A stretch of 64,000 nt of DNA from Leptospirillum sp. (GTDB taxonomy: Bacteria; Nitrospirota; Leptospirillia; Leptospirillales; Leptospirillaceae). This document shows positions 1 through 64,000 of this stretch, one piece after another. A program made the position numbers and the translations under genes. The stretch is from the NCBI GenBank assembly GCA_027315205.1, contig DAHUYM010000002.1, positions 1 through 64,000 on the forward strand. The letters are read 5' to 3'. Under the pieces are notes generated by a model. That model was not told where the DNA came from, did no database searches, and saw only the letters and a list, made by a program, of their open reading frames with translations. Each line of letters begins with the position of its first letter. The first letter of the stretch is position 1.

Positions 1-941
1 ACCATCGCCCTTTGAAGGTCGTCCGTGGTCGAAACCGTGGTGTTTCCTATGGAAACGATAATATCGCCAAGCTTGAGGTTCTCCTTGATGGCCGGCCCCT
101 TGGAGTCCATGTTCACCACTTCGACGGCGGATTTGTTCGGGATGCCGAGGTGCCGGGAGAGCCTTCTCGAGATGGGTCGGGTGCGTCCGACGATCCCGAG
201 GTATCCCCGTCGGACGCGCCCAAAGGTCATGATCTGAGTGAGTACCCAGTGGGCGGTGTCGGCGGGAATCGCGAATCCGAGTCCCTGGGCTCCCGCAATG
301 ATCGCCGTATTGATGCCGACCAATCGGCCCCGATGGTCGAGAAGGGGTCCTCCGGAGTTTCCCGGATTCAAGGGCGCCGTGTGCTGGATGACGCTTTCGA
401 TCAGCCGGCCTTCCTGGCTCCTGAGCGTCCGGCCCAAGGCGCTGACCACTCCCGTCGACACGCTCGACTGGTATCCCAGGGGATTCCCCATGGCGATGAT
501 GAGCTGGCCCACGCGCAAGGCGCCCGACTGGCCGAACGACACATAGGGAAGTCCGTTCGCCTGGGCCCTCACGACCGCGAGGTCGGTCGGGGGATCGAAT
601 CCCACGAGGGTGCCGTCGACTTCGTCCCCGCTCGTGAAGGTGAGGCGAATCTTTTGGGCATGGCTCACGACATGGGCATTCGTGAGGATATATCCGTCCG
701 GGGCGATGACCGCTCCCGATCCCGCCCCGACCCGGTCGACTCCGGAGCGGGAAGACGCATGTCCGACGTGGAGACTCACGACGGCCCGTCCCACGGATTC
801 GACGACGCCGACGATCGCACGTGAAAATGGGTCGAGATCTTCACCGGGGTCGTCGATCCGCGGAGAACGGGAGGATTCCTGGGCGAGATCGAACGGATCT
901 TCGATCCATTGGGGTTCATTGTCGAAGGGAATGTTTTTCAT
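1..941 (-). CDS. HtrA/DegP-family serine protease with PDZ domain (3' end beyond window)
   Basis: Trypsin-fold serine protease with a following PDZ region. The reading frame is open through base 1, so about 313 codons are visible and the C-terminus is missing. The catalytic triad is complete: His90 in TNAHVV, Asp120 in TDLAVV, Ser196 in GNSGGP. A PDZ-like segment follows from about residue 235 (GYLGIV, later KLGDIIVSIG). Family members degrade or refold misfolded envelope proteins. Oddly, the first 70 residues are polar and acidic with no signal peptide or membrane helix, so as read the protein would be cytoplasmic. The ATG at 941 lacks a good ribosome site; the frame stays open upstream, with GGAGGG about 18 bases before the ATG, so an upstream non-ATG start is possible, but the extra residues are not hydrophobic either. 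It follows the yceI-like gene on the same strand. Confidence 0.9.
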   Translation of the reverse strand, partial: MKNIPFDNEPQWIEDPFDLAQESSRSPRIDDPGEDLDPFSRAIVGVVESVGRAVVSLHVGHASSRSGVDRVGAGSGAVIAPDGYILTNAHVVSHAQKIRLTFTSGDEVDGTLVGFDPPTDLAVVRAQANGLPYVSFGQSGALRVGQLIIAMGNPLGYQSSVSTGVVSALGRTLRSQEGRLIESVIQHTAPLNPGNSGGPLLDHRGRLVGINTAIIAGAQGLGFAIPADTAHWVLTQIMTFGRVRRGYLGIVGRTRPISRRLSRHLGIPNKSAVEVVNMDSKGPAIKENLKLGDIIVSIGNTTVSTTDDLQRAM

Positions 942-984
942 ATCATTTATGGTGCAGGGCAGATCCCTCCACGTCAACCCGGGT

Positions 985-1575
985 TCAGGGATGCGACATC
1001 GGAGGAACCATGACGGCGTCGACGTCCAGGGTGACCTTTTTCCCTATCCCGAAACCCGTAGGGTCGTAGGTTATGCCGAAATCCCTGCGATCGAGCACTG
1101 TACTGGCCTTGAACCGGGCATTCAAAAGACCGTCCGGTCCTTTTTTCTCCCCCAGGTAATCCAGCCGGAATGCGACCTTTTTCGTGACGCCGTGGATCGT
1201 GAGGTTCCCGTCCAGACGAAATCCGCCCCCGGAGACCTTCTCGATTGACGTGCTCACGAACCGGGCGTCCGGGAATTTCTCCGCATCGAAAAAGTCCGCG
1301 GTCCGGAGGTGCGTGTCGCGTTTTTTGTTATCCGTGTCGATGCTGGCGACCCGGACGGTGAAATCGACCGTGGAACGCACGAGGTTTTGTTCGTCCAGTT
1401 CGATCGAGCCCTGGAAGTCCTTAAAACGACCGTCGGTTGTCGAAAAGAGAAAATGCCCGACGGAAAACGCGATTTTCGACCGGGCTTTGTCGGAAACGAG
1501 TTCGATTGCACTGGCCAGGCCGGAAAGGCTGAAGATCAGAATAAAGGCCAGCAAGAGGATCTTGATGATTTTCAT
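985..1575 (-). CDS. YceI family periplasmic protein
   Basis: 196-residue protein with a clear cleavable signal peptide (MKIIKILLLAF, then LSGLASA as the likely cleavage site) followed by one YceI domain. The domain shows the family pattern: a start IELVSDKARSKIAFSVGH, then VGHFLFSTTDGRFKDFQGSI and FDAEKFPDARFVS. YceI proteins are periplasmic lipocalin-like barrels that bind isoprenoid or other lipid-like molecules; the ligand here cannot be read from sequence. It lies 60 bases downstream of the CDGSH protein gene and 43 bases upstream of the HtrA gene, so the three may form one transcript. Length is typical of the family. Confidence 0.92.
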   Translation of the reverse strand: MKIIKILLLAFILIFSLSGLASAIELVSDKARSKIAFSVGHFLFSTTDGRFKDFQGSIELDEQNLVRSTVDFTVRVASIDTDNKKRDTHLRTADFFDAEKFPDARFVSTSIEKVSGGGFRLDGNLTIHGVTKKVAFRLDYLGEKKGPDGLLNARFKASTVLDRRDFGITYDPTGFGIGKKVTLDVDAVMVPPMSHP

Positions 1576-1635
1576 GGGGCTCTTCCTGTCGGTTCCGGCG
1601 GGCCCGGGATCCGGATCTGCCCGGGCAGGCCTCGT

Positions 1636-1872
1636 TCAGAGCGTGGCGTGGGTTCCGTCGCAATAAGGGGGATTTTTTGTCCGTTTGCACTGGCAGAGCG
1701 CGACGGGCTTTCTCTCCGCCACTTCGAAGACTTTCGGGGCGAAAGCCGAACCGCTGTGGGTTCCGTCGCACAATGGCTGCGATTCGGAGAGGCCGCATTG
1801 GCACCAGTAATATTTTCCCGGGGCCAGCGTCATGACAATGGGTTTCTTGTCGGCGATATTGGGGACGTCCAT
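1636..1872 (-). CDS. Double-CDGSH iron-sulfur protein
   Basis: Small protein of 78 residues holding two CDGSH Fe-S motifs of the form C-x-C-x(6-8)-P-x-C-D-G-x-H: CQCGLSESQPLCDGTH and CQCKRTKNPPYCDGTH. Each motif should bind one 2Fe-2S cluster through three Cys and one His, as in mitoNEET-like proteins; two tandem motifs in one chain mark the bacterial and mitochondrial Miner2-like class. Start at 1872 is chosen because AAGGAG lies 8 bases upstream; the frame is open further upstream to 1965 but that stretch (start MNFHRSGV) has no domain character. Physiological role is redox or Fe-S transfer by family analogy only. It precedes the yceI-like gene. Confidence 0.88.
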   Translation of the reverse strand: MDVPNIADKKPIVMTLAPGKYYWCQCGLSESQPLCDGTHSGSAFAPKVFEVAERKPVALCQCKRTKNPPYCDGTHATL

Positions 1873-2028
1873 AGGGGAATCTCCTTGTGATCGGTATATT
1901 GCCGGACGTTTGGCCGGCTTCGAGGTGATCACCGGTACAGTAACACCGGAACGGTGAAAGTTCATAAAACCTTTTTCGTTCGCCGGGAGAATAAAGACTC
2001 CTTCGGGAGAACGTTCGAAAAAGAGTCC

Positions 2029-3117
2029 CTACCGCGTATCGAAGCCGGGGAATAGCGGTTTGGTCTTTCCCGGACGCGGTGGAGCCAAAAACCGACCCGT
2101 GTCGAGGGGAGGGAGGCCGGGAAAGCCGAGACGTCTCGCGGCCACCCGGAAACGCTGGTTCAAGATCTCGGCGAATGGGCCCGTGCCATGCATCCGTATC
2201 CCGAATCGGGAGTCGTATTCCTGTCCGCCGTGAAACTCCTTCATGCGATTCATCACGTGATCGGCCGAAAGAGGGACATGCTCGTCGAGCCATTCCCGGA
2301 AGAGATCTTTCAGTTCGAGGGGTAGTCTCAGAAGTATGTATCCTGCCGAACGGGCTCCGGCTTCACGGGCTTGGGAGAGAATCGGTTCGAGTTCGTGTTC
2401 GGTTAAAAACGGGATGACGGGCGCGACCATGACCCCCACAGGGATTCCGGACGAAGACAGGGTTCGAAGCGTTTCGATCCGCCTCTGGGGAACCGCGGCA
2501 CGGGGTTCGAGCGTGCGGGCCAGCTCCGGGTCAAGCGTGGTGATCGACACCAGGACATGGACAAGGTTCCGGGCCGCCATCGGGACAAGGATGTCCAGGT
2601 CCCGTTCCACGAGGGACGATTTGGTAACCAAACTCACGGGATGGTCCGCTTCGCGGAGCACTTCGAGGATCCTCCGCGTGATTCCTAGCCTGGCTTCCGT
2701 GGGCTGGTAGGCGTCTGTATTGATTCCGACGGCCAGCGGCTCGCAACGGTAAGAGGGGCGGGAGAGTTCTTTTTTCAAAAGTTCCGGGGCGTCGTCCTTG
2801 GTGAAAATGCGGCTTTCGAAATCCAGTCCCGGGGAGAGTCCCAGGAAAGCGTGCGTCGGCCGCGCGAAACAGTATATGCAGCCGTGCTCGCACCCGCGAT
2901 AGGGATTGACGGACTGGCTAAATCCCACGTCCGGGGAGTCGTTCCGGCTGATGACCGTCCGGCTGGAATCACGGGTCAGAATCGTCCTGATTTCGGATTC
3001 GAGTACGAACGGCTTCCAGCCGTCGTCGGCGTTCTCCCTCGCGTACGGTTCGAAACGGTTGTCGGGGTTGCTCAGCGCTCCCCTTCCGCGGGGAGGGTCG
3101 GGTGGTCGTCGGCTCAT
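2029..3117 (-). CDS. PA0069-type radical SAM protein
   Basis: 362-residue radical SAM enzyme. The cluster-binding motif is C76-x3-C80-x2-C83 (CEHGCIYC), preceded by NPYRG, the hallmark of the PA0069 / SplB-like subgroup. After it come the typical AVGINTDAYQPTE and LVTKSSLVERDLD segments of the partial TIM barrel, then VSITTLDPELARTLEP. Members of this group have no firmly established substrate; the resemblance to spore photoproduct lyase suggests nucleic acid or small-molecule radical chemistry, but that is inference. It stands alone, separated by about 150 bases from the CDGSH gene downstream. Confidence 0.88.
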   Translation of the reverse strand: MSRRPPDPPRGRGALSNPDNRFEPYARENADDGWKPFVLESEIRTILTRDSSRTVISRNDSPDVGFSQSVNPYRGCEHGCIYCFARPTHAFLGLSPGLDFESRIFTKDDAPELLKKELSRPSYRCEPLAVGINTDAYQPTEARLGITRRILEVLREADHPVSLVTKSSLVERDLDILVPMAARNLVHVLVSITTLDPELARTLEPRAAVPQRRIETLRTLSSSGIPVGVMVAPVIPFLTEHELEPILSQAREAGARSAGYILLRLPLELKDLFREWLDEHVPLSADHVMNRMKEFHGGQEYDSRFGIRMHGTGPFAEILNQRFRVAARRLGFPGLPPLDTGRFLAPPRPGKTKPLFPGFDTR

Positions 3118-3187
3118 CGTCGCGTATTCCTCTGGCGTGTTCCGGTCCGTTTTGTCCGGGAATATCCCTCTAGAATCTTTTTCCAGC

Positions 3188-3689
3188 GTGACGTGGGATT
3201 TTTACAGGACCACGTTGTCCCTGATCGGCGAATTCACGGAAAGGATCGATCGTTCGACCTATGAAACACGATACCATGGGTACCGGGCAACCTGCCTTTC
3301 TCTCCGGATCGGCGATCACATGGGGCTGAAGCCCGGGGAACTCTTTACTCTGGGAGCGGCGCCCTCCTTACACGACATCGGGAAATTGCGGATCTCCCGG
3401 GAGATCCTTCTCAAACGGGGAGGGATGAACGACGAAGAGCTGGGTTTCATGAGACTCCGTCTGGAACTCTGCGGGAACATCCTGAAGCGATTTCTCGCTC
3501 CACGTCGCACGGGATCTTGTCTTCCAGCACACGGGAAACGCCGGAACGGGTGCGAATCCCCCCAAGGGGCTTTCCGTGGACGGAATCGTCGGGGAAGCCC
3601 GGATCTTTGCCGTTGCCGACCGTTACGATCTTTTGACCGGGAACCGGTCCCCGCACGGGTCGGCAAGTCATGAGGAGGCGATACTTTGA
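3188..3689 (+). pseudogene. Remnant of an HD-GYP (cyclic-di-GMP phosphodiesterase) domain, frameshifted
   Basis: Translation from a GTG at 3188 gives a recognisable HD-GYP N-terminal half (TLSLIGEFTERIDRSTY, HGYRA, LGAAPSLHDIGKLRIS, REILLKRGGMNDEELGFM). Around 3480-3486 the match jumps to the next frame, which continues ARDLVFQHTGNAGTG, ARIFAVADRYDLLTGNR and SHEEAIL before TGA at 3687. The two halves align end to end with the family, so this is one gene broken by a frameshift. Key residues are also eroded: the His of the usual EEW-x-x-M-x-x-HP segment is gone and HHERWDGTGYP has become QHTGNAGTGANP. No intact receiver or PAS domain is attached. Not expected to be functional. Confidence 0.75.
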
Positions 3690-3752
3690 GCTGGTCTGGG
3701 GGTCGGAGTCCTGTGCGTCCCTGAGGGCTTCCCGGGAACGACCCTGGAGGTA

Positions 3753-4442
3753 TCAGGACGATTTTTTCGCGGTTTCGAGCCGGTATCCCACTCCGTAGAC
3801 CGGTGATATATGGACGTCGTTTCCCCCCGCGTCTTTCAGCTTCCGTCTCAGATGGCTCAAATGGGAATCGATCGTGCGGTCGAACAATTCGGGGTTGTCG
3901 GAAATCGCATCCAGGATCCCTTCCCTCGTCACGACTTCTCCCGAATGCCTGACAAGAACGGTCAGGATATCGAATTCCCGTTTACCGAGGGGGATCTCTT
4001 TCTCTCCGATCCAGGCTCTTCGCTCTGGCAGGTCGAGACGGATCGAACGGAAATGCAAATGGTCTTTCCGCGAGGCTTTTCGACCGATCAGCCGGTTCAT
4101 TCTGGCCGTCAGTTCGTCCAGGCCGAAGGGTTTCCGGATGTAGTCGTCCGCCCCTCCCGAGAGTCCCTGGACCGCGGACGGTTCATCCGTCCGCGCGGTG
4201 ACCATGAGAACGGGAACCCAGTCGTTTTGTTCCCGTATCCACCCGCACAGGTCGAACCCGGAACCATCGGGGAGCTGGACATCGAGCAGTACGAGATCGA
4301 AGGGTTCCGATCCGAACAAACGGCGTCCTTCGGCAATCGTGGTGGCGACTTTCAGATGGAATCCCCGGTAGGGGAGACTCATCGCCAGTGTGTGTCCTAT
4401 GACGGGATCATCTTCCACCAAGAGAACATGGATCACGTTCAC
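3753..4442 (-). CDS. OmpR/PhoB-family response regulator (orphan)
   Basis: 229 residues: an N-terminal receiver domain (acidic pair D11-D12, phosphoacceptor D54 in LVLLDVQLPDG, T82, K104 in YIRKPF) and a C-terminal winged-helix DNA-binding domain (REGILDAI, then FDRTIDSHLSHLRRKLK, and the wing VYGVGYRLE). It should act as a phosphorylation-dependent transcription factor. No histidine kinase gene is adjacent: one side is a broken HD-GYP gene, the other a gene-poor stretch. The partner kinase must be encoded elsewhere or has been lost. Confidence 0.93.
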   Translation of the reverse strand: MNVIHVLLVEDDPVIGHTLAMSLPYRGFHLKVATTIAEGRRLFGSEPFDLVLLDVQLPDGSGFDLCGWIREQNDWVPVLMVTARTDEPSAVQGLSGGADDYIRKPFGLDELTARMNRLIGRKASRKDHLHFRSIRLDLPERRAWIGEKEIPLGKREFDILTVLVRHSGEVVTREGILDAISDNPELFDRTIDSHLSHLRRKLKDAGGNDVHISPVYGVGYRLETAKKSS

Positions 4443-4954
4443 TCTCCTTCGTTCAACGGGTTCTGGCGCCTCTCTCAGGAATGTAAGCCGGTTGTCCGGT
4501 CCTTAATTGGTTCGATCGTTCGACAGGCAGGAAGAACGTTATCGAGTGATATGGATATCTCCGGACGAGACGTTCTTGGATTCCGGGATAAGGGCCCTAT
4601 CGAACGATTTCCGGTCAGGGTTCGAACGTGACTGGGTCGGTGTCCTGGCCATTGACAAGATGATGCCAGAGAAAACCCACAATGAGTACAAGCGTCCATA
4701 TGATTCCGGGATGCCTTTTCATGCGAAGGTCCTTTCCGCGACAATCCTGTGTGGAGAACTCGGCGTAAAGACGGATATTATCGGCCTTCGGGAAGGGCAA
4801 CGGCATCCGATTTCACGTCGCTGTACAGCATAACGGTTATACGGACTTCGACCAATAACCCTAAAACATGTAAAAACGATGGACTGTTTTCCGGCGGACC
4901 ATCGGCGGTTCCGTCGCCGGCACATCCCGGATCACTTTCAGGTACTGAGGCCCG
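4443..4954. other. Gene-poor stretch between response regulator and yccF-like gene
   Basis: About 510 bases with no confidently coding frame. It should contain the promoters for the leftward response regulator and the rightward yccF-like gene. The only candidate gene I would keep is a short membrane-protein frame on the minus strand at 4615-4722. Other open frames here have no recognisable composition or ribosome site. Confidence 0.5.
4615..4722 (-). CDS. Possible 35-residue single-span membrane protein
   Basis: Short frame starting MKRHPGIIWTLVLIVGFLW: two basic residues followed by a strongly hydrophobic stretch of about 16 residues and a polar tail ending DPVTFEP. An AAGGA-like ribosome site lies about 9 bases before the ATG at 4722. 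The hydrophobic pattern and ribosome site are seen directly; no family is recognised. It may be a real small membrane protein or chance. Confidence 0.35.
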   Translation of the reverse strand: MKRHPGIIWTLVLIVGFLWHHLVNGQDTDPVTFEP

Positions 4955-5355
4955 ATGCGCATTCTTGGAAATCTTTTGTGGTTTCTCCTTGGAGGCTGGA
5001 TAATGGGAATGGCCTGGGGGCTCGCAGGCGTCCTGTGTTTTCTTACAATCGATGGTTTCCCCTTCGTTGTCGCCTCGTTCCGGATCGCCGGGTTTTCCTT
5101 TTTTCCGTTCGGCCGCGCGATCGAAGACCGCCGCGAAGCAAGTCCCTGGGGAAGTACGCCTTTCGCCCTTGCGTGCAACATCGCATGGGTCCTTCTTTTC
5201 GGCTGTAGGCTGGCCTTGGGGCGCCTGAGTTCGGCTCTCCTGTGCGCAGTCACCGTGATCGGTATCCCGTTCCCCTGGCAACACCTGAAACTGCCTGGCT
5301 CTCGCTCGTGCCGCTCGACAAGGAAATCGTCCCGGGACATTTCCCCGGGAGTTAA
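4955..5355 (+). pseudogene. YccF-family inner membrane protein, C-terminal frameshift
   Basis: The N-terminal part matches the YccF (DUF307) tandem: MRILGNLLWFLLGGW, then FLTIDGFPFVVASF with FFPFGRAIE, and a second copy ending AVTVIGIPFPWQHLKL. Near base 5290 the family signal leaves this frame; the next frame reads SLVPLDKEIVPGHFPGS and stops at TAA 5353-5355, which is how YccF proteins normally end. Continuing in the original frame gives a Cys/Arg/Ser-rich non-family tail up to 5497 that would overlap the convergent neighbour. So the gene carries a one-base shift near its 3' end, or the read has an error there. Function of YccF is unknown; the protein is an integral membrane protein. Confidence 0.6.
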
Positions 5356-5410
5356 CCCCGAGGGATCCCCGTTTCCCGTACGGATGGGATCTGGTTTGCC
5401 GAGACCGCCG

Positions 5411-5905
5411 TCATTTCCGGGACTTCTCCCAATGCACGGCGACCATCCGTTCGCCGGCCGGGAACCAGGGAAGGAATTGATCGAGGAGACGGTGTAGGGT
5501 CTGCCTCTGCTCTTCGGTGTTCAGCCAGTCTTCAATCGCGAGATTCGCGGGAACGGTTCCTTTCGAGAAGTGTCGGTACAGGATGTCGAGAATGGCCCTG
5601 TAATGATTTGCCGAAAAGACCAGGAATCCCGGCGGGATCTCCAGTCCCCCGTCTTCCCTGAGCGTCTTCGAGCATTCGTGGATCCCGTAATCCCCGAAAA
5701 CCGGATTGGTATTCCATTCGAGCCCCTCACCCGCCAGTTCGAGGTTGGAGGGGAAGTCGAGAGACTGGAAGGTGTCCAGGAAATGCCAGTCTCCGCTGGT
5801 ATTTTCGGGTGCGGGTATGTTGAGGGCCGCGAGGCCGGTCAAGTACCGGGTCCGGTTCGTTTCGGGGAAGCTTGTTCGCCGGGGATCGTTCTGGGACGAC
5901 ATCAT
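5411..5905 (-). CDS. Hypothetical protein
   Basis: 164-residue soluble protein, no signal peptide or membrane segment. It has an aromatic-rich, acidic composition (TSGDWHFLDTF, GLEWNTNPVFGDYGIHEC, FLVFSANHYRAILDILYRHF, DQFLPWFPAGERMVAVHW). The segments SGDWHF and the HYRAILDILY helix look conserved-protein-like rather than random, but I do not recognise the family. Two adjacent ATG codons (5905 and 5902) are possible starts. It lies between two broken genes, and its 3' end faces the yccF-like gene. Confidence 0.6.
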   Translation of the reverse strand: MMSSQNDPRRTSFPETNRTRYLTGLAALNIPAPENTSGDWHFLDTFQSLDFPSNLELAGEGLEWNTNPVFGDYGIHECSKTLREDGGLEIPPGFLVFSANHYRAILDILYRHFSKGTVPANLAIEDWLNTEEQRQTLHRLLDQFLPWFPAGERMVAVHWEKSRK

Positions 5906-5936
5906 TATGGTTGTCCTGCATCCCTGAAAGGATCGT

Positions 5937-6476
5937 TCATTCGTGGTTTTCCCTTGCGTTCGATCGACGTATCGTGTCGTTCTGGGCTGAAATCAGGCGG
6001 GCGATCTCTTCAGGAGGGGATGGACGGCAAAAATAAAAGCCCTGGACCGCATCGCACCCGGCTTCCAAGAGGAAATCCGCCTGCCCTTTGCTCTCGACTC
6101 CTTCCGCGATGATCCGGAGGAAGTCTTTGTCGGGTTTCGGGAGGTCCGAAAGGGTTAGCGTCCGGAATTCGGGCAGGGTGTAACCGTAGACTTCCGAAGC
6201 GGCCTCACTGGTTTTCATGATCTTTCCAGGAACGTCGTCGTGCGATATTGCGATCAGAAAAACCGGATTGCCGAGCAGGGAAAAAAGACTTTCGAACGGG
6301 ATGGGTTCGTCGTCGACCGTCCCGGTCCGGACCGCCTTGCGATGCCGGGATTTTCCAGAAAATCCGGAAATGGACGCAACGGGAACGGACAGGGTGGGGG
6401 AAAAGGGAGCCGATGAGAGGGGCAGCGTCTTCACGTTGCAGGTCTCCCTCGTCCTGTCCGGACATACAACGCGCAA
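5937..6476 (-). pseudogene. Remnant of a PAS-(GGDEF)-EAL signalling protein with internal deletion
   Basis: 179-residue frame made of two pieces that do not normally touch. Residues about 60-115 form the first part of a PAS domain (FESLFSLLGNPVFLIAIS, AASEVYGYTLPEF). From about residue 128 the sequence is the very end of an EAL domain: IIAEGVESKGQADFLLE, then GCDAVQGFYFCRP and PPEEIARLI, which matches the canonical GVET...GCD..QGY.F..P terminus. The rest of PAS, any GGDEF domain and the catalytic EAL residues are missing. The simplest reading is an in-frame deletion that fused PAS to the EAL tail. It cannot hydrolyse cyclic-di-GMP. Confidence 0.7.
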
Positions 6477-6711
6477 CAGGACGGCTGGAGAAATTCCGAC
6501 AACCTTCTAATGCCGGAACACCGGAACAATAGATTGGTCCCGGAATCGGAAACCTATTGTTGTCCAGGTTATCGGAAATTCTCGATCGATTATAAAGAAT
6601 GAATTTATTTAACTTCGGTTGTTATGAATTAGAGCATATCAGTGTTTTCCCCTTTGTCTACCCTGTCTCAGTATGGGGAAGCCCAAGGCTGCTGTGAGAA
6701 AAACGGGCCGG

Positions 6712-7377
6712 TCATGCACAACTGAAAATTTCGGGAAGAACAGGATCGAGACCGATTTTTCGGTAAAGTTCGTTTGCCCGTTCGATCACGGTCGCCCACA
6801 TCTCTTCTTTGCTTAATCCCAGGACTCCCCAAAAGGATTCGAAGGGAACGTCGAGGCTTTTTTCTGCGTAACGGTACATCCATTCGAGTCTTTCGGCCAT
6901 CCTTCGGCCCAATACCTTACGCTCCTCCGGGGTGGCCTGTTCGACGATGTTCATCAGTTCCAGCAAACCGAAGGATGTCTGCCGTTTTTCGTCACGGATC
7001 GGAATCTCGAGCGATGCCTGTGTCCCCTCGTCGGCTCGAGAGGCCACTTTTTCGACAATGGCGATCCCGATACCCTCGATCCCGAACTGGAGGCAGGTCA
7101 GGAAGTCGAACCAGTCGAGGCGAGAAAACTCATCGAGCAGTTTCTGGCGCTGCAGTGGATCAATCTTGGGTTGGAAAGGAAAACCGATCTGGTTCAGCCA
7201 GGCTTCCTGGATACGAAAATGAACCCGTTCCTCTTCCACCTGGTGGGCGAGTTCGAGCTTTGCGGAAAGGTTAGGGGCTTTTGAAATCCGGTCGGCGCAA
7301 CACTCGAGGGCGAGAAGGTCGATATCGGTATAAACGCTCAAGAGGGTTCCGATTGCCTGACGGTATGTGGGGTCCAT
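6712..7377 (-). CDS. Ferritin-like helical protein
   Basis: 221-residue, all-helical protein with the spacing of ferritin-like diiron proteins: E25 (LALECC), E50 and H53 (EERVHF), E101 (FGIEGIGI) and E130 (DEKRQTSFG). The second EExxH-type motif reads DEKRQ, with Gln133 where a metal-binding His is usual, so the metal site may be altered or lost. Proteins of this fold act as oxygenases, reductases or chaperones of radical chemistry; none can be assigned here. It lies 29 bases downstream of a B12-binding radical SAM gene on the same strand, probably co-transcribed. Confidence 0.65.
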   Translation of the reverse strand: MDPTYRQAIGTLLSVYTDIDLLALECCADRISKAPNLSAKLELAHQVEEERVHFRIQEAWLNQIGFPFQPKIDPLQRQKLLDEFSRLDWFDFLTCLQFGIEGIGIAIVEKVASRADEGTQASLEIPIRDEKRQTSFGLLELMNIVEQATPEERKVLGRRMAERLEWMYRYAEKSLDVPFESFWGVLGLSKEEMWATVIERANELYRKIGLDPVLPEIFSCA

Positions 7378-7406
7378 GGTTTCTCCTTTTTGTTATCGAC
7401 GTGGTG

Positions 7407-8843
7407 TCAGCGGTCCCTGTATATCCGGTCCTTGAAGAGACGGAACCGGAGCAGGTGCCAGAGAGGACGACGATATCCCAAAAGCCGGATCAGCCGTTGG
7501 GTGGTCGGCTCAATGGAGGGAACGATCCCCGGAAGGATCCAGTTGCCCCGTTCCAGTGCGAACGAGGTCAGGTATTCGGTGAGAAAGGATTCGAGGCCGG
7601 TTTCCAGGAAAAAAATCGGGTCGAGGTATTGTTTCCGGTCGGTGACCCGGCCGAGGCGTTCCGCGATTTCGCCCAGGGGGGTTCCCGGATAGATCCGTAT
7701 CCCCGCCATGGCGACGACAGCCGTGGGATCGGTCTCGGCGATCGCCCGGCAGGTTTCCCGGACCGTCCGGGGCGTTTCTCCGGGACCGCCGAAGATCAGT
7801 GTGTGACAGATGCTGATACCGAGGGTCCGGCACCAATCTGAGACGTTTTGCATCTGTTCGACCGAAAAGCTTTTTCCCAGTCCGGCCAACATCCCCGCTT
7901 CCGCCGAGTCCGTGCCGAGTTCGATCCCGTCGCACCCGGCCGCCTTCATCTTTTCAAGAAGGGAGTACGTCATTCCCGCCGGGGTCGCATAACAGGACCA
8001 TCGAATCCGGAGATTCCGTTCGATCAACCGGTCGCAGACGGCTTCGGCATGATCCGGGGGAAGGTTGAAAATGCTGTCGACGATGAAGAAGGAACGGATA
8101 CGGTCCCGCCGGACAAGTTCTTCCATTTCGTCCGCGACGTCGACGGGGAGACGAAGGCGAAAACTTGTTCCTTCGAGAAGGGGATAGGTGCAATATTTGC
8201 ACCGGAACACGCATCCCCTCTTGGTCTGAATGTTCGTCATGCCCCCGCGTCTGACATACCGCCCCGGATCGAAGAGAGTCCGCGCCGGCCGGGGGTACCC
8301 CGAAAGAGAGCCGGCCCCTTCCGGGGACAGTGAAACCGGTACGACGACGGGAGGGGCGCCGGGCAACGGTCGGAACACGGCGCCCGGCACGCACGCAAGA
8401 GGTCGTCCCTTCTCCAGGGCGTCGAGTAGAAGCGGGAATCCGATCTCTCCCTCGCCGGAGATCCCGTAATCGGCGCCCAAAGCGTCGAGAAGGAGGTCCG
8501 GCATGAGTGAGAACGCGGACCCCCCCACGATGACGGGAATGCCGGCCGATGGAAGAAGGCTCTTCACGGTTTGGACAAGAGCGATGTAGGAAGGAAGATA
8601 GTTTTTGGTCAGCGGGTAAGCCGCATTGTCGAGGTTTCGAATGGAAAGGGCGACGGCGTCGAACGGAGGGGTTTCGGAGAGGATCCGGATGAGGGCGTCC
8701 CGGATCCTTGGAGTGAACATGAGGTCCAGGACACGCACATCGTGCCCGCTGGCTCGCGCCGCCTCCGCCACATAGGAGGCCCCGAGCGGAAAGACGGGAT
8801 CCGGGAAGACTTCCTGGTTTGCGGAAATCAGGAGGATTTTCAT
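7407..8843 (-). CDS. B12-binding-domain radical SAM protein
   Basis: 478 residues. The N-terminal 150 residues form a Rossmann-like cobalamin-binding domain (KILLISANQE, LGASYVAEAARASGHDV, IPVIVGGSAFSL, GEGEIGFPLLL). The radical SAM motif is C211-x3-C215-x2-C218 (CVFRCKYC), followed by barrel segments FFIVDSIFNLP and GIELGTDSAEAGML and HTLIFGGPGET. This architecture is typical of cobalamin-dependent methylases and rearranging enzymes; the substrate is not predictable. The C-terminal 90 residues include conserved-looking helices. It is probably in an operon with the downstream ferritin-like gene. Confidence 0.88.
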   Translation of the reverse strand: MKILLISANQEVFPDPVFPLGASYVAEAARASGHDVRVLDLMFTPRIRDALIRILSETPPFDAVALSIRNLDNAAYPLTKNYLPSYIALVQTVKSLLPSAGIPVIVGGSAFSLMPDLLLDALGADYGISGEGEIGFPLLLDALEKGRPLACVPGAVFRPLPGAPPVVVPVSLSPEGAGSLSGYPRPARTLFDPGRYVRRGGMTNIQTKRGCVFRCKYCTYPLLEGTSFRLRLPVDVADEMEELVRRDRIRSFFIVDSIFNLPPDHAEAVCDRLIERNLRIRWSCYATPAGMTYSLLEKMKAAGCDGIELGTDSAEAGMLAGLGKSFSVEQMQNVSDWCRTLGISICHTLIFGGPGETPRTVRETCRAIAETDPTAVVAMAGIRIYPGTPLGEIAERLGRVTDRKQYLDPIFFLETGLESFLTEYLTSFALERGNWILPGIVPSIEPTTQRLIRLLGYRRPLWHLLRFRLFKDRIYRDR

Positions 8844-9035
8844 CGGTCTTTTTCCTCGACCGGAAGTTTTGGTAAGAACGTGGGCTCATCTTAGGGGAAT
8901 TCGGGGAGGGATACAAGGGAAAAATCACCGTGTTTCATAATGGAGGCGTGTTCATCGACAGGCAGGAAGAAGCCGCCGAAGGATTCGCGTGACTCCCGAT
9001 TTTCGATGGCGTGATGTCAGATAACGGAGCCGACC

Positions 9036-10232
9036 CTAGAACTCCCAGGCCGGACCCTTCCCCAGGGAAGAGGAAGATCCATCGAAAACGACAAAAACCG
9101 TCCGTCCGAAGAAGAACGGTAATCCCCAGTCGAACGTGCCGGATGTTGTAGCACCGAGATCCGGCGCTGCCAGAACCCCGGTATTAAAATAGGCAGAACC
9201 GGAATTTTCAGGATTGGCGATGTCGAACGTGATCGACGCCGTATTGGCCCCGCCCGATCCGTTGTTCCCGGAGATCGAAGCATTCAGGTTGAGGGTTGAC
9301 GCTGGACAGTACCAGCTGCTCCCCGGGCAAACCGGAATGGTAGTGTCCGGAAAAAACAGCCCGTTCGATCCGCTGTCCAGGAAACTCATCGACGAGGAGG
9401 GACAGGTCGAAGAAGAATAGGATCCGTAGGTAGTCCCTTTGAATGTCGTGGAAATGCAGAAATCCGGGGCTCCGTAGAAAGAAACGGACGAATCCGGCGT
9501 ATTGTCCGCCTGGGTTCCTACCCCGAAGGAGTGAATTCCGGACACTGACGAAGACCCGCCGGAGGGAACGGAGGGAAAAGAAAGCGACACCCCGTTGTTG
9601 TCCGATGCAAAACTGGCCGCCGGGTCGAAAACGGTTTTTGAAGGAGAGAGGGAGGCGTCGACCGTGGGGCACGACGAACTTGTGCTCGAGCTCGTGCAAA
9701 GATCATATTCCCCCCCGTCGTAGACCAAGAGTCCAACCCCAAGGATGCCGTTGATTCCCCCGGACATTACATTCGAGGTCGACTTGCTGCATCCCGACGA
9801 GCCGGGTGTATTGGACGCGGAAGCGCCGACGACGATCTGGACCGGAACCTCGGTCGTGGTCGTCAGTCCGGAAAGGGTTACGTACAAAGGCGCCACGGGT
9901 CCCCATGCGTCTCCCGATCCGAACTGGGCGCACTCCCAGACTGTGTATCCGGACTGTGTCTCGTTGGATGTGGGAAGGGAAAGTGCCGATGACGCGAGCC
10001 GCAGGCCGTAGGACCCGGTATCGACCAAAACGTCGGGAATGGTTTGGCAGGAGGACGACGAAGTGCAGACCGTCACTGAAACGATCGGGATATTGATGGC
10101 TGCGGACGTTGAAAGGAATGAAACAGACAACTGGTTGGCGGAAAGGGGCTGGGAGGATCCCCCTCCTCCCCCGCAGTCAAAAAGAACCAGGCCAAGGCCG
10201 AAAAGAAGAAACCGGGTTGCGGGCCGGATCAA
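9036..10232 (-). CDS. DUF3443 family lipoprotein
   Basis: About 398 residues. A signal segment (RFLLFGLGLVLFDC) followed by a Gly/Ser run suggests a lipoprotein attached at Cys. The mature part holds two aspartyl motifs, DTGSYGLRL and DSGSNGLFF, in the positions where DUF3443 proteins have them; these resemble the DTG/DSG pair of aspartic proteases. The chain is very rich in Ser, Thr and Gly. TTG at 10232 is taken as start because it overlaps the stop of the upstream DUF2844 gene (TTGA), suggesting coupled translation; the frame is open to an ATG at 10283, which would overlap that gene by 55 bases. DUF2844 and DUF3443 are often neighbours, supporting both calls. Confidence 0.82.
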   Translation of the reverse strand: MIRPATRFLLFGLGLVLFDCGGGGGSSQPLSANQLSVSFLSTSAAINIPIVSVTVCTSSSSCQTIPDVLVDTGSYGLRLASSALSLPTSNETQSGYTVWECAQFGSGDAWGPVAPLYVTLSGLTTTTEVPVQIVVGASASNTPGSSGCSKSTSNVMSGGINGILGVGLLVYDGGEYDLCTSSSTSSSCPTVDASLSPSKTVFDPAASFASDNNGVSLSFPSVPSGGSSSVSGIHSFGVGTQADNTPDSSVSFYGAPDFCISTTFKGTTYGSYSSSTCPSSSMSFLDSGSNGLFFPDTTIPVCPGSSWYCPASTLNLNASISGNNGSGGANTASITFDIANPENSGSAYFNTGVLAAPDLGATTSGTFDWGLPFFFGRTVFVVFDGSSSSLGKGPAWEF

Positions 10233-10645
10233 GGCAGGCCGTCCGGAAGGGTGAGCCCGGGAGGGACGATCGAGGGAATCCACGCCTTTCCCCAGAGGTG
10301 CCCCATGACTCCGCCTCTCATGAGACGAAAGTCGTTCCCGGTGTGGTTTTCCTCGTGGGGGTTATGGAAGACCCCGGATGTCCGGGAGTCCTGGATGCCG
10401 AGAGACGCGAGAGACGGGGACCGAGACCCCGACCACGAAATGGCAAAGACTTGGCTGCTTGTGTTTGCGTAGACACGGATCGTTCCATAGTTCCAGGCGT
10501 AGTTTTTTTCCGAATACCCCGCGAACGACGCGGTGTTCTTGAGGGCGAGGGAGGGGATCATGGCCGTATCGAGGCCGAGTCCGAAGGCCCTTTCGGGCGA
10601 GACGAGGATTGCCGTGACGGCAAGGACGCAAACCAACAACCTCAC
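10229..10645 (-). CDS. DUF2844 family secreted protein
   Basis: 138 residues with a signal peptide (MRLLVCVLAVTAILVS, cleavage near RAFG). The mature part carries the DUF2844 pattern: YGTIRVYANTSSQVFAISWSG, which matches the family core of a reactive strand followed by VFAVAW. The function of the family is unknown. It is translationally coupled to the DUF3443 gene through a TTGA stop/start overlap, so the two exported proteins probably work together at the envelope. Confidence 0.75.
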   Translation of the reverse strand: MRLLVCVLAVTAILVSPERAFGLGLDTAMIPSLALKNTASFAGYSEKNYAWNYGTIRVYANTSSQVFAISWSGSRSPSLASLGIQDSRTSGVFHNPHEENHTGNDFRLMRGGVMGHLWGKAWIPSIVPPGLTLPDGLP

Positions 10646-10859
10646 GATGGCACCCTTTTGAAATCTGATTCAAACATGCCTTTATCCGCGGGATGTCGCC
10701 AGAGTCCGGCCGTCGGTCGGATTCGGCGAATAATGGCACGTACGGTTCCTGGTCGTTCCACTTTGGAGTGGACTGTCTTTACGGAATTTCCGTTTTGTTG
10801 CTAAAACAACAATCTCCCAAGATTGGTTTCCCCGAACTCGGGGGATCGCATGAAAAATC

Positions 10860-11735
10860 CTAAACTTTTTTCCGCCTGCGTTCCGCGATAGTGAAGGTTG
10901 CGGCGCTCCGGACCACGGGGTGCTCGTCCTTGTGGAGGATTTCAAGGATCCCTTCCGGGAGGGCGTCGTTCCAGGCCAGGGATTCCCGGACCCAGGGGGA
11001 GGAATCCGCCAAAAGAGCGCGGGCGATCTCTTCGGGAATGGATACATTCTTGGCCAGGACCGACCGGATGACCTCTTTGGGATCGTGGGAAAGGATCTGG
11101 AACGCTTCTTCGGGAAGAAACGGATTCTGGGAGGCGACTTCCCGGACCAGGGGATCCGGATCCATCGAAAGTTTAAGAAGGGCTTCGGTAGGCGTCCCGG
11201 GATGTCCTGCCACGGTTTCCCGGATCCAGCGATCGAGGCTTCCGGACAGCTCCATAAGGGTTTCCGGGGAGGAAGACGGTCCGATGAGCCCCAGTTCGCG
11301 TTCTTCGTCGCCGGTCGGGGAGATCCGGGACGAAGTCATGTGAACGGTCTGGATCAGTTCGACTTCGTACCCTTCCGGCGCGTCGATGAAGAGGAAGCGG
11401 CTGTGACCGGTGTCGGTCGGTCCGTCGGTCACGGGGATGTTCATCTTCGAGAGCCGTTCCATCGTCTCGTCGAGATTGTCGACTTCGAACGCCAGGTGTA
11501 CCAGATCGGCCGGAACCGAGACTGAACCGGATGACGGAAATTCGGTGATTTCTATTTCTTCTTCCGACCCCGGGATCCGGAGGAACGTGATCTTCGAGCC
11601 CCGGGGAGATACAATGGAGCGGGCGACCTTGAGCCCAAGGACGTCCGTGTAGAACCGGACCGTTCGCTCGGAATTGTTGACGCGCATCCGGGTATGGAGG
11701 AGCTTTCGAACAAGCGGTTTTTCGGGAAGAGCCAT
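10860..11735 (-). CDS. Glyoxalase-I-like (VOC) protein fused to LRV repeats
   Basis: 291 residues in two parts. Residues 8-132 form a VOC domain of glyoxalase I type with all four metal ligands in place: H14 (LLHTRMRV), E62 (EIEITEF), H80 (LVHLAFEV) and E126 (GYEVELIQ); FYTDVLGLKV is the standard N-terminal motif. Residues 175-280 contain four repeats of about 24 residues of the leucine-rich-variant type: HPGTPTEALLKLSMDPDPLV, NPFLPEEAFQILSHDPKEVI, and two more with N-x-x-(I/L)-P and a WVRES or VVRSA ending. Methylglyoxal detoxification is likely for the first part; LRV repeats usually make a binding surface. The fusion is unusual. It lies 18 bases downstream of acs. Confidence 0.82.
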   Translation of the reverse strand: MALPEKPLVRKLLHTRMRVNNSERTVRFYTDVLGLKVARSIVSPRGSKITFLRIPGSEEEIEITEFPSSGSVSVPADLVHLAFEVDNLDETMERLSKMNIPVTDGPTDTGHSRFLFIDAPEGYEVELIQTVHMTSSRISPTGDEERELGLIGPSSSPETLMELSGSLDRWIRETVAGHPGTPTEALLKLSMDPDPLVREVASQNPFLPEEAFQILSHDPKEVIRSVLAKNVSIPEEIARALLADSSPWVRESLAWNDALPEGILEILHKDEHPVVRSAATFTIAERRRKKV

Positions 11736-11753
11736 TGGTTACGGAATCCTTCG

Positions 11754-13661
11754 TCAGTCTTCGAGCGTCGAGAGATCCCCTTCCGGAAGGCCGAGCTCCC
11801 GGGCTTTGAGGACCCTTCGCATTATTTTTCCGCTGCGGGTTTTTGGAAGCCAGTCGGTAATTTCGATTTCATCGGGTTGTGCGATGGCGCCGATCTCCTC
11901 GCGGACGTGGGCCTTGATGCGTTCCGGGAGGGTCTCGATCTCGACCTCCACGTTCTTCCTGAGGATCACGAACGCTTTGATGCTCTCCCCCTTTAGGGGG
12001 TGGGGCTTTCCGATCACCGCCGCTTCCGCGACGGCCGGGTGGGAGATCAGGGCGCTCTCGACCTCGGCCGTCCCCAGGCGATGTCCGGCCACTTTGATCA
12101 CGTCGTCCACGCGGCCGATAATGAAAAAGTATCCCTGGGCATCGCGCTTGGCCGAGTCTCCCGAAAAATAGACACCGGAAATTTCGGACCAGTACTTCCG
12201 ATACCGATCCGGATCCTTGTAGACGGTTCGGAACATGGCTGGCCACGGTTTACGGATGACGACGAATCCTTTTTCGCCGGGGGGTAGGGAGTTCCCTTCC
12301 CGGTCGACCACATCGGCCAGGACGCCTGGAAACGGCCGTGTCGCAGAGCCCGGGACGAGGGGCGTGCAGGGAAGAGGTGTGATCATGTGCATGCCTGTCT
12401 CGGTCTGCCACCAGGTGTCCATGACGGGGAGATTTCCTCCGGTGACTTCGCGAAACCACATCCAGGCTTCCGGATTGATCGGTTCCCCTACTGACCCCAG
12501 AAGACGCAGCGAAGACAGGTCGTACTGTTCGGGCCAGTGTTTTCCATGCCGCATCTGGAGCCGGATCGCCGTCGGGGTGGAGTACAGGATCGACACCCGG
12601 TACTTTTCGACCAGGTGCCACCACCGGCCCGGGTTGGGGTAGTCGGGGGAGCCTTCCACCAGGAGGACCGTGGCCCTGTTAAGGAGTGGGCCGTAAACGA
12701 TGTAACTGTGTCCTGTCACCCAACCGGGATCGGCCACGCAGAAGTAAACGTCGGAATCCCGGATATCGAAGACCCATCGGGTCGTCGCGTAGGTTCCGAC
12801 CATGTATCCCGTTTGGACATGCACGATTCCTTTCGGTTTTCCGGTCGTACCGGACGTATAGAGAATGAACAAAGGGTCGTCCGCTCCCACGGGAACGGGA
12901 GGAAACGGTCCCGACCGCGCGTGCTTCGCCATGACGTCGTCGAAGGCGATCTCTCCCTGCGAGGGTTCGAAAAGGGGATCTTTTCTCCGGACGACCAACG
13001 TGGTTTCGATGGACGGGATGCGATTCCGGGCCTTTCGGGCCGTTTCGAGGAGAGGGATCTCCTTTGCGCGGCGGAATGCGGCATCGGCGGTGATGAGGAG
13101 GCGGGGAGACGCGTCTTCCATCCGGTTTTCAAGCGCAGCCTGGGAGAATCCCGAAAAGACGACCGTGTGGACGAGACCCATCCGGGCGCAGGCCATCATG
13201 GATAGGACCTGCTCGGGAGAGGGTGGGAGAAAAATCGTGACCCGGTCTCCCTGCCGGAGTCCCAGTTCCGCGAGACCGTGGCAAAGGCGCTGGACTTCGT
13301 CCAGGAGCCGTGCATAAGTGTAAATGCGCTCTTCCCCGCTGTCCGAGACACAGAGCAGGGCGGCCTTGTTCCCGTAGCCGTCCCGGACGTGCCGGTCGAG
13401 CATGTTGTGCGTGATATTGGAGAGGCTTCCGGGAAACCATCGGCCTTCGAAGGTTTCGGGATTCCAGTCCAGGACGCGGTCGAAGGGCCGGAACCATTCA
13501 AGTTCCGATGCCACCTTTTTCCAGAAACCGTCGGGTTCCCTCAAGGATTCTTCGTAAAGGGTTCCGTAATCCTTGATGCGGGCTTCGGCGAGGGTCTCCG
13601 GTCCTGGGGAAAAGACCGCCCGGTCGGAGAGTCGGGTATCGGAAGGTTTTTCTTGCGCCAT
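11754..13661 (-). CDS. acsA: Acetyl-CoA synthetase
   Basis: 635-residue AMP-forming acyl-CoA synthetase making acetyl-CoA from acetate, ATP and CoA. Visible signatures are the P-loop-like YTSGTTGKPKGI, the adenylate-binding DTWWQTETGMHMI, the YFSGDSAKRD hinge region and the acylatable lysine K612 in KTRSGKIMRR. The WWQTE motif and the W-rich substrate pocket are typical of acetate-specific enzymes. Length is near the usual 640-650. In AcsA enzymes the final lysine is often acetylated as a control; a GNAT acetyltransferase is encoded 8 kb away but nothing links them. Translation starts at ATG 13661. The VOC-LRV gene follows closely. Confidence 0.95.
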   Translation of the reverse strand: MAQEKPSDTRLSDRAVFSPGPETLAEARIKDYGTLYEESLREPDGFWKKVASELEWFRPFDRVLDWNPETFEGRWFPGSLSNITHNMLDRHVRDGYGNKAALLCVSDSGEERIYTYARLLDEVQRLCHGLAELGLRQGDRVTIFLPPSPEQVLSMMACARMGLVHTVVFSGFSQAALENRMEDASPRLLITADAAFRRAKEIPLLETARKARNRIPSIETTLVVRRKDPLFEPSQGEIAFDDVMAKHARSGPFPPVPVGADDPLFILYTSGTTGKPKGIVHVQTGYMVGTYATTRWVFDIRDSDVYFCVADPGWVTGHSYIVYGPLLNRATVLLVEGSPDYPNPGRWWHLVEKYRVSILYSTPTAIRLQMRHGKHWPEQYDLSSLRLLGSVGEPINPEAWMWFREVTGGNLPVMDTWWQTETGMHMITPLPCTPLVPGSATRPFPGVLADVVDREGNSLPPGEKGFVVIRKPWPAMFRTVYKDPDRYRKYWSEISGVYFSGDSAKRDAQGYFFIIGRVDDVIKVAGHRLGTAEVESALISHPAVAEAAVIGKPHPLKGESIKAFVILRKNVEVEIETLPERIKAHVREEIGAIAQPDEIEITDWLPKTRSGKIMRRVLKARELGLPEGDLSTLED

Positions 13662-13907
13662 GGGGTTCGTGTCCTCGCCGATGTCCGGGAATCGGGTTGT
13701 CGTGCAGAAAGCGACTGAATAGAGTCTTTGCCTCTCATTCTAATACATCGCCAGACCGGAGATACAGGAGAAAATTCGCGTGTTTCCGGAATCCGACCCC
13801 CGCGCTTGACTTGGGGCTCCGGTTGCCCGTCCCATAGTTATACAGGAGTTATGCAGGGGGAAGAGGCCGCTCCTTATGAGGATCTTTTCTGTCTGTAGGG
13901 GGCAACG

Positions 13908-14909
13908 ATGGAATTCGTGGATATCGCGGGTCTTAGGAGGTCCGCATCGAGAATTGGTTTGGGGACGTGGTCGATCGGGGGATGGATGTGGGGAGGGACC
14001 GACGAATCGACGGCGGTCCGGACAATCCTGAAAGCCTTCGAGATGGGAATCAATGTGGTCGACACCGCTCCTGTGTACGGGTTCGGCGTGTCGGAGGAAA
14101 TCGTCGGAAAAGCTCTGGCCGCCCATGGAAAAAGAGACGAGATCCTCATCCTGACCAAGGCGGGTCTCGAATGGGACGGTAACGGGATTCGCAGGAATTC
14201 CTCACGGGCCCGGCTCGAGAAGGAAATCGTCGATTCGTTGAAGCGTCTGGGGACCGAATATATCGATCTGTACCAGATCCATTGGCCGGATACGGCGATT
14301 CCGTTCGAGGAAACGGCCGAAACGCTCGAACGATTGAAGCAGAAAGGCCTCATCCGGGCTATCGGGGTCAGCAATTTCAGCCCGGCCCAGATGGACCGGT
14401 TCAGGACCGGGGCACCTCTTTCGATCGACCAGCCCCCTTTCAACCTCTTCGAACGGGGCATCGAGAAAGAGGTCCTGCCCTATTGCCGGACAAACAACAT
14501 CCGGACGGTCGTTTACGGCGTCCTTTGCCGGGGGCTTTTGTCCGGGACGGTGACGGCCGATCGTTCCTATTCGGGCGACGACCTTCGAAAGATCGACCCA
14601 AAGTTTTCCGGGGAACGCCTCCCGCATTACCTGGAAGCGGTCCGCCGGATCGATGCTCATGCACGGGAACGTCACGGCAAGGATGTTCTGGCCTTTTCGG
14701 TCCGGTGGGCCCTTGACCGGCCCGGTGTCGACGTTGTCCTGTGGGGAGCGAGGACACCGGAGCAGCTGTCGCCCATCCCGCGGATCCTGGGATGGAAAAC
14801 ACGTTCGGAAGACGCGTCCCCGATCGACCGGATTCTGGAGGAATCCATTCCCGATCCGGTGGGCCCCGAATTCATGGCCCCTCCCGAAAGCATGGCGAAA
14901 ACGAACTGA
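13908..14909 (+). CDS. Aldo/keto reductase
   Basis: 333-residue NAD(P)H-dependent oxidoreductase of the aldo/keto reductase superfamily. The catalytic tetrad is intact: D52 and Y57 in VDTAPVYGFG, K84 in ILTKAG, and H125 in YQIHWPD. Cofactor-binding segments AIGVSNFSPAQMDRF and a C-terminal VLWGARTPEQL are also present. It reduces aldehydes or ketones; the natural substrate cannot be told. It is the first gene of a rightward cluster, but a separate promoter-like element lies between it and thiG, so it may not belong to the thiamine operon. Confidence 0.93.
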   Translation: MEFVDIAGLRRSASRIGLGTWSIGGWMWGGTDESTAVRTILKAFEMGINVVDTAPVYGFGVSEEIVGKALAAHGKRDEILILTKAGLEWDGNGIRRNSSRARLEKEIVDSLKRLGTEYIDLYQIHWPDTAIPFEETAETLERLKQKGLIRAIGVSNFSPAQMDRFRTGAPLSIDQPPFNLFERGIEKEVLPYCRTNNIRTVVYGVLCRGLLSGTVTADRSYSGDDLRKIDPKFSGERLPHYLEAVRRIDAHARERHGKDVLAFSVRWALDRPGVDVVLWGARTPEQLSPIPRILGWKTRSEDASPIDRILEESIPDPVGPEFMAPPESMAKTN

Positions 14910-14918
14910 CGGGGATTC

Positions 14919-14948
14919 TTGCCGTCAATCCGATAGCGGCATTAGAAT
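14919..14948 (+). promoter_or_regulatory. Probable sigma-70 promoter for thiG operon
   Basis: TTGCCG (14919-14924) and TAGAAT (14943-14948) are separated by 18 bases and end 56 bases before the thiG start. No TPP riboswitch-like element is visible in this short leader. Confidence 0.5.
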
Positions 14949-15004
14949 GTACTTAATAAAAATTCAACGTTCGACGACGCATCCGTTGTCCGGGAGGATT
15001 GGGA

Positions 15005-15835
15005 ATGGCCGAAACGACATTCGAAGAAGATCTGAGGATCAGGGATCCCCTCGAGATAGCCGGTATCACCTTCAGATCCCGCCTTTGGGTCGGTACGGGG
15101 AAATACAAATCGTTCGAGGAGACCCGGGAAGCCATCGAGGCCTCCGGGGCCGATGTCGTGACCGTCGCGGTTCGCCGCGTGAATATCGTAAAAAAAGACG
15201 AGCCCAATCTTCTGGACCATATCTCCCCGAAACATTACAAGATCCTCCCCAATACCGCGGGGTGCTATACCGTCGAAGAGGCCCTCCGTTACGCACGCCT
15301 GGCCCGTGCGGCCGGGGTGTCCGACATGGTGAAACTTGAAGTGATCGGGGATCAGAAGACCCTGTTCCCTGACGTGGTCGGCCTGATCGAAGCGGCACGG
15401 ATCCTGGTCAAGGAAGGATTCATCGTTTTTCCCTACACGAACGACGATCCGATCGTGGCTCGGAAACTCGAAGATGTCGGATGTCCCGCGGTCATGCCCC
15501 TCGCTGCTCCGATCGGATCGGGACTCGGGATCCGGAATCCGTACAACATACGGATCATCCAGGAAACGGTCAAGGTTCCCGTCATCGTGGATGCCGGGGT
15601 CGGCACGGCTTCGGACGCCGCGGTCGCCATGGAGATGGGGTGTGCCGGGGTTCTCATGAATACAGCGATCGCCGAAGCCAGGGACCCCGTACTGATGGCA
15701 CGCGCGATGAGATGGGGAATCAACGCGGGCCGGGCGGCATTTTTGGCCGGAAGAATGCCGAAAAAACTCTATGCCAATGCCTCAAGCCCTCTGGATGGAC
15801 TTCTGTCGTCTCCATTTCCCGGAGGTCTTTCCTGA
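15005..15835 (+). CDS. thiG: Thiazole synthase
   Basis: 276-residue TIM-barrel enzyme that forms the thiazole phosphate of thiamine from 1-deoxyxylulose 5-phosphate, ThiS thiocarboxylate and dehydroglycine. The Schiff-base lysine is K110 in [10 protein letters not shown]. Other hallmarks: [38 protein letters not shown] and [17 protein letters not shown] at 15005 is chosen because GGGAGG lies 7 bases upstream; a TTG two codons earlier is possible. No thiS or thiH/thiO gene is adjacent, so the sulfur carrier and glycine-derived partner must be encoded elsewhere. The stop lies just before thiE. Confidence 0.96.
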
Positions 15836-15849
15836 CCGGATCCGGTTCC

Positions 15850-16479
15850 GTGGGGCGTGCGGGAGCCGGTTTCCTGGCTCTCGTCTATGTCACTCCAGAG
15901 GACATTCCCATAAAGATGCTGGTGCAACGGGCCGTCGAAGCTGTCGAAGGCGGAGTCACCGCCATCCAGGTCCGGAGAAAAAACGGGGATTCCCGTGACT
16001 TTTTCGACCTCGCCATCCTGCTCTCGGAGTCTTTGCCTTCCGGATTTCCCCTTATCGTGAATGCCCGGCTCGACATCGCCCGGGAAATAGACGCGAAGGG
16101 TGTCCATCTCCCCGAAGACCACATGCCGGTGTCGCGCTACAGGGAAAAGGAGCCCTCTCTCGTTTACGGCGTATCCTGCCACAGCCTCGAAGCGGCCCGT
16201 GCCGCAGAAAAGGAAGGCGCGGACTATCTTGTCTTCGGTCCGGTCTTCGAAACCGCTTCGAAAGCCGGCTACGGCTCCCCGAAAGGATTGGAAGCGTTGA
16301 GAAAAGTGGTCGGCGCGGTCTCCGTCCCTGTCGTTGGGATCGGCGGTATCCGGGAAGAGAACATGGCGGGAATCCAAGAAACGGGCGCTGCTGGAATAGC
16401 CGTGATCGGGGCCCTGGCGTATGCGTCGGACCCCCGTGCGGCCGCTTTCGCCCTCCGCCGCCAATGGGTCCGGAAATGA
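15850..16479 (+). CDS. thiE: Thiamine-phosphate synthase
   Basis: About 209 residues, TIM barrel, joining HMP pyrophosphate and thiazole phosphate to thiamine phosphate. Seen: AIQVRRKNGDSRDF (family QLRxK), PLIVNARLDIA, GVHLPEDHMPV, YGVSCHSLEAA, YLVFGPVFETASK and VVGIGGIREENM. A GTG at 15850 gives the usual N-terminal length; a CTG overlapping the thiG stop at 15833, with GGAGGT six bases upstream, is an alternative. The frame is open much further upstream inside thiG, but that part has no ThiE character. It ends in an ATGA overlap with the next gene. Confidence 0.93.
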   Translation: MGRAGAGFLALVYVTPEDIPIKMLVQRAVEAVEGGVTAIQVRRKNGDSRDFFDLAILLSESLPSGFPLIVNARLDIAREIDAKGVHLPEDHMPVSRYREKEPSLVYGVSCHSLEAARAAEKEGADYLVFGPVFETASKAGYGSPKGLEALRKVVGAVSVPVVGIGGIREENMAGIQETGAAGIAVIGALAYASDPRAAAFALRRQWVRK

Positions 16480-17456
16480 GATTCCTGCGCCGTTTTTCGG
16501 TTTGGATCGTTTGCGCGTTTTTTCTATTGCCGGGAATGCCGGGATCTTCCCTGGGCGCTTCGTCCGATTCGGGGTCAGGTTCCCCCGGTTCCCGAACGCC
16601 CCTTCTTTCGGTCGAGCAGGGAGGCATGTTTCTCGTTTTCGAGCCTGGCGGCGGTCCGTCCCGCTTTGTCACGTTCATGGGGCAAACGGTTCCCCTTGTA
16701 TTGTTCCACCGACCGTTTTTCGGCGTTCCGGCCGGGTCCAGGATCGCTCTCCTCGGAGTGGACTTCTCCAGAAAACCGGGGAGCCGCGAACTGGTCCTCT
16801 GGGCGAAACGGCCGACGGGAATCCGGAAACATGGGATCGCCATCCGGATTCTTTCCCGTCGTTTTGCCGTGTCCCGGCTCACGGTGAAACCCGGATTCGT
16901 CGTACCTCCCGAAGCCCTGCTCCGCCGGATCCGAAAGGAGAGGGAGGAGATTCTGGCGGCTCTGTCCAGGCGGACTCCCGTATCCTTTTCAAAGCCGTTC
17001 GTCCTTCCCGTGCACGGGAGGATCACCCATGATTTCGGGGCGATCCGGATTCTGAACGGGAAAACGATGTCCCGGCATTCCGGGGAAGATATCGACGCTC
17101 CCGAGGGGAGTCCGGTCCAGGCTGCCAATGACGGGACGGTGGTCCTATCGGGACTTTTCTACTACGACGGGAACATGGTCCTGGTCGACCATGGGGGCGG
17201 TCTCCTGACGGAGTATCTCCACATGAACAGGCGTCTTGTCAGGACAGGACAGCGGGTCGTGCGCGGACAGACCATCGGATACGTCGGGCACACCGGACGG
17301 GTCACCGGACCGGTATTCCATTATGGAGCGGTTCTGAACGGCCAGCATATCAATCCTCTTCGCCTGACGGGCTTTCCCGGAATCCGTCTCGACCTTTCAA
17401 TGGGGTCGCCCTCCCTGAAGGAAGCCCGTCGCTCGGAAGATTCCGCGAAGCCATGA
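16476..17456 (+). CDS. M23-family metallopeptidase, secreted
   Basis: 326 residues. N-terminal signal peptide (MRFLRRFSVWIVCAFFLLPG), a linker domain, then an LytM/M23 peptidase domain in the last 140 residues: HSGEDIDAPEG supplies the first His/Asp zinc ligands, YLHMNR the conserved YxHL-like motif and GPVFHYGAVL the final His. Such enzymes cut peptidoglycan cross-links or regulate amidases in the periplasm. The usual HLHxE is HYGAV here (H retained). Start at 16476 is preferred because it overlaps the thiE stop as ATGA. It sits inside the thiamine operon, coupled to thiE upstream and thiD downstream. Confidence 0.9.
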   Translation: MRFLRRFSVWIVCAFFLLPGMPGSSLGASSDSGSGSPGSRTPLLSVEQGGMFLVFEPGGGPSRFVTFMGQTVPLVLFHRPFFGVPAGSRIALLGVDFSRKPGSRELVLWAKRPTGIRKHGIAIRILSRRFAVSRLTVKPGFVVPPEALLRRIRKEREEILAALSRRTPVSFSKPFVLPVHGRITHDFGAIRILNGKTMSRHSGEDIDAPEGSPVQAANDGTVVLSGLFYYDGNMVLVDHGGGLLTEYLHMNRRLVRTGQRVVRGQTIGYVGHTGRVTGPVFHYGAVLNGQHINPLRLTGFPGIRLDLSMGSPSLKEARRSEDSAKP

Positions 17457-18286
17457 GCAAGCCGGTCCCCCTTTCCGTCTGGGTCTTTGCAGGCGTCGAT
17501 CCTTCGGGCGGGGCCGGTATCACCCAGGATCTTCGGGTTCTGTCCTCGCTGGGACTCGCCCCGAGGGCTTTCCCGACGGCCCTGACCGTCCAGAATATCC
17601 GGGAAGTGAGAAACGTGCACCCGGTCTCCCCTTCCATCTTTCGGGAAATGATCTGTGCCCTCGGAGAGGTCGAACGTCCCGCGGGGCTCAAGATCGGTCT
17701 TCTTCCCGACGCGCTCGCCGATGTGGCGGCGGATGCGATCCGGGAATGGTGCCAGGGAATCCCGGTCGTCCTGGATCCGGTTTTCCGGTTCGGATCGGGG
17801 GACCATTTCCACGACCCGAAAGCGTTTCTGGGGTTGGCAAGACGTCTTTTCCCGTTCTCCGAGATCGTCACCCCGAACCTTCCGGAAGCGGAGATCCTTC
17901 TGGGACGATCCATCCCCGGTGATAAGGACGCCCTGGTCGATGCCGCAGGGGAAATCCGGGAGCGCTTTCGGCCGGCCGCCGTCTACCTGAAGGGGGGGCA
18001 CGGAGAAGGTCTCCGAAAGATCGATGTGTGCGTGGATGAAAGAGATCTCCTTGTCCTCGACCACCCTGAAGTCCGGCTTCCGGGTTTGCACGGGGGAGGA
18101 TGTACCTTGGCCTCTCTCATTCTCGGGTTCCGGGTCCGGGAACGTGGGCAAAGGATTTCCGACGCTGCCGTCAAGGCCCGGAAACTCTTTCAGGAATCCC
18201 TCCGATGGGAAGGGGAGCGGGAAGGGGGGCACCGGAGGACACTGGAAGATTATTTTAGCCGTCCTTTTCTCTATCAGGGTCCGTGA
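17453..18286 (+). CDS. thiD: Hydroxymethylpyrimidine/phosphomethylpyrimidine kinase
   Basis: 277-residue ribokinase-fold kinase that phosphorylates HMP and HMP-P for thiamine synthesis. Signatures: VFAGVDPSGGAGITQDL at the N-terminus, FPTALTVQN, VVLDPVFRFGSG, VTPNLPEAEILLG, and the anion-hole region LHGGGCTLASLI, where HGTGCT is more usual. It overlaps the M23 peptidase gene by ATGA and completes the thiG-thiE-M23-thiD cluster. ThiD sometimes is fused to thiE or a regulator; here it is a single-domain protein of normal length. Confidence 0.94.
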   Translation: MSKPVPLSVWVFAGVDPSGGAGITQDLRVLSSLGLAPRAFPTALTVQNIREVRNVHPVSPSIFREMICALGEVERPAGLKIGLLPDALADVAADAIREWCQGIPVVLDPVFRFGSGDHFHDPKAFLGLARRLFPFSEIVTPNLPEAEILLGRSIPGDKDALVDAAGEIRERFRPAAVYLKGGHGEGLRKIDVCVDERDLLVLDHPEVRLPGLHGGGCTLASLILGFRVRERGQRISDAAVKARKLFQESLRWEGEREGGHRRTLEDYFSRPFLYQGP

Positions 18287-18334
18287 TACGGTTCCTTCAT
18301 CCGTGTTCGGGTCCTTCCAGAGGATGCCCGATGT

Positions 18335-18363
18335 TTGACTTTATCCTTTTTCTTCAATATCTT
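18335..18363 (+). promoter_or_regulatory. Sigma-70-type promoter of thrS-infC-rpmI-rplT
   Basis: TTGACT (18335-18340) and TATCTT (18358-18363) with exactly 17 bases between them, ending 51 bases before the thrS start. No T-box stem or long leader fits in that distance. Confidence 0.65.
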
Positions 18364-18413
18364 TTTAAGATGGATTCTTCTTGGAATAAATTTGGACCAC
18401 TCCTCGCTCCTGA

Positions 18414-20207
18414 ATGCCGGGAAAAGCGAAAGCCCCTTCGGACCACGCGATGAAACCGTCGGAAGACCAGAACCTCAAGGCCTTGCGCCATAGTGCCGCC
18501 CATACACTTGCCCAGGCGGTGAAACGACTGTACCCGTCGGTCCAGGTGGGTGTCGGTCCCGCCACCGAAGACGGTTTCTATTACGATTTCCGGTTCGAGA
18601 GACCTTTTACTCCCGAGGACCTCGAAAAGATCGAATCGGAAATGAAAACGATCATCCGGTCGCAGTATCCGATTGTTCGCAGACCCGTTTCGAGGTCCGA
18701 GGCCGTCGACCTCTTCAGCCGGAAAAGTGAGCCGTTCAAGCTTGACCTGATTCAGGGTATCCCGGACGAGGCTGAAATCACGGTTTACGAGCAAGGAGAG
18801 TTCGTCGACCTGTGCCGTGGTCCTCATGTCGAAACGACGGGAAAGATCCCGGCGATCAAGCTCCTTTCGACATCGAGTGCCTACTGGAAAGGAATCGAGT
18901 CCAACCCGTCCCTCCAGAGGATATATGGGACCGCTTTTTTCGACGAGGGTTCCCTCGAACGCCATCTCGAGCACCTGGAGGAAATCCGGAAAAGGGATCA
19001 CCGGAAACTCGGGAAAGAGCTCGATCTTTTCCGCACCCTGGACGAGAAGGGCGCGGGACTTGTCCTCTGGCTCCCCCGGGGCAGCCAGGTTCGACGGACG
19101 CTCGAGGATCTCTGGAAAACCCTCCACGACCGGCACGGTTACCGGTATGTCTATACGCCTCATATTGCCCGGCTCGATCTGTGGAAGGAATCTGGCCACT
19201 GGGATTACTACCGGGACAGCATGTTCACCCCGATGGAAGCGGAAGGGATACCGTACGAACTGAAGCCGATGAACTGCCCTTTCCATATCCTGATTTTCCG
19301 CGAAAGCGTCCAAAGCTACCGGGATCTCCCCATACGGCTCGCGGAGTTGGGTACGGTGTATCGGTACGAGCGGTCGGGCACGCTGCACGGACTGCTTCGG
19401 GTACGGGGATTCACCCAGGACGACGCGCACATTTTCTGCAAGCCGGGCGACCTGGCGGACGAGATCCAGAAAGTTCTGGCCCTTGTAGACCAGATGATCG
19501 GGCGTTTCGGATTCAGCGACCGTACGGTCTATCTCTCGACGCGTCCCGAGAAATCGGTCGGGTCCGACGCGAACTGGGATACGGCGACCGGGGCCCTGAG
19601 GACCGCCCTCGAACGTGCGGGGGTCCCGTACGAGATCGATCCCGGCGAAGGCGTCTTCTACGGTCCGAAGATCGACATCAAGTTTCACGACGCGATCGGC
19701 CGGGCATGGCAGCTGTCGACGATCCAGGTCGACTTCAACCTCCCTGAGAAATTCGACCTGACCTATCGGAATGACAAGGGCGAGGCGGAGCGGCCCATCA
19801 TGATCCATCGTGCGATCTTCGGCTCGGTGGAACGGTTTTTCGGGATCCTGATCGAGCATTACCTTGGGGCATTCCCCCTTTGGCTGGCGCCGGAACAGGT
19901 CGTCGTCATGTCGATTGCCGACCGTCACATCCCGTATGCCGAAAGCGTTGCCGCTCGCCTCGGGAAATCCGGTGTCCGCGTTGAACGGGATTTCCGAAAC
20001 GAGAAGATCGGATTTAAAATACGGGAAGCCCAGCTCCGAAAGATCCCGGAAATGTGGATTGTCGGAGACAAGGAAGTCCTGGATGGCCGGATTTCGATTC
20101 GGACGAGAGAAGGCGAAAAAACCGACCTCGTCGTGCTCGACCAGGCGATCCGGGATCTTCTCGCCCGGTGTCGGACCGAGGTTTCTGCCGGAGCCGAAGA
20201 TTCGTAA
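18414..20207 (+). CDS. thrS: Threonyl-tRNA synthetase lacking the TGS domain
   Basis: 597-residue class II synthetase charging tRNA-Thr. Domain order: second additional (editing) domain with the H26-x3-H30 pair (HSAAH) and CRGPHV; class II catalytic core with PMNCPFHI, YRYERSGTLHGLLRVRGF, FYGPKIDIK and the motif 3 segment MIHRAIFGSVERF; then the anticodon-binding domain (QVVVMSIADRHIPYA). The usual N-terminal TGS domain (about 60 residues) is absent: an in-frame TGA at 18411 directly precedes the ATG, so it cannot be recovered upstream. A second ATG at 18450 is possible. First gene of a translation operon. Confidence 0.96.
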   Translation: MPGKAKAPSDHAMKPSEDQNLKALRHSAAHTLAQAVKRLYPSVQVGVGPATEDGFYYDFRFERPFTPEDLEKIESEMKTIIRSQYPIVRRPVSRSEAVDLFSRKSEPFKLDLIQGIPDEAEITVYEQGEFVDLCRGPHVETTGKIPAIKLLSTSSAYWKGIESNPSLQRIYGTAFFDEGSLERHLEHLEEIRKRDHRKLGKELDLFRTLDEKGAGLVLWLPRGSQVRRTLEDLWKTLHDRHGYRYVYTPHIARLDLWKESGHWDYYRDSMFTPMEAEGIPYELKPMNCPFHILIFRESVQSYRDLPIRLAELGTVYRYERSGTLHGLLRVRGFTQDDAHIFCKPGDLADEIQKVLALVDQMIGRFGFSDRTVYLSTRPEKSVGSDANWDTATGALRTALERAGVPYEIDPGEGVFYGPKIDIKFHDAIGRAWQLSTIQVDFNLPEKFDLTYRNDKGEAERPIMIHRAIFGSVERFFGILIEHYLGAFPLWLAPEQVVVMSIADRHIPYAESVAARLGKSGVRVERDFRNEKIGFKIREAQLRKIPEMWIVGDKEVLDGRISIRTREGEKTDLVVLDQAIRDLLARCRTEVSAGAEDS

Positions 20208-20228
20208 CGATTAACGAGGAGGAAATCG

Positions 20229-20813
20229 ATCAACCCAAAACCCCGTGTCAATTATGAAATCAAAATCAAGGAAGTGAGGGCCATTGGCCCGAACGGCGAG
20301 CAGCTCGGGATCTTTCCAACCCATCTTGCGATCAAGAGAGCCGAGGAATTGGGATTCGACCTCGTGGAGGTTTCCCCGACGGCCAAGCCTCCGGTCTGCA
20401 AGATGATGGACTTCGGGAAATTCATGTATGAACAGAGCAAGAAGGTTCATGCCATGAAACAGCACCAGAAGTCGGGACAGGTCAAAGAAGTCAAGTTCAG
20501 GCCGCACATCAACGAACACGATCTGGACATCAAGATCCATTATGTCCAGCGTTTTCTTGAGGAGGGCAACCGGGCGAAGATCACCTTGATGTTCCGGGGA
20601 AGGGAGATGATCCACACCGAGGTCGGAAAGGATCTCATGCAAAAAATCGTTGTGGAGACCGAACCCTACGGCATCATCGAGGTTCCGCCGCGGATGGAAG
20701 GCTCCAACATGACGATGACCCTGGCCCCGTTCCCGACGGTGAACAATGTGAAGCCGGTCGGCAAGGGCGGTCCAGAAAAGGAAAAACCGGAGACTCCGGA
20801 AATGCCGGAGTAG
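20229..20813 (+). CDS. infC: Translation initiation factor IF-3 (ATC start)
   Basis: 194 residues. IF-3 blocks premature joining of ribosomal subunits and monitors initiator tRNA and start codon. N-domain: NYEIKIKEVRAIGPNGEQLG; linker and C-domain: SPTAKPPVCKMMDFGKFMYE, KEVKFRPHINEHDLDIK and RAKITLMFRGREMIH. No ATG, GTG or TTG begins the N-domain. ATC at 20229 is in frame, six bases after GAGGAGG, and gives INPKPRVNYEI, the normal IF-3 beginning; so the start codon is ATC. Rare infC start codons are the known basis of IF-3 autoregulation. The tail is Pro/Glu/Lys-rich (EKEKPETPEMPE). 21 bases after thrS. Confidence 0.95.
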   Translation: MNPKPRVNYEIKIKEVRAIGPNGEQLGIFPTHLAIKRAEELGFDLVEVSPTAKPPVCKMMDFGKFMYEQSKKVHAMKQHQKSGQVKEVKFRPHINEHDLDIKIHYVQRFLEEGNRAKITLMFRGREMIHTEVGKDLMQKIVVETEPYGIIEVPPRMEGSNMTMTLAPFPTVNNVKPVGKGGPEKEKPETPEMPE

Positions 20814-20851
20814 TTTTCGGTAGGGAAACCTGAAGGAAAGGAAAAAATACT

Positions 20852-21049
20852 GTGGCTACGGGTCGAAAGCTCAAGTCGAAGAAATCCGCTTCAAAGCGGT
20901 TCATCGTGAGTGCAAGCGGGAAAATCCGCTTTCACAAGACGAACAAACGCCATTTGATGACCAGCAAGTCCTCGAAGCGGACCCGGTCCCTGAAGACGGG
21001 AACGCTCGAAAAAGGACAGGCCGATAACATCCGGAAGGTTCTGGGCTAA
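20852..21049 (+). CDS. rpmI: Ribosomal protein L35
   Basis: 65 residues, very basic, 50S subunit protein L35. It begins at GTG 20852 (VATGRKLKSKKSASKR), with GAAGGAAAGG about 11 bases upstream. The family pattern K(S/T)KKSASKRF and the central HLMTSKSSKRTRSL are present. It sits between infC and rplT in the normal order. Confidence 0.96.
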   Translation: MATGRKLKSKKSASKRFIVSASGKIRFHKTNKRHLMTSKSSKRTRSLKTGTLEKGQADNIRKVLG

Positions 21050-21094
21050 AGACGATCCCCGCCCTTGCCGGGAGGGGTGCGAAAGGAGAGAGAG

Positions 21095-21451
21095 ATGCCG
21101 AGAGTGAAGGGGGGGACGATCCATAAGTCTCGCCGTAAAAAGATCATGGATTTGGCGAAGGGGTTCTGGGGGGGGCGTTCCCGCCTTTACCGCTCTGCCC
21201 GCCACACCGTCGAAAAAGGGCTGACCTACGCCTATCGGGACCGGAAGGTCAAGAAGCGTGAATTCCGGAGTCTTTGGATCCAGAGGATCAACGCGGCATG
21301 CCGCGCGGAGTCCATCAATTACAGCCGTTTCATGGCGGGTCTCAAGAAACTCGGGATCGGCCTGGACCGGAAAGTCCTGGCAGACTTGGCCCTGAACCAG
21401 CCCGACGCGTTCCGGGAACTCACGCAGAAGGCAAAAGGCGCCCTGTCCTAG
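21095..21451 (+). CDS. rplT: Ribosomal protein L20
   Basis: 118 residues, the standard length. L20 binds 23S rRNA early in 50S assembly and in many bacteria represses its own operon. Signatures: MPRVKGG, RRKKIMDLAKGFWGGRS, LYRSARHTVEKGLTYAYRDR and LWIQRINAACR. ATG at 21095 follows AAAGGAGAGAG; an upstream in-frame GTG region (21065) lacks L20 character. It is the last gene before a strong terminator. In many bacteria pheS follows here; in this genome pheS lies nearby on the opposite strand and is of archaeal type. Confidence 0.97.
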   Translation: MPRVKGGTIHKSRRKKIMDLAKGFWGGRSRLYRSARHTVEKGLTYAYRDRKVKKREFRSLWIQRINAACRAESINYSRFMAGLKKLGIGLDRKVLADLALNQPDAFRELTQKAKGALS

Positions 21452-21476
21452 AGAATTCAAAGACCATGAGGAATTG

Positions 21477-21530
21477 AGGCCTTCCAACGTCCCCATAGAT
21501 TCGGGGGTTCGTCGGAAGGCCTTTTTGTTT
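21477..21530 (+). terminator. Rho-independent terminator of thrS-rplT operon
   Basis: Perfect inverted repeat AGGCCTTCC (21477-21485) and GGAAGGCCT (21514-21522) followed by a T-rich run, placed 26 bases after the rplT stop. The loop contains a smaller TCCCC/GGGGG-like pairing. Confidence 0.85.
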
Positions 21531-21580
21531 GGTTTTTTCCCGCGTCGTACCCTTAGACGCTTTCCCTTTGAGGAGGTGCA

Positions 21581-22138
21581 ATGCCTTCAGCACGCGCATT
21601 CGACATACGAAGGGCGTGTTCGGACGACGCACGTTCGATGGCCCTTGTCCATCTGGAGACATGGAAGTCGGCATACGCGGGTATCGTCGACGAACAGACG
21701 CTACGGGAAATGTCGCTGGAGGAAAGCGAACAGCGACAGCGGAGATTTCTAGGAGACGAACGCTACCTGTCATTTGTTGCCACAGTCAATGGACAAGACG
21801 ATGTCGTCGGATTTGCGACCGGGGGTCCGATCCGGAAGGCAGTCGCAGGGTATGACGGAGAACTGTTCGCATTGCATGTCCATCCCCGTTACCAGGGCCG
21901 GGGCATCGGCACGGGACTCATGGTCCGGTTCGCCCGTTCGATGGATGAAAGGGGCTTTGCGCGGATGATGGCGTGGGCGTTTTCCGAGAACCCCGCAAGG
22001 GTGTTCTACGAAAAACGGGAAGGGGTGTTCCTGACCGAGAGCGCGATCACGGTCAGGGACCAAAACCTGCGCGTGACCTCTTACGGGTGGGAGATCCCGG
22101 ATTTTTTGGAAGGACCGCATGCGAAGGGTTGTTCGTAG
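21581..22138 (+). CDS. GNAT-family N-acetyltransferase
   Basis: 185 residues with one GNAT domain: N-terminal RRACSDDARSMALVHLETW, central strand FVATVNGQDDVVGFATG, the acetyl-CoA site LHVHPRYQGRGIGTGLM (Q/R-x-x-G-x-G/A) and a C-terminal AWAFSENPARVFYEKREGV. It transfers an acetyl group to an unidentified amine or protein. AGGAGG lies a few bases before the ATG. It is alone downstream of the L20 terminator and converges with pheT. Confidence 0.9.
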   Translation: MPSARAFDIRRACSDDARSMALVHLETWKSAYAGIVDEQTLREMSLEESEQRQRRFLGDERYLSFVATVNGQDDVVGFATGGPIRKAVAGYDGELFALHVHPRYQGRGIGTGLMVRFARSMDERGFARMMAWAFSENPARVFYEKREGVFLTESAITVRDQNLRVTSYGWEIPDFLEGPHAKGCS

Positions 22139-22161
22139 CTGCTTCCCGCCGCGCTTCGCCG

Positions 22162-23892
22162 TTATTGGGGAGCGGAAGGTCCGTACGACGGGAAAAGAAG
22201 CCCGAGATCGATCTCGAAGAGAACTGTCGGCATCCGGATCCCCCAGCGTTCGAGGTATTCCGGGTGAACCTCTCCGATCTCGCCGATCGGTCCCGATTGG
22301 TGCGTCAGCCTGAGGAATCCGCTCCTTCCGGAAATGTAGGGAGAAAGGTCGGCCGATTCGAGACGGGGTTCCGACCCCAGGTACCGGAGGGTTTCAAGAA
22401 GATACCCGGCCATCTCGGACACGGCTGCCGACGGGTGCGCGATCAACCCCGAAAAAAGCCGTTTCTCCCGGAGAGTCGGCGGCATATCGGGACCTGCCGG
22501 CCGCTTCTCTAGAGCTTCACCGATCTCGAACAGTCGGTGCGGATACGGAAACCGGCTGGACTGGGCCTCAGAGTGCAGAAGAAAAGAGATCAGAGTGGAT
22601 CGCACGGCTCCGTACTGACGGGAAACCGGATTATCGATCTCGACGGTTCGGGAGGAGTCCCGGCCGAGGTCTGAGGACTCCCGCTCCAGCGATGTCAGGA
22701 TATTCGACAGGAGTTCCTGGAACCCCAGGCCAATCATCAGTTCCCGAATCTTGTCTTCGACCGGCCGGAAACGAGCCTCCCGGCCGGCCGTGAACAAAGA
22801 CGGAAGGGTCGGGCTGAAGGAATCGTACCCCCGCGCGATCAGGAAGTCCTCGACACAATCGACCGGATGGAGAATGTCATCCCTGTAGAACGGAACCGCC
22901 ACGCGGTACCCGTCCTTGCCAATCTCGACACGATCGTATCCGTAGTTCAAGAGCATGTCCCGGAACGCTTCCTTCCCGACGGGTTCGCCTGCGACCCGAC
23001 CGGGGAGATCGTTAGGGACGACGAGAGTATGGGATTTCGTATCGGGGAACCGGGTCGACCGGCCGTCCTCCGAAACAGAAAGGGCCGTGATCCGGTATCC
23101 CCTGTCGAACAGGTTCGCCGCCAGGATGTTCAGGACCAGGCGGATTCGTTCCCGGTCGAACCCCGTCGCTTCGATGAAGAGATCCCCGTCCGATTCGGTG
23201 ACCTCTCCCGTTTCCCGGGCATTGGTGATCGGGGGAAATGAGAGGACCGCACCCGACGTGTCCCTCAGGACCGGATAACGGGATTTCCCGGACAGGAGGG
23301 CGCCGTAGGTTTTTCCTTTCGGGTGGTGTTCGAGTACCCCCCGGAGATCCAGGCGTTCGGTCAAACCCAGAGGGACAAAGGAAAGGGATCCCGGAGGAAC
23401 GGCTTCGTAGTGGAGAGGAAAGGAGATGGCGCGGAGCGGATAGACCCCGACCGCGACGTCGGAGCGTTTCCTCCCATAGAGCTCTGAGAGTCTTTCCTGG
23501 GTCTGGATGAGCTGGGTCAGCCCCTGGGATCCGAGCCCCGGACCCCGGGCGACGAACCCCCCGATGATCGGGCGGACGGATAGGACGGAAGGATCGACCC
23601 GGATCTCGAGCGTGGGATCGTCCGTCTGATCGATCATCCGGTCCCAGGAGCGGTCAGACGGGGATTTGCCTCCGCGCAGCTGGCGAGCGATCCCTTCGAC
23701 GCACCAGAGATCCGGGCGATTGGTGTCGTTCAATTCGATCTTCAGGTTGCCCGTCTTTGGATCGGAGGATTTCAGCTCCCCCTTTACCCAGTCCAGGCGG
23801 CGCTCCAGTTCCTCGATCGAAAACGTTGTTCCCGCCAGCGTTTGAAGATCCGTCAATGTGGTTTCGAGTGTCGGCACAAGGCTCCCCTTCAA
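22162..23892 (-). CDS. pheT: Phenylalanyl-tRNA synthetase beta subunit, archaeal/eukaryotic type
   Basis: 576 residues, against about 800 for normal bacterial PheT. There is no N-terminal EMAP tRNA-binding domain and no C-terminal FDX-ACB domain. Seen instead are the archaeal layout: an N-terminal IEELERRLDWVKGEL, LKIELNDTNRPDLWCVEGIAR, a B3/B4 editing-type domain with RPIIGGFVARG, a B5 domain (REAFRDMLLNYGYDR region, DDILHPVDCVEDFLIARGYD) and a catalytic-like core ending IGEIGEVHPEYLERWGI. With PheS it forms the alpha2-beta2 enzyme that charges tRNA-Phe. It is the last gene of a leftward operon, 27 bases after pheS. Confidence 0.92.
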   Translation of the reverse strand: MKGSLVPTLETTLTDLQTLAGTTFSIEELERRLDWVKGELKSSDPKTGNLKIELNDTNRPDLWCVEGIARQLRGGKSPSDRSWDRMIDQTDDPTLEIRVDPSVLSVRPIIGGFVARGPGLGSQGLTQLIQTQERLSELYGRKRSDVAVGVYPLRAISFPLHYEAVPPGSLSFVPLGLTERLDLRGVLEHHPKGKTYGALLSGKSRYPVLRDTSGAVLSFPPITNARETGEVTESDGDLFIEATGFDRERIRLVLNILAANLFDRGYRITALSVSEDGRSTRFPDTKSHTLVVPNDLPGRVAGEPVGKEAFRDMLLNYGYDRVEIGKDGYRVAVPFYRDDILHPVDCVEDFLIARGYDSFSPTLPSLFTAGREARFRPVEDKIRELMIGLGFQELLSNILTSLERESSDLGRDSSRTVEIDNPVSRQYGAVRSTLISFLLHSEAQSSRFPYPHRLFEIGEALEKRPAGPDMPPTLREKRLFSGLIAHPSAAVSEMAGYLLETLRYLGSEPRLESADLSPYISGRSGFLRLTHQSGPIGEIGEVHPEYLERWGIRMPTVLFEIDLGLLFPSYGPSAPQ

Positions 23893-23919
23893 AAAAGTCC
23901 GAATGGATCGCTATCGTCT

Positions 23920-25479
23920 CTAGAGTGTTTCTCCTGATTCCCGGCGGGTCCGGGCCCGGGAAAGGGTCATATCGTACAGTGTGTTGAGCGAACCGGAGAA
24001 CAGGTCGCGAATATCCGAAAGTCCGAGCCGCATCATCGCCATCCGGTCGATTCCGAGTCCCCATGCGATCACCGGGACTTCGACCCCCAGGGGCTTCAGG
24101 ACTTCCGGGCGGAAGAGTCCGGCTCCGCCGAGCTCCATCCACCCGAGGACCGGATGTCGGACATGGACTTCGACCGACGGTTCGGTAAAGGGAAAATACG
24201 CCGGCTTGAAATGAATTTCCTTGGCGCCCGCCACCTCCTGGGCGAAAAGGGTCAGGAGTCCCAGAAGCGTCCTGAACGACGCGTCTTCTTCGAGCACGAT
24301 CCCTTCGGCCTGATAAAAATCGACGGCATGGGTCTGGTCGACCTGTTCGTACCGGAAGCACCGGGCCAGCGCGAAGTATTTCCCCGGAACCTTGGGTGCA
24401 AGGGCCATGGTCCGAGCCGAAAGGGCGGTACCCTGACTCCTGAGAAGTAACCTTTTCGCCTGATTCTCATTGTAAGGCTGGCGCCAGCCGCGACTTCCGA
24501 ACGTTTCCCCGGATCCGGAATGGACAGCGCGGACCTTTCGGGCGACTTCCGGATCAATCGCCCGGGCTTCGCGGGGTTCCCGGATGAAATAGATGTCGTG
24601 AATATCGCGGGCCGGATGGGTCTGGGGAATGAAAAGAGCGTCCATATTCCAGAATTCGGTTTCGACGATAGGGCCCGACATCTCCTCGAACCCCAGCCTC
24701 ACCAATTGTTTCCGTACCTGGTTCAGGTATTCGCGGTAGGGGTGGATGAGGCCGATGGAAGGACGGGGCGGGGGTGTGTCGAGGGAATACGGCCGGAAAG
24801 AACGGTCCCGGAAGGTGCGGTTCTGGATCATTTCGGGGGTAACCGGTCCCATAAGGTCTTCCTGCGCATCGAGGTCGCCGGGAGATATGAGGCCGTCTTT
24901 CAGGACGATCCGCCTCTTTTCACGGACATCGAACCGGAGAATGCCCTTGCCTTTTCCCCGCTTTCTCTGGAGGGCCGTCACGAGTTCCCGGTCCTCGACG
25001 GAAAGGGTTTCGAGGATGACGGGTGGAGAGTTCCCGATTTCACGAATGAGGGCGAAGGTCCTGAGAAGGGAGTCCGGAAGGGATTTCCCGATACGGATCG
25101 TTCCACCGGCCTGAAGCTCGAGCACTCCCGCCTCTTTCAACTCCCCGATGGCTTTCGAAATCTGCGCCGGGTCTTCGACGGTTTTCCGTAATGCATCGAG
25201 TGTCAGGGCAGGGTTTTTCCGAACCTTCTCAAGGATCCATTCTTCGGGGAAGCCCTGTTCCACGGCGAGTTTTCCCGTTTCGGTAACGGAGACCTCCGTC
25301 TGTACTTCCTCCAGGGTTTCTTCGATGAGCCCCTTGGCCTTGAGCCAGCCGATCGCCATCTGGACCTGGGACGTATCGAGTCCGGAGAGAACGGGAAGGG
25401 CCTCTACCGAGACTCCACCGGATTTTTCGAGCAACAGTTTCAATAGGGCGATCTCGAGGGGATGGAAGTTCCACGTCAT
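23920..25479 (-). CDS. pheS: Phenylalanyl-tRNA synthetase alpha subunit, archaeal/eukaryotic type
   Basis: 519 residues, against about 340 for bacterial PheS. The N-terminal 150 residues are tandem winged-helix domains (HPLEIALLKLLLEK, IGWLKAKGLIEE, VSVTETGKLAVEQG) as in archaeal and eukaryotic alpha subunits. The class II core carries the diagnostic FWNMDALFIPQTHPARDIHD, ARCFRYEQVDQTHAVDFYQ, and GWMELGGAGLFRPEVLKPLG with IAWGLGIDRMAM. All are the archaeal/eukaryotic versions. Its ATG overlaps the oppF-like stop as ATGA. The partner pheT follows directly, so the whole enzyme was likely acquired as a pair. Confidence 0.95.
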   Translation of the reverse strand: MTWNFHPLEIALLKLLLEKSGGVSVEALPVLSGLDTSQVQMAIGWLKAKGLIEETLEEVQTEVSVTETGKLAVEQGFPEEWILEKVRKNPALTLDALRKTVEDPAQISKAIGELKEAGVLELQAGGTIRIGKSLPDSLLRTFALIREIGNSPPVILETLSVEDRELVTALQRKRGKGKGILRFDVREKRRIVLKDGLISPGDLDAQEDLMGPVTPEMIQNRTFRDRSFRPYSLDTPPPRPSIGLIHPYREYLNQVRKQLVRLGFEEMSGPIVETEFWNMDALFIPQTHPARDIHDIYFIREPREARAIDPEVARKVRAVHSGSGETFGSRGWRQPYNENQAKRLLLRSQGTALSARTMALAPKVPGKYFALARCFRYEQVDQTHAVDFYQAEGIVLEEDASFRTLLGLLTLFAQEVAGAKEIHFKPAYFPFTEPSVEVHVRHPVLGWMELGGAGLFRPEVLKPLGVEVPVIAWGLGIDRMAMMRLGLSDIRDLFSGSLNTLYDMTLSRARTRRESGETL

Positions 25480-26561
25480 TCAAAAGATCCTTTCGGTGAG
25501 TTGCTCGTCGGGTCGCCGGATGTTTGCATGTCCGGGAATGTCAGGTGGCAGGCTGTTTCGCGGGGCCAGGCGGGCATTCCTGCCATTGTCGGGACCGGAG
25601 GCACTCTTTCAACCCGGACGGGAGGCGGTTCTTTCAAACAGATTTCCATCCGCTCCGGGCATCGGTGCGAGAACGGACAGAGAGGCGGGGACGGTCCCGT
25701 CTCCGCGGCGGTCCCTAAGACCCTTTTGGTGCCATGGGCGTTCTGGATTCCCTCTTCCCAACCGGGGACCGAGGCGATCAGGAGACGGGTATAGGGATGT
25801 TGGGGATTCCGGAAGACCTCCTGGGTCGGACCGGACTCCACGTTCATGCCCCGGTACAGGATCAGGACGAAGTCGGAGAGATAGGAAACGACCGACAGAT
25901 CGTGAGAGATGAAGAGCATGGTCATGCCGTCTTCCTGGTTCAGGCGGGCGAAGAGGTTCACGATCTGGGCCTGGATGGAAACGTCCAGGGAGGAGATCGG
26001 TTCGTCGGCGACCAGAAAGTCGGGATTCAAGGCGATGGCCCTGGCGATGCCGATACGCTGCCGCCCTCCCCCGGAAAACTCCTTGGGAAGTCGGTCGAGG
26101 TCTCCAGGATCGAGTCCCACCCGGAGCATCAGTTCCCCGAGAGTTTTTTCCCGGGCATCCGGACGAGGATGGATCCCGTGGACGAGGAAAGGTTCTTCGA
26201 CCATTTCCCGGACGGTCATCCGGGGGTTGAGCGAGGAATAGGGGTCCTGGAAAACCATCTGGAAATGTTTTCTGAGGCTCCGGAGCGCCTTCCCCCGGAT
26301 CTTCGCGAGATCCGTACCGTTGAACAGGATCGAGCCCGACGTCGGTTCGATGAGGCGCATGATCAATCGGCCGAGGGTGGTTTTTCCGGAACCGGTTTCT
26401 CCGACCAGTCCCACGACCGATCCCCTGGGAAGGGAAAAGGAAACGCGATGTACCGCGGTGACGGCCTCGGGCGGACGGAAGAGGGACGTGCGCGGACGGG
26501 AGAACAGTTTGGTGAGGTCGCGGACTTCCAGGACGTTCCCTGGAGTATTATGCGGGATCAT
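25476..26561 (-). CDS. Peptide/nickel-type ABC transporter ATP-binding protein (OppF/DppF-like)
   Basis: About 361 residues. ABC ATPase with Walker A GETGSGKTTLG, Q-loop QMVFQDPYSSLNPR, signature SGGGRQRIGIARA (the usual SGGQ has Gly for Gln), Walker B LVADEPISSLD, and H-loop FISHDLSV. The C-terminal oligopeptide-type extension with Cys (PFSHRCPERMEIC) identifies the OppD/F family. ATG at 26561 overlaps the preceding gene's stop (ATGA). It energises import of peptides or metals together with the upstream ATPase, but no permease or binding-protein gene lies in the window. Confidence 0.92.
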   Translation of the reverse strand: MIPHNTPGNVLEVRDLTKLFSRPRTSLFRPPEAVTAVHRVSFSLPRGSVVGLVGETGSGKTTLGRLIMRLIEPTSGSILFNGTDLAKIRGKALRSLRKHFQMVFQDPYSSLNPRMTVREMVEEPFLVHGIHPRPDAREKTLGELMLRVGLDPGDLDRLPKEFSGGGRQRIGIARAIALNPDFLVADEPISSLDVSIQAQIVNLFARLNQEDGMTMLFISHDLSVVSYLSDFVLILYRGMNVESGPTQEVFRNPQHPYTRLLIASVPGWEEGIQNAHGTKRVLGTAAETGPSPPLCPFSHRCPERMEICLKEPPPVRVERVPPVPTMAGMPAWPRETACHLTFPDMQTSGDPTSNSPKGSFE

Positions 26562-27589
26562 GCCGCGTCCTCGGAGCCTTCGGGGACTTCCGGATAGAAG
26601 CAGAGGGCCGCTTCGCCGGAACCTGTCGTAATCCAGGGTGGCGTTTCCCGGAAACAGCGTTCGTCGGCCTTTGGGCATCTCGGTGCGAACCCGCAACCGG
26701 TCGGAAGCTCCCAGAGCGGGGGCACTTGTCCCCGGATCGCGAGAAGGGGGCCGTCGGCTTTCGTGGCATGACCCGCGGACGGGCGGGAAAGAAGCAGGGC
26801 CCGGCTATAGGGATGCGAAGGACCTTCCTTAAAAAAGCGGTCTCCCGAAACGCTTTCCACCAATCGTCCCGCATACAGGACCAGGATCCTCCTGGCGGAT
26901 CGCCGGACAATCCCCAGATCGTGGGAAATCAGTACCAATGCCGTTTTATCGCGTTCGTTGCGTTCCATGAGAAGCGAGAGGATCTGTCCCGCCATGGTAA
27001 CGTCCAGGGCCGTGGTCGGCTCGTCGGCAATGACGATGTCGGGTGTCAGGGTGATGGCCATGGCGATCAGGACGCGCTGTCGCATTCCCCCGGAAAGCTG
27101 GTGCGGGAACGAGCGGAGGATCGATGCCGGCTGGGGGAGTCCCACCGAGGCCAGGAGATCGAGAATGCGCCGCTCCCGTTCGTCGGGTTCCATGCCCGGC
27201 CTGTGACTGTCGAAGATTTCCCGGAATTGGGTGCCGACGGTGAGGATCGGGTTCAGGGCGCTTTGAGGTTCCTGGAACACCATGCTGATCCTGGATCCCC
27301 TCACTTTGTTCCAGCGGTCTTCGGGCAGCCGGGTGACGTCCTCTCCCCGGAAGCGGATGGCCCCCCCCACGACGCGGGCTTCCTCGGGAAGTAGACCCAG
27401 AAGGGACAGGCCCGTCAGGGTTTTTCCGGAACCTGATTCGCCGACGATCGCCAAAAGGTCTCCCCTTTCGAGTCGAAAGGAGATGTTGTCGATCGGCCGG
27501 ATCGTACCCCGGGGCGTTGGAATCTCCACGGTCAGTCCGGAGACGTCGAGAAGGGAGGCGTCTGCGGAATCGACGGGTTCGTCGCTCAT
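26558..27589 (-). CDS. Peptide/nickel-type ABC transporter ATP-binding protein (OppD/DppD-like)
   Basis: 343 residues. Walker A GESGSGKTLTG, Q-loop MVFQEPQSALNPILTVG, signature SGGMRQRVLIAMA, Walker B VIADEPTTALDVT and H-loop LISHDLGIV, followed by the OppD C-terminal segment with cysteines (GCGFAPRCPKADERC). It pairs with the downstream OppF-like ATPase as the heterodimeric motor. The gene overlaps queD upstream and oppF downstream by ATGA, so translation is coupled across the operon. The transported substrate is unknown. Confidence 0.92.
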   Translation of the reverse strand: MSDEPVDSADASLLDVSGLTVEIPTPRGTIRPIDNISFRLERGDLLAIVGESGSGKTLTGLSLLGLLPEEARVVGGAIRFRGEDVTRLPEDRWNKVRGSRISMVFQEPQSALNPILTVGTQFREIFDSHRPGMEPDERERRILDLLASVGLPQPASILRSFPHQLSGGMRQRVLIAMAITLTPDIVIADEPTTALDVTMAGQILSLLMERNERDKTALVLISHDLGIVRRSARRILVLYAGRLVESVSGDRFFKEGPSHPYSRALLLSRPSAGHATKADGPLLAIRGQVPPLWELPTGCGFAPRCPKADERCFRETPPWITTGSGEAALCFYPEVPEGSEDAA

Positions 27590-27981
27590 GAAGCGGGTGA
27601 CTCCCGATAGACCGACCGATACGGTTCCATCTCCGAAACGACAACCTGGTCCACACGGACGTTGTCAAAGGCTGTCCCTTCCGATTTCATGGAGTCCTTC
27701 AGGCGGGTGAAGAACAGATAAGCGACGTTCTCGGACGTGGCCGGACGATCCTTGAAGAAAGGGTGTTCGTTCAGGTGGGTGTGATCCAGCTCCTTCAATA
27801 TGGGGGACATGAGCGACTCCGCCGCGTGGAAATCGATTCCCATGCCGAGGTCGTCCAGCCTCTCCGTGGCCCAGGTCACTTCTACGTTCCAGTTGTGGCC
27901 GTGAAGCCGGGCGCAGAGGCCCTTGTATCCCGGGATCTGATGGGACGCCGCAAAGGTCGCTCTTACGGAAATGAGAAACAA
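27586..27981 (-). CDS. queD: 6-carboxytetrahydropterin synthase (QueD/PTPS family)
   Basis: 131 residues from the TTG at 27981, which follows AAAGGAA by five bases; the frame is open to 28047 but those residues have no domain character. Zinc ligands are H14 (FAASHQI), H27 and H29 (LHGHNW); catalytic C23 (GLCARL) and the D66-H67 pair (LDHTHLNEH) are in place, with the final Glu in VVVSEMEPY. It converts dihydroneopterin triphosphate to 6-carboxytetrahydropterin on the path to queuosine. First gene of the leftward operon queD-oppD-oppF-pheS-pheT. Confidence 0.88.
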   Translation of the reverse strand: MFLISVRATFAASHQIPGYKGLCARLHGHNWNVEVTWATERLDDLGMGIDFHAAESLMSPILKELDHTHLNEHPFFKDRPATSENVAYLFFTRLKDSMKSEGTAFDNVRVDQVVVSEMEPYRSVYRESPAS

Positions 27982-28381
27982 GGAATTCCTTTCGAAGAAA
28001 CTGCGATATAAGGAACTATCGCCTGCTGAAACGATCCAGACTCCCATTTTATGTCAATGGCGGCTGAAAATACAGGCCCGAACCGGGATGTTCCGGAGGG
28101 ATGATCTTGACCGGTCCAAACCAATCCGGAATCGTGGACAACCCCGCCGCGGGTGGTATGGAAAAAAAATAAAAATATGCTATTCTTTCCGAAAATCCGA
28201 AATCGGCTATTCGACTGATTGTACGCGGAACCGGGGAACGATGTCGCCCCTTCCGAGCGGTCTCCTTCTGTGGCTTAAAGAGCGTCCTTTCCCGAGAGAT
28301 TTTTGAAGTTTTCAAGGACGCTGAATATATCGAATCTTGTTAAGCCAGCCAAGTCCGGAACGCGGATAAGAAGGAGGAGTC
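27982..28381. promoter_or_regulatory. Divergent intergenic region between queD operon and beta-barrel-like gene
   Basis: About 400 bases without a credible gene. It must hold the queD operon promoter (minus) and the promoter of the gene at 28382 (plus). For the latter, TGCTATTCT (28178-28186) resembles an extended -10 element within an A/T-rich patch of about 40 bases. AAGGAGGAG at 28371 is a strong ribosome site for the TTG start at 28382. No further element was recognised. Confidence 0.4.
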
Positions 28382-29320
28382 TTGTCGGCCAGTGTTGAGT
28401 GTGTCCTGAGAAGACAGCGCGGTCCCAAAAGAGTGTGTTTTTCCCGCAGCCGTCACAAGACTTTCTTGCCCTTCCTGCTTGTCCTTGCTTCGGCACTCAT
28501 CTTGGGTGTCGTGCCTGCCCGTGCGAATTCATTCAATGATTTCATTCTCTACCCGTACGAAACCCCCGAGCAGGGGGAGGTCAGTATCGGAACCTGGCAG
28601 TCCTTGCTCCTCCCTTCGAAATCGGGAGAAACCGTTTTCGGAAATTCCCAAGTCAACGCCAACCTGCTCTGGTCGACGTACGTTCTCGAATTCGGGGTCA
28701 CCGACTGGTGGACGCTCGGCACGTACGTCGATTTCCTTTCAGGGGCTTCCCAGACGTATTCCTATTATCAGACCCGCGCGATCACATCCCGGTTCCGGTT
28801 TCCCCGGATTCCCGATTTTATCGATCCCGCCGTACAGATTGAATACTGGATCCCTGCAGAGGGTGCGGCCAGCCCGTCTCTTCTGGACGTGATCCTGATC
28901 GGGGAAAAACGACTGGGACGCTTTGTCGTTGATGTCAACGCATCTCTTTACTTCGAGACCGCGAATCCCGGGGGAGCCACCGAATCCCTCCCGCCGGAGT
29001 TCGGATATGCGGCCGGACTGTATTACCTCCTGGCCGAGAACGTGAATTTCGGGGTCGAGGCCTTCGGTGAGACCGGACCGATCACGAACATGTACGGCAT
29101 GGGGGGTACGGCCCTGGATCAGGTCCAGCAACATTACATATTCCAGTCCTGGAACTTTGCGATCGGGGAGCACATCGACTGGAATATCGGGGTCGGGACG
29201 GGTCTCACCGAAGTCAGCGCACCTTTTGTGGTCAAGACGATATTCGAGTACCATTTCAAGCCGCTGGACTTCGGAGAGGAAGAAGGGGAACATTACAAGG
29301 AAATTCAGAACATCCATTGA
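28382..29320 (+). CDS. Hypothetical exported beta-barrel-like protein
   Basis: 312 residues from a TTG start just after AAGGAGGAG. A basic N-terminus and hydrophobic stretch (FLPFLLVLASALILGVVP) end at a signal-peptidase site ARA-NS. The mature protein alternates aromatic and small residues in amphipathic strands (TYVLEFGVTDWWTLGTYVDF, FVVDVNASLYF, YAAGLYYLLAENVNFGVEAF, HIDWNIGVGTGL) as in outer membrane beta-barrels, with a final strand FVVKTIFEYHFKPLDF and a charged tail. No specific family is recognised. The YCF48-like lipoprotein gene follows. Confidence 0.7.
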   Translation: MSASVECVLRRQRGPKRVCFSRSRHKTFLPFLLVLASALILGVVPARANSFNDFILYPYETPEQGEVSIGTWQSLLLPSKSGETVFGNSQVNANLLWSTYVLEFGVTDWWTLGTYVDFLSGASQTYSYYQTRAITSRFRFPRIPDFIDPAVQIEYWIPAEGAASPSLLDVILIGEKRLGRFVVDVNASLYFETANPGGATESLPPEFGYAAGLYYLLAENVNFGVEAFGETGPITNMYGMGGTALDQVQQHYIFQSWNFAIGEHIDWNIGVGTGLTEVSAPFVVKTIFEYHFKPLDFGEEEGEHYKEIQNIH

Positions 29321-29395
29321 CCGGATGTGCGGCAAATCCAGGCTTCATCACAGAGGATGACGGCCTTGACGCCGAAAGGGGTTAGCGGGGCGTTG

Positions 29396-30481
29396 ATGAT
29401 CCAGTACCGTCGAGTCGTGTGTCCGGTGCTTCCGGGTTTTTCTTCATGTTTTTCCATTCTGCTTTTCGGGTTTCTCTGGATCATGGGGGGCTGCCATAGA
29501 AAGGCAGAGGTGGCTTTCCCGCGTCTTGTTCTTCCCGCCGGATCGACGTTTCGCCTGATTCAGCCGGTTGTTCCCCCTTCTCCCGAATCCCACCCCGAAT
29601 CCCGCCGGGAAGCCTATAACGGGACACTCTTCGCCCTCGCCCGACCGGCTCCGGGAACGCTCGTAGCGGCAGGGGCACAGTCGACCGTCTGGCTGATTTC
29701 CGAGGAAAGCGGCCAGGCGCGAAAGGTCCTCGTTCCTGTAACGGGAGAGTTTTACGGAATCTTCTTTTCTTCGCCCTCGACGGGGTTCATCGTCGGGAAT
29801 AACGGCCTGATCCTCAAGACCGGAGATAGGGGAGCCCACTGGAAGGCCATTTCGTCCCCGATACGGAACGCGTTTCTCCAGTCGGTCTGGTTCCCGAGCC
29901 CACGGATCGGGTATATCGCAGGCGAACGGGGCACGCTCCTCAAGTCGGAGGACGGGGGAGACTCCTGGAAACTCCTTTCTCCGCCCACGGACGACAATCT
30001 CTACTCCGTCTACTTCATAGACGAGAAGAATGGTTGGATCGCCGGCTGGGGCAAGACCTTTCTCAGGACCCGAGACGGAGGACAAACCTTCCGGCCGGTT
30101 CCGCTCTCCGTTCCCAGGGTAGGCAGGAAGGATCCTTCGTTCAATTCCCTCTGGGGCCAGGGGGACAGGGTCTATTTGGCGGGGGACCATGGGCTGCTGT
30201 ACCGTTCGACAGACGGTGGACAGCGGTTCACGAGGATCGATCTCCCGGTCGACAGGGACCTCTATGGGGTGTGCGAAGAAGGAACTGGAATGGCAATCGT
30301 TTCCGGAGAACGGGGGACCCTTTACGGAGTCGGTCCCGGCGATACGAACAAATCGCTTTTGAACGGTTTCCCGTGGGCGGATTTTTTGGCGCTATCATGC
30401 GGAAGTCAAAACGTTCGCGTTGCCGGAGTGCCGAACGTCATCCTTGTTCCACGGCCAGCGGCGACAGCCTCTCGTCCCTAG
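29396..30481 (+). CDS. YCF48/HCF136-like beta-propeller lipoprotein
   Basis: About 361 residues. Proposed start ATG 29396 gives a lipoprotein-type signal (RRVVCPVLPG, ILLFGFLWIMGGC, Cys as acceptor); the frame is open back to a GTG at 29327. The mature part contains repeated blades of the YCF48/BNR type: GFIVGNNGLILKTGDRGAHW, GYIAGERGTLLKSEDGGDSW, GWIAGWGKTFLRTRDGGQTF and VYLAGDHGLLYRSTDGGQRF. Plant and cyanobacterial relatives help assemble photosystem II, but bacterial members are widespread with unknown partners. Likely co-transcribed with the preceding barrel-like gene. Its 3' end overlaps fur (opposite strand) by four bases. Confidence 0.82.
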   Translation: MIQYRRVVCPVLPGFSSCFSILLFGFLWIMGGCHRKAEVAFPRLVLPAGSTFRLIQPVVPPSPESHPESRREAYNGTLFALARPAPGTLVAAGAQSTVWLISEESGQARKVLVPVTGEFYGIFFSSPSTGFIVGNNGLILKTGDRGAHWKAISSPIRNAFLQSVWFPSPRIGYIAGERGTLLKSEDGGDSWKLLSPPTDDNLYSVYFIDEKNGWIAGWGKTFLRTRDGGQTFRPVPLSVPRVGRKDPSFNSLWGQGDRVYLAGDHGLLYRSTDGGQRFTRIDLPVDRDLYGVCEEGTGMAIVSGERGTLYGVGPGDTNKSLLNGFPWADFLALSCGSQNVRVAGVPNVILVPRPAATASRP

Positions 30482-30975
30482 GATTTCTTGCTCAGCTTTT
30501 TCCTGTCGGAACCTTGTGGGAGGCTTGCGTTCCTCCGGCTTTGGCATTTTCCGCAAATTCCGTAGATGTCGAGCCTGTGGGAAACGATCGTGAAGTTGTG
30601 CTCCTGGGCCGCCAGGTCCTGCAGGCGTTCGATGACCGGTTGTCCGAATTCGACGACCGCCCCGCATTCGATGCAGATCATATGATCGTGATGCGTAAGG
30701 CTCTTGACTTCGTACCGGCTGAATTCATCATTGAACCGGTGTTCCTCGACCAGTCCTTTATCCTTCAGAAGATGCAAAGTCCGGTAGACAGTGGCGAGGC
30801 CTATCTTCGAGTGTTTTTCACGAACCAGAAAATAAAGTTCTTCGGCGCTGGCGTGCTTGCCGCTCCGGAAAAGAGTTCCCGCGATGATGAGGCGTTGGGG
30901 CGTTACCTGAATGCCGGCATCCCGGAATTTTGAAACAAGGCGGTTTTCGTCGGTTTCCTTCGGATGGATCCCCAT
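30478..30975 (-). CDS. fur: Fur-family transcriptional regulator
   Basis: 165 residues. Winged-helix DNA-binding domain (RDAGIQVTPQRLIIAGTLF, IGLATVYRTLHLLKDKGLV) followed by a dimerisation domain with the metal-sensing HHDHMICIECG and two structural zinc pairs, C101-x2-C104 and C141-x2-C144. This fits Fur (iron) or a close relative such as PerR or Zur; HHDHM and the zinc pairs favour Fur, but the metal is not proven. ATG at 30975 is chosen; the frame stays open far upstream through the rplU region, but those residues have no Fur character. It is divergent from rplU. Confidence 0.9.
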   Translation of the reverse strand: MGIHPKETDENRLVSKFRDAGIQVTPQRLIIAGTLFRSGKHASAEELYFLVREKHSKIGLATVYRTLHLLKDKGLVEEHRFNDEFSRYEVKSLTHHDHMICIECGAVVEFGQPVIERLQDLAAQEHNFTIVSHRLDIYGICGKCQSRRNASLPQGSDRKKLSKKS

Positions 30976-31169
30976 GGGTCGGCATTCTCCCACTTGATGG
31001 CGCACATGACCGGCGAATTTTGGGTGGCACGCAAAGAATGCCGGACGCTGGGTTGGTCCGCCCATGTTACATCGGGTGAAACCACTTCCGCAAGAAAGAA
31101 TCGGACTCTGAAGGGATTGCGATTTGCTATCCCCCAAAAATCTTGGACTCCCCTGATGAAAAAAGAACT

Positions 31170-31199
31170 TTGATTTATTTTCGGACTTTTTGGTAGAAT
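31170..31199 (+). promoter_or_regulatory. Sigma-70-type promoter of rplU operon
   Basis: TTGATT (31170-31175) and TAGAAT (31194-31199), spacer 18 bases, about 68 bases upstream of the rplU start. This is the only good promoter before a 23 kb run of co-oriented genes. Confidence 0.6.
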
Positions 31200-31266
31200 C
31201 ACCTTTTGTTGTCGTTGATTCGTTGTTGAAGGGCTGTTCGAGCATGTTCGGAAAGGGTGGAAGACA

Positions 31267-31587
31267 ATGGGCGCGTTTGCCGTTGTCCGGACCGGCGGAA
31301 AGATGTACCGCGTGGAACCCGGACAGATTCTGGTGGTCGAGAGGGTGGAAACGGATGGGGACCTCACGTTCAAAGAGGTCTTGATGGTTTCCGATGAAAC
31401 GGGAACGTCCTTTGCCGAAGGGGGCACTCCTCTTCCTGTGACGGTCAAGGCCCGGATACTGGGCCAGGAACGGGAAACCAAAATAATCGTATTCAAGAAG
31501 AAGAAACGGAAAAACTACCGTCGCAAGCAAGGTCACCGTCAGAACGTGTCCCGCATCCAGATCCTTGAGATCGTAAGGGGCGCATAG
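31267..31587 (+). CDS. rplU: Ribosomal protein L21
   Basis: 106 residues, 50S protein L21. Family features: [19 protein letters not shown] at the N-terminus, a central EVLMVSDE, and the basic C-terminus [17 protein letters not shown]. An L21-L27-Obg order follows, as in most bacteria. It opens the long plus-strand run. Confidence 0.97.
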
Positions 31588-31637
31588 TTTCAGGATCCCG
31601 TCTTCCGGCGGGACCGTTAAGGAAAGAGGAGTGTTCC

Positions 31638-31916
31638 ATGGCCCATAAAAAAGGGGTAGGTTCCACCCGCAATGGCCGTGACAGCGAATCCAAGCGTCTC
31701 GGCGTGAAGCGCCACGACGGACAGTTCGTGCTGGCCGGAAACATACTGGTGAGACAGAGGGGAACCCAGTTCTACCCCGGGGAAAATGTCGGGATGGGAC
31801 GGGATTACACTCTTTTCGCAAAGGAGACGGGAACCGTTCATTTTGCCCGCTGGGGCCGCGACCGGAAGAAGGTCCATATCGTTCCCGGCGAAACCGTTTC
31901 AACGTCCTCCAACTGA
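31638..31916 (+). CDS. rpmA: Ribosomal protein L27
   Basis: 92 residues. L27 reaches the peptidyl-transferase centre with its N-terminus. [19 protein letters not shown] and the [19 protein letters not shown] core are typical. The N-terminus begins directly with AHKKG, so no cleavable N-terminal extension is present. GAAAGAGGAG lies before the ATG. Confidence 0.97.
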
Positions 31917-31940
31917 TTTTCTTGACCGAATGAGACGACC

Positions 31941-33008
31941 GTGCCCCAGTTTGTCGATGAAGCCCGGGTGTTTGTGGAATCCGGAAAAGGGGGATCGGGC
32001 AGCGTTTCCTTCCGAAGGGAAAAGTATGTTCCCAGGGGAGGTCCGGACGGCGGCGACGGCGGCGACGGCGGCAGCATCGTCTTCGTCGGCACGCCCAGGA
32101 AATCGACTCTCCTGGATTTCAAGCACCGACCGAAACTGAAAGCACAGCCGGGCGAAGCCGGACGGGGCAAGAAACAGCACGGTGCGAACGGTCGTTCGCT
32201 CCTTCTCGAAGTTCCGCTCGGTACCCAGATTTTCGATGAAGAGACAGGCGCGCTCCTTTTCGACCTAATCCATCCCGGAAAAAAAATCGTCGTGGCTCAA
32301 GGCGGGCGGGGCGGCCGCGGAAATGTCCATTTCGCCACCGCGACCCGTCAGGCTCCGGATATGGCCGAACCCGGCCGTCCTTCCCAGTCGTTCCATCTTC
32401 GTCTCGAACTCAAGGTGATGGCCAGGGTCGGCCTCCTCGGCTTTCCGAACGCCGGGAAATCGACTTTTTTGTCCCGGGTCACGCGAGCCCATCCCCGGAT
32501 CGCAGCATATCCGTTCACGACACTGCACCCCCACCTTGGCGTCCTGATCCTGGGAACGCCACCCGACGAAAAGGAAATCGTGATCGCCGACCTTCCAGGA
32601 CTGATCGAGGGTGCCCATGAAGGCAAGGGACTTGGCATCCGGTTTCTGAAGCACGTCGAGCGTACGGAACTCCTTTTGCATTTTGTGGATCTCAGCGCGG
32701 CGTCGGAATACGATCCGGAAACGGCCTATTTCATCGTGCGTCGGGAACTCATGCTCTTCAACCCCGAATTGGCCGAAAAACCGGAAATTCTGGTCGGTAC
32801 CAAGAAAGACGCGGCCGACCCCGAGCGCCTTGCACGGTTCGGAATCCTGGCCCGATCGCAAGATCGTCCGGAACTTGCCATCTCGTCGCATACGGGAGAA
32901 TGTCTCCCGCTGCTTCTTGCCCGGATCGGATCCTCGTTGCCGGATTTCCCTTCCGAGGTGGAAGATGGGACGATCTCGGAAGAACCTCCGGTCAAGGAGA
33001 CGGTGTGA
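31941..33008 (+). CDS. obgE: GTPase Obg
   Basis: 355 residues. Glycine-rich Obg domain (VPRGGPDGGDGGDGGSIVFV, GGRGGRGNVHFATATRQ) followed by the G domain: G1 GFPNAGKST, G3 DLPGLIEGA, G4 as GTKKDA (NKxD is more usual). Obg GTPases take part in 50S ribosome assembly and stress control. GTG at 31941 is the start. Its stop overlaps the proB GTG as GTGA. The C-terminal OCT domain found in some Obg proteins is not present, as is common. Confidence 0.95.
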   Translation: MPQFVDEARVFVESGKGGSGSVSFRREKYVPRGGPDGGDGGDGGSIVFVGTPRKSTLLDFKHRPKLKAQPGEAGRGKKQHGANGRSLLLEVPLGTQIFDEETGALLFDLIHPGKKIVVAQGGRGGRGNVHFATATRQAPDMAEPGRPSQSFHLRLELKVMARVGLLGFPNAGKSTFLSRVTRAHPRIAAYPFTTLHPHLGVLILGTPPDEKEIVIADLPGLIEGAHEGKGLGIRFLKHVERTELLLHFVDLSAASEYDPETAYFIVRRELMLFNPELAEKPEILVGTKKDAADPERLARFGILARSQDRPELAISSHTGECLPLLLARIGSSLPDFPSEVEDGTISEEPPVKETV

Positions 33009-34153
33009 GTCGGGAAACCTCCGTTTCCAGGCGCCTGGAACTTCGGTCGAAGCTGAAGGTTCTGGTCCTGAAAGTGGGAAGCACCGTTCTGGCTTCGGAA
33101 CGGTCCGGCATCGACACCCGGGTCATGGCCGGGATCGCCCGCCAGGTGGCCAGGCTCAAGGAAGAAGGCCTACGGGTTGTGATCGTGAGCAGCGGAGCGA
33201 TCGCCGCGGGCCGGAGCCACATAAAGGTGGGAAGCCGTCGGCTTACGCTGCCGATGAAACAGGCCGCCGCATCGATCGGTCAAAGCCGGCTCATGTGGGC
33301 CTATGAACGGTCGTTTGCCCGGCATAGGATTCAGGTTTCACAAGTTCTTCTGACCCCCCAGGATGTTCGCGACCGTCAACGGTTCACGAATCTTGAGAGG
33401 ACGATCGAGACTCTCCTGTCCCTCGATGTCGTCCCGATCGTCAACGAAAACGATTCCGTCGCCACGGAAGAGATCCGTTTCGGGGATAATGATCGTCTTT
33501 CGGCCTATGTGGCCGGAACGGTCCGCTCGGACCTTCTCCTCATCCTGTCCGACGTGAACGGACTCTATACGGCGGATCCCAGCGAAAATCCGAAGGCCCG
33601 ACGGATCCCTCACGTGGATGAACTGACCCCCGACATCATGAAACTTGCGGGAATTTCCCGTTCGGGCCTCGGCACCGGGGGGATGGCGTCTAAGGTCATG
33701 ACGGCCGCCTTGGCCAACCGATGGGGACTCCCTGTCGGAATCATTCTCGGCAGGAAGTCCGGATCGATCGAAGGTTTTTTCGATAAAGGGGAAGGGACCC
33801 TGTTCGATTCCCGAGTCTCTCCCTGGCCCAGCAAAAAAGTGTGGATCGCGTTCTTCTCCGAGCCGAAAGGCCGGATACAGGCCGATTCCGGGGCTGCCAG
33901 GGCCATGGTCGTACGCAAGTCGAGTTTCCTTGCGGGTGGCGTTCTGGAAGTCGAGGGATCGTTTTCCGAAGGGGATGTGGTGGACCTGGTCGGACCCGAC
34001 AAAATCGCATTGGGCCGAGGCCGTGTCCGTCTCTCGTCGCTGGAACTCGAACGCTGGAAAACCTTTCGGGAAAAAGGGGAAGTCCCGGAGACCTGGCCAA
34101 TAGCGATTCATCGAAACGAACTTATGTTGTGGGAGAGCGGGGACCGTCCATGA
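33005..34153 (+). CDS. proB: Glutamate 5-kinase with PUA domain
   Basis: 382 residues from a GTG overlapping the obgE stop. Amino acid kinase domain: LVLKVGSTVL, VVIVSSGAIAAGR, IVNENDSVATEEIRFGDND and GTGGMASKV. The last 100 residues are a PUA domain (PKGRIQADSGAARAMV region). It phosphorylates glutamate to glutamyl-5-phosphate, the first step of proline synthesis, normally feedback-inhibited by proline. Coupled to proA by an ATGA overlap. Confidence 0.95.
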   Translation: MSRETSVSRRLELRSKLKVLVLKVGSTVLASERSGIDTRVMAGIARQVARLKEEGLRVVIVSSGAIAAGRSHIKVGSRRLTLPMKQAAASIGQSRLMWAYERSFARHRIQVSQVLLTPQDVRDRQRFTNLERTIETLLSLDVVPIVNENDSVATEEIRFGDNDRLSAYVAGTVRSDLLLILSDVNGLYTADPSENPKARRIPHVDELTPDIMKLAGISRSGLGTGGMASKVMTAALANRWGLPVGIILGRKSGSIEGFFDKGEGTLFDSRVSPWPSKKVWIAFFSEPKGRIQADSGAARAMVVRKSSFLAGGVLEVEGSFSEGDVVDLVGPDKIALGRGRVRLSSLELERWKTFREKGEVPETWPIAIHRNELMLWESGDRP

Positions 34154-35421
34154 AGGGATCGGGCATCTATCGCCAGGATGTGCTGAACGAAGAGGTTCGG
34201 CGTGCCAAGAAAGCCTCCTCGGGTTACCAGATTTTGCTGACCCGCACGAAGAATGCCGTCTTGACAAAACTTTCCCGGATTCTTGAAACCCGGAGAACGG
34301 AGATCCAGAAACGGAACAGGACGGATTATGAGAAGGCCCTCTCGAAAGGGCTGGACCCGGCCCTGTGCGATCGTCTCCTCCTGACCGACGGCCGTTTCGA
34401 CCAGATGATCCAGGGTCTTGTGGATGTGTCGGCGCTTCCGGATCCCGTGGGGCGTGCCGTAGACCGGTGGGTTAATCCGGACGGGCTTCTCATCGAGAAA
34501 ATCCGTGTTCCTCTCGGACTGGTGGGCGTCATCTACGAGTCGCGACCCAACGTGACCGTCGAAGTCTTTTCGTTGTGTCTTAAGGCGGGTTGCGCTGTCG
34601 TATTGAAAGGGGGGTCCGAATCGATCGAGACGAACCTGGTGCTGGTCGAGTCGATCCATGAAGCGTTGAAATCCCAGGACATCGATATCGACGGTGTATG
34701 CTTTCTTCCCTGGGCGGACCGTTCCGTCGTCGTCGATCTCCTCTCCAATTCGATGCTCGATGTCGTCATTCCCCGGGGCGGAGCCAAACTGATGGAAACG
34801 GTCACCTTGAATGCGCGCGTCCCGGTATTGCGGCACGATCAGGGGATATGCCATGTCTTCGTCGCGGAATCGGCCGATCCGGAGATGGCCTTCTCCGTGG
34901 TGATGAACGCGAAGACGAGCCGGCCTTCGACCTGCAACGCCATGGAGACCCTTCTTGTCCACAGTTCACACCTCTCGGGATTTCTTCCCCGACTTGTCCG
35001 CGCGATGAAAGATAAGGAAGTCATCCTGTACGGGTGTCCCCGGTCCCGGACGGTGGACGAGACGATCCGCACGGCTTCGCCCGAAACATACCGGACAGAG
35101 TACCTGTCTCTCGCCATGAACGTCAGGGTCGTGGACACCCTCGGCGAAGCCATGGCCCATATCGCCGAATATGGATCGGGGCATACCGATGCGATCCTTA
35201 CGAACGACCTCGCGGAAGCGGAACGGTTCCAGAGGGAAGTCGACTCCTCCTGCGTCATGGTGAACGCTTCCACTCGCCTCCACGACGGTTTTGCCTTCGG
35301 GTTGGGGGCGGAAGTGGGAATCAGCACGACCCGGATCCACGCGCGCGGGACGATGGGGCTCCCCGAACTCACGACCACGAAATACCTGGTCCGCGGCAAC
35401 GGGCATCTCCGGAACGCCTGA
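34150..35421 (+). CDS. proA: Glutamate-5-semialdehyde dehydrogenase
   Basis: 423 residues, NADPH-dependent second step of proline synthesis. Hallmarks: RVPLGLVGVIYESRPNVTVE, AVVLKGGSES, DVVIPRGGAKL, VPVLRHDQGICHVFV, and the active-site cysteine segment TSRPSTCNAMETLLVH. The C-terminal SGHTDAILTND and VMVNASTRLHDGFAFGLGAE and the ending TTTKYLVRG are normal. Overlaps proB by ATGA, so the two pathway enzymes are made together. Confidence 0.96.
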   Translation: MKGSGIYRQDVLNEEVRRAKKASSGYQILLTRTKNAVLTKLSRILETRRTEIQKRNRTDYEKALSKGLDPALCDRLLLTDGRFDQMIQGLVDVSALPDPVGRAVDRWVNPDGLLIEKIRVPLGLVGVIYESRPNVTVEVFSLCLKAGCAVVLKGGSESIETNLVLVESIHEALKSQDIDIDGVCFLPWADRSVVVDLLSNSMLDVVIPRGGAKLMETVTLNARVPVLRHDQGICHVFVAESADPEMAFSVVMNAKTSRPSTCNAMETLLVHSSHLSGFLPRLVRAMKDKEVILYGCPRSRTVDETIRTASPETYRTEYLSLAMNVRVVDTLGEAMAHIAEYGSGHTDAILTNDLAEAERFQREVDSSCVMVNASTRLHDGFAFGLGAEVGISTTRIHARGTMGLPELTTTKYLVRGNGHLRNA

Positions 35422-35454
35422 CCGTTCCCCGACAACTTTGATGACGCCATAACG

Positions 35455-36192
35455 ATGCTTCTTCCAAAGGTTGCCCTGTACGGAGGGGCTTTCAATCCTG
35501 TCCACAAGGGACACCTCGCCCTCGCGGAATCCCTGACTCGCCGTTTTCATCTTTCGCGCGTTGTTTTCGTCCCGACCGGCCGTCCTCCCCACAGGAACTT
35601 GCCGGAGGACCCCGGGTGTCTTCACCGTCTCAGGATGATCGAATTAGCGATCCGCGGACGGACTGTCTGGGAGCCGTCCGACTGTGAATGCCGGAATCCG
35701 GAGCCTTCCTACACGATCCGGACGCTCGAAACCTTGTTCCCGGACACGAAACCATGGCTGATCCTTGGGGCGGATGCCTTTTTGGGTTTCTCCGCTTGGC
35801 ACCGGTTTTCGGAAATCCTGGACCGGTCACATCTCATGGTGGCGGGGCGGCCGGGGGTCCTTGCGGGCGGAATCCGGGAAGCGTTTTCCAAGGTCCGCCC
35901 ATTCGGGCCATTTCCCGAACCCGACGGCTCGGAGTGGGAGAATTGGACCCGTGGACTCCTAAACACGGTTCTTCTGAAAGGATTGGATCCGGGACAATTT
36001 CGCATCATCGCGTTCGTCCAGGCCGGTACCCCTGACATATCGTCCACCGTTGTCCGGGAGGCTCTTCAGGGCTGGGCATCGGGAAAGGGAATTCCGGACC
36101 GGATCTTGCCAGCACCGGTCAAATCCTATATCGTTGAAAAAGGGTTATTTGGCGTCACGAGGACGTTTCGGTCACCAGGCGGCAACATCTAG
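35455..36192 (+). CDS. nadD: Nicotinate-nucleotide adenylyltransferase
   Basis: 245 residues. NadD makes deamido-NAD from nicotinate mononucleotide. The nucleotidyltransferase signature GGAFNPVHKGHLALAE is near the N-terminus; VFVPTGRPPHR, RMIELAIRG, YTIRTLETLF, LILGADAF and DISSTVVREAL follow. ISSTxxR is the expected second ATP-binding motif. It lies 33 bases after proA and before rsfS; nadD-rsfS is a common bacterial pairing. Confidence 0.94.
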   Translation: MLLPKVALYGGAFNPVHKGHLALAESLTRRFHLSRVVFVPTGRPPHRNLPEDPGCLHRLRMIELAIRGRTVWEPSDCECRNPEPSYTIRTLETLFPDTKPWLILGADAFLGFSAWHRFSEILDRSHLMVAGRPGVLAGGIREAFSKVRPFGPFPEPDGSEWENWTRGLLNTVLLKGLDPGQFRIIAFVQAGTPDISSTVVREALQGWASGKGIPDRILPAPVKSYIVEKGLFGVTRTFRSPGGNI

Positions 36193-36288
36193 AGGCGGCT
36201 TTTTGGCGGAAGAGGGGAGACGAGCCTGAGCGAAGAAGGGTCGACGATTCCGGATTCTGATGAAGGGATCCGGGAGCGTGCGGAATCT

Positions 36289-36711
36289 ATGTCACGATTT
36301 CTGCAGGAGAAGAAGGCCCGAAACGTGTGGCTTTTGGCTCCGGGTTCCGCGTGTGCGTATGCCGACTACCTGATCATCGGGGATGTCGAACACGATCGGC
36401 ACCGCGATGCCGTTCTGGAACAGCTCGACCGGCAATTCTCCCGGAAGGGTGAACCCTTCCGGGCGGAACGGGGCGGGGTTTGGACCCTGGCAGACTTGGG
36501 AACGATCATCGTCCACCTGTTCCAGGCGGGCGGGCGGTTTCTCTATCGTCTTGAAGATCTCTTCCCTGATGCACCCATCTGGGTTTTCGGGGACGACGGG
36601 CGCACGACTTTTCTTTCTCCTGAGCAACGCCCGCTTCCGGACTTGCCGTCCAGGGAGGGGATGCGCCGTGCTTCCTGGCCCGCTCGATCCCCAATTCCAG
36701 GCGGCACTTAG
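36289..36711 (+). CDS. rsfS: Ribosome silencing factor (RsfS/Iojap)
   Basis: 140 residues. RsfS binds L14 and prevents subunit joining when nutrients are low. Family elements: LQEKKARNVWLLA, ADYLIIGDVEHDRH, VWTLADLGTIIVHLF (family WvllDyGdvvVHiF) and RFLYRLEDLFPDA. The C-terminal 45 residues are Arg/Pro-rich and outside the domain. The first helix of the family seems to start before this ATG: in-frame residues back to a CTG at about 36229 (SLSEEGST, then IRERAESMSRFL) fit it, and GAGGGGAG precedes that codon. So the true start may be an upstream non-ATG codon. Confidence 0.88.
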   Translation: MSRFLQEKKARNVWLLAPGSACAYADYLIIGDVEHDRHRDAVLEQLDRQFSRKGEPFRAERGGVWTLADLGTIIVHLFQAGGRFLYRLEDLFPDAPIWVFGDDGRTTFLSPEQRPLPDLPSREGMRRASWPARSPIPGGT

Positions 36712-38115
36712 ATGACACGATTTCTTCTTCTGATTCTTCTCCTGTCGCTGGTTTTCATTGTCAAGCTTTTCGAATGGAATCCCGCGACCGTCACGTTCAA
36801 ATATCTCCCGAACCGGTCCATCGGCATGCCGGAAGTCACCTTGTTCGTCCTTGCGCTGGGCCTTGGAGCGGGTTTCGTGATCCTTGTCCACGGAATGGGA
36901 GACCTGATCGGGTGGGCTCGCCATCTCCGGGAAGCCCAGGAGGAAAAGCGGGAAGAAAAGGTCGCCGCCCTCTGGAAAAAAGTGCGTGAAGAACTGAACC
37001 GGTCGCACGTGCCCCAGGCGCTTTCGCTTTTGGAACGTCTTGTGTCCCTCTATCCGAATCATGTCGAAGCACTCCTTATTCTCGGCAACCTGAAACGAAT
37101 GGGGGGAGACCTTTCCGGGGCGATCCGGATCCACCGGCGGGCCAGGGTTTTCGACGAGGAAGATGTCCGGTTGATCGTCGCACTGGCACAGGATTACGGA
37201 AAAGCCGGACGGACCGAGGACGAACTTGCCCTGTACCGCGAATATTTTCGGAAAAAGGAAGGGAGGAACGTCGACGCCCTGGGGATTTTCCGCGATCTAC
37301 TGGTACGGAGCGAGAAATGGGACGAGGCGCTCGAAGTCCAGTCGGTCCTGTCCCGAGCCTTCCAGAAAGGGGACCGCCGTGACAGGGAGGTGGCGGTCCT
37401 CGTGGGTCTGAAGTACGAAACGGGCCGCGAACATCTTCTGCGGGGGGAAACCGATTCGGCCCGTCGCTCGTTTCGAGGCGCCCTGAAAATCGATCCGGGA
37501 TTTCTCCCGGCACGTATCAGCCTGGCCGAAGCCCAGAGACGCGAGGGACGGGTCACTGAAGCATTCGAAACGCTGGAGGAAGGGTTCCGGAAGAACAGGG
37601 ACCTTGCCTTTCTGGACCGAATGGAAGAAATGGCCCTGGAAACCGGAAATCCGGATCGGATCCTTGCCTTTTTCGACAAAGCCGTGTCAGAAGAGCCCGC
37701 GAATGCGGCCCTTCTTTTTTCCCGGGCCCGTCTTTTCGGCCGTCTCATGCTGGTCGATTCGGCGATCGAGCTTTTGGAGTTCCTGGAAGGGCGAGAAAAC
37801 TGGGAAAGCGGGTTCTACGAGATCCTGGGGGATCTTTACTTGCGGAAACAGGACAAATCAAGCGCTCTGGAAGCTTTCCGAAAAGGAATTCATGCGGAAA
37901 GCCATCCTGCTCGCTATATCTGCCGTCACTGCCAGAACCGGACCCCGGAATGGTCCGGACGATGCCTGAGCTGTCTGCGCTGGAACAGCGTGACCGTCCA
38001 TCCGGGATTTCTCGTCCCTCCCGATTCCACCCGTGCCGAAATCAATCGCTACCCGGACGGATCCAATCTTTCCGATCCTATGTGGGATACATTTTACCTG
38101 GGGCACTCGTCCTGA
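36712..38115 (+). CDS. LapA-LapB-like fusion: membrane anchor, TPR and rubredoxin-like protein
   Basis: 467 residues. Residues 1-70 hold two membrane helices around a NPATVTFKYLPN loop, the layout of LapA (DUF1049). Residues 75-390 are TPR repeats (PQALSLLERLVSLYPNHVEALL, and more of similar length). The C-terminus is a rubredoxin-like zinc ribbon, CRHCQNRTPEWSGRCLSC (CxxC-x11-CxxC). TPR plus this ribbon identifies LapB, which controls LPS synthesis through LpxC turnover; in E. coli lapA and lapB are separate neighbouring genes. Here both parts are in one chain. The ATG directly follows the rsfS stop. Confidence 0.8.
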   Translation: MTRFLLLILLLSLVFIVKLFEWNPATVTFKYLPNRSIGMPEVTLFVLALGLGAGFVILVHGMGDLIGWARHLREAQEEKREEKVAALWKKVREELNRSHVPQALSLLERLVSLYPNHVEALLILGNLKRMGGDLSGAIRIHRRARVFDEEDVRLIVALAQDYGKAGRTEDELALYREYFRKKEGRNVDALGIFRDLLVRSEKWDEALEVQSVLSRAFQKGDRRDREVAVLVGLKYETGREHLLRGETDSARRSFRGALKIDPGFLPARISLAEAQRREGRVTEAFETLEEGFRKNRDLAFLDRMEEMALETGNPDRILAFFDKAVSEEPANAALLFSRARLFGRLMLVDSAIELLEFLEGRENWESGFYEILGDLYLRKQDKSSALEAFRKGIHAESHPARYICRHCQNRTPEWSGRCLSCLRWNSVTVHPGFLVPPDSTRAEINRYPDGSNLSDPMWDTFYLGHSS

Positions 38116-38149
38116 ATTTGGTTCCACCTCTGTTTTCGCGGGAACACCG

Positions 38150-38809
38150 ATGATCCGGATCATGGGGTTGGGGTGCCGGATGTGCGACCGGCCCCGTTTC
38201 CGTTTTTTCCCGCTTTGTGCGCTCTGTCTTGACCGTTTCGACCGGGAGACGTCCGGGGTGCCGGAACCGCGCATATTCGAGGGAGGACTCGTCCTCCGGC
38301 CCGCGTTTCGATACGAGGGTTTTCCCCGCGCACTTTTTTTGAAAGCCAAATTTTTAGGAGATCGGGCGCTGGCGGATTTTCTGATCTCGGCCGCGTTCCC
38401 GAGGTTTCCTTGTCTTTTCCATGCCCGGGTCCTGATCCCCGTTCCGACCGATCGGGAGCGGCTGATAAGACGGGGAATCTCGTTGCCGGACCGGATGGCG
38501 TACCGTTATTCCCGGTTGTCGGGATGTTCCTGGACCCCGGAAGGAGCCCTTCCGGCAACGTCACTGGAAATCAAGTTTCTGGATCGGAAGGGCCGTTCGG
38601 CTCGAAGGGAAAGGTGGTCGGCAATGGCGATCCGGAAGCCGATCCCGAATGACGGCCTTGTCCTGCTCGACGACCTTGCGACGACAGGGCAGACCCTGAT
38701 TTCGTTTCACGATTTCTGGACCTCGAAAGGGTACGGCATTTCGGGTTCGGCCACGTTGTTCGATGTCCCATCATTTGTTCCTGGATCGGAAACCGGAGCG
38801 GACCCATGA
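38150..38809 (+). CDS. ComF-family phosphoribosyltransferase-like protein
   Basis: 219 residues from ATG 38150; the frame is open to 38033 inside lapAB but only the later start gives the family N-terminus, a zinc ribbon (GCRMCDRPRF, PLCALCLDRF). The C-terminal half has the PRPP-binding motif GLVLLDDLATTGQTL. The DRERLIRRG segment is the usual ComF R-R-G-x-N region, though Asn is not conserved. ComF proteins are linked to DNA uptake but their activity is not defined. ATGA overlap with the helicase gene. Confidence 0.85.
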   Translation: MIRIMGLGCRMCDRPRFRFFPLCALCLDRFDRETSGVPEPRIFEGGLVLRPAFRYEGFPRALFLKAKFLGDRALADFLISAAFPRFPCLFHARVLIPVPTDRERLIRRGISLPDRMAYRYSRLSGCSWTPEGALPATSLEIKFLDRKGRSARRERWSAMAIRKPIPNDGLVLLDDLATTGQTLISFHDFWTSKGYGISGSATLFDVPSFVPGSETGADP

Positions 38810-41025
38810 CCGACGATCGGGACACCGGAGAAAACGTTCTGCCGACCCTGGACGAAAAAGAACAGATTCGCCTCCTCCTGAAGACGCTTTCCGAGTCCCT
38901 TCCCGAATTCGCTCCGAGGGAGGCCCAGAGACGGATGATCGCCCGGGTTTCCGGGGCCTTTTCCCATTGTCGCTCCGAAGGTGACCCGACCCCGTCCGGT
39001 GAAAACCTTCTGGTGATACAGGGTCCGACCGGGACGGGAAAGACGATGGGGTACCTGATCCCGGGACTCGTTTTTGCAAAAAGCCGTAAAAAGACACTGA
39101 TCGTATCCACGGCGACGATTTCCCTCCAGGAGCAGTTGGTCGGAAAGGATTTGCCCCACTTGGACCGGATGTCAGCCACCCCGTTCACCTTCGAACTGGC
39201 AAAGGGCCGGGGGAGATATCTTTGCGAACGGAACCTGATCGCCCTTACCGGTGGGGGTCCGGAGGATGCGTCGTGGAAAAGGCCTCCCACCCTGGGAGAG
39301 ATTCGGATCCTCGACAGGATGAGGGCGCGGTTTGGAAAGGATTGGGACGGCGACCGGGACCACTGGGACGGGGAACTTCCGGAAGGCCTTTGGAGCGGGA
39401 TCGCCAATCAGGCTTCCGCGTGCACTGGAAAAAGATGCGATCATTATGTGGCATGCCCGTATTTTGTCCGGCGCGAAGACCTGAACAGGGCCGATATCAT
39501 CGTCACCAACCACGACCTCGTCCTGTCTGATCTCAGATTGGGGGGAGGCGTCCTTCTTCCCCCGCCCGAGCAGTCCCTTTACGTCTTCGACGAAGGGCAC
39601 CACCTGCCTCGGAAAAGCCTCGATCATTTCCGGGAAGAATCGGATCTCGAGGACGCTCTAGGCTGGATCGAACGGATCCCCCCCACAATCGAACAGGCGG
39701 CGAAACTCACGAATCCTCCCGGGAAGGGAGGCGGTGTCATGGAAGAGGCGGAGACCCTTTCCAGCTCCCTCGCCGAGATCTCCAGGTGGCTGGAGCGCAA
39801 CTGGGCAGGAGCTGTGTTCGAAAGACGATGGAAGGATGTTCCGGTGGCGGGGGACTCTCAGGGAACCGATTCCCTGTTCGGCCCGGACACGGAAGAGTCT
39901 CTATGGCGGTTTCCTGGGGGCCGTCTTCCGGAGTCTCTTTCCGAACCTGTCCGTGTCGGTGGGGCTGCCGCCTTCCTCATGCTTGATCACGTCCGACGGG
40001 CGAAGGACGCTCTTGCCGAAGTGTCCACGACCGCCCAGAAATCGAAGAAAACGACGGAACGGCTGGAAGTCGAGCTTGGTCTCCTGTCCGATCGTCTCGA
40101 AAGGACCAGCGGCCTTCTTACCCTCTTTGGGCGTTCCGACCCGGAGGATGGACCGCCAACGGCACGGTGGGTCCTGTTGCGCCGCAATGGAGGTGTCAGA
40201 ACCCATGTCCTTTGCGCGAGCCCCGTCTGGGCCGGGTCCCTCCTCGAAGAGATTTTGTGGGGCCGGGTTTCCTCTGCAGTTGTGACCTCGGCGACCCTGC
40301 AAACCCTGGGATCGTTCTCGTCGTTCAAGACGAAATCCGGCCTGTCCGCTTTTCCATCCGTGTCGTACGAATCGCTCCCGTCCCCTTTCCGTCTGGAATC
40401 CCAGGGAGTTCTCCGCGTTCCCGCACTAAGGTCCGACCCGACGGATCCTTCGGCGCATACGGAAGAAGTGGCCAATCTACTTCCGGGACTTCTCGACCCG
40501 GCGGAAGGTTCCCTTGTACTCTTCGCGTCGAAAAAGCAGCTGGAAGGGGTTTTCCGGAGGCTTCCCAAGTTATGGAAGGATCGGGTTTTGATCCAGGGGA
40601 CGAAGCCGCGCTCCGAACTGCTCGAAGATCATTCCAGGCGGGTATCGAACGGAGAGGGTTCCGTTCTTTTCGGTCTGTCCTCGTTTTCGGAAGGACTGGA
40701 TCTGAAAGGTCGCCTGTGCACGCACGTTGTGATCGCCAAAATTCCTTTTCCGGTTCCCACCGAACCCATCGACGAAACCCTGGCCGAATGGATCCGGAAG
40801 AAAGGGGGGGATCCCTTCCGGGAAATCTCTCTTCCTGAGGCCGGCCTCCGCCTTGTACAGGCGGCGGGACGGTTGATCCGCGCCGAGACCGATTACGGAA
40901 CGGTGACAATCCTCGACCGTCGTCTGACCGAAAAATCCTACGGATCTCTCCTTTTGGAAAGCCTCCCCCCTTTTCGGCGGGAGGTGACACGATCCGGGAA
41001 TGCCTCGGAAAGGATCAGCCGATGA
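38806..41025 (+). CDS. dinG: DinG/XPD-like DNA helicase
   Basis: 739 residues. Superfamily 2 helicase with Walker A GPTGTGKTMGYL, motif Ia IVSTATISLQEQL, DEAH-type box VFDEGHHL, and C-terminal motifs FGLSSFSEGLDLKG and QAAGRLIRAETDYG. Cysteines at KGRGRYLCER, SACTGKRCDHYVACPYF are placed like the four that hold the 4Fe-4S cluster of DinG/XPD proteins. It should unwind 5'-overhang, R-loop or G4 DNA in repair. The DEGH form of the box is seen in DinG relatives (DEAH usual). Coupled to comF and lysR by ATGA overlaps. Confidence 0.9.
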   Translation: MTDDRDTGENVLPTLDEKEQIRLLLKTLSESLPEFAPREAQRRMIARVSGAFSHCRSEGDPTPSGENLLVIQGPTGTGKTMGYLIPGLVFAKSRKKTLIVSTATISLQEQLVGKDLPHLDRMSATPFTFELAKGRGRYLCERNLIALTGGGPEDASWKRPPTLGEIRILDRMRARFGKDWDGDRDHWDGELPEGLWSGIANQASACTGKRCDHYVACPYFVRREDLNRADIIVTNHDLVLSDLRLGGGVLLPPPEQSLYVFDEGHHLPRKSLDHFREESDLEDALGWIERIPPTIEQAAKLTNPPGKGGGVMEEAETLSSSLAEISRWLERNWAGAVFERRWKDVPVAGDSQGTDSLFGPDTEESLWRFPGGRLPESLSEPVRVGGAAAFLMLDHVRRAKDALAEVSTTAQKSKKTTERLEVELGLLSDRLERTSGLLTLFGRSDPEDGPPTARWVLLRRNGGVRTHVLCASPVWAGSLLEEILWGRVSSAVVTSATLQTLGSFSSFKTKSGLSAFPSVSYESLPSPFRLESQGVLRVPALRSDPTDPSAHTEEVANLLPGLLDPAEGSLVLFASKKQLEGVFRRLPKLWKDRVLIQGTKPRSELLEDHSRRVSNGEGSVLFGLSSFSEGLDLKGRLCTHVVIAKIPFPVPTEPIDETLAEWIRKKGGDPFREISLPEAGLRLVQAAGRLIRAETDYGTVTILDRRLTEKSYGSLLLESLPPFRREVTRSGNASERISR

Positions 41026-41960
41026 CGAACGATCAACTCAGGATTTTCCTGAAAGTGGCCGAGCAGGAGAGCTTCACTCTTGCGAGCGAAATCCTTTTTC
41101 TGACCCAGCCGGCGGTCAGCCTTCAGATAAAAACGTTGGAGAACGATCTCGGGGTCAAGCTGTTCGACCGGAGCGGCCGCCGGGTCAACCTGACCGAAGC
41201 CGGACGCACTTTGCTTCCCTACGCCCGCCGTATTATGGAAGAGATGTCGCATGCCCGTTCCGAGATCACCCGGTTCACCCGCGATTCCCAGGGAACGCTC
41301 AGGATAGGGGCTTCGAACACCATCGGAGTGGCCCTTCTCCCGAAGGTTCTCGCAGGGTTCCGGAAGGATCATCCGTCCATCACCATCCAGTTCTCGATCC
41401 TCAATACCCACCAAATACTCTTCGATCTCAAGACATCCGAGATCGACATCGGTTTCATCGAAGGAGAGGTCGCCCGAACATACGCCCAGAGCGTCGCCCG
41501 TTCCTTCCTGGCACAGGACCGGCTGGTGCTGATCGACAACCGGAAGACGCCTTTGGTGAAGGGCACGCGCATCGCCCTTCCGAATCTCCTCGGGTTTCCT
41601 CTCATCGTTCGAGAACAGGGCTCCGGAACCCGGCAGATCCTGGAGAACGCCCTCCTGGATCACGGGGTTCCGCTCGAACGATTTTCCGTCGCAATGACCG
41701 TGGGGCACACGGGAGTCATCAAAAAACTGGTGGGAATGGGGACCGGGGTGGCGTTCCTGTCCATTCTGGCACTCGAACCCGGGGACATGCCGAGTCTCCG
41801 GGTCGTTTCCGTCGACGGTTTCCAGGCGATCCGGGATCTCTGGATCCTGTTGCCGAAGAGACGCATTTCCAAGACAACAGCCCTTTTGTGTGAACGTGTC
41901 AAGGAAGAGGTTCCTGGACTGATCTCCGGCATGCAGGATCTGGAAAAAAGTGGTCCATAA
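41022..41960 (+). CDS. LysR-family transcriptional regulator
   Basis: 312 residues. N-terminal winged helix-turn-helix (QLRIFLKVAEQESFTLASEI, LTQPAVSLQIKTLE, LFDRSGRRVNLTEAG) and a periplasmic-binding-like effector domain (GTLRIGASNTIGVALLPKVL, DLKTSEIDIGFIEGEV). Effector and targets are unknown; the domain is of CysB/CbbR-like general form. It is unusual in being translated directly from the dinG stop (ATGA), rather than divergent from its target, so it may regulate genes elsewhere or the downstream cluster. Confidence 0.92.
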   Translation: MTNDQLRIFLKVAEQESFTLASEILFLTQPAVSLQIKTLENDLGVKLFDRSGRRVNLTEAGRTLLPYARRIMEEMSHARSEITRFTRDSQGTLRIGASNTIGVALLPKVLAGFRKDHPSITIQFSILNTHQILFDLKTSEIDIGFIEGEVARTYAQSVARSFLAQDRLVLIDNRKTPLVKGTRIALPNLLGFPLIVREQGSGTRQILENALLDHGVPLERFSVAMTVGHTGVIKKLVGMGTGVAFLSILALEPGDMPSLRVVSVDGFQAIRDLWILLPKRRISKTTALLCERVKEEVPGLISGMQDLEKSGP

Positions 41961-42020
41961 TCCCGGGCGGCTGTCCTTTGGCGAAAGGGCCCCGAGACAC
42001 CCGAGCCTGAGAGGGAAACG

Positions 42021-42959
42021 TTGATCGTCCGCTTGGGTATAGAGCGTCTGGCCGCTTTCCGGTCCCTCGATATCGCCTTGTCACCGGGTCTGAATGTCGT
42101 GACGGGGATGAACGCGACCGGAAAGACCCATTTATTGAGAATTCTGCACGCCGGATGTCTCGATCCGGAGGGGAAAGGTTTCGGGCGAACCCTTGTTCAC
42201 CTGTTCGGTTGGGAAGGTCGTCGATTCGACCGCCTGCTTTTTCGGTCGACCGGGGAGCGTGAAAGTGCCGTGGAATACAATTTCCTGGGGGGATCGCTTT
42301 CGATCCGCTTCAAGAAGACGGCCCATTCTTCCGATTCCGCACAGGTGAGTGTCACGGGCCGGCCGGTCGCGGCCGGGGGTTCCCTACTCTTTCCCGGCTC
42401 CCTCCCCGAAGAGCCCGTATCCGGAAGGATGTCCGAACGGACGGATCCTTCTCTCGGTCCTGCGTTTGCGCGTCTCGAAAAGGCGTTGCCGGGCCGGGTC
42501 GTCCGCCGGAACGGGAGGTACCGGATACGCAACACGAAGGGCGAGCTCGAAATCCCTCTTGCCTCGTCCGGGATCCGTCAGCTTGCCATCCTTTCCCTCA
42601 TGATCCGCCTGGGAACGCTGATCCCCGGCACGGTTTTCCTATGGGATGCCCCTGAGGCCGATATCGGTCCCGCGTTCATGGGGGAAGCGGTCGGGGTCCT
42701 CCTGGAGCTGGCGAAAGCCGGAGTCCAGATCGTGGTGGCGACCAGGGACTATGTTTTTCTGAAGGAATGCGATCTCAGGCGGAAGGACGGGGTTTCCCTC
42801 ATGTATCACAGCCTCTTTCGGGACGACAGGGAAGACCGGATACGGGTCTCTTCGTCGGAGGAGCTTTCGTTCCTTTCCCCCAATCCCGCATCGGAAGCGT
42901 TCCGGAGCCTGTTCGACAGGGACGTGGATCGCGCCCTCAAGAGAACCGGTTCCCCGTGA
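42021..42959 (+). CDS. AAA-type (AAA_15/AAA_21-like) ATPase
   Basis: 312 residues from a TTG start preceded by GAGGGAAACG. ABC/SMC-class ATPase: Walker A GMNATGKTHLL near residue 34, a signature-like ASSGIRQLAILSLMIRLG around residue 193 and a Walker B FLWDAPEADIG around residue 222. The residue after the Walker B aspartate, normally the catalytic Glu (DEPEA), is Ala (DAPEA), so hydrolysis may be slow or depend on another residue. No coiled-coil insert of SMC length and no TOPRIM domain. The stop overlaps the next gene as GTGA, so it is coupled to a small nuclease-like protein. Confidence 0.8.
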   Translation: MIVRLGIERLAAFRSLDIALSPGLNVVTGMNATGKTHLLRILHAGCLDPEGKGFGRTLVHLFGWEGRRFDRLLFRSTGERESAVEYNFLGGSLSIRFKKTAHSSDSAQVSVTGRPVAAGGSLLFPGSLPEEPVSGRMSERTDPSLGPAFARLEKALPGRVVRRNGRYRIRNTKGELEIPLASSGIRQLAILSLMIRLGTLIPGTVFLWDAPEADIGPAFMGEAVGVLLELAKAGVQIVVATRDYVFLKECDLRRKDGVSLMYHSLFRDDREDRIRVSSSEELSFLSPNPASEAFRSLFDRDVDRALKRTGSP

Positions 42960-43474
42960 TCGTTCGCGAGGGATCCTTCCTGTTCGATTTTTCGGCGGCC
43001 GTGTCATGGGAGCGTCTGGACGAAATGGGGCGATCGATTCCCCAGGGAATGGCGATGGCGGATTTTTTTGTGGAGGAACGGTCGCGTCTTCTCCTGATCG
43101 AGGTCAAGGATCCGTTCTCGGAAGCCGGACAGAAATCTTCGAAGCGTCAGGAGGTCGAAAACCTGTTCCGTATCGACCGGCTCATTCACCAGTCGCTGGT
43201 CCCGAAAGCCCGGGACAGTTATACCTATCTGCATCTGATGGGAAAGGACACGAAACCCGTCCTCTATATTGTCCTCATCGGGTTCGACAGGATCGGGTTC
43301 GAGCCGGCGTTCGGGGTCGTCATGAAAGACCGGCTCCTCTCGCGTCTTCGACGCGAAGCCCACCGTCCCTGGATCCGGGATTACATCGCCGATTGCCTCG
43401 TCCTCGATCCGGGAAACTGGTCGTGGACGTTCCCGCAGTATCCGCTGGTCCGGCTTCCGGCGGGAGACGGATGA
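42956..43474 (+). CDS. Small PD-(D/E)XK nuclease-like protein
   Basis: 172 residues from a GTG overlapping the ATPase stop. The core MADFFVEERSRLLLIEVKD gives D36, then E49-V-K51, the D-x(n)-ExK spacing of PD-(D/E)XK nucleases, followed by helices (QEVENLFRIDRLIHQSL) and strands (PVLYIVLIGFD). I do not recognise a named family. Together with the upstream ATPase it looks like an ATPase/nuclease module of the kind found in defence systems, but also could act in repair. Nuclease activity is inference from one motif. Confidence 0.6.
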   Translation: MIVREGSFLFDFSAAVSWERLDEMGRSIPQGMAMADFFVEERSRLLLIEVKDPFSEAGQKSSKRQEVENLFRIDRLIHQSLVPKARDSYTYLHLMGKDTKPVLYIVLIGFDRIGFEPAFGVVMKDRLLSRLRREAHRPWIRDYIADCLVLDPGNWSWTFPQYPLVRLPAGDG

Positions 43475-43490
43475 GGAGGATCCCGAAATT

Positions 43491-43499
43491 TGATATAAT
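43491..43499 (+). promoter_or_regulatory. Extended -10 promoter before BI-1 gene
   Basis: TGATATAAT, a TGnTATAAT extended -10 element, lies 173 bases before the BI-1 family start; no good -35 box is seen. It marks a probable internal promoter in the long plus-strand run. Confidence 0.5.
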
Positions 43500-43671
43500 G
43501 GTTTTCATAAGGAAGGACGGTCGTTCCCTCCGAACTTCTGGGGGCAACCCGGGTGCCGGAGATGCGGAGCCCGGAAAGCAGGAAGGTTCGCTTTCCGGGA
43601 ATTTTTTTCCCGTTCCTGACGGACACCCCGGGGGAATCCGTCCGACAACCCAATATCACAAGGAGTCCGGC

Positions 43672-44373
43672 ATGTTTGGAAATTCCGATCGTTCCCCGTA
43701 TTCCGGGAATGTCGTCGACAGTTTGCCCGGCGCGTCTTCGCTGGGGCAGTTTATGGTCAAGGTCTACGGTCTTCTGGGCGTTTCGCTCCTGATTTCGGCC
43801 GGCGCCGCCGTCTGGGGCATGGGACCGGGGCTCCGCATTTTTGGGGGCCATCCGATCCTGACGGCGATCGCGATGTTCGGGACACTGTTCGCTCTCATGG
43901 GGGTGCAGCGCATCCCGGTGGTGAACATTCTCGTCATGTTCTTTTTTGCCGGCCTTATGGGGGCGTCCCTCGGTCCCATGCTCGTCGGGGCGCTGAGCCT
44001 TCGGGGCGGAACCACGATGGTCGCGGACAGCCTTCTGCTTACGACGGCCATCTTTTTCTCCCTGTCCCTGTACGCGCTCGTTTCCCGGAAGAGTTTTTCC
44101 TTCCTGGGCAGTTTCCTCTTCACAGGGCTTATATTGGTGGTGATCCTGTCAGTGGTCCAGATTTTCTGGCATCCCCTGTTTCTTCAGGCGGTCGTTGCCG
44201 GGGCCGGAGCACTGGTGTTTTCGGGACTTATCCTGTTCGACACGGCACGGATCCTTCAGTCACAGGAAGGGGAAATTACGCCCGTAATGGCGGTCGTAAC
44301 CCTGTACCTCGATGTCCTGAACCTCTTCGTTTCGCTCTTGAGGTTATTCGAACTGTTCCGGGGAGAGGAATAA
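43672..44373 (+). CDS. BAX inhibitor-1 / YccA-family membrane protein
   Basis: 233 residues, seven predicted membrane helices (VYGLLGVSLLISAGAAVWGM, AIAMFGTLFALMG, VNILVMFFFAGLMGASLG, and more). The C-terminal GLILFDTARILQSQEG and VTLYLDVLNLFVSLLRLFE are BI-1 family marks; two Asp in these helices form the pH/calcium-sensing pair in known members. AAGGAG precedes ATG 43672. E. coli YccA modulates FtsH; a similar role here is only by family. The frame is open upstream to 43006 without family character. Confidence 0.92.
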   Translation: MFGNSDRSPYSGNVVDSLPGASSLGQFMVKVYGLLGVSLLISAGAAVWGMGPGLRIFGGHPILTAIAMFGTLFALMGVQRIPVVNILVMFFFAGLMGASLGPMLVGALSLRGGTTMVADSLLLTTAIFFSLSLYALVSRKSFSFLGSFLFTGLILVVILSVVQIFWHPLFLQAVVAGAGALVFSGLILFDTARILQSQEGEITPVMAVVTLYLDVLNLFVSLLRLFELFRGEE

Positions 44374-44409
44374 CCCTCTCCCTCAATGTGATCTCCGGAA
44401 GGGTCCTTC

Positions 44410-45345
44410 ATGCTTAAAGAATCCCAGTGGATTTGGATGGACGGGGCGATGGTCCCATGGAAAGAGGCCAACGTCCACGTTCTCACCCATTCGCTTCACT
44501 ATGCCATGGCCGTCTTCGAAGGCGTCCGGGCGTACGACGGACCCCATGGCACCCAGGTATTCCGTCTCAAGGAACACATCGAAAGACTCGTCAATTCGGG
44601 AAAAATCATGCATATGGCGAGCCCTTTCCCGGCCGCTGAGCTGATACACGCCACGACCGAAGTTGTCCGTAAGAACGGTCTGTCCTCCTGCTATATCCGT
44701 CCCCTCATGTATGTCGGATACGGGGACATGGGAATTTATGCCCGCCAAAATCCGATCCGCGTGGCGATCGCCGCATGGGAATGGGGCACGTACCTGGGAG
44801 AGGAAGGTCTGGCCCAGGGCATCCGTGCCAAGGTCAGTTCCTACCAGAGGTTCGGCGTCAACGCCTTCCTGAACCGTGCCAAGGTGTCGGCGCACTATGT
44901 GAACTCCCAACTGGCCAAATGGGAAGTCAAGATGGCGGGATACGACGAGGCCATCCTCCTGGACCAAGAAGGATTCGTTGCCGAAGGTCCCGGTGAAAAT
45001 ATCTTCATCGTGTCCGACGGGGTCTTGCGGACACCCGTCCTGAAGACCGTCCTCGACGGGATTACCCGGGATTCCGTGATGAACCTGGCGAGGGAGGAGG
45101 GCATCCCGGTCTCGGAAGAGCTACTGACACGCGACGATCTCTACCTGGCCGACGAGGCGTTCTTTACGGGCACGGCGGCGGAGATCACTCCCATTCGGGA
45201 GGTCGACGAGCGGACGATCGGTTCCGGGAAACCCGGGCCGGTTACCCTGAAACTCCAGAGACTCTTTTTCGACATTGCCCGGGGCCTTTCTCCGGCCCAC
45301 CCGGAGTGGCGCCATCCGGTCGTTGTGACCGGTCACGCAAGGTAG
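44410..45345 (+). CDS. ilvE: Branched-chain amino acid aminotransferase
   Basis: 311 residues, class IV PLP-dependent transaminase for Leu, Ile and Val. Seen: WIWMDGAMVPWKEANVHVL, HYAMAVFEGVRAY, the PLP lysine in FLNRAKVSAHYVNSQ, GYDEAILLD, EGPGENIFIV and the cofactor-site FFTGTAAEITPI. The pattern fits IlvE rather than D-amino acid transaminase. GAAGGGTCCTTC lies upstream of the ATG. It precedes polA by seven bases. Confidence 0.94.
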   Translation: MLKESQWIWMDGAMVPWKEANVHVLTHSLHYAMAVFEGVRAYDGPHGTQVFRLKEHIERLVNSGKIMHMASPFPAAELIHATTEVVRKNGLSSCYIRPLMYVGYGDMGIYARQNPIRVAIAAWEWGTYLGEEGLAQGIRAKVSSYQRFGVNAFLNRAKVSAHYVNSQLAKWEVKMAGYDEAILLDQEGFVAEGPGENIFIVSDGVLRTPVLKTVLDGITRDSVMNLAREEGIPVSEELLTRDDLYLADEAFFTGTAAEITPIREVDERTIGSGKPGPVTLKLQRLFFDIARGLSPAHPEWRHPVVVTGHAR

Positions 45346-45352
45346 GGGGTCG

Positions 45353-47959
45353 GTGGCCGCACAAACCCGGAAAACCGGGGGAGGGACCTCCCCTCCCCAA
45401 TGGGCCCGGGAGCTGCCTGAAAGAACCCTTTTTCTCCTGGACGGTTTCAACTATATTTTTCGTGCTTACCACAGCGGCGTTTCCTTTGTGACCCGTTCGG
45501 GCGTTCCGACAGGGACGTTCACCGTCTTCGGGAACATGCTCCTTTTGCTCCTCAAGGATTTTCGGCCGGAGTACCTCTCGATCGTTTTCGAAAGCCGTAC
45601 GGGCAACGTGCGCACCGAGATCCTCCCCGAGCTCAAGGCGAACCGTCCCGAACCCCCTCCCGATTTCAGCGTCCAGATTCCGTACATCGAGCGGTTGATC
45701 CATGGAATGGGGATTCCTCTCCTGTCGACCGAAGGCTACGAAGCGGACGACACGATCGCATCCCTGGCGGTTCAATGGCTGAAAGAAGGGGACAGGCTTC
45801 ATGTCCCGAGCCATGTTCTCGTGATGTCGGGCGACAAGGATCTTCTGACCCTCGTTTCCGATCGCCTCTGGGTGTTCGACCCGATGAACCGGAAGATTAT
45901 CCGTGCCGACGAGGTCCGGGAAAAATGGGGTGTCGATCCGGTTCGGATTCCCGATCTGTTGGCCATTATGGGGGACGCTTCGGACAATATCCCGGGAGTC
46001 CCGGGAATCGGTCCGAAAACGGCGGCGAAGATCCTGGAGGGAAATCGGACGGCCGAAGACGTTCTTGATCACCTCTCCGACGTGACGCCCGATCGCATCC
46101 GGAACCTCCTCGAACAGCATCGGGAGACGATTCTGAGAAACAAAAAGGTGACGATCCTTCACATGGATCTTTCCCATCCCGGCGACGGGGAGGCCTTGAA
46201 GCTCGCCTCTCCCGACATGGATGTCCTGAAAACCCTTCTCGAAGAGATGGAAGCGCCGAATCTCCTTTCGCGCGTCCAGCGATGGGCGACCGAGGGGGAT
46301 CTCCGGAAGCAGGGAAGCCTGTTCGATGCGGCCCAGGCTCCTGTATCGACGGAAGCCGTCTCGTTGCCCGCGGAATTTCCGGTGAGGGGAATCGACTATG
46401 TTCCCGGGGAAGGGTTTTGGCGCCACGAAGGGGAACGAATCCATTTCATCCCTGCCGGCGACAGGCAATCCGTTCGGGAATGGATATCGGACTGGGCACG
46501 TCATCCCGAAGCGATTTGGACCTTCGACCAGGCAACCCTTTTTCGGGATTTTCCCGAATGGGGAGATGCCGAATTCACGATCGTTTTTGACGCCGTTCTC
46601 GCGGCCTATCTCGTGAATCCGGGACACCGGTCCTATACGCTGGAGGATTCCGCTTCCCGGTTCTTCATGGACCTTCCCGGAAGCCGCGAACAGTCGGTAC
46701 GCATCGTTCTCGGGCGTCTCGTCCATGAAATCGGGGAAGCCGGGCTGGACGTTCTCCTGAAAGAGGTCGAGATACCCCTGGGCCGGGTCCTCTTCCGGAT
46801 GGAAAGGGAAGGCGTCCGGATCGACTCCGAAGCCCTGGGACGGGCGAGGGCGGATATCGAAAAGAGGATCGACGGACTCGAGAAGACCATCTACGAGCTT
46901 GCCGGAGAGACGTTCACCATTCTTTCCCCAAAGCAGGTCGGGGAGATTCTTTACGGGAAACTGAATCTCCCGACGGCGCGCAAGGGGAAAACCGGTTATT
47001 CGACGGATGAGGAATCCCTGGCCGGGCTTTCTTCTCTCCATCCACTCCCGGAAAGGATTCTCGAATACCGGCAGATGAAGAAATTCCTGTCGACCTATGT
47101 CGAACCGATCGAAAAGGGACGTGACGGAATCGGCCGTCTGCACGGGCAGTTCAACCAGACCGTCGCGGCAACGGGACGCCTTTCCTCGTCGAACCCGAAC
47201 CTCCAGAATATCCCTACCCGGAGCGAAGTGGGAAAGGAGATCCGGCGGTGCTTTATTGCAAAAGACGGGTGGGTCCTGCTTTCTGCGGACTATTCCCAGA
47301 TCGAGCTCCGGCTCCTGGCCCATTTCACTCAGGATCCCGAGCTTTTGGGCGCCTTCGCCCGGGATGAAGACATACATGCCCGAACGGCCCGGCTCCTGTT
47401 CGGAGACCCGGTGACCCCCGAAACCCGGCGCAAGGCCAAGACGATCAATTTCGGCGTCCTCTACGGAATGTCCTCATTCAGGCTCGCCCAGGACCTGGGC
47501 GTCGCTCCCGGCGAAGCCCGGTCGTTCATCGACCGCTATTTCGGGGCCTTTGCGAAGGTCGGTCCCTTTTTCGAATCGATCGTCGAAAAGGCCCGCATAA
47601 CCGGGGAGGTTCGGACGATTCTCGGTCGCCTCAGAAAGATCCCCGAACTGAAGGCTCCCGACCGGAAGAACCGTGAATACGGGGAGAGAATGGCCGTGAA
47701 CACCGTTCTACAGGGATCGGCGGCCGACCTGATCAAGAAATCGATGGTGGACGTCGCCCGCGAAATTGAAGCGAACCGACATCCTGATCGTCTTCTGATC
47801 CAGGTTCATGACGAACTGCTTTTCGAGATTCCCGAAAACCGGTCCGAAGAAGCCGGAAGCAAGATTCGGGCGATGATGGAAAACGCCCTGCCTCTCGCCG
47901 TTCCGGTCGTTGTGCAGGTCGGCCGGGGCAGGAATTGGGTGGAGGCTCATCCCGGCTAG
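45353..47959 (+). CDS. polA: DNA polymerase I, proofreading domain degenerate
   Basis: 868 residues from GTG 45353. N-terminal 5' nuclease (GYEADDTIASLA, VMSGDKDLLTLVSD, GDASDNIPGVPGIGPKTAAKIL) and C-terminal polymerase (motif A LLSADYSQIELRLL, motif B RRKAKTINFGVLYGMS, motif C LIQVHDELLFEI) are complete. The 3'-5' exonuclease region (about residues 330-450) lacks the DxE of Exo I, and the later WTFDQATLF and VFDAVLAAYL keep only traces of Exo II. So this is a Taq-like PolI without proofreading. It fills gaps in repair and removes RNA primers. Confidence 0.95.
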   Translation: MAAQTRKTGGGTSPPQWARELPERTLFLLDGFNYIFRAYHSGVSFVTRSGVPTGTFTVFGNMLLLLLKDFRPEYLSIVFESRTGNVRTEILPELKANRPEPPPDFSVQIPYIERLIHGMGIPLLSTEGYEADDTIASLAVQWLKEGDRLHVPSHVLVMSGDKDLLTLVSDRLWVFDPMNRKIIRADEVREKWGVDPVRIPDLLAIMGDASDNIPGVPGIGPKTAAKILEGNRTAEDVLDHLSDVTPDRIRNLLEQHRETILRNKKVTILHMDLSHPGDGEALKLASPDMDVLKTLLEEMEAPNLLSRVQRWATEGDLRKQGSLFDAAQAPVSTEAVSLPAEFPVRGIDYVPGEGFWRHEGERIHFIPAGDRQSVREWISDWARHPEAIWTFDQATLFRDFPEWGDAEFTIVFDAVLAAYLVNPGHRSYTLEDSASRFFMDLPGSREQSVRIVLGRLVHEIGEAGLDVLLKEVEIPLGRVLFRMEREGVRIDSEALGRARADIEKRIDGLEKTIYELAGETFTILSPKQVGEILYGKLNLPTARKGKTGYSTDEESLAGLSSLHPLPERILEYRQMKKFLSTYVEPIEKGRDGIGRLHGQFNQTVAATGRLSSSNPNLQNIPTRSEVGKEIRRCFIAKDGWVLLSADYSQIELRLLAHFTQDPELLGAFARDEDIHARTARLLFGDPVTPETRRKAKTINFGVLYGMSSFRLAQDLGVAPGEARSFIDRYFGAFAKVGPFFESIVEKARITGEVRTILGRLRKIPELKAPDRKNREYGERMAVNTVLQGSAADLIKKSMVDVAREIEANRHPDRLLIQVHDELLFEIPENRSEEAGSKIRAMMENALPLAVPVVVQVGRGRNWVEAHPG

Positions 47960-47994
47960 GCCGGAGATGACGCTCCAAGGAGGCAGAAAGCACG

Positions 47995-48684
47995 ATGGAA
48001 ATCCAGGGATCTGCCGATCGGCATGCTCTTTTGGAAGGCATGAATATGCCGATGTTGGGATTAGGCCTGGGGACGGCGTTTGTCGCAGTCATCCTGGCGG
48101 CGGCGGGGACGGCCATCATTCTCCGGAAATACCGGGGAACGCCTTTCGAGGCGAATATCCGAAAGTGGGCACGGATCGGCTGGATCGGCTTCATCCTCTA
48201 TCTGGCAGCGTACATCGGTTTCTTCGTGCACAGGAGTTCGCCCGAAAAAGTCCCCTACCCCTTTGCGGCCGGGGACAGCCTTATCGCGAAGGGTGATTAC
48301 AACGGGGCGATCCGCGCGTACGAGGGTATCGTGAAAAAATACCCCAACATGGCTCTCGCCCATTTCAAGCTGGGAATGGCCCTGCGGATGGTCAAGGCGA
48401 TCGCACCGTCCATCAAGGAACTCAAGGAGGCGATCAAAGAGGACCCGGAACAGGCCGAGCCCTATTTCGCCCTGGGTTCCATCATCTGGACCCAGGGAAC
48501 ATCGGAAGACGCCATGCCTTACTTCAAGAAAGGCCTCGAACTCGATCCCGCGAACCGCCAACGGGATTTTTTCCTGAAGATCATTCATAGGGGGGACTTG
48601 GAGAAGAAGGGTGTGCTCAAGCCTGGTTCGACCGGACGTCCGATGCTTTCCCCTCCGGCTCCCTCGGGAAAGGAAACCCCATGA
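47995..48684 (+). CDS. Membrane-anchored TPR protein
   Basis: 229 residues. A first membrane helix (LGLGTAFVAVILAAAGTAII) and a second (IGWIGFILYLAAYIGFFVH) are followed by three tetratricopeptide repeats: GDSLIAKGDYNGAIRAYEGI, AHFKLGMALRMVKAIAPSIK and PYFALGSIIWTQGTSEDAM. The tail is Pro/Ser-rich. TPRs mediate protein contacts; the partner is unknown. ATG follows AAGGAGG. The stop overlaps the next membrane gene as ATGA. Confidence 0.75.
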   Translation: MEIQGSADRHALLEGMNMPMLGLGLGTAFVAVILAAAGTAIILRKYRGTPFEANIRKWARIGWIGFILYLAAYIGFFVHRSSPEKVPYPFAAGDSLIAKGDYNGAIRAYEGIVKKYPNMALAHFKLGMALRMVKAIAPSIKELKEAIKEDPEQAEPYFALGSIIWTQGTSEDAMPYFKKGLELDPANRQRDFFLKIIHRGDLEKKGVLKPGSTGRPMLSPPAPSGKETP

Positions 48685-49142
48685 TTCTTCCTTTCCGGAC
48701 GAGGCTTACGATCCTGATCGTTACTATACCGGGACTCCTGGACATGTACTGGATCTTCGAACGGTTCCTGGCACTTCCGGTCGGTCTCAGGCATCCCCTG
48801 CACGTGGCTCTCGAATCGGTCCTTCTGGTCGTTTTCCTGGGGCTCATCATGTGGAGCCTGGTCGCGAGGCGTCTGACACTCAAGAGTACGATGGGACTTC
48901 TTTCGGTGGCCATTTCCATGGCGATCATGGGATTCTTGCGCCTTTCCCTGATTGTCTGGTCCCCGTTGTCGGACCCCCTTCTGAAACCCCATCTCTTCGA
49001 AGTCGGGGGGCTGATTACGGGAGCCCTGATTCTGGGGATTGAAGCCGAGTCGGGTCGACGATATTTTGTACGCATGGGACAAAAGGAAAACGAACGGTCT
49101 CTTTCACGGGCGGGTTCGACCGGACCGGGCGGCCGACATTGA
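48681..49142 (+). CDS. Hypothetical membrane protein
   Basis: 153 residues with four predicted membrane helices (LTILIVTIPGLLDMYWIF, ESVLLVVFLGLIMWSL, MGLLSVAISMAIMGFLRL, FEVGGLITGALILG) and a polar basic tail. No family recognised. It is coupled to the TPR gene upstream (ATGA) and to coaE downstream (TTGA). Confidence 0.65.
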   Translation: MILPFRTRLTILIVTIPGLLDMYWIFERFLALPVGLRHPLHVALESVLLVVFLGLIMWSLVARRLTLKSTMGLLSVAISMAIMGFLRLSLIVWSPLSDPLLKPHLFEVGGLITGALILGIEAESGRRYFVRMGQKENERSLSRAGSTGPGGRH

Positions 49143-49747
49143 TCCTCATCGGGATCACCGGTGGAATCGCTTCGGGAAAATCCCATGTTTCCCGGTATTT
49201 CGAGCGTGCGGGAGTTCCGGTGATCCATGCCGATCAGCTGGCCAGAGAAGCCGTTCGGGAAGGAACCGCCGGATGGTCTGCCGTGCGGGACAGATTCCCC
49301 GATGCGTTCGGTCCCGACGGGACGCTCGATCGATCCTGCCTGGCCCGACGCGTTTTTGCTTCGGAAGCCGAGAGGAAGGAACTCGAAGCCATTCTGCATC
49401 CCCGCATCCGGGATCTCTTCCGGGAGCGGGTCCGTTCCTTCGAGGGGAGAGCCGAGATTCTCGTGTACGAGGTTCCCCTTTTGTTTGAAACCGGACTGGA
49501 CCGCGAGGTGGATTACACGGTTTCCGTGGATGTTCCCGTCCCGGTCCAGCGCGAACGCCTGAAAGCCCGGAACGGTCTTGATGCCGCAGAAATCGACCGG
49601 CGGCTGGCTTCGCAGCTTCCCCGGGACGAACGAAACCGGAGGGCCGATCGCGTGGTTTCGGGCGAGCTCCCCGATTCCGAGCTTTCGGACACGGTCCGAA
49701 GTATTCTCGAAGACGCGAAAACGCGTCAGCGAAGGAGGGAATCATGA
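49139..49747 (+). CDS. coaE: Dephospho-CoA kinase
   Basis: 202 residues, last step of coenzyme A synthesis. P-loop GITGGIASGKS at the N-terminus, VIHADQLAREAV, ILHPRIRDLFRERV, VPLLFETGLDREVDYTVSVD and RLASQLPRDE follow, all typical of CoaE. Start TTG 49139 overlaps the stop of the membrane gene (TTGA). The stop overlaps galU by ATGA. Confidence 0.94.
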   Translation: MILIGITGGIASGKSHVSRYFERAGVPVIHADQLAREAVREGTAGWSAVRDRFPDAFGPDGTLDRSCLARRVFASEAERKELEAILHPRIRDLFRERVRSFEGRAEILVYEVPLLFETGLDREVDYTVSVDVPVPVQRERLKARNGLDAAEIDRRLASQLPRDERNRRADRVVSGELPDSELSDTVRSILEDAKTRQRRRES

Positions 49748-50637
49748 CAAGGTCGGTCAATAAGGCAATATTCCCCCTGGCAGGACACGGAACGCGGTTT
49801 CTTCCGATGACCAAGGCGTCGCCCAAGGAAATGCTGCCCCTCGTGGACAAGCCTGTCGTCCAGTATGTGGTCGAGGAAGCCGTCGCATCCGGCATCCAGG
49901 AAATCATCATGATCACAGGTCGCGGAAAACGGGCTATCGAGGACCATTTCGACATTTCCTACGAACTGGAAGACGTTCTCGAGAAAAAAGGGAAGTACGA
50001 GCTCCTTGAAGAGATCCGCAAGATCTCCTACCTGGCCGAGATCGTCTATACCCGTCAAAAGGAGTCGCTAGGACTCGGTCATGCAGTGCTGTGCGGCCGC
50101 CAGTTCATAGGGGACGAACCGTTCGCCGTCGCCCTTGGCGATGAGATCATCGATGGGCCGGAAGCGGCCTTGGCCCAGCTGGTCGGGGTCTACCTAAGGC
50201 TGAACGGACCGGTGATCGGTGTCCAGCGGGTTCCGCCGGAAGAGGTCTCCCACTACGGCATCGCGGCAGGGAAGGAAATCGGTGAAGGTCTGATCGAGAT
50301 CGAAACCCTGGTCGAGAAGCCGACCCCTGAAGAGGCCCCTTCAAATCTTGCTGTCATCGGAAGATATATTCTGACCCCCGATATATTCTCTATCCTCGAG
50401 CAACAGAAACCCGGGGTCGGAGGGGAAATCCAATTGACCGACGCGCTCAGGACGCTGGCCGGTCAACGTCCGGTCTATGCCTATGAAATCCGGGGAGCCC
50501 GATACGATACGGGAGACAAGCTCGGTTTTCTGAAAGCCACCGTACAGTTCGGACTCAAGAATCCCGAACTGGGCGAGAGCTTTCGAAAATTTCTCCGGAG
50601 TCTTTTCCCGGGCGATCCCGAAACGGGGGGTCGATGA
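49744..50637 (+). CDS. galU: UTP-glucose-1-phosphate uridylyltransferase
   Basis: 297 residues. GalU makes UDP-glucose for LPS and exopolysaccharides. The nucleotide-binding AIFPLAGHGTRFLPMTKASP, KEMLPLVDKPVVQYVVEEA and LGDEIIDGPEAAL are seen, with the acceptor-site VEKPTPEEAPSNLAVIGRYI and KLGFLKATVQFGLK. It overlaps coaE upstream and lon downstream by ATGA, so UDP-glucose synthesis is translated together with CoA and protease genes. Confidence 0.95.
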   Translation: MTRSVNKAIFPLAGHGTRFLPMTKASPKEMLPLVDKPVVQYVVEEAVASGIQEIIMITGRGKRAIEDHFDISYELEDVLEKKGKYELLEEIRKISYLAEIVYTRQKESLGLGHAVLCGRQFIGDEPFAVALGDEIIDGPEAALAQLVGVYLRLNGPVIGVQRVPPEEVSHYGIAAGKEIGEGLIEIETLVEKPTPEEAPSNLAVIGRYILTPDIFSILEQQKPGVGGEIQLTDALRTLAGQRPVYAYEIRGARYDTGDKLGFLKATVQFGLKNPELGESFRKFLRSLFPGDPETGGR

Positions 50638-53093
50638 TTTTCGATGGCTCACCGTTCGGAAGGCAGATGGAAGACGAGGACTCTGGGTCCGATTTCGACC
50701 GGATTTTCTGGGCCTTGAACGACGGAGTCCAACCCCGGGATCCGGTCAGCCTTCCCGATTCCATGCCGGAGCCGATCCCTTTCATTGGGTCCCGGGACCT
50801 CGTCGTTCTGCCCAATATGGTGATCCCGATCATCGTGGCCCGGCCACGCTCACTGGCGGCGCTCGATTCCGCCATGGCGGGGGACCGTCTCATCTTTGTT
50901 TCGGCGTCCCGCCCGTCGTCTCCGGGCGACGGGGAGGACGATCCCGTCTACACGATCGGCACGGTGTGCCTGATCGTCAAGAATTTCCGGAACCCTGACG
51001 GAAAGGCCAGGGTGATCCTCCACGGGCTTTTCCGCGGAAGGATCGAGCGGTGGGTGGATCGCGAGCCGTTCGATCGCGTAAAGGCCGTTCCCCGACCGGA
51101 TTCCCCCTTCGTCAAAACAATCCAGGCCGAAGCGCTGATGCGGCAGGTGGTGGAACAGACCGAAAAGTTGTTCCAGTTGAATCCCGTGCTTTCCCCGGAA
51201 CTTCTTTCGGTCATCCAGTCGACGGAGGACCCCGGAATCCTTTCGTACCTAATCGCCTCCAACCTGGGCATCCGGTCCTTCGATCTCCAGAAGATCTACG
51301 AAAACCGTCGTCCTCTTCCGAGGCTGCAACGGGTCCTGTACTTTTTAAACCGCGAGATCTCACTCCTGAACGCCAAGCGGAAAATTCAACAGGACGCGAA
51401 AGGCGAGATCGACCGTAACCAGAGGGATTATTTCCTTCGGGAACAGCTGCGAGCGATCCAGAAAGAATTGAGCGAGGGACCGGAAAGCTCCGGCGACACG
51501 GCGAGCTTTGCGGAAAAGATTGGGGAATCCGGCATGCCGAAGCGCGTCCGGGGGGAAGCGGATCGCCAACTGGAAAGGTTCTCGCGTTTGCATCCCGAAT
51601 CGGCCGAAGCTGCCGTGGTCCGCACCTACCTGGAATGGTTGATCGACCTTCCCTGGAAACCCAATCCTCCCGCAAGAATCGATCTTGGAAAGGCGCGGCG
51701 GATACTGGACCGGGATCACCGAGGCCTCTCGAAGGTCAAGGAGCGGATCCTCGAATACCTGGCCGTCCGAACCCTGAATCCGGAAGGGCGTCCTCCGATC
51801 CTGTGTTTTCTGGGTCCTCCAGGGGTGGGAAAAACGTCCCTCGGCCAGTCTGTGGCGAAGACTGTCGGAAAGCCATTCGTAAGGGTTTCCCTGGGAGGGA
51901 TCCACGATGAAGCCGAAATCCGGGGACATCGGAGGACCTATGTCGGAGCCCTCCCAGGCCGGATCCTGCAGGGCATGAAACAGGCCGGGGTGACCGATCC
52001 CGTCTTCATGCTCGACGAACTCGACAAGGTCGGAACCGATTTCAGGGGGGATCCATACAATGCCTTGCTTGAAGTCCTGGATCCCGAACAGAACCGGAAT
52101 TTCAGCGACCATTACCTGAACGTTCCGTACGATCTCTCACGCGTCCTATTCCTTGCGACGGCAAATACCATCGATACCCTTCCGGGGCCCCTCCAGGACC
52201 GGCTTGAAATTATCGTCATCCCCGGGTATTCCGAGGAGGAAAAAAAGGATATTGCCGAGCATCACCTCTGGCCCAGGCAGCGCCGGGAACACGGAATCCA
52301 GGCGAGACGGGCGATCCTCGATGGGGAGGCCCTGACTCAGATCATCCGGGAATACACACGGGAAGCCGGTGTCCGTGGTCTTGAACGGGTTCTCGGGACA
52401 TTGTGCCGGAAGATCGCCGTCCAGACCCTGAACGGTGAAAAAGGAAGCTTAAAGGTCCGGACGGACTCGCTGGAAACATTTCTCGGAACCCCGCCCTTCC
52501 GGGACGTTTCGGAAGAACGGAAACCCCTCGTCGGGGTAGTCAGGGGCTTGGCATGGACGCCTGCGGGAGGAGATCTTCTGTTCGTAGAAGCGACGCTCAT
52601 GAAAGGACGAGGGCATTTGACCGTTACGGGGAAACTCGGGGACGTCATGCAGGAATCGGCCCAGGCCGCCCTCACCTATGTCCGGTCGAACCCGGCAGCG
52701 TTCGGAGTTGAGACGGATTTCTGGAACCGGAAAGACATTCATCTCCATGTTCCGGAAGGAGCCATACCCAAGGACGGCCCCTCTGCGGGCATCACGATGG
52801 CCGTCGCCATCGCGTCGGCCGCCTCAGGCCGCCCGGTCAGGGGCGATGTCGCAATGACCGGAGAAATCACCCTGCGGGGACGGGTACTGCCGATCGGAGG
52901 ACTGAAGGAAAAATTGCTTGCCGCCAGGAGATTCGGGGTCCGCGAGGTGATCATCCCCTCCGAAAACGAACGGGACCTTTCCGAGATCCCGTCCGAAATC
53001 CGGGAAAGCCTGACCATCGTGCCGGTGAAGAGGATGGAGGAAGTGTTCAGGAGAGCGTTCTCCGACGCATCGAAAGACGATCATGGAACGTGA
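50634..53093 (+). CDS. lon: ATP-dependent protease Lon
   Basis: 819 residues. N-terminal LON substrate domain ([20 protein letters not shown]), coiled helical region ([20 protein letters not shown]), AAA+ ATPase with [15 protein letters not shown] and [11 protein letters not shown], and a C-terminal protease domain with Ser717 ([10 protein letters not shown]) and Lys758 ([10 protein letters not shown]). It degrades damaged and regulatory proteins. The first 40 residues before the LON domain are an acidic extension. It overlaps galU (ATGA), and its 3' end overlaps thiL by 11 bases. Confidence 0.96.
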
Positions 53094-54084
53094 TCTGGTG
53101 GAGGCTTTCAGGAGCCGGCTGGGTCCGCTTCCATCCTGGGTGGTCAGGGGCATCGGCGACGATGCAGCTTGCCTGGAATCCCCTTCTCCAGACCTTGATC
53201 TTGTCTGGACAACGGATACCCAGAGGGAAGGCGTCCACTTCCGTTGGGACTGGTTATCCCCCGAAGAGGTCGGATACCGTTCGTTCGTGATCAATGCCAG
53301 CGATGTCATCGCCAAGGGGGGGACGCCCTACGCGGCCCTGGTCGCGATCGGGATTCCCGCCGGCTTCTCCGAGAAGAAGCTTATGGACCTCTACGAAGGA
53401 ATCTCCGAAGGAAGCCGGGAGTTCTCCTGTCCCGTTGTCGGCGGCGACATATCCCGGTCCCGGGGGGATTTCAACGTGGTGCTCTCTCTACTCGGCACCG
53501 TTCCCAAGGGTTTTTTCGCGGTGAGGGGAGGTCTTAAAGCCGGGGATGTTCTTTATCTCGTCGGAAGACCGGGGCTGGCCCGTGCCGGTTACATGGCCAT
53601 GATAGCCGGACGGGGGGACGAGGAGGGCTTCAGGGAAGCGGTCCGGACGTTCCGTCGCCCAAGGACCTTCCGGGATTGGCCAGGAGTCTTCGGATCTTTC
53701 GACGGGATTACCGCCACAATGGACACGTCCGACGGGCTTGGTCAAGCCGTCTGGGAAATGGCTTCCGAATCCCGTGTCACGATCCGACTCGCATTTCCCG
53801 ATGGATGGATCGGGCATCTTCGTGAACCTGCGGAACGGCTGGCGGTCGATCCTTTTCGACTGGCGTGGGAAGGGGGCGAGGACTATGACATCGTGGCGGG
53901 GGTGAGCCGGGATTTGGAACGGGAATTCGTCGAACGCGCAGGAAAAATGCTCGGGAGTACGCGAGACTCTGTCATCCGCATCGGAGAGGTCATCGAGTCC
54001 GGGAACTCTCCCGTGGAATGCCGGAATTCCGGCGGAATTTGGGAAACGCTGAAAGGGGAGGGATTTGATCATACCCGGATTTAA
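53083..54084 (+). CDS. thiL: Thiamine-monophosphate kinase
   Basis: 333 residues, converts thiamine phosphate to the active diphosphate. AIR synthase-fold signatures: GIGDDAACLESP, TTDTQREGVHFRW, NASDVIAKGGTPYAALVAIG, VVGGDISRS and MDTSDGLGQAV, then WEGGEDYDIVAG. Length is typical. It is 35 kb from thiG-thiE-thiD, so thiamine genes are split in two loci. Start ATG 53083 lies inside the lon 3' end; its stop lies 20 bases inside the next gene. Confidence 0.94.
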   Translation: MERDLVEAFRSRLGPLPSWVVRGIGDDAACLESPSPDLDLVWTTDTQREGVHFRWDWLSPEEVGYRSFVINASDVIAKGGTPYAALVAIGIPAGFSEKKLMDLYEGISEGSREFSCPVVGGDISRSRGDFNVVLSLLGTVPKGFFAVRGGLKAGDVLYLVGRPGLARAGYMAMIAGRGDEEGFREAVRTFRRPRTFRDWPGVFGSFDGITATMDTSDGLGQAVWEMASESRVTIRLAFPDGWIGHLREPAERLAVDPFRLAWEGGEDYDIVAGVSRDLEREFVERAGKMLGSTRDSVIRIGEVIESGNSPVECRNSGGIWETLKGEGFDHTRI

Positions 54085-54550
54085 CTACCGGAACTGGGCT
54101 ACCCGCCTGAAACAATTGATCATGGAAGATCCGGATCCCAAAAAGATTGCGCTCGCACTCGCGTTGGGATTCTCTTCGGCATTCCTTCCACCCTTTGGAT
54201 TCCATACCTTTCTGGTCATGGGGGTTGGCTATCTTATGGGGGTCTCGGTTCCTTTGGCCATTTTGGGAACCTGGGTCAATAATCCGTGGACGTTCGTGCC
54301 CCTTTTCCTGCCTGCTTACGTGTTGGAAATCGATCTTGGGGCGTTCATTCTCCACCGGAAGGTCTATTTCCCCGCCTTGGGAGCCCTCTCCCGGATGCCG
54401 TACCAGGCGATCCTTGCCCAGGTCAAACTCGTCCTCTGGCCTTTATTCGTGGGCAGCGTGATTTTTTCCGCTGGTGTCTTTATCATTTCCTTTTTTTCGA
54501 CGTATGGGTTTTTGCGGTTTCGCCGTGGGTTCCCGGACCGACAATCCTGA
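54065..54550 (+). CDS. DUF2062 family membrane protein
   Basis: 161 residues with membrane helices and the DUF2062 core: LALALGFSSAFLPPFGFHTF, GYLMGVSVPLAILGTWVNNP and WTFVPLFLPAYVLEI, then two further helices (LWPLFVGSVIFSAGVFIISF). TTG 54065 starts inside the thiL 3' end. Its last 68 bases overlap the 3' end of the convergent OmpA-like gene, so both transcripts share this region. Function unknown. Confidence 0.8.
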   Translation: MIIPGFNYRNWATRLKQLIMEDPDPKKIALALALGFSSAFLPPFGFHTFLVMGVGYLMGVSVPLAILGTWVNNPWTFVPLFLPAYVLEIDLGAFILHRKVYFPALGALSRMPYQAILAQVKLVLWPLFVGSVIFSAGVFIISFFSTYGFLRFRRGFPDRQS

Positions 54551-55175
54551 TCCGGACCGCACGGTTCCTTGCATAGCAAATGGCGTGCGGCTTTCGGCAC
54601 GTTGGCAGGAAAGACACAGGTCTCTTTCCTTTCGAGATCACCCGGATCCGTTTGGGCGCAATCCCGGCCGATAGCAAGATTTTCCGCGCAGCAAAAGCTC
54701 TCCGGTATCCTAGTTTCTTGTTGTAATGCTCCGTTCCCACGGGATCCGTGTGACCATAGAGAATCACGTGCAGTCCCGGTTTCGACTTCATGCGTTTCGC
54801 ATAGGCCCTGAGTACGGATTTATTGGCATATGAGATCCGGCTAGAGTTGAAGGCGAAAAAGATATCCTTCTGAAGAGGGAGCGGGCGGTTTTTCCTCGGT
54901 TTCGATTTTTGAAAAGGAACGGGTTTCTGCTGAGGTGACGCAGGAGCGGGGGCCACTGCCGGTGTCGGCTCGGAATAGATACGAACCGTTTTTGTCGTGG
55001 GTTCGGCAGGATGGAACGTTCGTGCGTGTCCTTCGACGATGACTCCGGGAATGTGATTGTTGCTGTCCGGTCCCGGGGCGAGTTGAACGGAAGGATTCTG
55101 GTGGGCACAGGAGATCAAGGATCCCATGGACAGAAAAGCGGTCCATAACGCAAGTTTCCGGAAGGTCAGGCGCAT
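54483..55175 (-). CDS. OmpA-domain lipoprotein
   Basis: 230 residues. Lipoprotein-type signal (LALWTAFLSMGSLISC, Cys acceptor), a Pro/Ala/Lys-rich linker, then a peptidoglycan-binding OmpA domain: FAFNSSRISYANKSVLRAYA, ILYGHTDPVGTEHYNKKLGY and RAFAARKILLSAGI, with the conserved Asp (GHTD) and Arg (GYRRA) that bind diaminopimelate. A Cys pair at LPTCRKPHAICYA is extra. The tail is Lys/Arg-rich. Convergent with DUF2062, sharing 68 bases. A terminator stands just upstream, at the end of the next gene. Confidence 0.88.
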   Translation of the reverse strand: MRLTFRKLALWTAFLSMGSLISCAHQNPSVQLAPGPDSNNHIPGVIVEGHARTFHPAEPTTKTVRIYSEPTPAVAPAPASPQQKPVPFQKSKPRKNRPLPLQKDIFFAFNSSRISYANKSVLRAYAKRMKSKPGLHVILYGHTDPVGTEHYNKKLGYRRAFAARKILLSAGIAPKRIRVISKGKRPVSFLPTCRKPHAICYARNRAVRIRIVGPGTHGETAKTHTSKKRK

Positions 55176-55253
55176 GCGTATTCCCCGAAGGATGTTGGTT
55201 GACGGGCAGGATCTTGGAACACGGGATCCATTTTAGTGCAAGAACCCTTAAAC

Positions 55254-55284
55254 AAAAAGGGGGGCCTGGGGCCCCCCTTTTTTT
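55254..55284 (-). terminator. Rho-independent terminator after pal-like gene
   Basis: A GC-rich hairpin, GGGGGGCC/GGCCCCCC with a three-base loop, flanked by an A-run on one side and a T-run on the other. It lies 25 bases past the pal-like stop (leftward) and can function in both directions. Confidence 0.8.
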
Positions 55285-55309
55285 ACCCGATGGTATTGTA
55301 TTGGTTCGA

Positions 55310-55846
55310 TTACATCGTGATCTTCATAAAATGGGCAATCCGGTTGGCTTGCCAGCACTTTTCATTGTGGTCGGCGCAGAGCTCGTAATCCGGGATCGAA
55401 CGCTTGCCGTAGGAGACAATCCGGATCCGATTCTTCTTGATGCCCAGCCGGACAAGATACATCTTGGCGGCTTTGGCGCGTTTTTGGCCGAGAACGATAT
55501 TGTAGGTATCGGTCCCGCGTTCGTCGGCATGTCCGGCGATTACGACGTGGACGGAAGGATGGGCATTCAGGATCGAGGCATCCTTTTTCAGGATCCGGCG
55601 ATCTTCGGCGGTCAGGACCGATTTGTCGAACCCGTATGTGACGTCTTTGGAGAGGGAAGACGCGACATCCGATTCCGCGGACGAGGACGCGTTTTCAGTC
55701 GCCGCAGGCGCCGTCGTTGCGGTAGCCGGTGCAGTCGATGTCGTGGCTTCGGTTCCGGCGGATCCTTTGGTGGACGCGCAACCACCCGTGACCAGGATGC
55801 CGGCGATGAGCAGGGACAAACTCAAGAGTGTCTTGTTGGAACGCAT
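55310..55846 (-). CDS. pal: Peptidoglycan-associated lipoprotein (Pal-like)
   Basis: 178 residues. Lipoprotein signal MRSNKTLLSLSLLIAGILVTGGC, an Ala/Thr-rich linker of about 45 residues, then an OmpA domain: VTYGFDKSVLTAEDRRILKK, VVIAGHADERGTDTYNIVLG and QKRAKAAKMYLVRLGI. The HADERGT-x-x-YN-x-x-LG form is Pal's. It tethers the outer membrane to peptidoglycan. AAGGAGT precedes the ATG at 55846. No tolB or other tol genes are adjacent. Residue Cys in YELCADHNEKCW pairs, like the neighbour protein, may form a disulfide. Confidence 0.9.
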   Translation of the reverse strand: MRSNKTLLSLSLLIAGILVTGGCASTKGSAGTEATTSTAPATATTAPAATENASSSAESDVASSLSKDVTYGFDKSVLTAEDRRILKKDASILNAHPSVHVVIAGHADERGTDTYNIVLGQKRAKAAKMYLVRLGIKKNRIRIVSYGKRSIPDYELCADHNEKCWQANRIAHFMKITM

Positions 55847-55965
55847 TCGTTGACTCCTTCGTGAAATGAATGTTGTTGCGGCCGGGATTTCCGGCCGAAT
55901 TGTCCAAGAGGTCCGGAACATGGTTCTAGGTTGGGAGGTTTTCCGGCTCCGCTCTCCGACTGTGC

Positions 55966-56442
55966 TTATCGGACCCAGATCTTGGTGATCACGAGTGTTC
56001 CCATTGCCCGCTTGTAATAAATGACGGCCTTCTGGCCAGTTTCCAGGCCGGACGCCTTGATGTGCTTCTTTCCCTTCATGATGACCGTGTGCGAGGTCAG
56101 TATCCCGCCGAAGACAAAATCACCTTTTTTCTTGCCCAGGCTCCGAACAGCCACAACCGTCATCGGGGAGGCGGAAAGATCCGTTGCCCGGATCGTCCCC
56201 GAGAAAGAAGGGCCCATGTGCATCTGTTTCTTTTTGACGACTTTCTTTTTTGGTGCCGCTTTCTTTGCGGGCGCCATGGGTTTGGCAGGAGCCGCAGGTG
56301 CAGCGGGAGCGGAGGCCGCAGGTGCAGCGGGAGCGTTGTCTGCCAACGTCAACCCAGGAGAGGAGAGAAGCGCGAGTGACCCGAACACGGCCAGAAACGA
56401 CCATGAAATCCGGGAGATGGTTCGAGAGTGGTTAAAGGACAT
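55966..56442 (-). CDS. Hypothetical exported protein with Ala/Pro/Lys-rich linker
   Basis: 158 residues from ATG 56442, seven bases after AGGAGGAA. Signal peptide (FLAVFGSLALLSSPGLTLA), then a low-complexity linker of repeated AAPAAPA and AKKAAPKKKVVKKK, and a C-terminal domain of about 70 residues (FSGTIRATDLSASPMTVVAV, KGKKHIKASGLETGQKAVIY, ending TLVITKIWVR). The end resembles a small beta-barrel of the OB/DUF5666 kind, which is only a guess. The basic linker could bind peptidoglycan or LPS. Leftward, upstream of the pal-like gene. Confidence 0.65.
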   Translation of the reverse strand: MSFNHSRTISRISWSFLAVFGSLALLSSPGLTLADNAPAAPAASAPAAPAAPAKPMAPAKKAAPKKKVVKKKQMHMGPSFSGTIRATDLSASPMTVVAVRSLGKKKGDFVFGGILTSHTVIMKGKKHIKASGLETGQKAVIYYKRAMGTLVITKIWVR

Positions 56443-57186
56443 GAAGGTTCCTCCTGATAAATGAAAATCGTCGTTAAAAGTGAATAGAAAGCCCGGGATT
56501 TTGATAATGAAAGAAACGTCCACCGACAAGCCTCGGAAGGGGGTGGTGCCGGTGATGGCGTTTTTTGTCAGGCTCCCAGGGCCATTGACCTGCAAAAAAC
56601 GAAAAACCCTTAGGGTTCAATGTGGAGCCCTTCTCTAGGGAATGAGGGCAATTGCATAGGGTCGGGGTTCCCGTCTTTCGGGGAAATACAACAAGAAGGT
56701 TTCCTGGGGGAACCGTTTGGGTGTCGTTTGCGTGAACCCGGTGTTCATCCGGGGCAACGGGGCTATCTCCCTTGGTATCCTTGCCATTCCCTGGCCGGAA
56801 GAGAAAATGAGGAGAATATATCATCTTGAGCAATGACGGAAAAAAATGCGGTTCCATTTCTCCGTCTGGTAGATTCCAGCCCCTGATCAAAAAGCTAAAT
56901 GAATGATAATGTCTTTGTGCACAAGTTCAAGATTCTAATTCAAATTATTCATGATGACTACGACATCCTAAAACAAACAAATAGAGAAATTCAAGATTTG
57001 TTGATATGTGTCAAAAGTTTTTTCTAGAAATTTTTCGATAATCTTCTTTTTTTCCAGTTCTGACCTAGTTCTGCAAAGGTCCAATTTTCGGCAGCGGTTT
57101 TTAAGTTCATCAAATCTGTGTCAAACTGTACGACTGAGTGAAATGGACGATCATGAAATGGATCGATTTTCGGAGGTTCTGCGCTG
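56443..57186. other. Long intergenic region upstream of rnr
   Basis: About 740 bases with no credible gene. Bases 56880-57130 are markedly A/T-rich compared with the surroundings. It contains a perfect short inverted repeat (AACCCT/AGGGTT, near 56607) and the promoter-like elements of rnr. A 138-residue minus-strand frame at 56474-56890 has no ribosome site or protein-like composition and is not called. Confidence 0.5.
57001..57030 (+). promoter_or_regulatory. Possible sigma-70 promoter of rnr
   Basis: TTGATA (57001-57006) and TAGAAA (57025-57030), spacer 18 bases, in the A/T-rich part of the leader about 155 bases before the rnr start. Confidence 0.4.
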
Positions 57187-59409
57187 ATGGAGAAGGAACA
57201 ACAGGTTAAGGGAAGGGATTGGGAGGAGAAAGTCCTGACCTTCCTGCGGGAAGAAGCGAAGAAACCTGTGAAATCGGAAGCGATCGTCTCGGCATTGCTC
57301 CGGAAAAAAAAGGGACGGACCGAAATCCTTCGGACCCTCGAAGGTCTCGTCGAACGAAAGGTAGTCGTCAGGCTTCCGGGGGGATATATCGCTCTTCCGG
57401 AGAAACTTCACATGCGGACGGGAATTTTCCTGGCTCATCCTGACGGTTACGGGTTCGTGACCGGGGAAAAGGCCGGTGACGACTTGTTCGTTCCGCCCCA
57501 TGCCACGCATGGGGCCATGCATCAGGACCGGGTGCTCGCCGTAGAGACGGGTCGTGACGGAAGGGGGCGGACGGAGGGACAGGTCTTCGAAATCGCCGAG
57601 CGGATACGAAAGACCGTAGTCGGGGTCGCGCATCTCTTTGAAGGAGGTCTGTCTGTCAAGCCGCGCGATCCGCGAATCCCCCACGAATTTCTGGCCGTCG
57701 GATCGCTCAAGGAGGACGTGAAGGACGGAGATCTTGTCGTCCTTGAGATAACGGTCTACCCCGACGGATTGAATATTCCCGAGGGACACCTCCAAAAGTC
57801 CTTGGGGGACGCGGGAAACCCCGCTCTCGATACAGACCTGGTTCTGGCGACCTATCAGCTTCCCGAGAGCTTTCAGGAGAACGTCGAGGCCGAAGCCCGG
57901 GAAATGGCCCGCACGGTGCCCATCGAGCCCGACGCGTTCCGGGAGGACCTCCGGGGTCATACGGTTCTGACCATTGATGGCGACAACGCCAGGGATTTCG
58001 ACGACGCCCTTTCGTTTTCGGAACGGGACGACGGCACCTTCGACATCTGGATCCATATCGCGGACGTCGCGGCTTATGTCCGCGAAGGAGGGGCGCTCGA
58101 CCGGGAAGCGTACCGTAGGGGGACCAGCGTCTATTTCCCCGACAGGGTCATTCCCATGTTCCCGGAAGTTCTTTCGAACGGCGTCCTGTCCCTGAATCCG
58201 GGAGAAGACCGCCTGGCGAGGACTGTCTCGGTGCATCTGGGAGCCGATGGAACGATTCTCGATTTCCGGATTTTCCGTTCCGTGATCCGGAGCCGTCTTC
58301 GGGCGACCTATTCCCAGGTTCACCACCTCCTTACCGGAGAACGCTCCAATATTCCGGACGAGCCATGGAGTGCGCTGCTCCAGTCGATGTGGAAGGTGGC
58401 TCAAATCATGAGAGTTTTGCGGTTCGAGCGCGGAAGCCTTGATTTCGACCTCCCGGAACCGGAAATCATCCTCGACATGAGAGGCGACCCCGTCGACATC
58501 GTACGGTCTCCCCGGTACGTATCCCATCAATTGATCGAAGAATACATGCTGCTCGCCAACAGGATCGTCGCCAGCGAACTGCTGCGAAGATTCGGTTCGG
58601 GAATGTTTCGGGTCCACGAATCCCCTTCGGCGGAAAAGCTCGAGGATCTCGCCGTCTTTCTCGGAGCCCTGGGTATTGTACTCCCGGTTCGTAAAGGGGT
58701 GGCCCTCAAGGCGAAGGATCTATCGGGAGTCCTCGAAGCGACCCGGGGAACCCCCATTGAAAAGATGGTCCATTTTGCGGTGCTCCGTTCCTTGAAGCAG
58801 GCACGGTACGACATCCGGGCCCTCGGGCATTTCGGTCTCGCCCTTGATGACTATTGTCACTTCACGTCGCCCATCCGGCGGTACCCCGACCTGATCGTTC
58901 ACAGGATGATCGATTCCAAAAAGGGGGCGTCTCCTTCGGAGGATTTCTCACAGCCGATCGATGTCATGTCCGTCCATCTCTCGGACCGGGAACGCGTTTC
59001 CGTAGATGCCGAGCGGATGGCCATCGATCTGAAGCGGATCCGTTTCATGTCGAGACATCTCGGAAAAACCTTCGAAGGAGCGATTTCCGGGGTGACAGGA
59101 TTCGGTTTTTTCGTGGAACTGAGAGAAATCCTGGTGGAAGGTCTCGTGACCCTCTCCTCGCTTCACGACGATTTTTATCTATACGATGACAAGAAACACC
59201 TTTTAAGGGGAGAGTCGACGAAGAGGGTTTTCAGGATAGGTGATCCCGTGACGGTACGCGTTGCCCGCGTCGACTCCGAAAGGCTCCGAATAGAGTTCGC
59301 CCTTGAAGGGGAAAGCGCCGGCGAAAGAAGTGTCCGGCCCCGGAAACCGGCACGTCGCCGGCAGGACAGGAAGGGGAAGCGTTCGTCGGGAAGAAACCAG
59401 AAATCCTGA
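57187..59409 (+). CDS. rnr: Ribonuclease R
   Basis: 740 residues. Processive 3'-5' exoribonuclease. N-terminal helix-turn-helix/cold-shock part (IVSALLRKKKGRTEIL, YGFVTGEKAGDDLFVPPH), RNB catalytic domain with GDNARDFDDALSF (metal-binding Asp residues), VSVYFPDRVIPMFPEVLSNG and HFTSPIRRYPDL, then an S1 domain (GAISGVTGFGFFVEL) and a basic tail (RPRKPARRRQDRKGKRSS). The RNB motif and order fit RNase R or RNase II; N- and C-terminal extras favour RNase R. GGAGGTTCTGCGCTG precedes the ATG. Confidence 0.93.
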   Translation: MEKEQQVKGRDWEEKVLTFLREEAKKPVKSEAIVSALLRKKKGRTEILRTLEGLVERKVVVRLPGGYIALPEKLHMRTGIFLAHPDGYGFVTGEKAGDDLFVPPHATHGAMHQDRVLAVETGRDGRGRTEGQVFEIAERIRKTVVGVAHLFEGGLSVKPRDPRIPHEFLAVGSLKEDVKDGDLVVLEITVYPDGLNIPEGHLQKSLGDAGNPALDTDLVLATYQLPESFQENVEAEAREMARTVPIEPDAFREDLRGHTVLTIDGDNARDFDDALSFSERDDGTFDIWIHIADVAAYVREGGALDREAYRRGTSVYFPDRVIPMFPEVLSNGVLSLNPGEDRLARTVSVHLGADGTILDFRIFRSVIRSRLRATYSQVHHLLTGERSNIPDEPWSALLQSMWKVAQIMRVLRFERGSLDFDLPEPEIILDMRGDPVDIVRSPRYVSHQLIEEYMLLANRIVASELLRRFGSGMFRVHESPSAEKLEDLAVFLGALGIVLPVRKGVALKAKDLSGVLEATRGTPIEKMVHFAVLRSLKQARYDIRALGHFGLALDDYCHFTSPIRRYPDLIVHRMIDSKKGASPSEDFSQPIDVMSVHLSDRERVSVDAERMAIDLKRIRFMSRHLGKTFEGAISGVTGFGFFVELREILVEGLVTLSSLHDDFYLYDDKKHLLRGESTKRVFRIGDPVTVRVARVDSERLRIEFALEGESAGERSVRPRKPARRRQDRKGKRSSGRNQKS

Positions 59410-59433
59410 ACGGTCGGGGGCATCACAGGACCG

Positions 59434-59793
59434 TTAGGGATTGTCTCCACCGGCCTTAAGGCTTTCGTTGGAAGCGTTGACGAAATCCGAAGAGGCTTTC
59501 TGGAATTGTTGCTTGGCTTGTGCGGGATTTCCCAGTTCGTTGTATTCTCTGGCGGATTGGAGGCGGACATGACCCGCATCGCCGTATTTGTTCGCGGCAT
59601 CGAGATGGTTTAATATTACACTTTGTTCATGGGCCGCCTTTTCGGTCTGTTGTGCGGATGCCCGGTATTTTTGGGCTGCATCCAGATGGTTCCCCATGAG
59701 TGCATTGGTGGCCGCGCAGGAAGTGAGACAAAAGATAAAAGTCCAACTCAAGGCCAGAACCGGCCGAGCGATCCTCGCTTTGTTCGCCATCAT
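59434..59793 (-). CDS. Small lipoprotein with repeated NHLDAA-x-KY motif
   Basis: 119 residues from ATG 59793, after AAAGGGG. Lipoprotein signal (ALSWTFIFCLTSC, Cys acceptor). The mature part is helical and contains two copies of an NHLDAA(Q/N)KY motif, at GNHLDAAQKYRASAQQ and LNHLDAANKYGDAGHV, then YNELGNPAQAKQQFQKASS. The repeats look like short TPR- or coiled-coil-like helices. No family is recognised. It lies just downstream of rnr on the opposite strand. Confidence 0.7.
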   Translation of the reverse strand: MMANKARIARPVLALSWTFIFCLTSCAATNALMGNHLDAAQKYRASAQQTEKAAHEQSVILNHLDAANKYGDAGHVRLQSAREYNELGNPAQAKQQFQKASSDFVNASNESLKAGGDNP

Positions 59794-59913
59794 CCAACCC
59801 CTTTCGTGATTTGCCGGATACGGTCCCCTTTTTGATGAAGGGGTTTTGATCGGATCTTGAAAAATGCGGAACCATTGTGCCACAGACATGATGATCGGAC
59901 AAGTATTCGGGTG

Positions 59914-61119
59914 ATGTCGGAAAAGCGGAGTTTGAGAAATCCCTTTCGAGCCGGAGTCAGGGATGTTCGCGGCCTGATTTTAGCCCTGATGTGTTTGACG
60001 AGTGTCCTGGGCTGTTCGTCCCTGGTTCCGGTGCCCGGGATCCCCGACCGCAAGGCGGATCTCTATTCCGTGTCCATGATGGGGGCGGACCTTGTCCGTG
60101 GGGGAATCCTGAAAGTCACGACATGTTCAAGCCGCTACATGGACGTCGACTATAGATGGCCGGCCGAAACCCCGACAGAGAAACTCACTGTGCAAGTGGC
60201 ATGGCCCGCCAACTTCAACGCGAACCAGGACGAAGTGGTCGTGCCCCTTGCCGCCCGGTTCAGTAAAACGGCGGCCGGGGTTCGCCAAACCGTCAGGCTT
60301 CGCGGGTACGTCCATTTTGCAAACATGTCGACCTGCCGGATCCGTAAGGCCGTCTTCGTTCCGAGCGATGATCCTTCCGTCATCGAACCGGATATCATGG
60401 TACTTGCGACTGATCCGTCTGTTCATAGGGACCCTTGGGCTCCAAGGGCCATACTCTTCACCGGATTTCGCATACTCCTGAATGAATCCTTGACTATTGC
60501 CGGCCCCGTTCCCTTCAAGCAGGAATCCGGAGAATCCCGTTTTCCGGTCGTTCTGTCGAACGGGGTTTTGCAGGAAAACAGGGATTTGCGGGGCGTGAAC
60601 CCCCCCGAGCTGAACGGAATGCTTTCGATGGATTTGTGGTTCCATGGAAAACCGTTCACGATTCATGCGAGAGGGAACGGTGACAACGGACTTTTTATCG
60701 TCAAAAACCGCCATACTGTCGGAATGGGGGTTCTTCTTCCGGAGGTCCTTCCTCCCCTCGCGAACCCGGAACAGAATTATCGGTTCGCCCTCGGTGGAGG
60801 GCTCCTGGTCGACGGCCCTGTCGGAATCGAAGGGACGGTTCATTTTTTTACCCAAGACGGAACGTTCGCCTTGTCCGGAAGGATGAACCAGGCAGGTTCG
60901 ATCCTCTCTTCGTTCCGGGCCTTCGGGGAATACCGTATGGGTCCCGAATCCCGATTCCAGATCCCTGGGGAGATCGATGTCCCGTTCGAGTTCAATCATC
61001 GTCCGATAACCCTCGTATGGCTTCCGGACCCGGGCCGGAAGACCTACTGGATCGGTTCGGTCGATCAAAATCTGTTCGGTGTCGCGGATCCGTCTCCCGG
61101 TCGGACCCGTCCGCCTTGA
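59914..61119 (+). CDS. Hypothetical large lipoprotein
   Basis: About 401 residues from ATG 59914; the frame is open back to 59857 but the signal peptide fits the later start. Lipoprotein-type signal: RGLILALMCLTSVLGC. The mature part is beta-rich (LTVQVAWPANFNA, VVPLAARFSKTAAG, TVRLRGYVHFAN, LNGMLSMDLWFHGKPFT, YRFALGGGLLVDGPVGIEGT) with few charged helices; no known family is recognised. It is probably exported and anchored at the inner or outer membrane. Followed by a small single-span protein gene. Confidence 0.7.
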   Translation: MSEKRSLRNPFRAGVRDVRGLILALMCLTSVLGCSSLVPVPGIPDRKADLYSVSMMGADLVRGGILKVTTCSSRYMDVDYRWPAETPTEKLTVQVAWPANFNANQDEVVVPLAARFSKTAAGVRQTVRLRGYVHFANMSTCRIRKAVFVPSDDPSVIEPDIMVLATDPSVHRDPWAPRAILFTGFRILLNESLTIAGPVPFKQESGESRFPVVLSNGVLQENRDLRGVNPPELNGMLSMDLWFHGKPFTIHARGNGDNGLFIVKNRHTVGMGVLLPEVLPPLANPEQNYRFALGGGLLVDGPVGIEGTVHFFTQDGTFALSGRMNQAGSILSSFRAFGEYRMGPESRFQIPGEIDVPFEFNHRPITLVWLPDPGRKTYWIGSVDQNLFGVADPSPGRTRPP

Positions 61120-61140
61120 ACGAACTTCTGGAGATCACAC

Positions 61141-61332
61141 ATGGATGAAACGGTCGAACAAAAGGAGAAAACACCCGATCCCTCACCGGAGAGTTCTCCC
61201 CAGAGGTCCCGGATGATGACCATTTTTTTCAGGATTTTCACCGTTCTGGAGTTCGGGTTCCTGGCGTTTATCCTTTTCGATCTGTTCCGGAAATATATCG
61301 TGACAGGGAATCTGGACTGGTGGAAAAAATAG
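61141..61332 (+). CDS. Small single-span membrane protein
   Basis: 63 residues: a polar N-terminal 25 residues rich in Glu, Pro and Ser, then a membrane helix (IFRIFTVLEFGFLAFILFDL) and a short basic end (DWWKK). A GGAG-like site lies eight bases before ATG 61141. It overlaps the uracil-DNA glycosylase GTG start by 13 bases, suggesting a shared transcript. Function unknown. Confidence 0.6.
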   Translation: MDETVEQKEKTPDPSPESSPQRSRMMTIFFRIFTVLEFGFLAFILFDLFRKYIVTGNLDWWKK

Positions 61333-62072
61333 GGCGGGATTTCCCCGACTCAATCGAGCAGGTCACAGAAAATATAACCGTTTGCCGAGCCTGTACGAGG
61401 CTTGTGGAATATCGGGAAACCGTCGCGTCTGGGAAACGGGCGATGTATCGCTCCCAGACATATTGGGGGCGCCCTGTACCGGGTTTCGGAGATCCGGATG
61501 CCGTTCTCTGGATCGTCGGGCTGGCTCCTGCGGCTCATGGAGGGAACCGGACCGGAAGGGTTTTTACGGGAGACCGTTCGGGGGATTTTCTTTTTCGTGC
61601 ACTCTTCGAGACGGGGTGGGCGAAATTTCCGCTATCAACGGGGATCCGGGACGGGCAGGAATTGTTCGGGTGCTACATTTCGGCTGCGGTTCGATGCGCC
61701 CCTCCCGAAAACAAACCGGATCCCGATGAATTCGAGAGGTGCCGGACGTTCCTGGAACGTGAAGGGCGGGTCCTTGCCAAGGTGAAGGCGGTCCTCGCGC
61801 TGGGAAAAATGGCCTTGGGTGCGTGGGTTCAGGCGATGAGGTCGTTCGAACCGGACGTGTTCCGAAGTATTCCCGCCTTCAGGCACGGTCATGAAATCGC
61901 ATACCCCGATCCCTATCCGCGGCTGTATGTTTCTTACCACCCGAGCCAGCGGAACACGCAAACGGGACTTCTTACACGGTCGATGATGACCGGGACGCTT
62001 TCGAAAATCCGTACGGACATTCAAGGTGAACGGGATGAATGTCGCCAAACTGGGGGGAAAAGCGGAAAATGA
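61320..62072 (+). CDS. Uracil-DNA glycosylase, family 5-like
   Basis: 250 residues from GTG 61320. Motif 1 GLAPAAHGGNRTGRVFTGD identifies UDG family 5 (UdgB-like), and VSYHPSQRNTQTG is the second catalytic loop. Cysteines at ITVCRACTRL, CYISAAVRCAPP and ERCRTF are in positions that hold a 4Fe-4S cluster in families 4 and 5. It removes uracil and related bases from DNA, a need in organisms exposed to heat, acid or oxidants. The C-terminal 20 residues are basic and outside the domain. Confidence 0.9.
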   Translation: MEKIGRDFPDSIEQVTENITVCRACTRLVEYRETVASGKRAMYRSQTYWGRPVPGFGDPDAVLWIVGLAPAAHGGNRTGRVFTGDRSGDFLFRALFETGWAKFPLSTGIRDGQELFGCYISAAVRCAPPENKPDPDEFERCRTFLEREGRVLAKVKAVLALGKMALGAWVQAMRSFEPDVFRSIPAFRHGHEIAYPDPYPRLYVSYHPSQRNTQTGLLTRSMMTGTLSKIRTDIQGERDECRQTGGKSGK

Positions 62073-62103
62073 TGGAAACGGCGGGAGCCGTACGAGATTT
62101 AAT

Positions 62104-62180
<77 letters not shown>

Positions 62181-62186
62181 GACTGA

Positions 62187-62215
62187 ATATTAGGAAAACA
62201 CTCCCGGGAAGTCAA
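62187..62215 (-). promoter_or_regulatory. Sigma-70-type promoter of initiator tRNA
   Basis: On the minus strand TTGACT (62210-62215) and TAATAT (62187-62192) are separated by exactly 17 bases, and transcription would start within a few bases of the mature tRNA 5' end. Very close to consensus. Confidence 0.8.
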
Positions 62216-62258
62216 GAAAAGCCGTTCGAAAACCGAAAAATGAAGGGCAGGGACAGGG

Positions 62259-63668
62259 TTGGAAATCTCGTACGATCTCGTCATCGTTGGAGGAGGACCG
62301 GCGGGGTATGTCGGAGCGATCCGCGCCGCCCAACTGGGGATGAAGGTGGGCCTCGTCGAAGAGAAAAAAGTGGGGGGGACCTGCCTGCATGAAGGATGTA
62401 TCCCAACCAAGGTCCTTCTTGAAGTGGCGGGATTTCTGAATCGGGCGGCCCGTGCCGAAGAATTCGGTGTTCGAGTGGAGCCTCCCGTCCGGGATCCCGA
62501 CGGCGTGTTGCGCCATCGGGATTCCATCGTGAACAGGCTCTATCATGGGGTCCAGGGGCTCCTGAAAAAGAACGGAGTCGAGATCTTCAACGGGAAAGGG
62601 ATTCTCACAGACCCCGGTTCGGTTTCCGTCAGGGCGGCGGATGAGAGTGTGAGCGGGTCCGGCGCGATCCTGAAGAGCCGGTATATCCTACTCGCGACCG
62701 GGTCGCGACCCAAGCCGTGGCCCGGGCTTCCATTCGGGGAGGGACCGGTATTCGACAGCACCGCGGCATTGTCCCTCGATCCCCAGGGTAAAAAAGTGGG
62801 AATCGTCGGGGGCGGTGTCGTCGGGGTTGAATTTGCCGATATTTTCCGATCGTTCGGCGGAGATGTGACCCTTCTCGAACGGGAAAACCGCCTAATCCCC
62901 TCGGAGGACCCGGAGATTGCCGATTTGCTTCGGAAAGAGTACGAAAGAAGAGGGATCGAGGTCCTTACGGGCTGCGGGATTGTGTCGGCCCAACGGAATT
63001 CCGAAAGGGTCCGGATCCGGGTGGAAAGGGCCGGGGTCGAAGAAACGAGGGAGTTCGATGCCGTTCTCGTGTCGATCGGGCGGGTCCCCAACCTCGAGGG
63101 ACTGGGACTCGAAGCTGTTCCCCTTTCCCGGACCCGAGCCGGTTTCCTGAAGGTGGACGAGGTCCAGTGGACAGGGAAGGCCGGCATCCATGCGGCGGGC
63201 GATTTGACCGGGGGCCCGATGTTGGCGCATTTCGCAAGTCACCAGGCCATCGTTGCCGTCGAGCATATCGCCGGAAAAACGCCGCTTCCGGTCGATCCTC
63301 TTCGCGTTCCGAGAGTGATCTATTGCCATCCGGAGATCGCATCGGTGGGATTGACTCTTCGGGAAGCTGCAGAAAGAGGCATCGAAGCGAAGGAAGGACG
63401 GTTTCCGCTGCTGGGAAACGGCCGCTCCCTCATTCATGGGGATCGAAGGGGAATCGTGAAGGTGGTGGCCGATCCAAAGAATGGCCAGATCCTCGGGTTC
63501 CAGGGGATAGGTCCGGGTGTGTCCGAGATGATCGCGCTCCTCGCCTACGGAATGGGGGATCACAAGGGCATCTTCGGATTGCTCGACACAGTATTCCCCC
63601 ATCCGACAGTCAGCGAAGCGATCTGGGAAGCGGGAGCCGACGTCTTCGACCGGGCTATGCACCGATAG
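62259..63668 (+). CDS. lpdA: Dihydrolipoyl dehydrogenase
   Basis: 469 residues from TTG 62259. FAD/NAD flavoenzyme of 2-oxo acid dehydrogenase and glycine cleavage complexes. FAD site DLVIVGGGPAGYVGAIRA, redox disulfide C42 and C47 (GGTCLHEGCIPTK), NAD site VGIVGGGVVGVEFADIF, the second FAD part IHAAGDLTGGPMLAHFA and the C-terminal catalytic HPTVSEAI-(W)E. No E1 or E2 component lies in the window, so the enzyme may serve several complexes. Divergent from the tRNA gene, with overlapping control regions. Confidence 0.93.
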   Translation: MEISYDLVIVGGGPAGYVGAIRAAQLGMKVGLVEEKKVGGTCLHEGCIPTKVLLEVAGFLNRAARAEEFGVRVEPPVRDPDGVLRHRDSIVNRLYHGVQGLLKKNGVEIFNGKGILTDPGSVSVRAADESVSGSGAILKSRYILLATGSRPKPWPGLPFGEGPVFDSTAALSLDPQGKKVGIVGGGVVGVEFADIFRSFGGDVTLLERENRLIPSEDPEIADLLRKEYERRGIEVLTGCGIVSAQRNSERVRIRVERAGVEETREFDAVLVSIGRVPNLEGLGLEAVPLSRTRAGFLKVDEVQWTGKAGIHAAGDLTGGPMLAHFASHQAIVAVEHIAGKTPLPVDPLRVPRVIYCHPEIASVGLTLREAAERGIEAKEGRFPLLGNGRSLIHGDRRGIVKVVADPKNGQILGFQGIGPGVSEMIALLAYGMGDHKGIFGLLDTVFPHPTVSEAIWEAGADVFDRAMHR

Positions 63669-63718
63669 AAACGGTCGTCCGGTAGACAGAACCGATCTAC
63701 AGGAGGGAATCCCAAACT

Positions 63719-64000
63719 ATGGGTTTCTTCATTTTTACCCGGTCCTTGAGAGATACCACCGCTGCAAAGAAGATATTGGAATTGATGGTCAACGACAGCC
63801 AGACCGCCTGCTTCCTCGTGGATTCTGAGGGGAAGATCATTCTTTTCAACGACACCCTCACGCTTCATGTGCGATGGTCGGTCAACGCGCTCGCCCGTAA
63901 ACCATTCGCGGCTCTCTACCATCATCTGGCGTCACAGGGCAAGGATGATGATTCCAAAATCCCCGTCCCGGACACGCTGTTCCACGATTTCACCGTTTTC
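63719..64000 (+). CDS. PAS-domain protein, 5' part only (runs off right edge)
   Basis: 94 codons are visible. AGGAGGGAAT precedes ATG 63719. A helical start (RSLRDTTAAKKILELMV) leads into a PAS-like fold (CFLVDSEGKIILFNDTL, LARKPFAALYHHLA). This looks like the sensory part of a histidine kinase, diguanylate cyclase or chemotaxis-like protein; the output domain is beyond the window. No signal peptide is present in this part. Confidence 0.65.
   Translation, partial: MGFFIFTRSLRDTTAAKKILELMVNDSQTACFLVDSEGKIILFNDTLTLHVRWSVNALARKPFAALYHHLASQGKDDDSKIPVPDTLFHDFTVF

Follow-up and report, generated by a model that had tools for sequence, protein, structure and literature searches.

The window, the whole stretch of 64,000 nucleotides analysed here, carries a gene for a two-domain protein directly downstream of an acetate--CoA ligase gene. 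The features are as follows.

10860 to 11735, minus strand: VOC-LRV fusion gene, 291 residues (open reading frame with Pfam PF00903 and PF01816 matches; full-length orthologues in three more genomes)
11343 to 11714, minus strand: VOC (glyoxalase I-like) domain, residues 8-131, with ligands H14, E62, H80 and E126
11280 to 11342, minus strand: variable linker, residues 132-152, with pLDDT below 50 at residues 132-145
10890 to 11279, minus strand: five LRV repeats of 26 residues each (153-178, 179-204, 205-230, 231-256 and 257-282)
11754 to 13661, minus strand: acs, acetate--CoA ligase, directly upstream across an 18-bp gap (TIGR02188, 789.4 bits against a cut-off of 724.95)

A further frame at 13908 to 14909 (plus strand) is divergent from acs. 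Its sequence has the look of an aldo/keto reductase, so that the neighbour might handle carbonyls; the relatives' loci compared showed no match to this frame.

The fusion frame opens with ATG and matched both Pfam Glyoxalase (PF00903, residues 11-127, E = 3.3e-19, 69.9 bits against a cut-off of 20.6) and Pfam LRV (PF01816, 47.8 bits against 21.6). This bears out the preliminary description of the locus, which had proposed a glyoxalase-I-type domain fused to LRV repeats in a single product. Two separate genes with an internal start were ruled out, as a single open frame spans both domains in each of the four genomes that carry the fusion, and no ATG, GTG or TTG between residues 90 and 175 is common to the four. 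A GTG at residue 175 is present in three of them, but it lies inside repeat 1. On the evidence of the sequences, VOC-LRV is a real, conserved domain fusion that unites two known domains in a new combination. No description of a glyoxalase-LRV fusion was found in the literature searched, partly by titles and the openings of abstracts; a fungal genome study, in the accessible part of its text, names leucine-rich repeat variant and glyoxalase separately.

Analysis of the C-terminal half showed tandem LRV repeats, as had been described, though not the four units of about 24 residues first counted: there are five, each of exactly 26 residues, at positions 153-282. Self-identity across residues 150-285 reached 37 of 110 positions at an offset of 26; the remaining eleven offsets from 20 to 31 gave 3-12. 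[VI]R pairs occur at residues 171, 197, 223, 249 and 275, and five pairs at this spacing indicate five repeats, one above the earlier count. The pattern D-x2-4-[VI]-R-x2-[VLA] occurred six times (overlapping starts counted), against a mean of 0.04 in shuffled sequences, and none of 10000 shuffles reached six.

The full-length AlphaFold model (six sequences; mean pLDDT 83.6, pTM 0.49) displayed the strand/helix alternation of a VOC domain, followed by a solenoid of paired short helices. The C-terminal part is thus predicted to be a helical solenoid and the gene is single, so that neither of the outcomes named beforehand as fatal to the proposal, a C-terminal part of another fold or two genes divided by an internal start, was encountered. 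At a pTM of 0.49, the model does not fix how the two domains sit relative to each other. When the LRV half was modelled alone, the best model had a pLDDT of 90.6 and a pTM of 0.80, and the other four had pLDDT values from 79.4 to 53.3. In Foldseek searches with the LRV model, alphaRep and HEAT-like proteins ranked first among the 50 matches listed, with E below 0.001 for one match only. The LRV protein 1lrv, which we take to be from Azotobacter vinelandii, ranked 12th (TMq 0.65, rmsd 2.8) and had the highest identity of those 50, at 28%. VIA-align gave Z scores up to 13.9, to HEAT-like repeats, though such values are common among helical repeats. Most of the 50 matches it listed were HEAT, alphaRep or armadillo solenoids; 1lrv was absent from them.

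LRV repeats were associated, in the preliminary description, with an Fe-S protein linked to nitrogen fixation. That link is not supported for this protein: it contains no Cys (orthologue L003 has one, in its LRV half), the Cys-rich Fe-S domain of nif-linked LRV proteins (LRV_FeS, PF05484) was not found in the window genome, and the neighbouring gene is acs. Residues 153-291 contain 16 Lys/Arg and 22 Asp/Glu, with a pI of 5.2, and residues 153-283 have a pI of 4.7. Being free of Cys and mildly acidic, the LRV half would seem to be neither an Fe-S LRV of the nif type nor an obvious nucleic-acid binder. Helical solenoids can bind nucleic acid, and it had been suggested that the repeats bind either nucleic acid or a partner protein. 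The second part of this suggestion stays plausible; the acidity of the repeats disfavours the first, and although charge alone is a weak argument, we give nucleic-acid binding next to no credence. To our knowledge, LRV repeats have no clear function, and no study treating it by title was found among the literature matches listed.

Separate LRV proteins occur in relatives. LRV_FeS was present in three of seven genomes (G001, G003 and G006), and Cys-bearing LRV proteins of 260 residues are encoded by separate genes in G013 and G016. At locus L065 (G001:C204, 1539-2375), in a genome that also carries the VOC-LRV fusion, an LRV_FeS protein precedes a short frame and, beyond it, a further frame whose opening motif resembles that of a NifS-type cysteine desulfurase. 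The LRV_FeS protein at L065 is a nif-type LRV. Locus L068 (G042:C178, 578-2011) encodes a 477-residue protein without a VOC domain, whose LRV stretch is about 31% identical to the fused LRV. Locus L067 (G030:C6, 67113-67472), from another family of the phylum, has an open frame of 1079 codons with LRV matches.

The four metal ligands of the VOC domain (H14, E62, H80 and E126) lie where they had been placed in the preliminary description. Together with R18 they are identical in all 24 aligned relatives, in an alignment that leaves out two weak relatives (L029 and L030, about 30% identity). The nearest solved protein by sequence was E. coli GlxI (1f9z, 5e-13), and structure comparison matched the VOC half to E. 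coli GlxI and GloA2. This closeness and the identical ligand set favour a classical glutathione-dependent glyoxalase I, with the LRV tail localising methylglyoxal detoxification, as first proposed. Against this, the equivalog cut-offs for glyoxalase I lay far above the scores obtained (TIGR00068, 52.8 against 120 bits; NF050074, 55.2 against 165), and in all 24 rows Phe (19) or Tyr (5) stands opposite E. coli Asn60, which we take to be a glutathione contact residue. The fusion is one of seven PF00903 matches in the window genome, and so is not its sole VOC protein.

The thiol supply of the family points in the same direction. Glutathione synthetase (PF02955) was found in none of seven family genomes (64-99.93% complete) by a search that does find it in E. 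coli; this test of glutathione synthesis covered that one enzyme of the pathway. GloB above its curated cut-off was likewise found in none of the seven, though all have weaker matches to the same model, and BshC of bacillithiol synthesis was also found in none. According to the accessible part of a published study (PMC3435265), glutathione genes were not found in the Leptospirillum genomes it covered and L. ferriphilum showed no glutathione reductase activity; the study found no glutathione system in Leptospirillum. Its authors also cite, and dispute, earlier work reporting that L. ferriphilum regenerates glutathione, which would favour a glutathione-dependent enzyme. The genome counts and that study make a glutathione role unlikely, and the methylglyoxal role first proposed for the enzyme is not supported; a classical glyoxalase I with a localising tail is, in our estimate, highly improbable. 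The fusion thus raises the question of which thiol serves glyoxalase-type chemistry in acidophiles that seemingly lack glutathione.

To place the fusion among its relatives, the VOC gene was followed through 21 genomes of the Leptospirillum family. It was found in 16; the five without a match were 71-86% complete. Full-length fusions, 74-77% identical to the window protein, occur in three genomes besides the window genome (G000), making four in all: L002 (Leptospirillum sp., G001), L003 (Nitrospirae bacterium, G005) and L004 (Nitrospirae bacterium, G004). Every genome of genera g1, g2 and g5 that was examined is among these four, and the remaining 12 VOC genes (11 of g3, one of g4) have no tail. 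Among the 21 family genomes searched, the tail is, by sequence comparison, confined to one branch of this iron-oxidising family. The contig search for the full-length fusion reached close relatives only, and fusions may occur in other phyla.

Wider searches returned no further fusion. Among 46 LRV-bearing loci, several of them overlapping, gathered by PF01816, LRV_FeS and LRV-half searches and scanned for open reading frames of at least 60 residues, a VOC domain was found in the four fusion genes only (E up to 10). With the whole protein as a tblastn query, 80% query coverage was reached in none of 146 matching plasmid records and none of seven phage records. Two plasmid matches appeared to span both halves of the protein, but neither is a fusion: in Nostoc sp. 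C052 only 42 bases lie between the start of the gene and the match to residue 99, which leaves no room for a VOC domain, and in Roseibium VOC and a methyltransferase are encoded by two genes.

The absence of repeats from 12 of the 16 family VOC genes and from all eight close relatives outside the family suggests that the tail was probably joined to a pre-existing stand-alone enzyme. In the VOC tree, g4, which has no LRV, falls outside the rest, which fits a single gain. In the unrooted acs tree, g4 groups with the window genome (94/90), an arrangement that would require g4 to have lost the tail or the tail to have been gained twice. A search for LRV remnants beside the stand-alone VOC genes of sister genomes, in 12 loci of which some had flanks of only 1.5 kb or less, gave none that was credible (best E 0.25; positive control 1.5e-76). 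No donor of the LRV part was found among 295 genomes of the phylum: apart from the fusions, the best matches, in eight genomes, reached 28-35% identity, so the separate LRV proteins are not evident donors.

The acs gene lies directly upstream of the VOC gene on the same strand in all 16 family genomes that have the latter, with -1 to 27 bases between the two. The two genes are likely to form one operon and to be co-transcribed. Outside the family, acs was found beside none of eight stand-alone VOC genes, in flanks of 8 kb on each side for two loci and 1.5 kb for the rest, one of these with 0.37 kb on one side. Since these close relatives show no acs nearby, what the VOC domain catalyses need not have anything to do with acs. 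The simplest account of the sequences would be that a stand-alone VOC enzyme became linked to acs in the Leptospirillum family and that LRV was gained afterwards. In the sister genera the acs-VOC pair occurs without LRV, which indicates that the tail is not needed for whatever function the pair shares.

Conservation within the four fusions was greatest in the tail. Invariant positions numbered 105 of 130 in LRV (24 of 26 in the last repeat), 80 of 124 in VOC and seven of 21 in the linker. The pN/pS ratio was lower in LRV than in VOC in all six genome pairs, at 0.148 and 0.217, respectively, for the window genome and L002, and the linker gave 0.30-0.63; these values are rough, since pairs drawn from four genomes are not independent of one another and synonymous change is close to saturation, with dS reaching 3.1 in LRV and VOC. 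Amino-acid identity followed the same order in each pair. The greater invariance and lower pN/pS of LRV suggest that the tail has a function. Its main role might be to tune how the enzyme itself folds, oligomerises or keeps its stability, without any partner from outside: stand-alone orthologues occur in the same gene pair, and the model sets no fixed domain arrangement, so that contact within a homo-oligomer is possible. The invariance of the repeats, however, seems in our judgement beyond the need of a stability tail, and we regard an internal role of this kind as somewhat doubtful.

We favour, with moderate confidence, a VOC lyase or isomerase that uses a thiol other than glutathione, or a substrate linked to CoA, and whose repeats serve to dock it onto a protein; both the substrate and the partner are inferred. 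In favour of this reading are the glyoxalase I-like sequence, fold and ligands, the tight acs-VOC pairing throughout the family, and the failure to find glutathione synthetase or BshC. The VOC domain would dimerise in the manner of glyoxalase I, and its four ligands would hold a divalent metal that serves a proton-transfer (isomerase or lyase) reaction. The substrate may be a small reactive carbonyl carried on a thiol other than glutathione, or a CoA-linked compound connected with acs. The LRV solenoid, on its flexible linker, would then dock the enzyme onto a partner protein. Docking is favoured because the predicted fold resembles, in addition to 1lrv, HEAT-like solenoids, many of which bind proteins; the arm would most likely bind a protein, the first candidates being the acs product and other enzymes of acetyl-CoA metabolism. 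A narrower proposal, in which a glutathione-independent VOC enzyme acts on CoA-bound or CoA-thiohemiacetal substrates while docked through LRV onto acetyl-CoA synthetase, in an assembly specific to a few Leptospirillum-family genera, is unlikely and is offered as speculation.

Compared with glyoxalase I (GloA; E. coli 1f9z, PF00903), the fold and the four metal ligands are alike, and Arg18 aligns with the N-terminal Arg. Unlike GloA, the window protein scores below the curated glyoxalase I cut-offs, has Phe/Tyr at the position of E. coli Asn60, carries an LRV tail, and belongs to a lineage in which glutathione synthetase was not found. The LRV protein 1lrv (PF01816, with LRV_FeS, PF05484) resembles the tail in sequence (1.7e-4) and fold; the window protein differs from it in having five repeats, no Cys, no Fe-S domain and an acs neighbour, and in being fused to an enzyme. 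The LRV_FeS proteins of related genomes are separate genes, unlike the enzyme-fused LRV. The stand-alone VOC proteins of sister genera (L011-L022) have an orthologous VOC domain and the same acs neighbour, but are 130-142 residues long and have no LRV. With LRV attached to a catalytic domain in one group, absent from orthologues in the other, and the same neighbouring gene in both, the effect of the repeats can be tested by simple comparison.

Follow-up and report, generated by a model that had tools for sequence, protein, structure and literature searches.

A conserved HEC-02 branch with a predicted hydrolysis-dead ATPase at a fixed chromosomal locus in part of the Leptospirillaceae

The gene pair and its family identity

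The window analysed here, a stretch of 64,000 nucleotides from a Leptospirillum sp. contig, carries on its forward strand two overlapping genes, the first of which (42,021 to 42,959; 312 aa, TTG start) encodes an OLD/AriA-type ABC ATPase of the HEC-02A family that is predicted to be hydrolysis-dead, and the second (42,956 to 43,474; 172 aa, GTG start) a PD-(D/E)XK-like nuclease of the HEC-02B family. On direct reading, an RBS-like GAGAGG lies upstream of the ATPase start codon and the two frames share a GTGA stop/start overlap (42,956 to 42,959, forward strand) consistent with translational coupling; the -4 overlap recurs in genomes G001, G005, G004 and G030. GC content is about 0.60 and even across the pair region, native to the genome, and promoter and terminator scans of the locus stayed at chance level. 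A preliminary description of this DNA, made from its letters, had proposed the pair and its overlap, and both ORFs were recovered in their assigned places, as were the motif sites that it had picked out: GMNATGKT at ATPase residues 29-36, DAPEA at residues 209-213, and D36 and E49-V-K51 in the nuclease.

The same description had assigned the pair to an unknown family, a view that has to be abandoned. Both proteins match HEC-02 ('Hma-embedded candidate') in PADLOC, the ATPase through HEC-02A models (PDLC04213, 2.1e-59; PDLC04214, 1.1e-22) and the nuclease through HEC-02B (PDLC04220, 4.1e-50), and the pair type also appears in the BREX literature (PMC12839542). The pair is thus a catalogued candidate defence system, and the strength of both family matches, together with the occurrence of the same two genes and overlap in many other genomes, argues that it is not a chance arrangement. 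The matches cover the window proteins over their full length or nearly so, gene order, overlap and invariant nuclease residues are alike, and on these profile comparisons membership in HEC-02 is solid. Among the characterised PADLOC families, AriA of PARIS comes next for the ATPase (PDLC02980, 2.9e-13); solved AriA chains match the ATPase family profile at 1.7e-7, and the PADLOC match to HEC-02A is far better than that to AriA. Pfam places the ATPase in AAA_21 (3.9e-9), neither Pfam nor NCBIfam returned a family for the small protein, and a profile search of solved structures found no sequence relative of it. A search of a library of papers for anti-phage activity data on HEC-02 found none.

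An ATPase and a small nuclease in fixed order had suggested a PARIS-like design, and in this respect the likeness is real, with an AriA-related ATPase as the presumed sensor and a separate nuclease. In PARIS, AriA sequesters AriB until a phage protein triggers its release. AriB, however, is a TOPRIM protein, whereas the partner in the window is a HEC-02B protein with a D...ExK site.

Motifs kept and lost

The pair is carried in the window's bacterial family by four genomes of three genera (the window's own, G001, G005 and G004), and these four constitute the family set in what follows. In the ATPase alignment, 38 columns are conserved in 29 or more of the 30 sequences from outside the bacterial family; a set of 41 outside sequences comprises these relatives with plasmid, phage and viral ones added. 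The Walker A motif G-M-N-A-T-G-K-T (residues 29-36; 42,105 to 42,128, forward strand) is kept, K35 being present in 41/41 relatives and in every one of the four family genomes, and G29, N31, T33 and G34 of the P-loop and Asp209 of Walker B are likewise retained in all four. The remaining motifs have changed. Within the ABC signature region (residues 183-188; 42,567 to 42,584) the AEGxRK motif is altered throughout the family set, E183 being replaced by S, P, P and P (in the order window, G001, G005, G004) and K187 by Q in every case. Across the Walker B/D-loop (residues 209-217; 42,645 to 42,671) DEPEANLNP has become DAPEADIGP in the window; the catalytic Glu210 is Ala there (codon 42,648 to 42,650) and A, I, I and S across the four genomes in the same order, and in the D-loop N214 has given way to D, D, D and M and N216 to G in all four. 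The H-loop position 242 (42,744 to 42,746) is His in 41/41 relatives and Arg in 4/4 family members, and E210 and K187 are also present in every one of the 41. The DAPEA stretch was therefore correctly located as Walker B in the preliminary description but is not an intact motif, since all 41 outside relatives have DEPE and the catalytic Glu, its second letter, is lost. A segment beside the conserved KEML stretch is missing from the family ATPases as well.

Based on these motifs the ATPase of the window's bacterial family is predicted to be hydrolysis-dead, and the new element described here is a conserved HEC-02 branch with such an ATPase. The other HEC-02 members examined have canonical ATPase motifs and many of them lie in BREX loci, whereas the window's branch has neither attribute. 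The four family members form one clade in the ATPase tree (100/100) and in the nuclease tree (100/98). This single clade, together with K187Q, N216G and H242R being common to all four genomes, indicates that the change in the ATPase is ancestral and has been maintained. The structural model of the ATPase (pLDDT 84.5) has SMC/Rad50/PtuA-like heads as its best PDB folds. The best-conserved blocks among the four family pairs are ATPase residues 287-299, ATPase residues 235-247 and nuclease residues 73-96; the first of these, a C-terminal stretch (42,879 to 42,917, forward strand), is 77% invariant among the four ATPases, as against 28% for the whole protein, and is a possible dimer or nuclease-binding surface.

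The putative active site of the nuclease has been preserved. Asp36 (codon 43,061 to 43,063) is invariant in 26/26 relatives and 4/4 family genomes, E49 and K51 of Glu49-Val50-Lys51 (43,100 to 43,108) are invariant too, and 11 of the 12 conserved nuclease columns are retained in all four family genomes, including D22, D36, E40, E49, K51, R86 and W139. In the predicted structure (pLDDT 88.9), strands 37-40 and 45-51 carry the D36 / E49-x-K51 site and are followed by a long helix (73-94). The leading Foldseek matches of this model include the small subunit of R.BspD6I and Hjc resolvases, but they are weak (E 0.1-0.4, best 0.11) and non-significant, so that it is motif, conservation and topology that underpin the PD-(D/E)XK assignment. 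The D/ExK hairpin of the model agrees with the original proposal of a PD-(D/E)XK-like partner in place of a TOPRIM one.

The locus in the Leptospirillaceae and relatives in BREX operons

The pair lies in a run of housekeeping genes, and the order dinG - lysR - ATPase - nuclease - bax1 - ilvE - polA is identical in the window's genome (G000) and the three other carriers. The upstream neighbours encode a dinG-type helicase (38,806 to 41,025) and a LysR-type regulator (41,022 to 41,960), both conserved, and the downstream neighbour a Bax1-inhibitor-like membrane protein ('bax1', 43,674 to 44,373, named by eye and placed by synteny), all on the forward strand. Both frames of the pair are intact in the four genomes, with the -4 overlap in each. 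Between two genomes of the same genus dN/dS is approximately 0.23 for the ATPase, 0.10 for the nuclease, 0.10 for lysR and 0.13 for dinG, values that point to purifying selection on both genes of the pair, and dN is 0.22 for the ATPase against 0.09-0.11 for lysR, dinG and the nuclease.

Both genes are absent from 14/14 g3 and 3/3 g4 genomes searched within the same bacterial family, and this absence, taken with the constant locus in the four carriers, indicates that part of the family inherits the pair as a fixed unit of the chromosome. Four g3 genomes have lysR and bax1 on one stretch, with lysR inverted at the site, and in the g4 genome that was read dinG stays in place and the gap is occupied by a GGDEF gene. 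One g3 locus (L032, 8709-10298) holds two IS605/TnpB-like ORFs, named by eye, between lysR and bax1. The presence of such unrelated genes at the g3/g4 gap, a GGDEF protein in one case and IS-type genes in the other, indicates that the site of the pair is variable within the family. Both dinG and lysR were considered as partners in the system, but since dinG is retained without the pair in g4 and lysR occurs without it in g3, they are treated here as neighbours and not as proven parts. A tree of polA did not resolve the point at which g4 branches. No defence island was found at the pair locus, and BrxC was not found in any of the 21 genomes searched, that of the window included.

Outside the bacterial family, a scan of GTDB genomes yielded 31 ATPase relatives in Pseudomonadota, Acidobacteriota, Planctomycetota, Chloroflexota, Bacteroidota and other phyla, and a search of viral contigs a single relative. 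Neighbours were counted at 28 of the 31 loci, one near-copy having been left out and two loci being cut by a contig end. An HEC-02B-like ORF lies directly 3' of the ATPase in 24 of these 28 (the overlap being exactly -4 in 20 of the 24), which upholds the fixed order proposed in the preliminary description, and one more of the 28 has a frameshifted nuclease copy. HEC-02 models match 25/25 aligned nucleases and 28/28 aligned ATPases. Two further PADLOC models appear to carry swapped labels, because each matches the protein type of its partner: PDLC04146 (labelled HEC-02B) matches 28/28 ATPases and PDLC04145 (labelled HEC-02A) matches 7 nucleases.

At least half of the relatives with sufficient flanks sit within BREX operons. 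At 11 loci grouped by the sizes of their neighbours, there are 11 neighbours matching BrxC and 10 matching PglX, and the remaining 11 loci have further matches to PglX, PglZ, BrxC and BrxA. An annotated Methylomonas plasmid has the pair between brxC and pglX of a BREX-1 system, and on the Polaromonas plasmid pPNAP01 (L085, 8001-9620) the pair adjoins pglX within a BREX-2 (pglW/pglX/pglZ) operon. A recent survey of BREX (2026) independently describes pairs of an OLD-ABC ATPase and a PD-(D/E)XK nuclease within BREX loci and regards them as backup modules built like PARIS (PMC12839542). The domain pairing is the same, and relatives of the window's pair lie, as on the two plasmids, inside such loci; the window's pair stands instead alone in its housekeeping run, in a genome in which BrxC was not found.

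Possible modes of action and alternatives

Pairs of an OLD-ABC ATPase and a nuclease are widespread immune sensors in which the role of ATP hydrolysis is unsettled. One of the closest described systems is WonAB, encoded by WASA-1 of Vibrio cholerae, an abortive infection system that stops translation (PMC12137116). Compared by description, both are two-gene operons of an OLD-ABC ATPase and a PD-(D/E)xK nuclease, although WonA carries extensions at its C terminus and has a longer stretch from the P-loop to Walker B than the window's ATPase. WonA is required for the stability and toxicity of WonB, the substitutions E300A and H333A abolish protection, and inactivation of the ATPase leads to loss of WonB (PMC12137116). 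The likely counterparts of E300 and H333 are E210 and H242, which have been lost in the window (to A and R), and the WonA results raise the prospect that with a dead ATPase, as predicted here, the ancestral function might be lost altogether. A precedent is provided by BcGajA of Gabija, an OLD protein reported not to hydrolyse ATP, for which regulation by nucleotide level has been proposed (PMC10568477), although GajA differs from the window's pair in its effector, a TOPRIM nuclease fused to it, and in having a partner that is UvrD-like. The archaeal OLD protein Cran1, which has a role in the cell cycle but apparently none in defence, is unaffected when one or the other Walker B glutamate is replaced, so that loss of the motif is not in itself proof that hydrolysis is lost.

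The explanation that we favour, to which we give a probability of about 0.55, is that the ATPase binds ATP without hydrolysing it and, as a sensor or scaffold, controls a live nuclease, the pair having its origin in a mobile defence system. By analogy with PARIS and WonAB, the ATPase of that ancestral system would have sensed infection and then allowed the nuclease to act. In the present branch, ATP-bound ATPase would serve as a clamp or scaffold in complex with the nuclease, keeping it bound and stable, and the nuclease would be freed when a partner binds or when nucleotide levels fall, not by a cycle of hydrolysis, possibly in response to a virus or to stress. It is also possible, though we put this forward tentatively, that the pair was domesticated in one family as an ATP-locked pseudo-ATPase/nuclease switch, in which ATP would be bound and never hydrolysed, with Arg242 and Gln187 forming a static nucleotide site of a new kind, and in which depletion of nucleotide or a cellular ligand would release the nuclease.

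It seems unlikely to us that the pair is an ordinary HEC-02 anti-phage system whose substituted residues (e.g. Arg242) still permit enough ATP turnover for it to act, like WonAB or PARIS, by abortive infection. Membership in HEC-02, the embedding of relatives in BREX, the faster evolution of the ATPase relative to its neighbours, which would suit a sensor, and the tolerance of Walker B changes in Cran1 all accord with this view, but signature, catalytic Glu, D-loop and H-loop have been replaced jointly in all four family genomes while E210 and H242 persist in all 41 relatives, and neither BrxC, in the 21 genomes searched, nor a defence island at the locus was found. We would give similarly long odds to a domesticated housekeeping module (for DNA/RNA quality control, repair or the cell cycle) from which the defence role has gone. 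This alternative, foreshadowed in the preliminary description as a resident quality-control function, is strengthened by the conserved housekeeping locus, a single core site near dinG and polA in three genera, and native GC, purifying selection and the Cran1 precedent are in keeping with it; against this, the absence of the pair from every g3 and g4 genome searched makes it dispensable at the level of the family, dinG and lysR persist without it, and it has no conserved functional partner outside the locus. That the pair is a decaying defence system with an ATPase already dead, on its way to being lost, is very improbable: several catalytic motifs and the segment beside KEML have indeed gone, but both reading frames remain open in all four carriers, which span three genera, dN/dS is well below 1, and the derived residues Q187, G216 and R242 are shared alongside an invariant nuclease site.

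With hydrolysis residues dropped, and ATP-binding residues and the nuclease site kept, the favoured reading would make this a natural and long-kept branch in which binding is separated from hydrolysis. Such a branch allows a direct test of whether sensing needs hydrolysis, and it would represent a BREX-associated module turned into a fixed chromosomal gene pair.

Three of the outside loci merit separate mention. In a Magnetococcales locus (L038, 11020-11358) the nuclease is shortened by an apparent frameshift and its ATPase is intact and canonical. At L056 (4953-9613) an HEC-02A-like ATPase is followed at once, with no nuclease between, by a 1188-aa ORF of PglX-like size. On the Pseudanabaena galeata plasmid pPg_01 (L087, 5432-13589) an HEC-02-like pair lies amid genes for GrpE, Hsp70, DUF1257, DUF2997 and an AAA ATPase, a different context that is possibly chaperone-linked.
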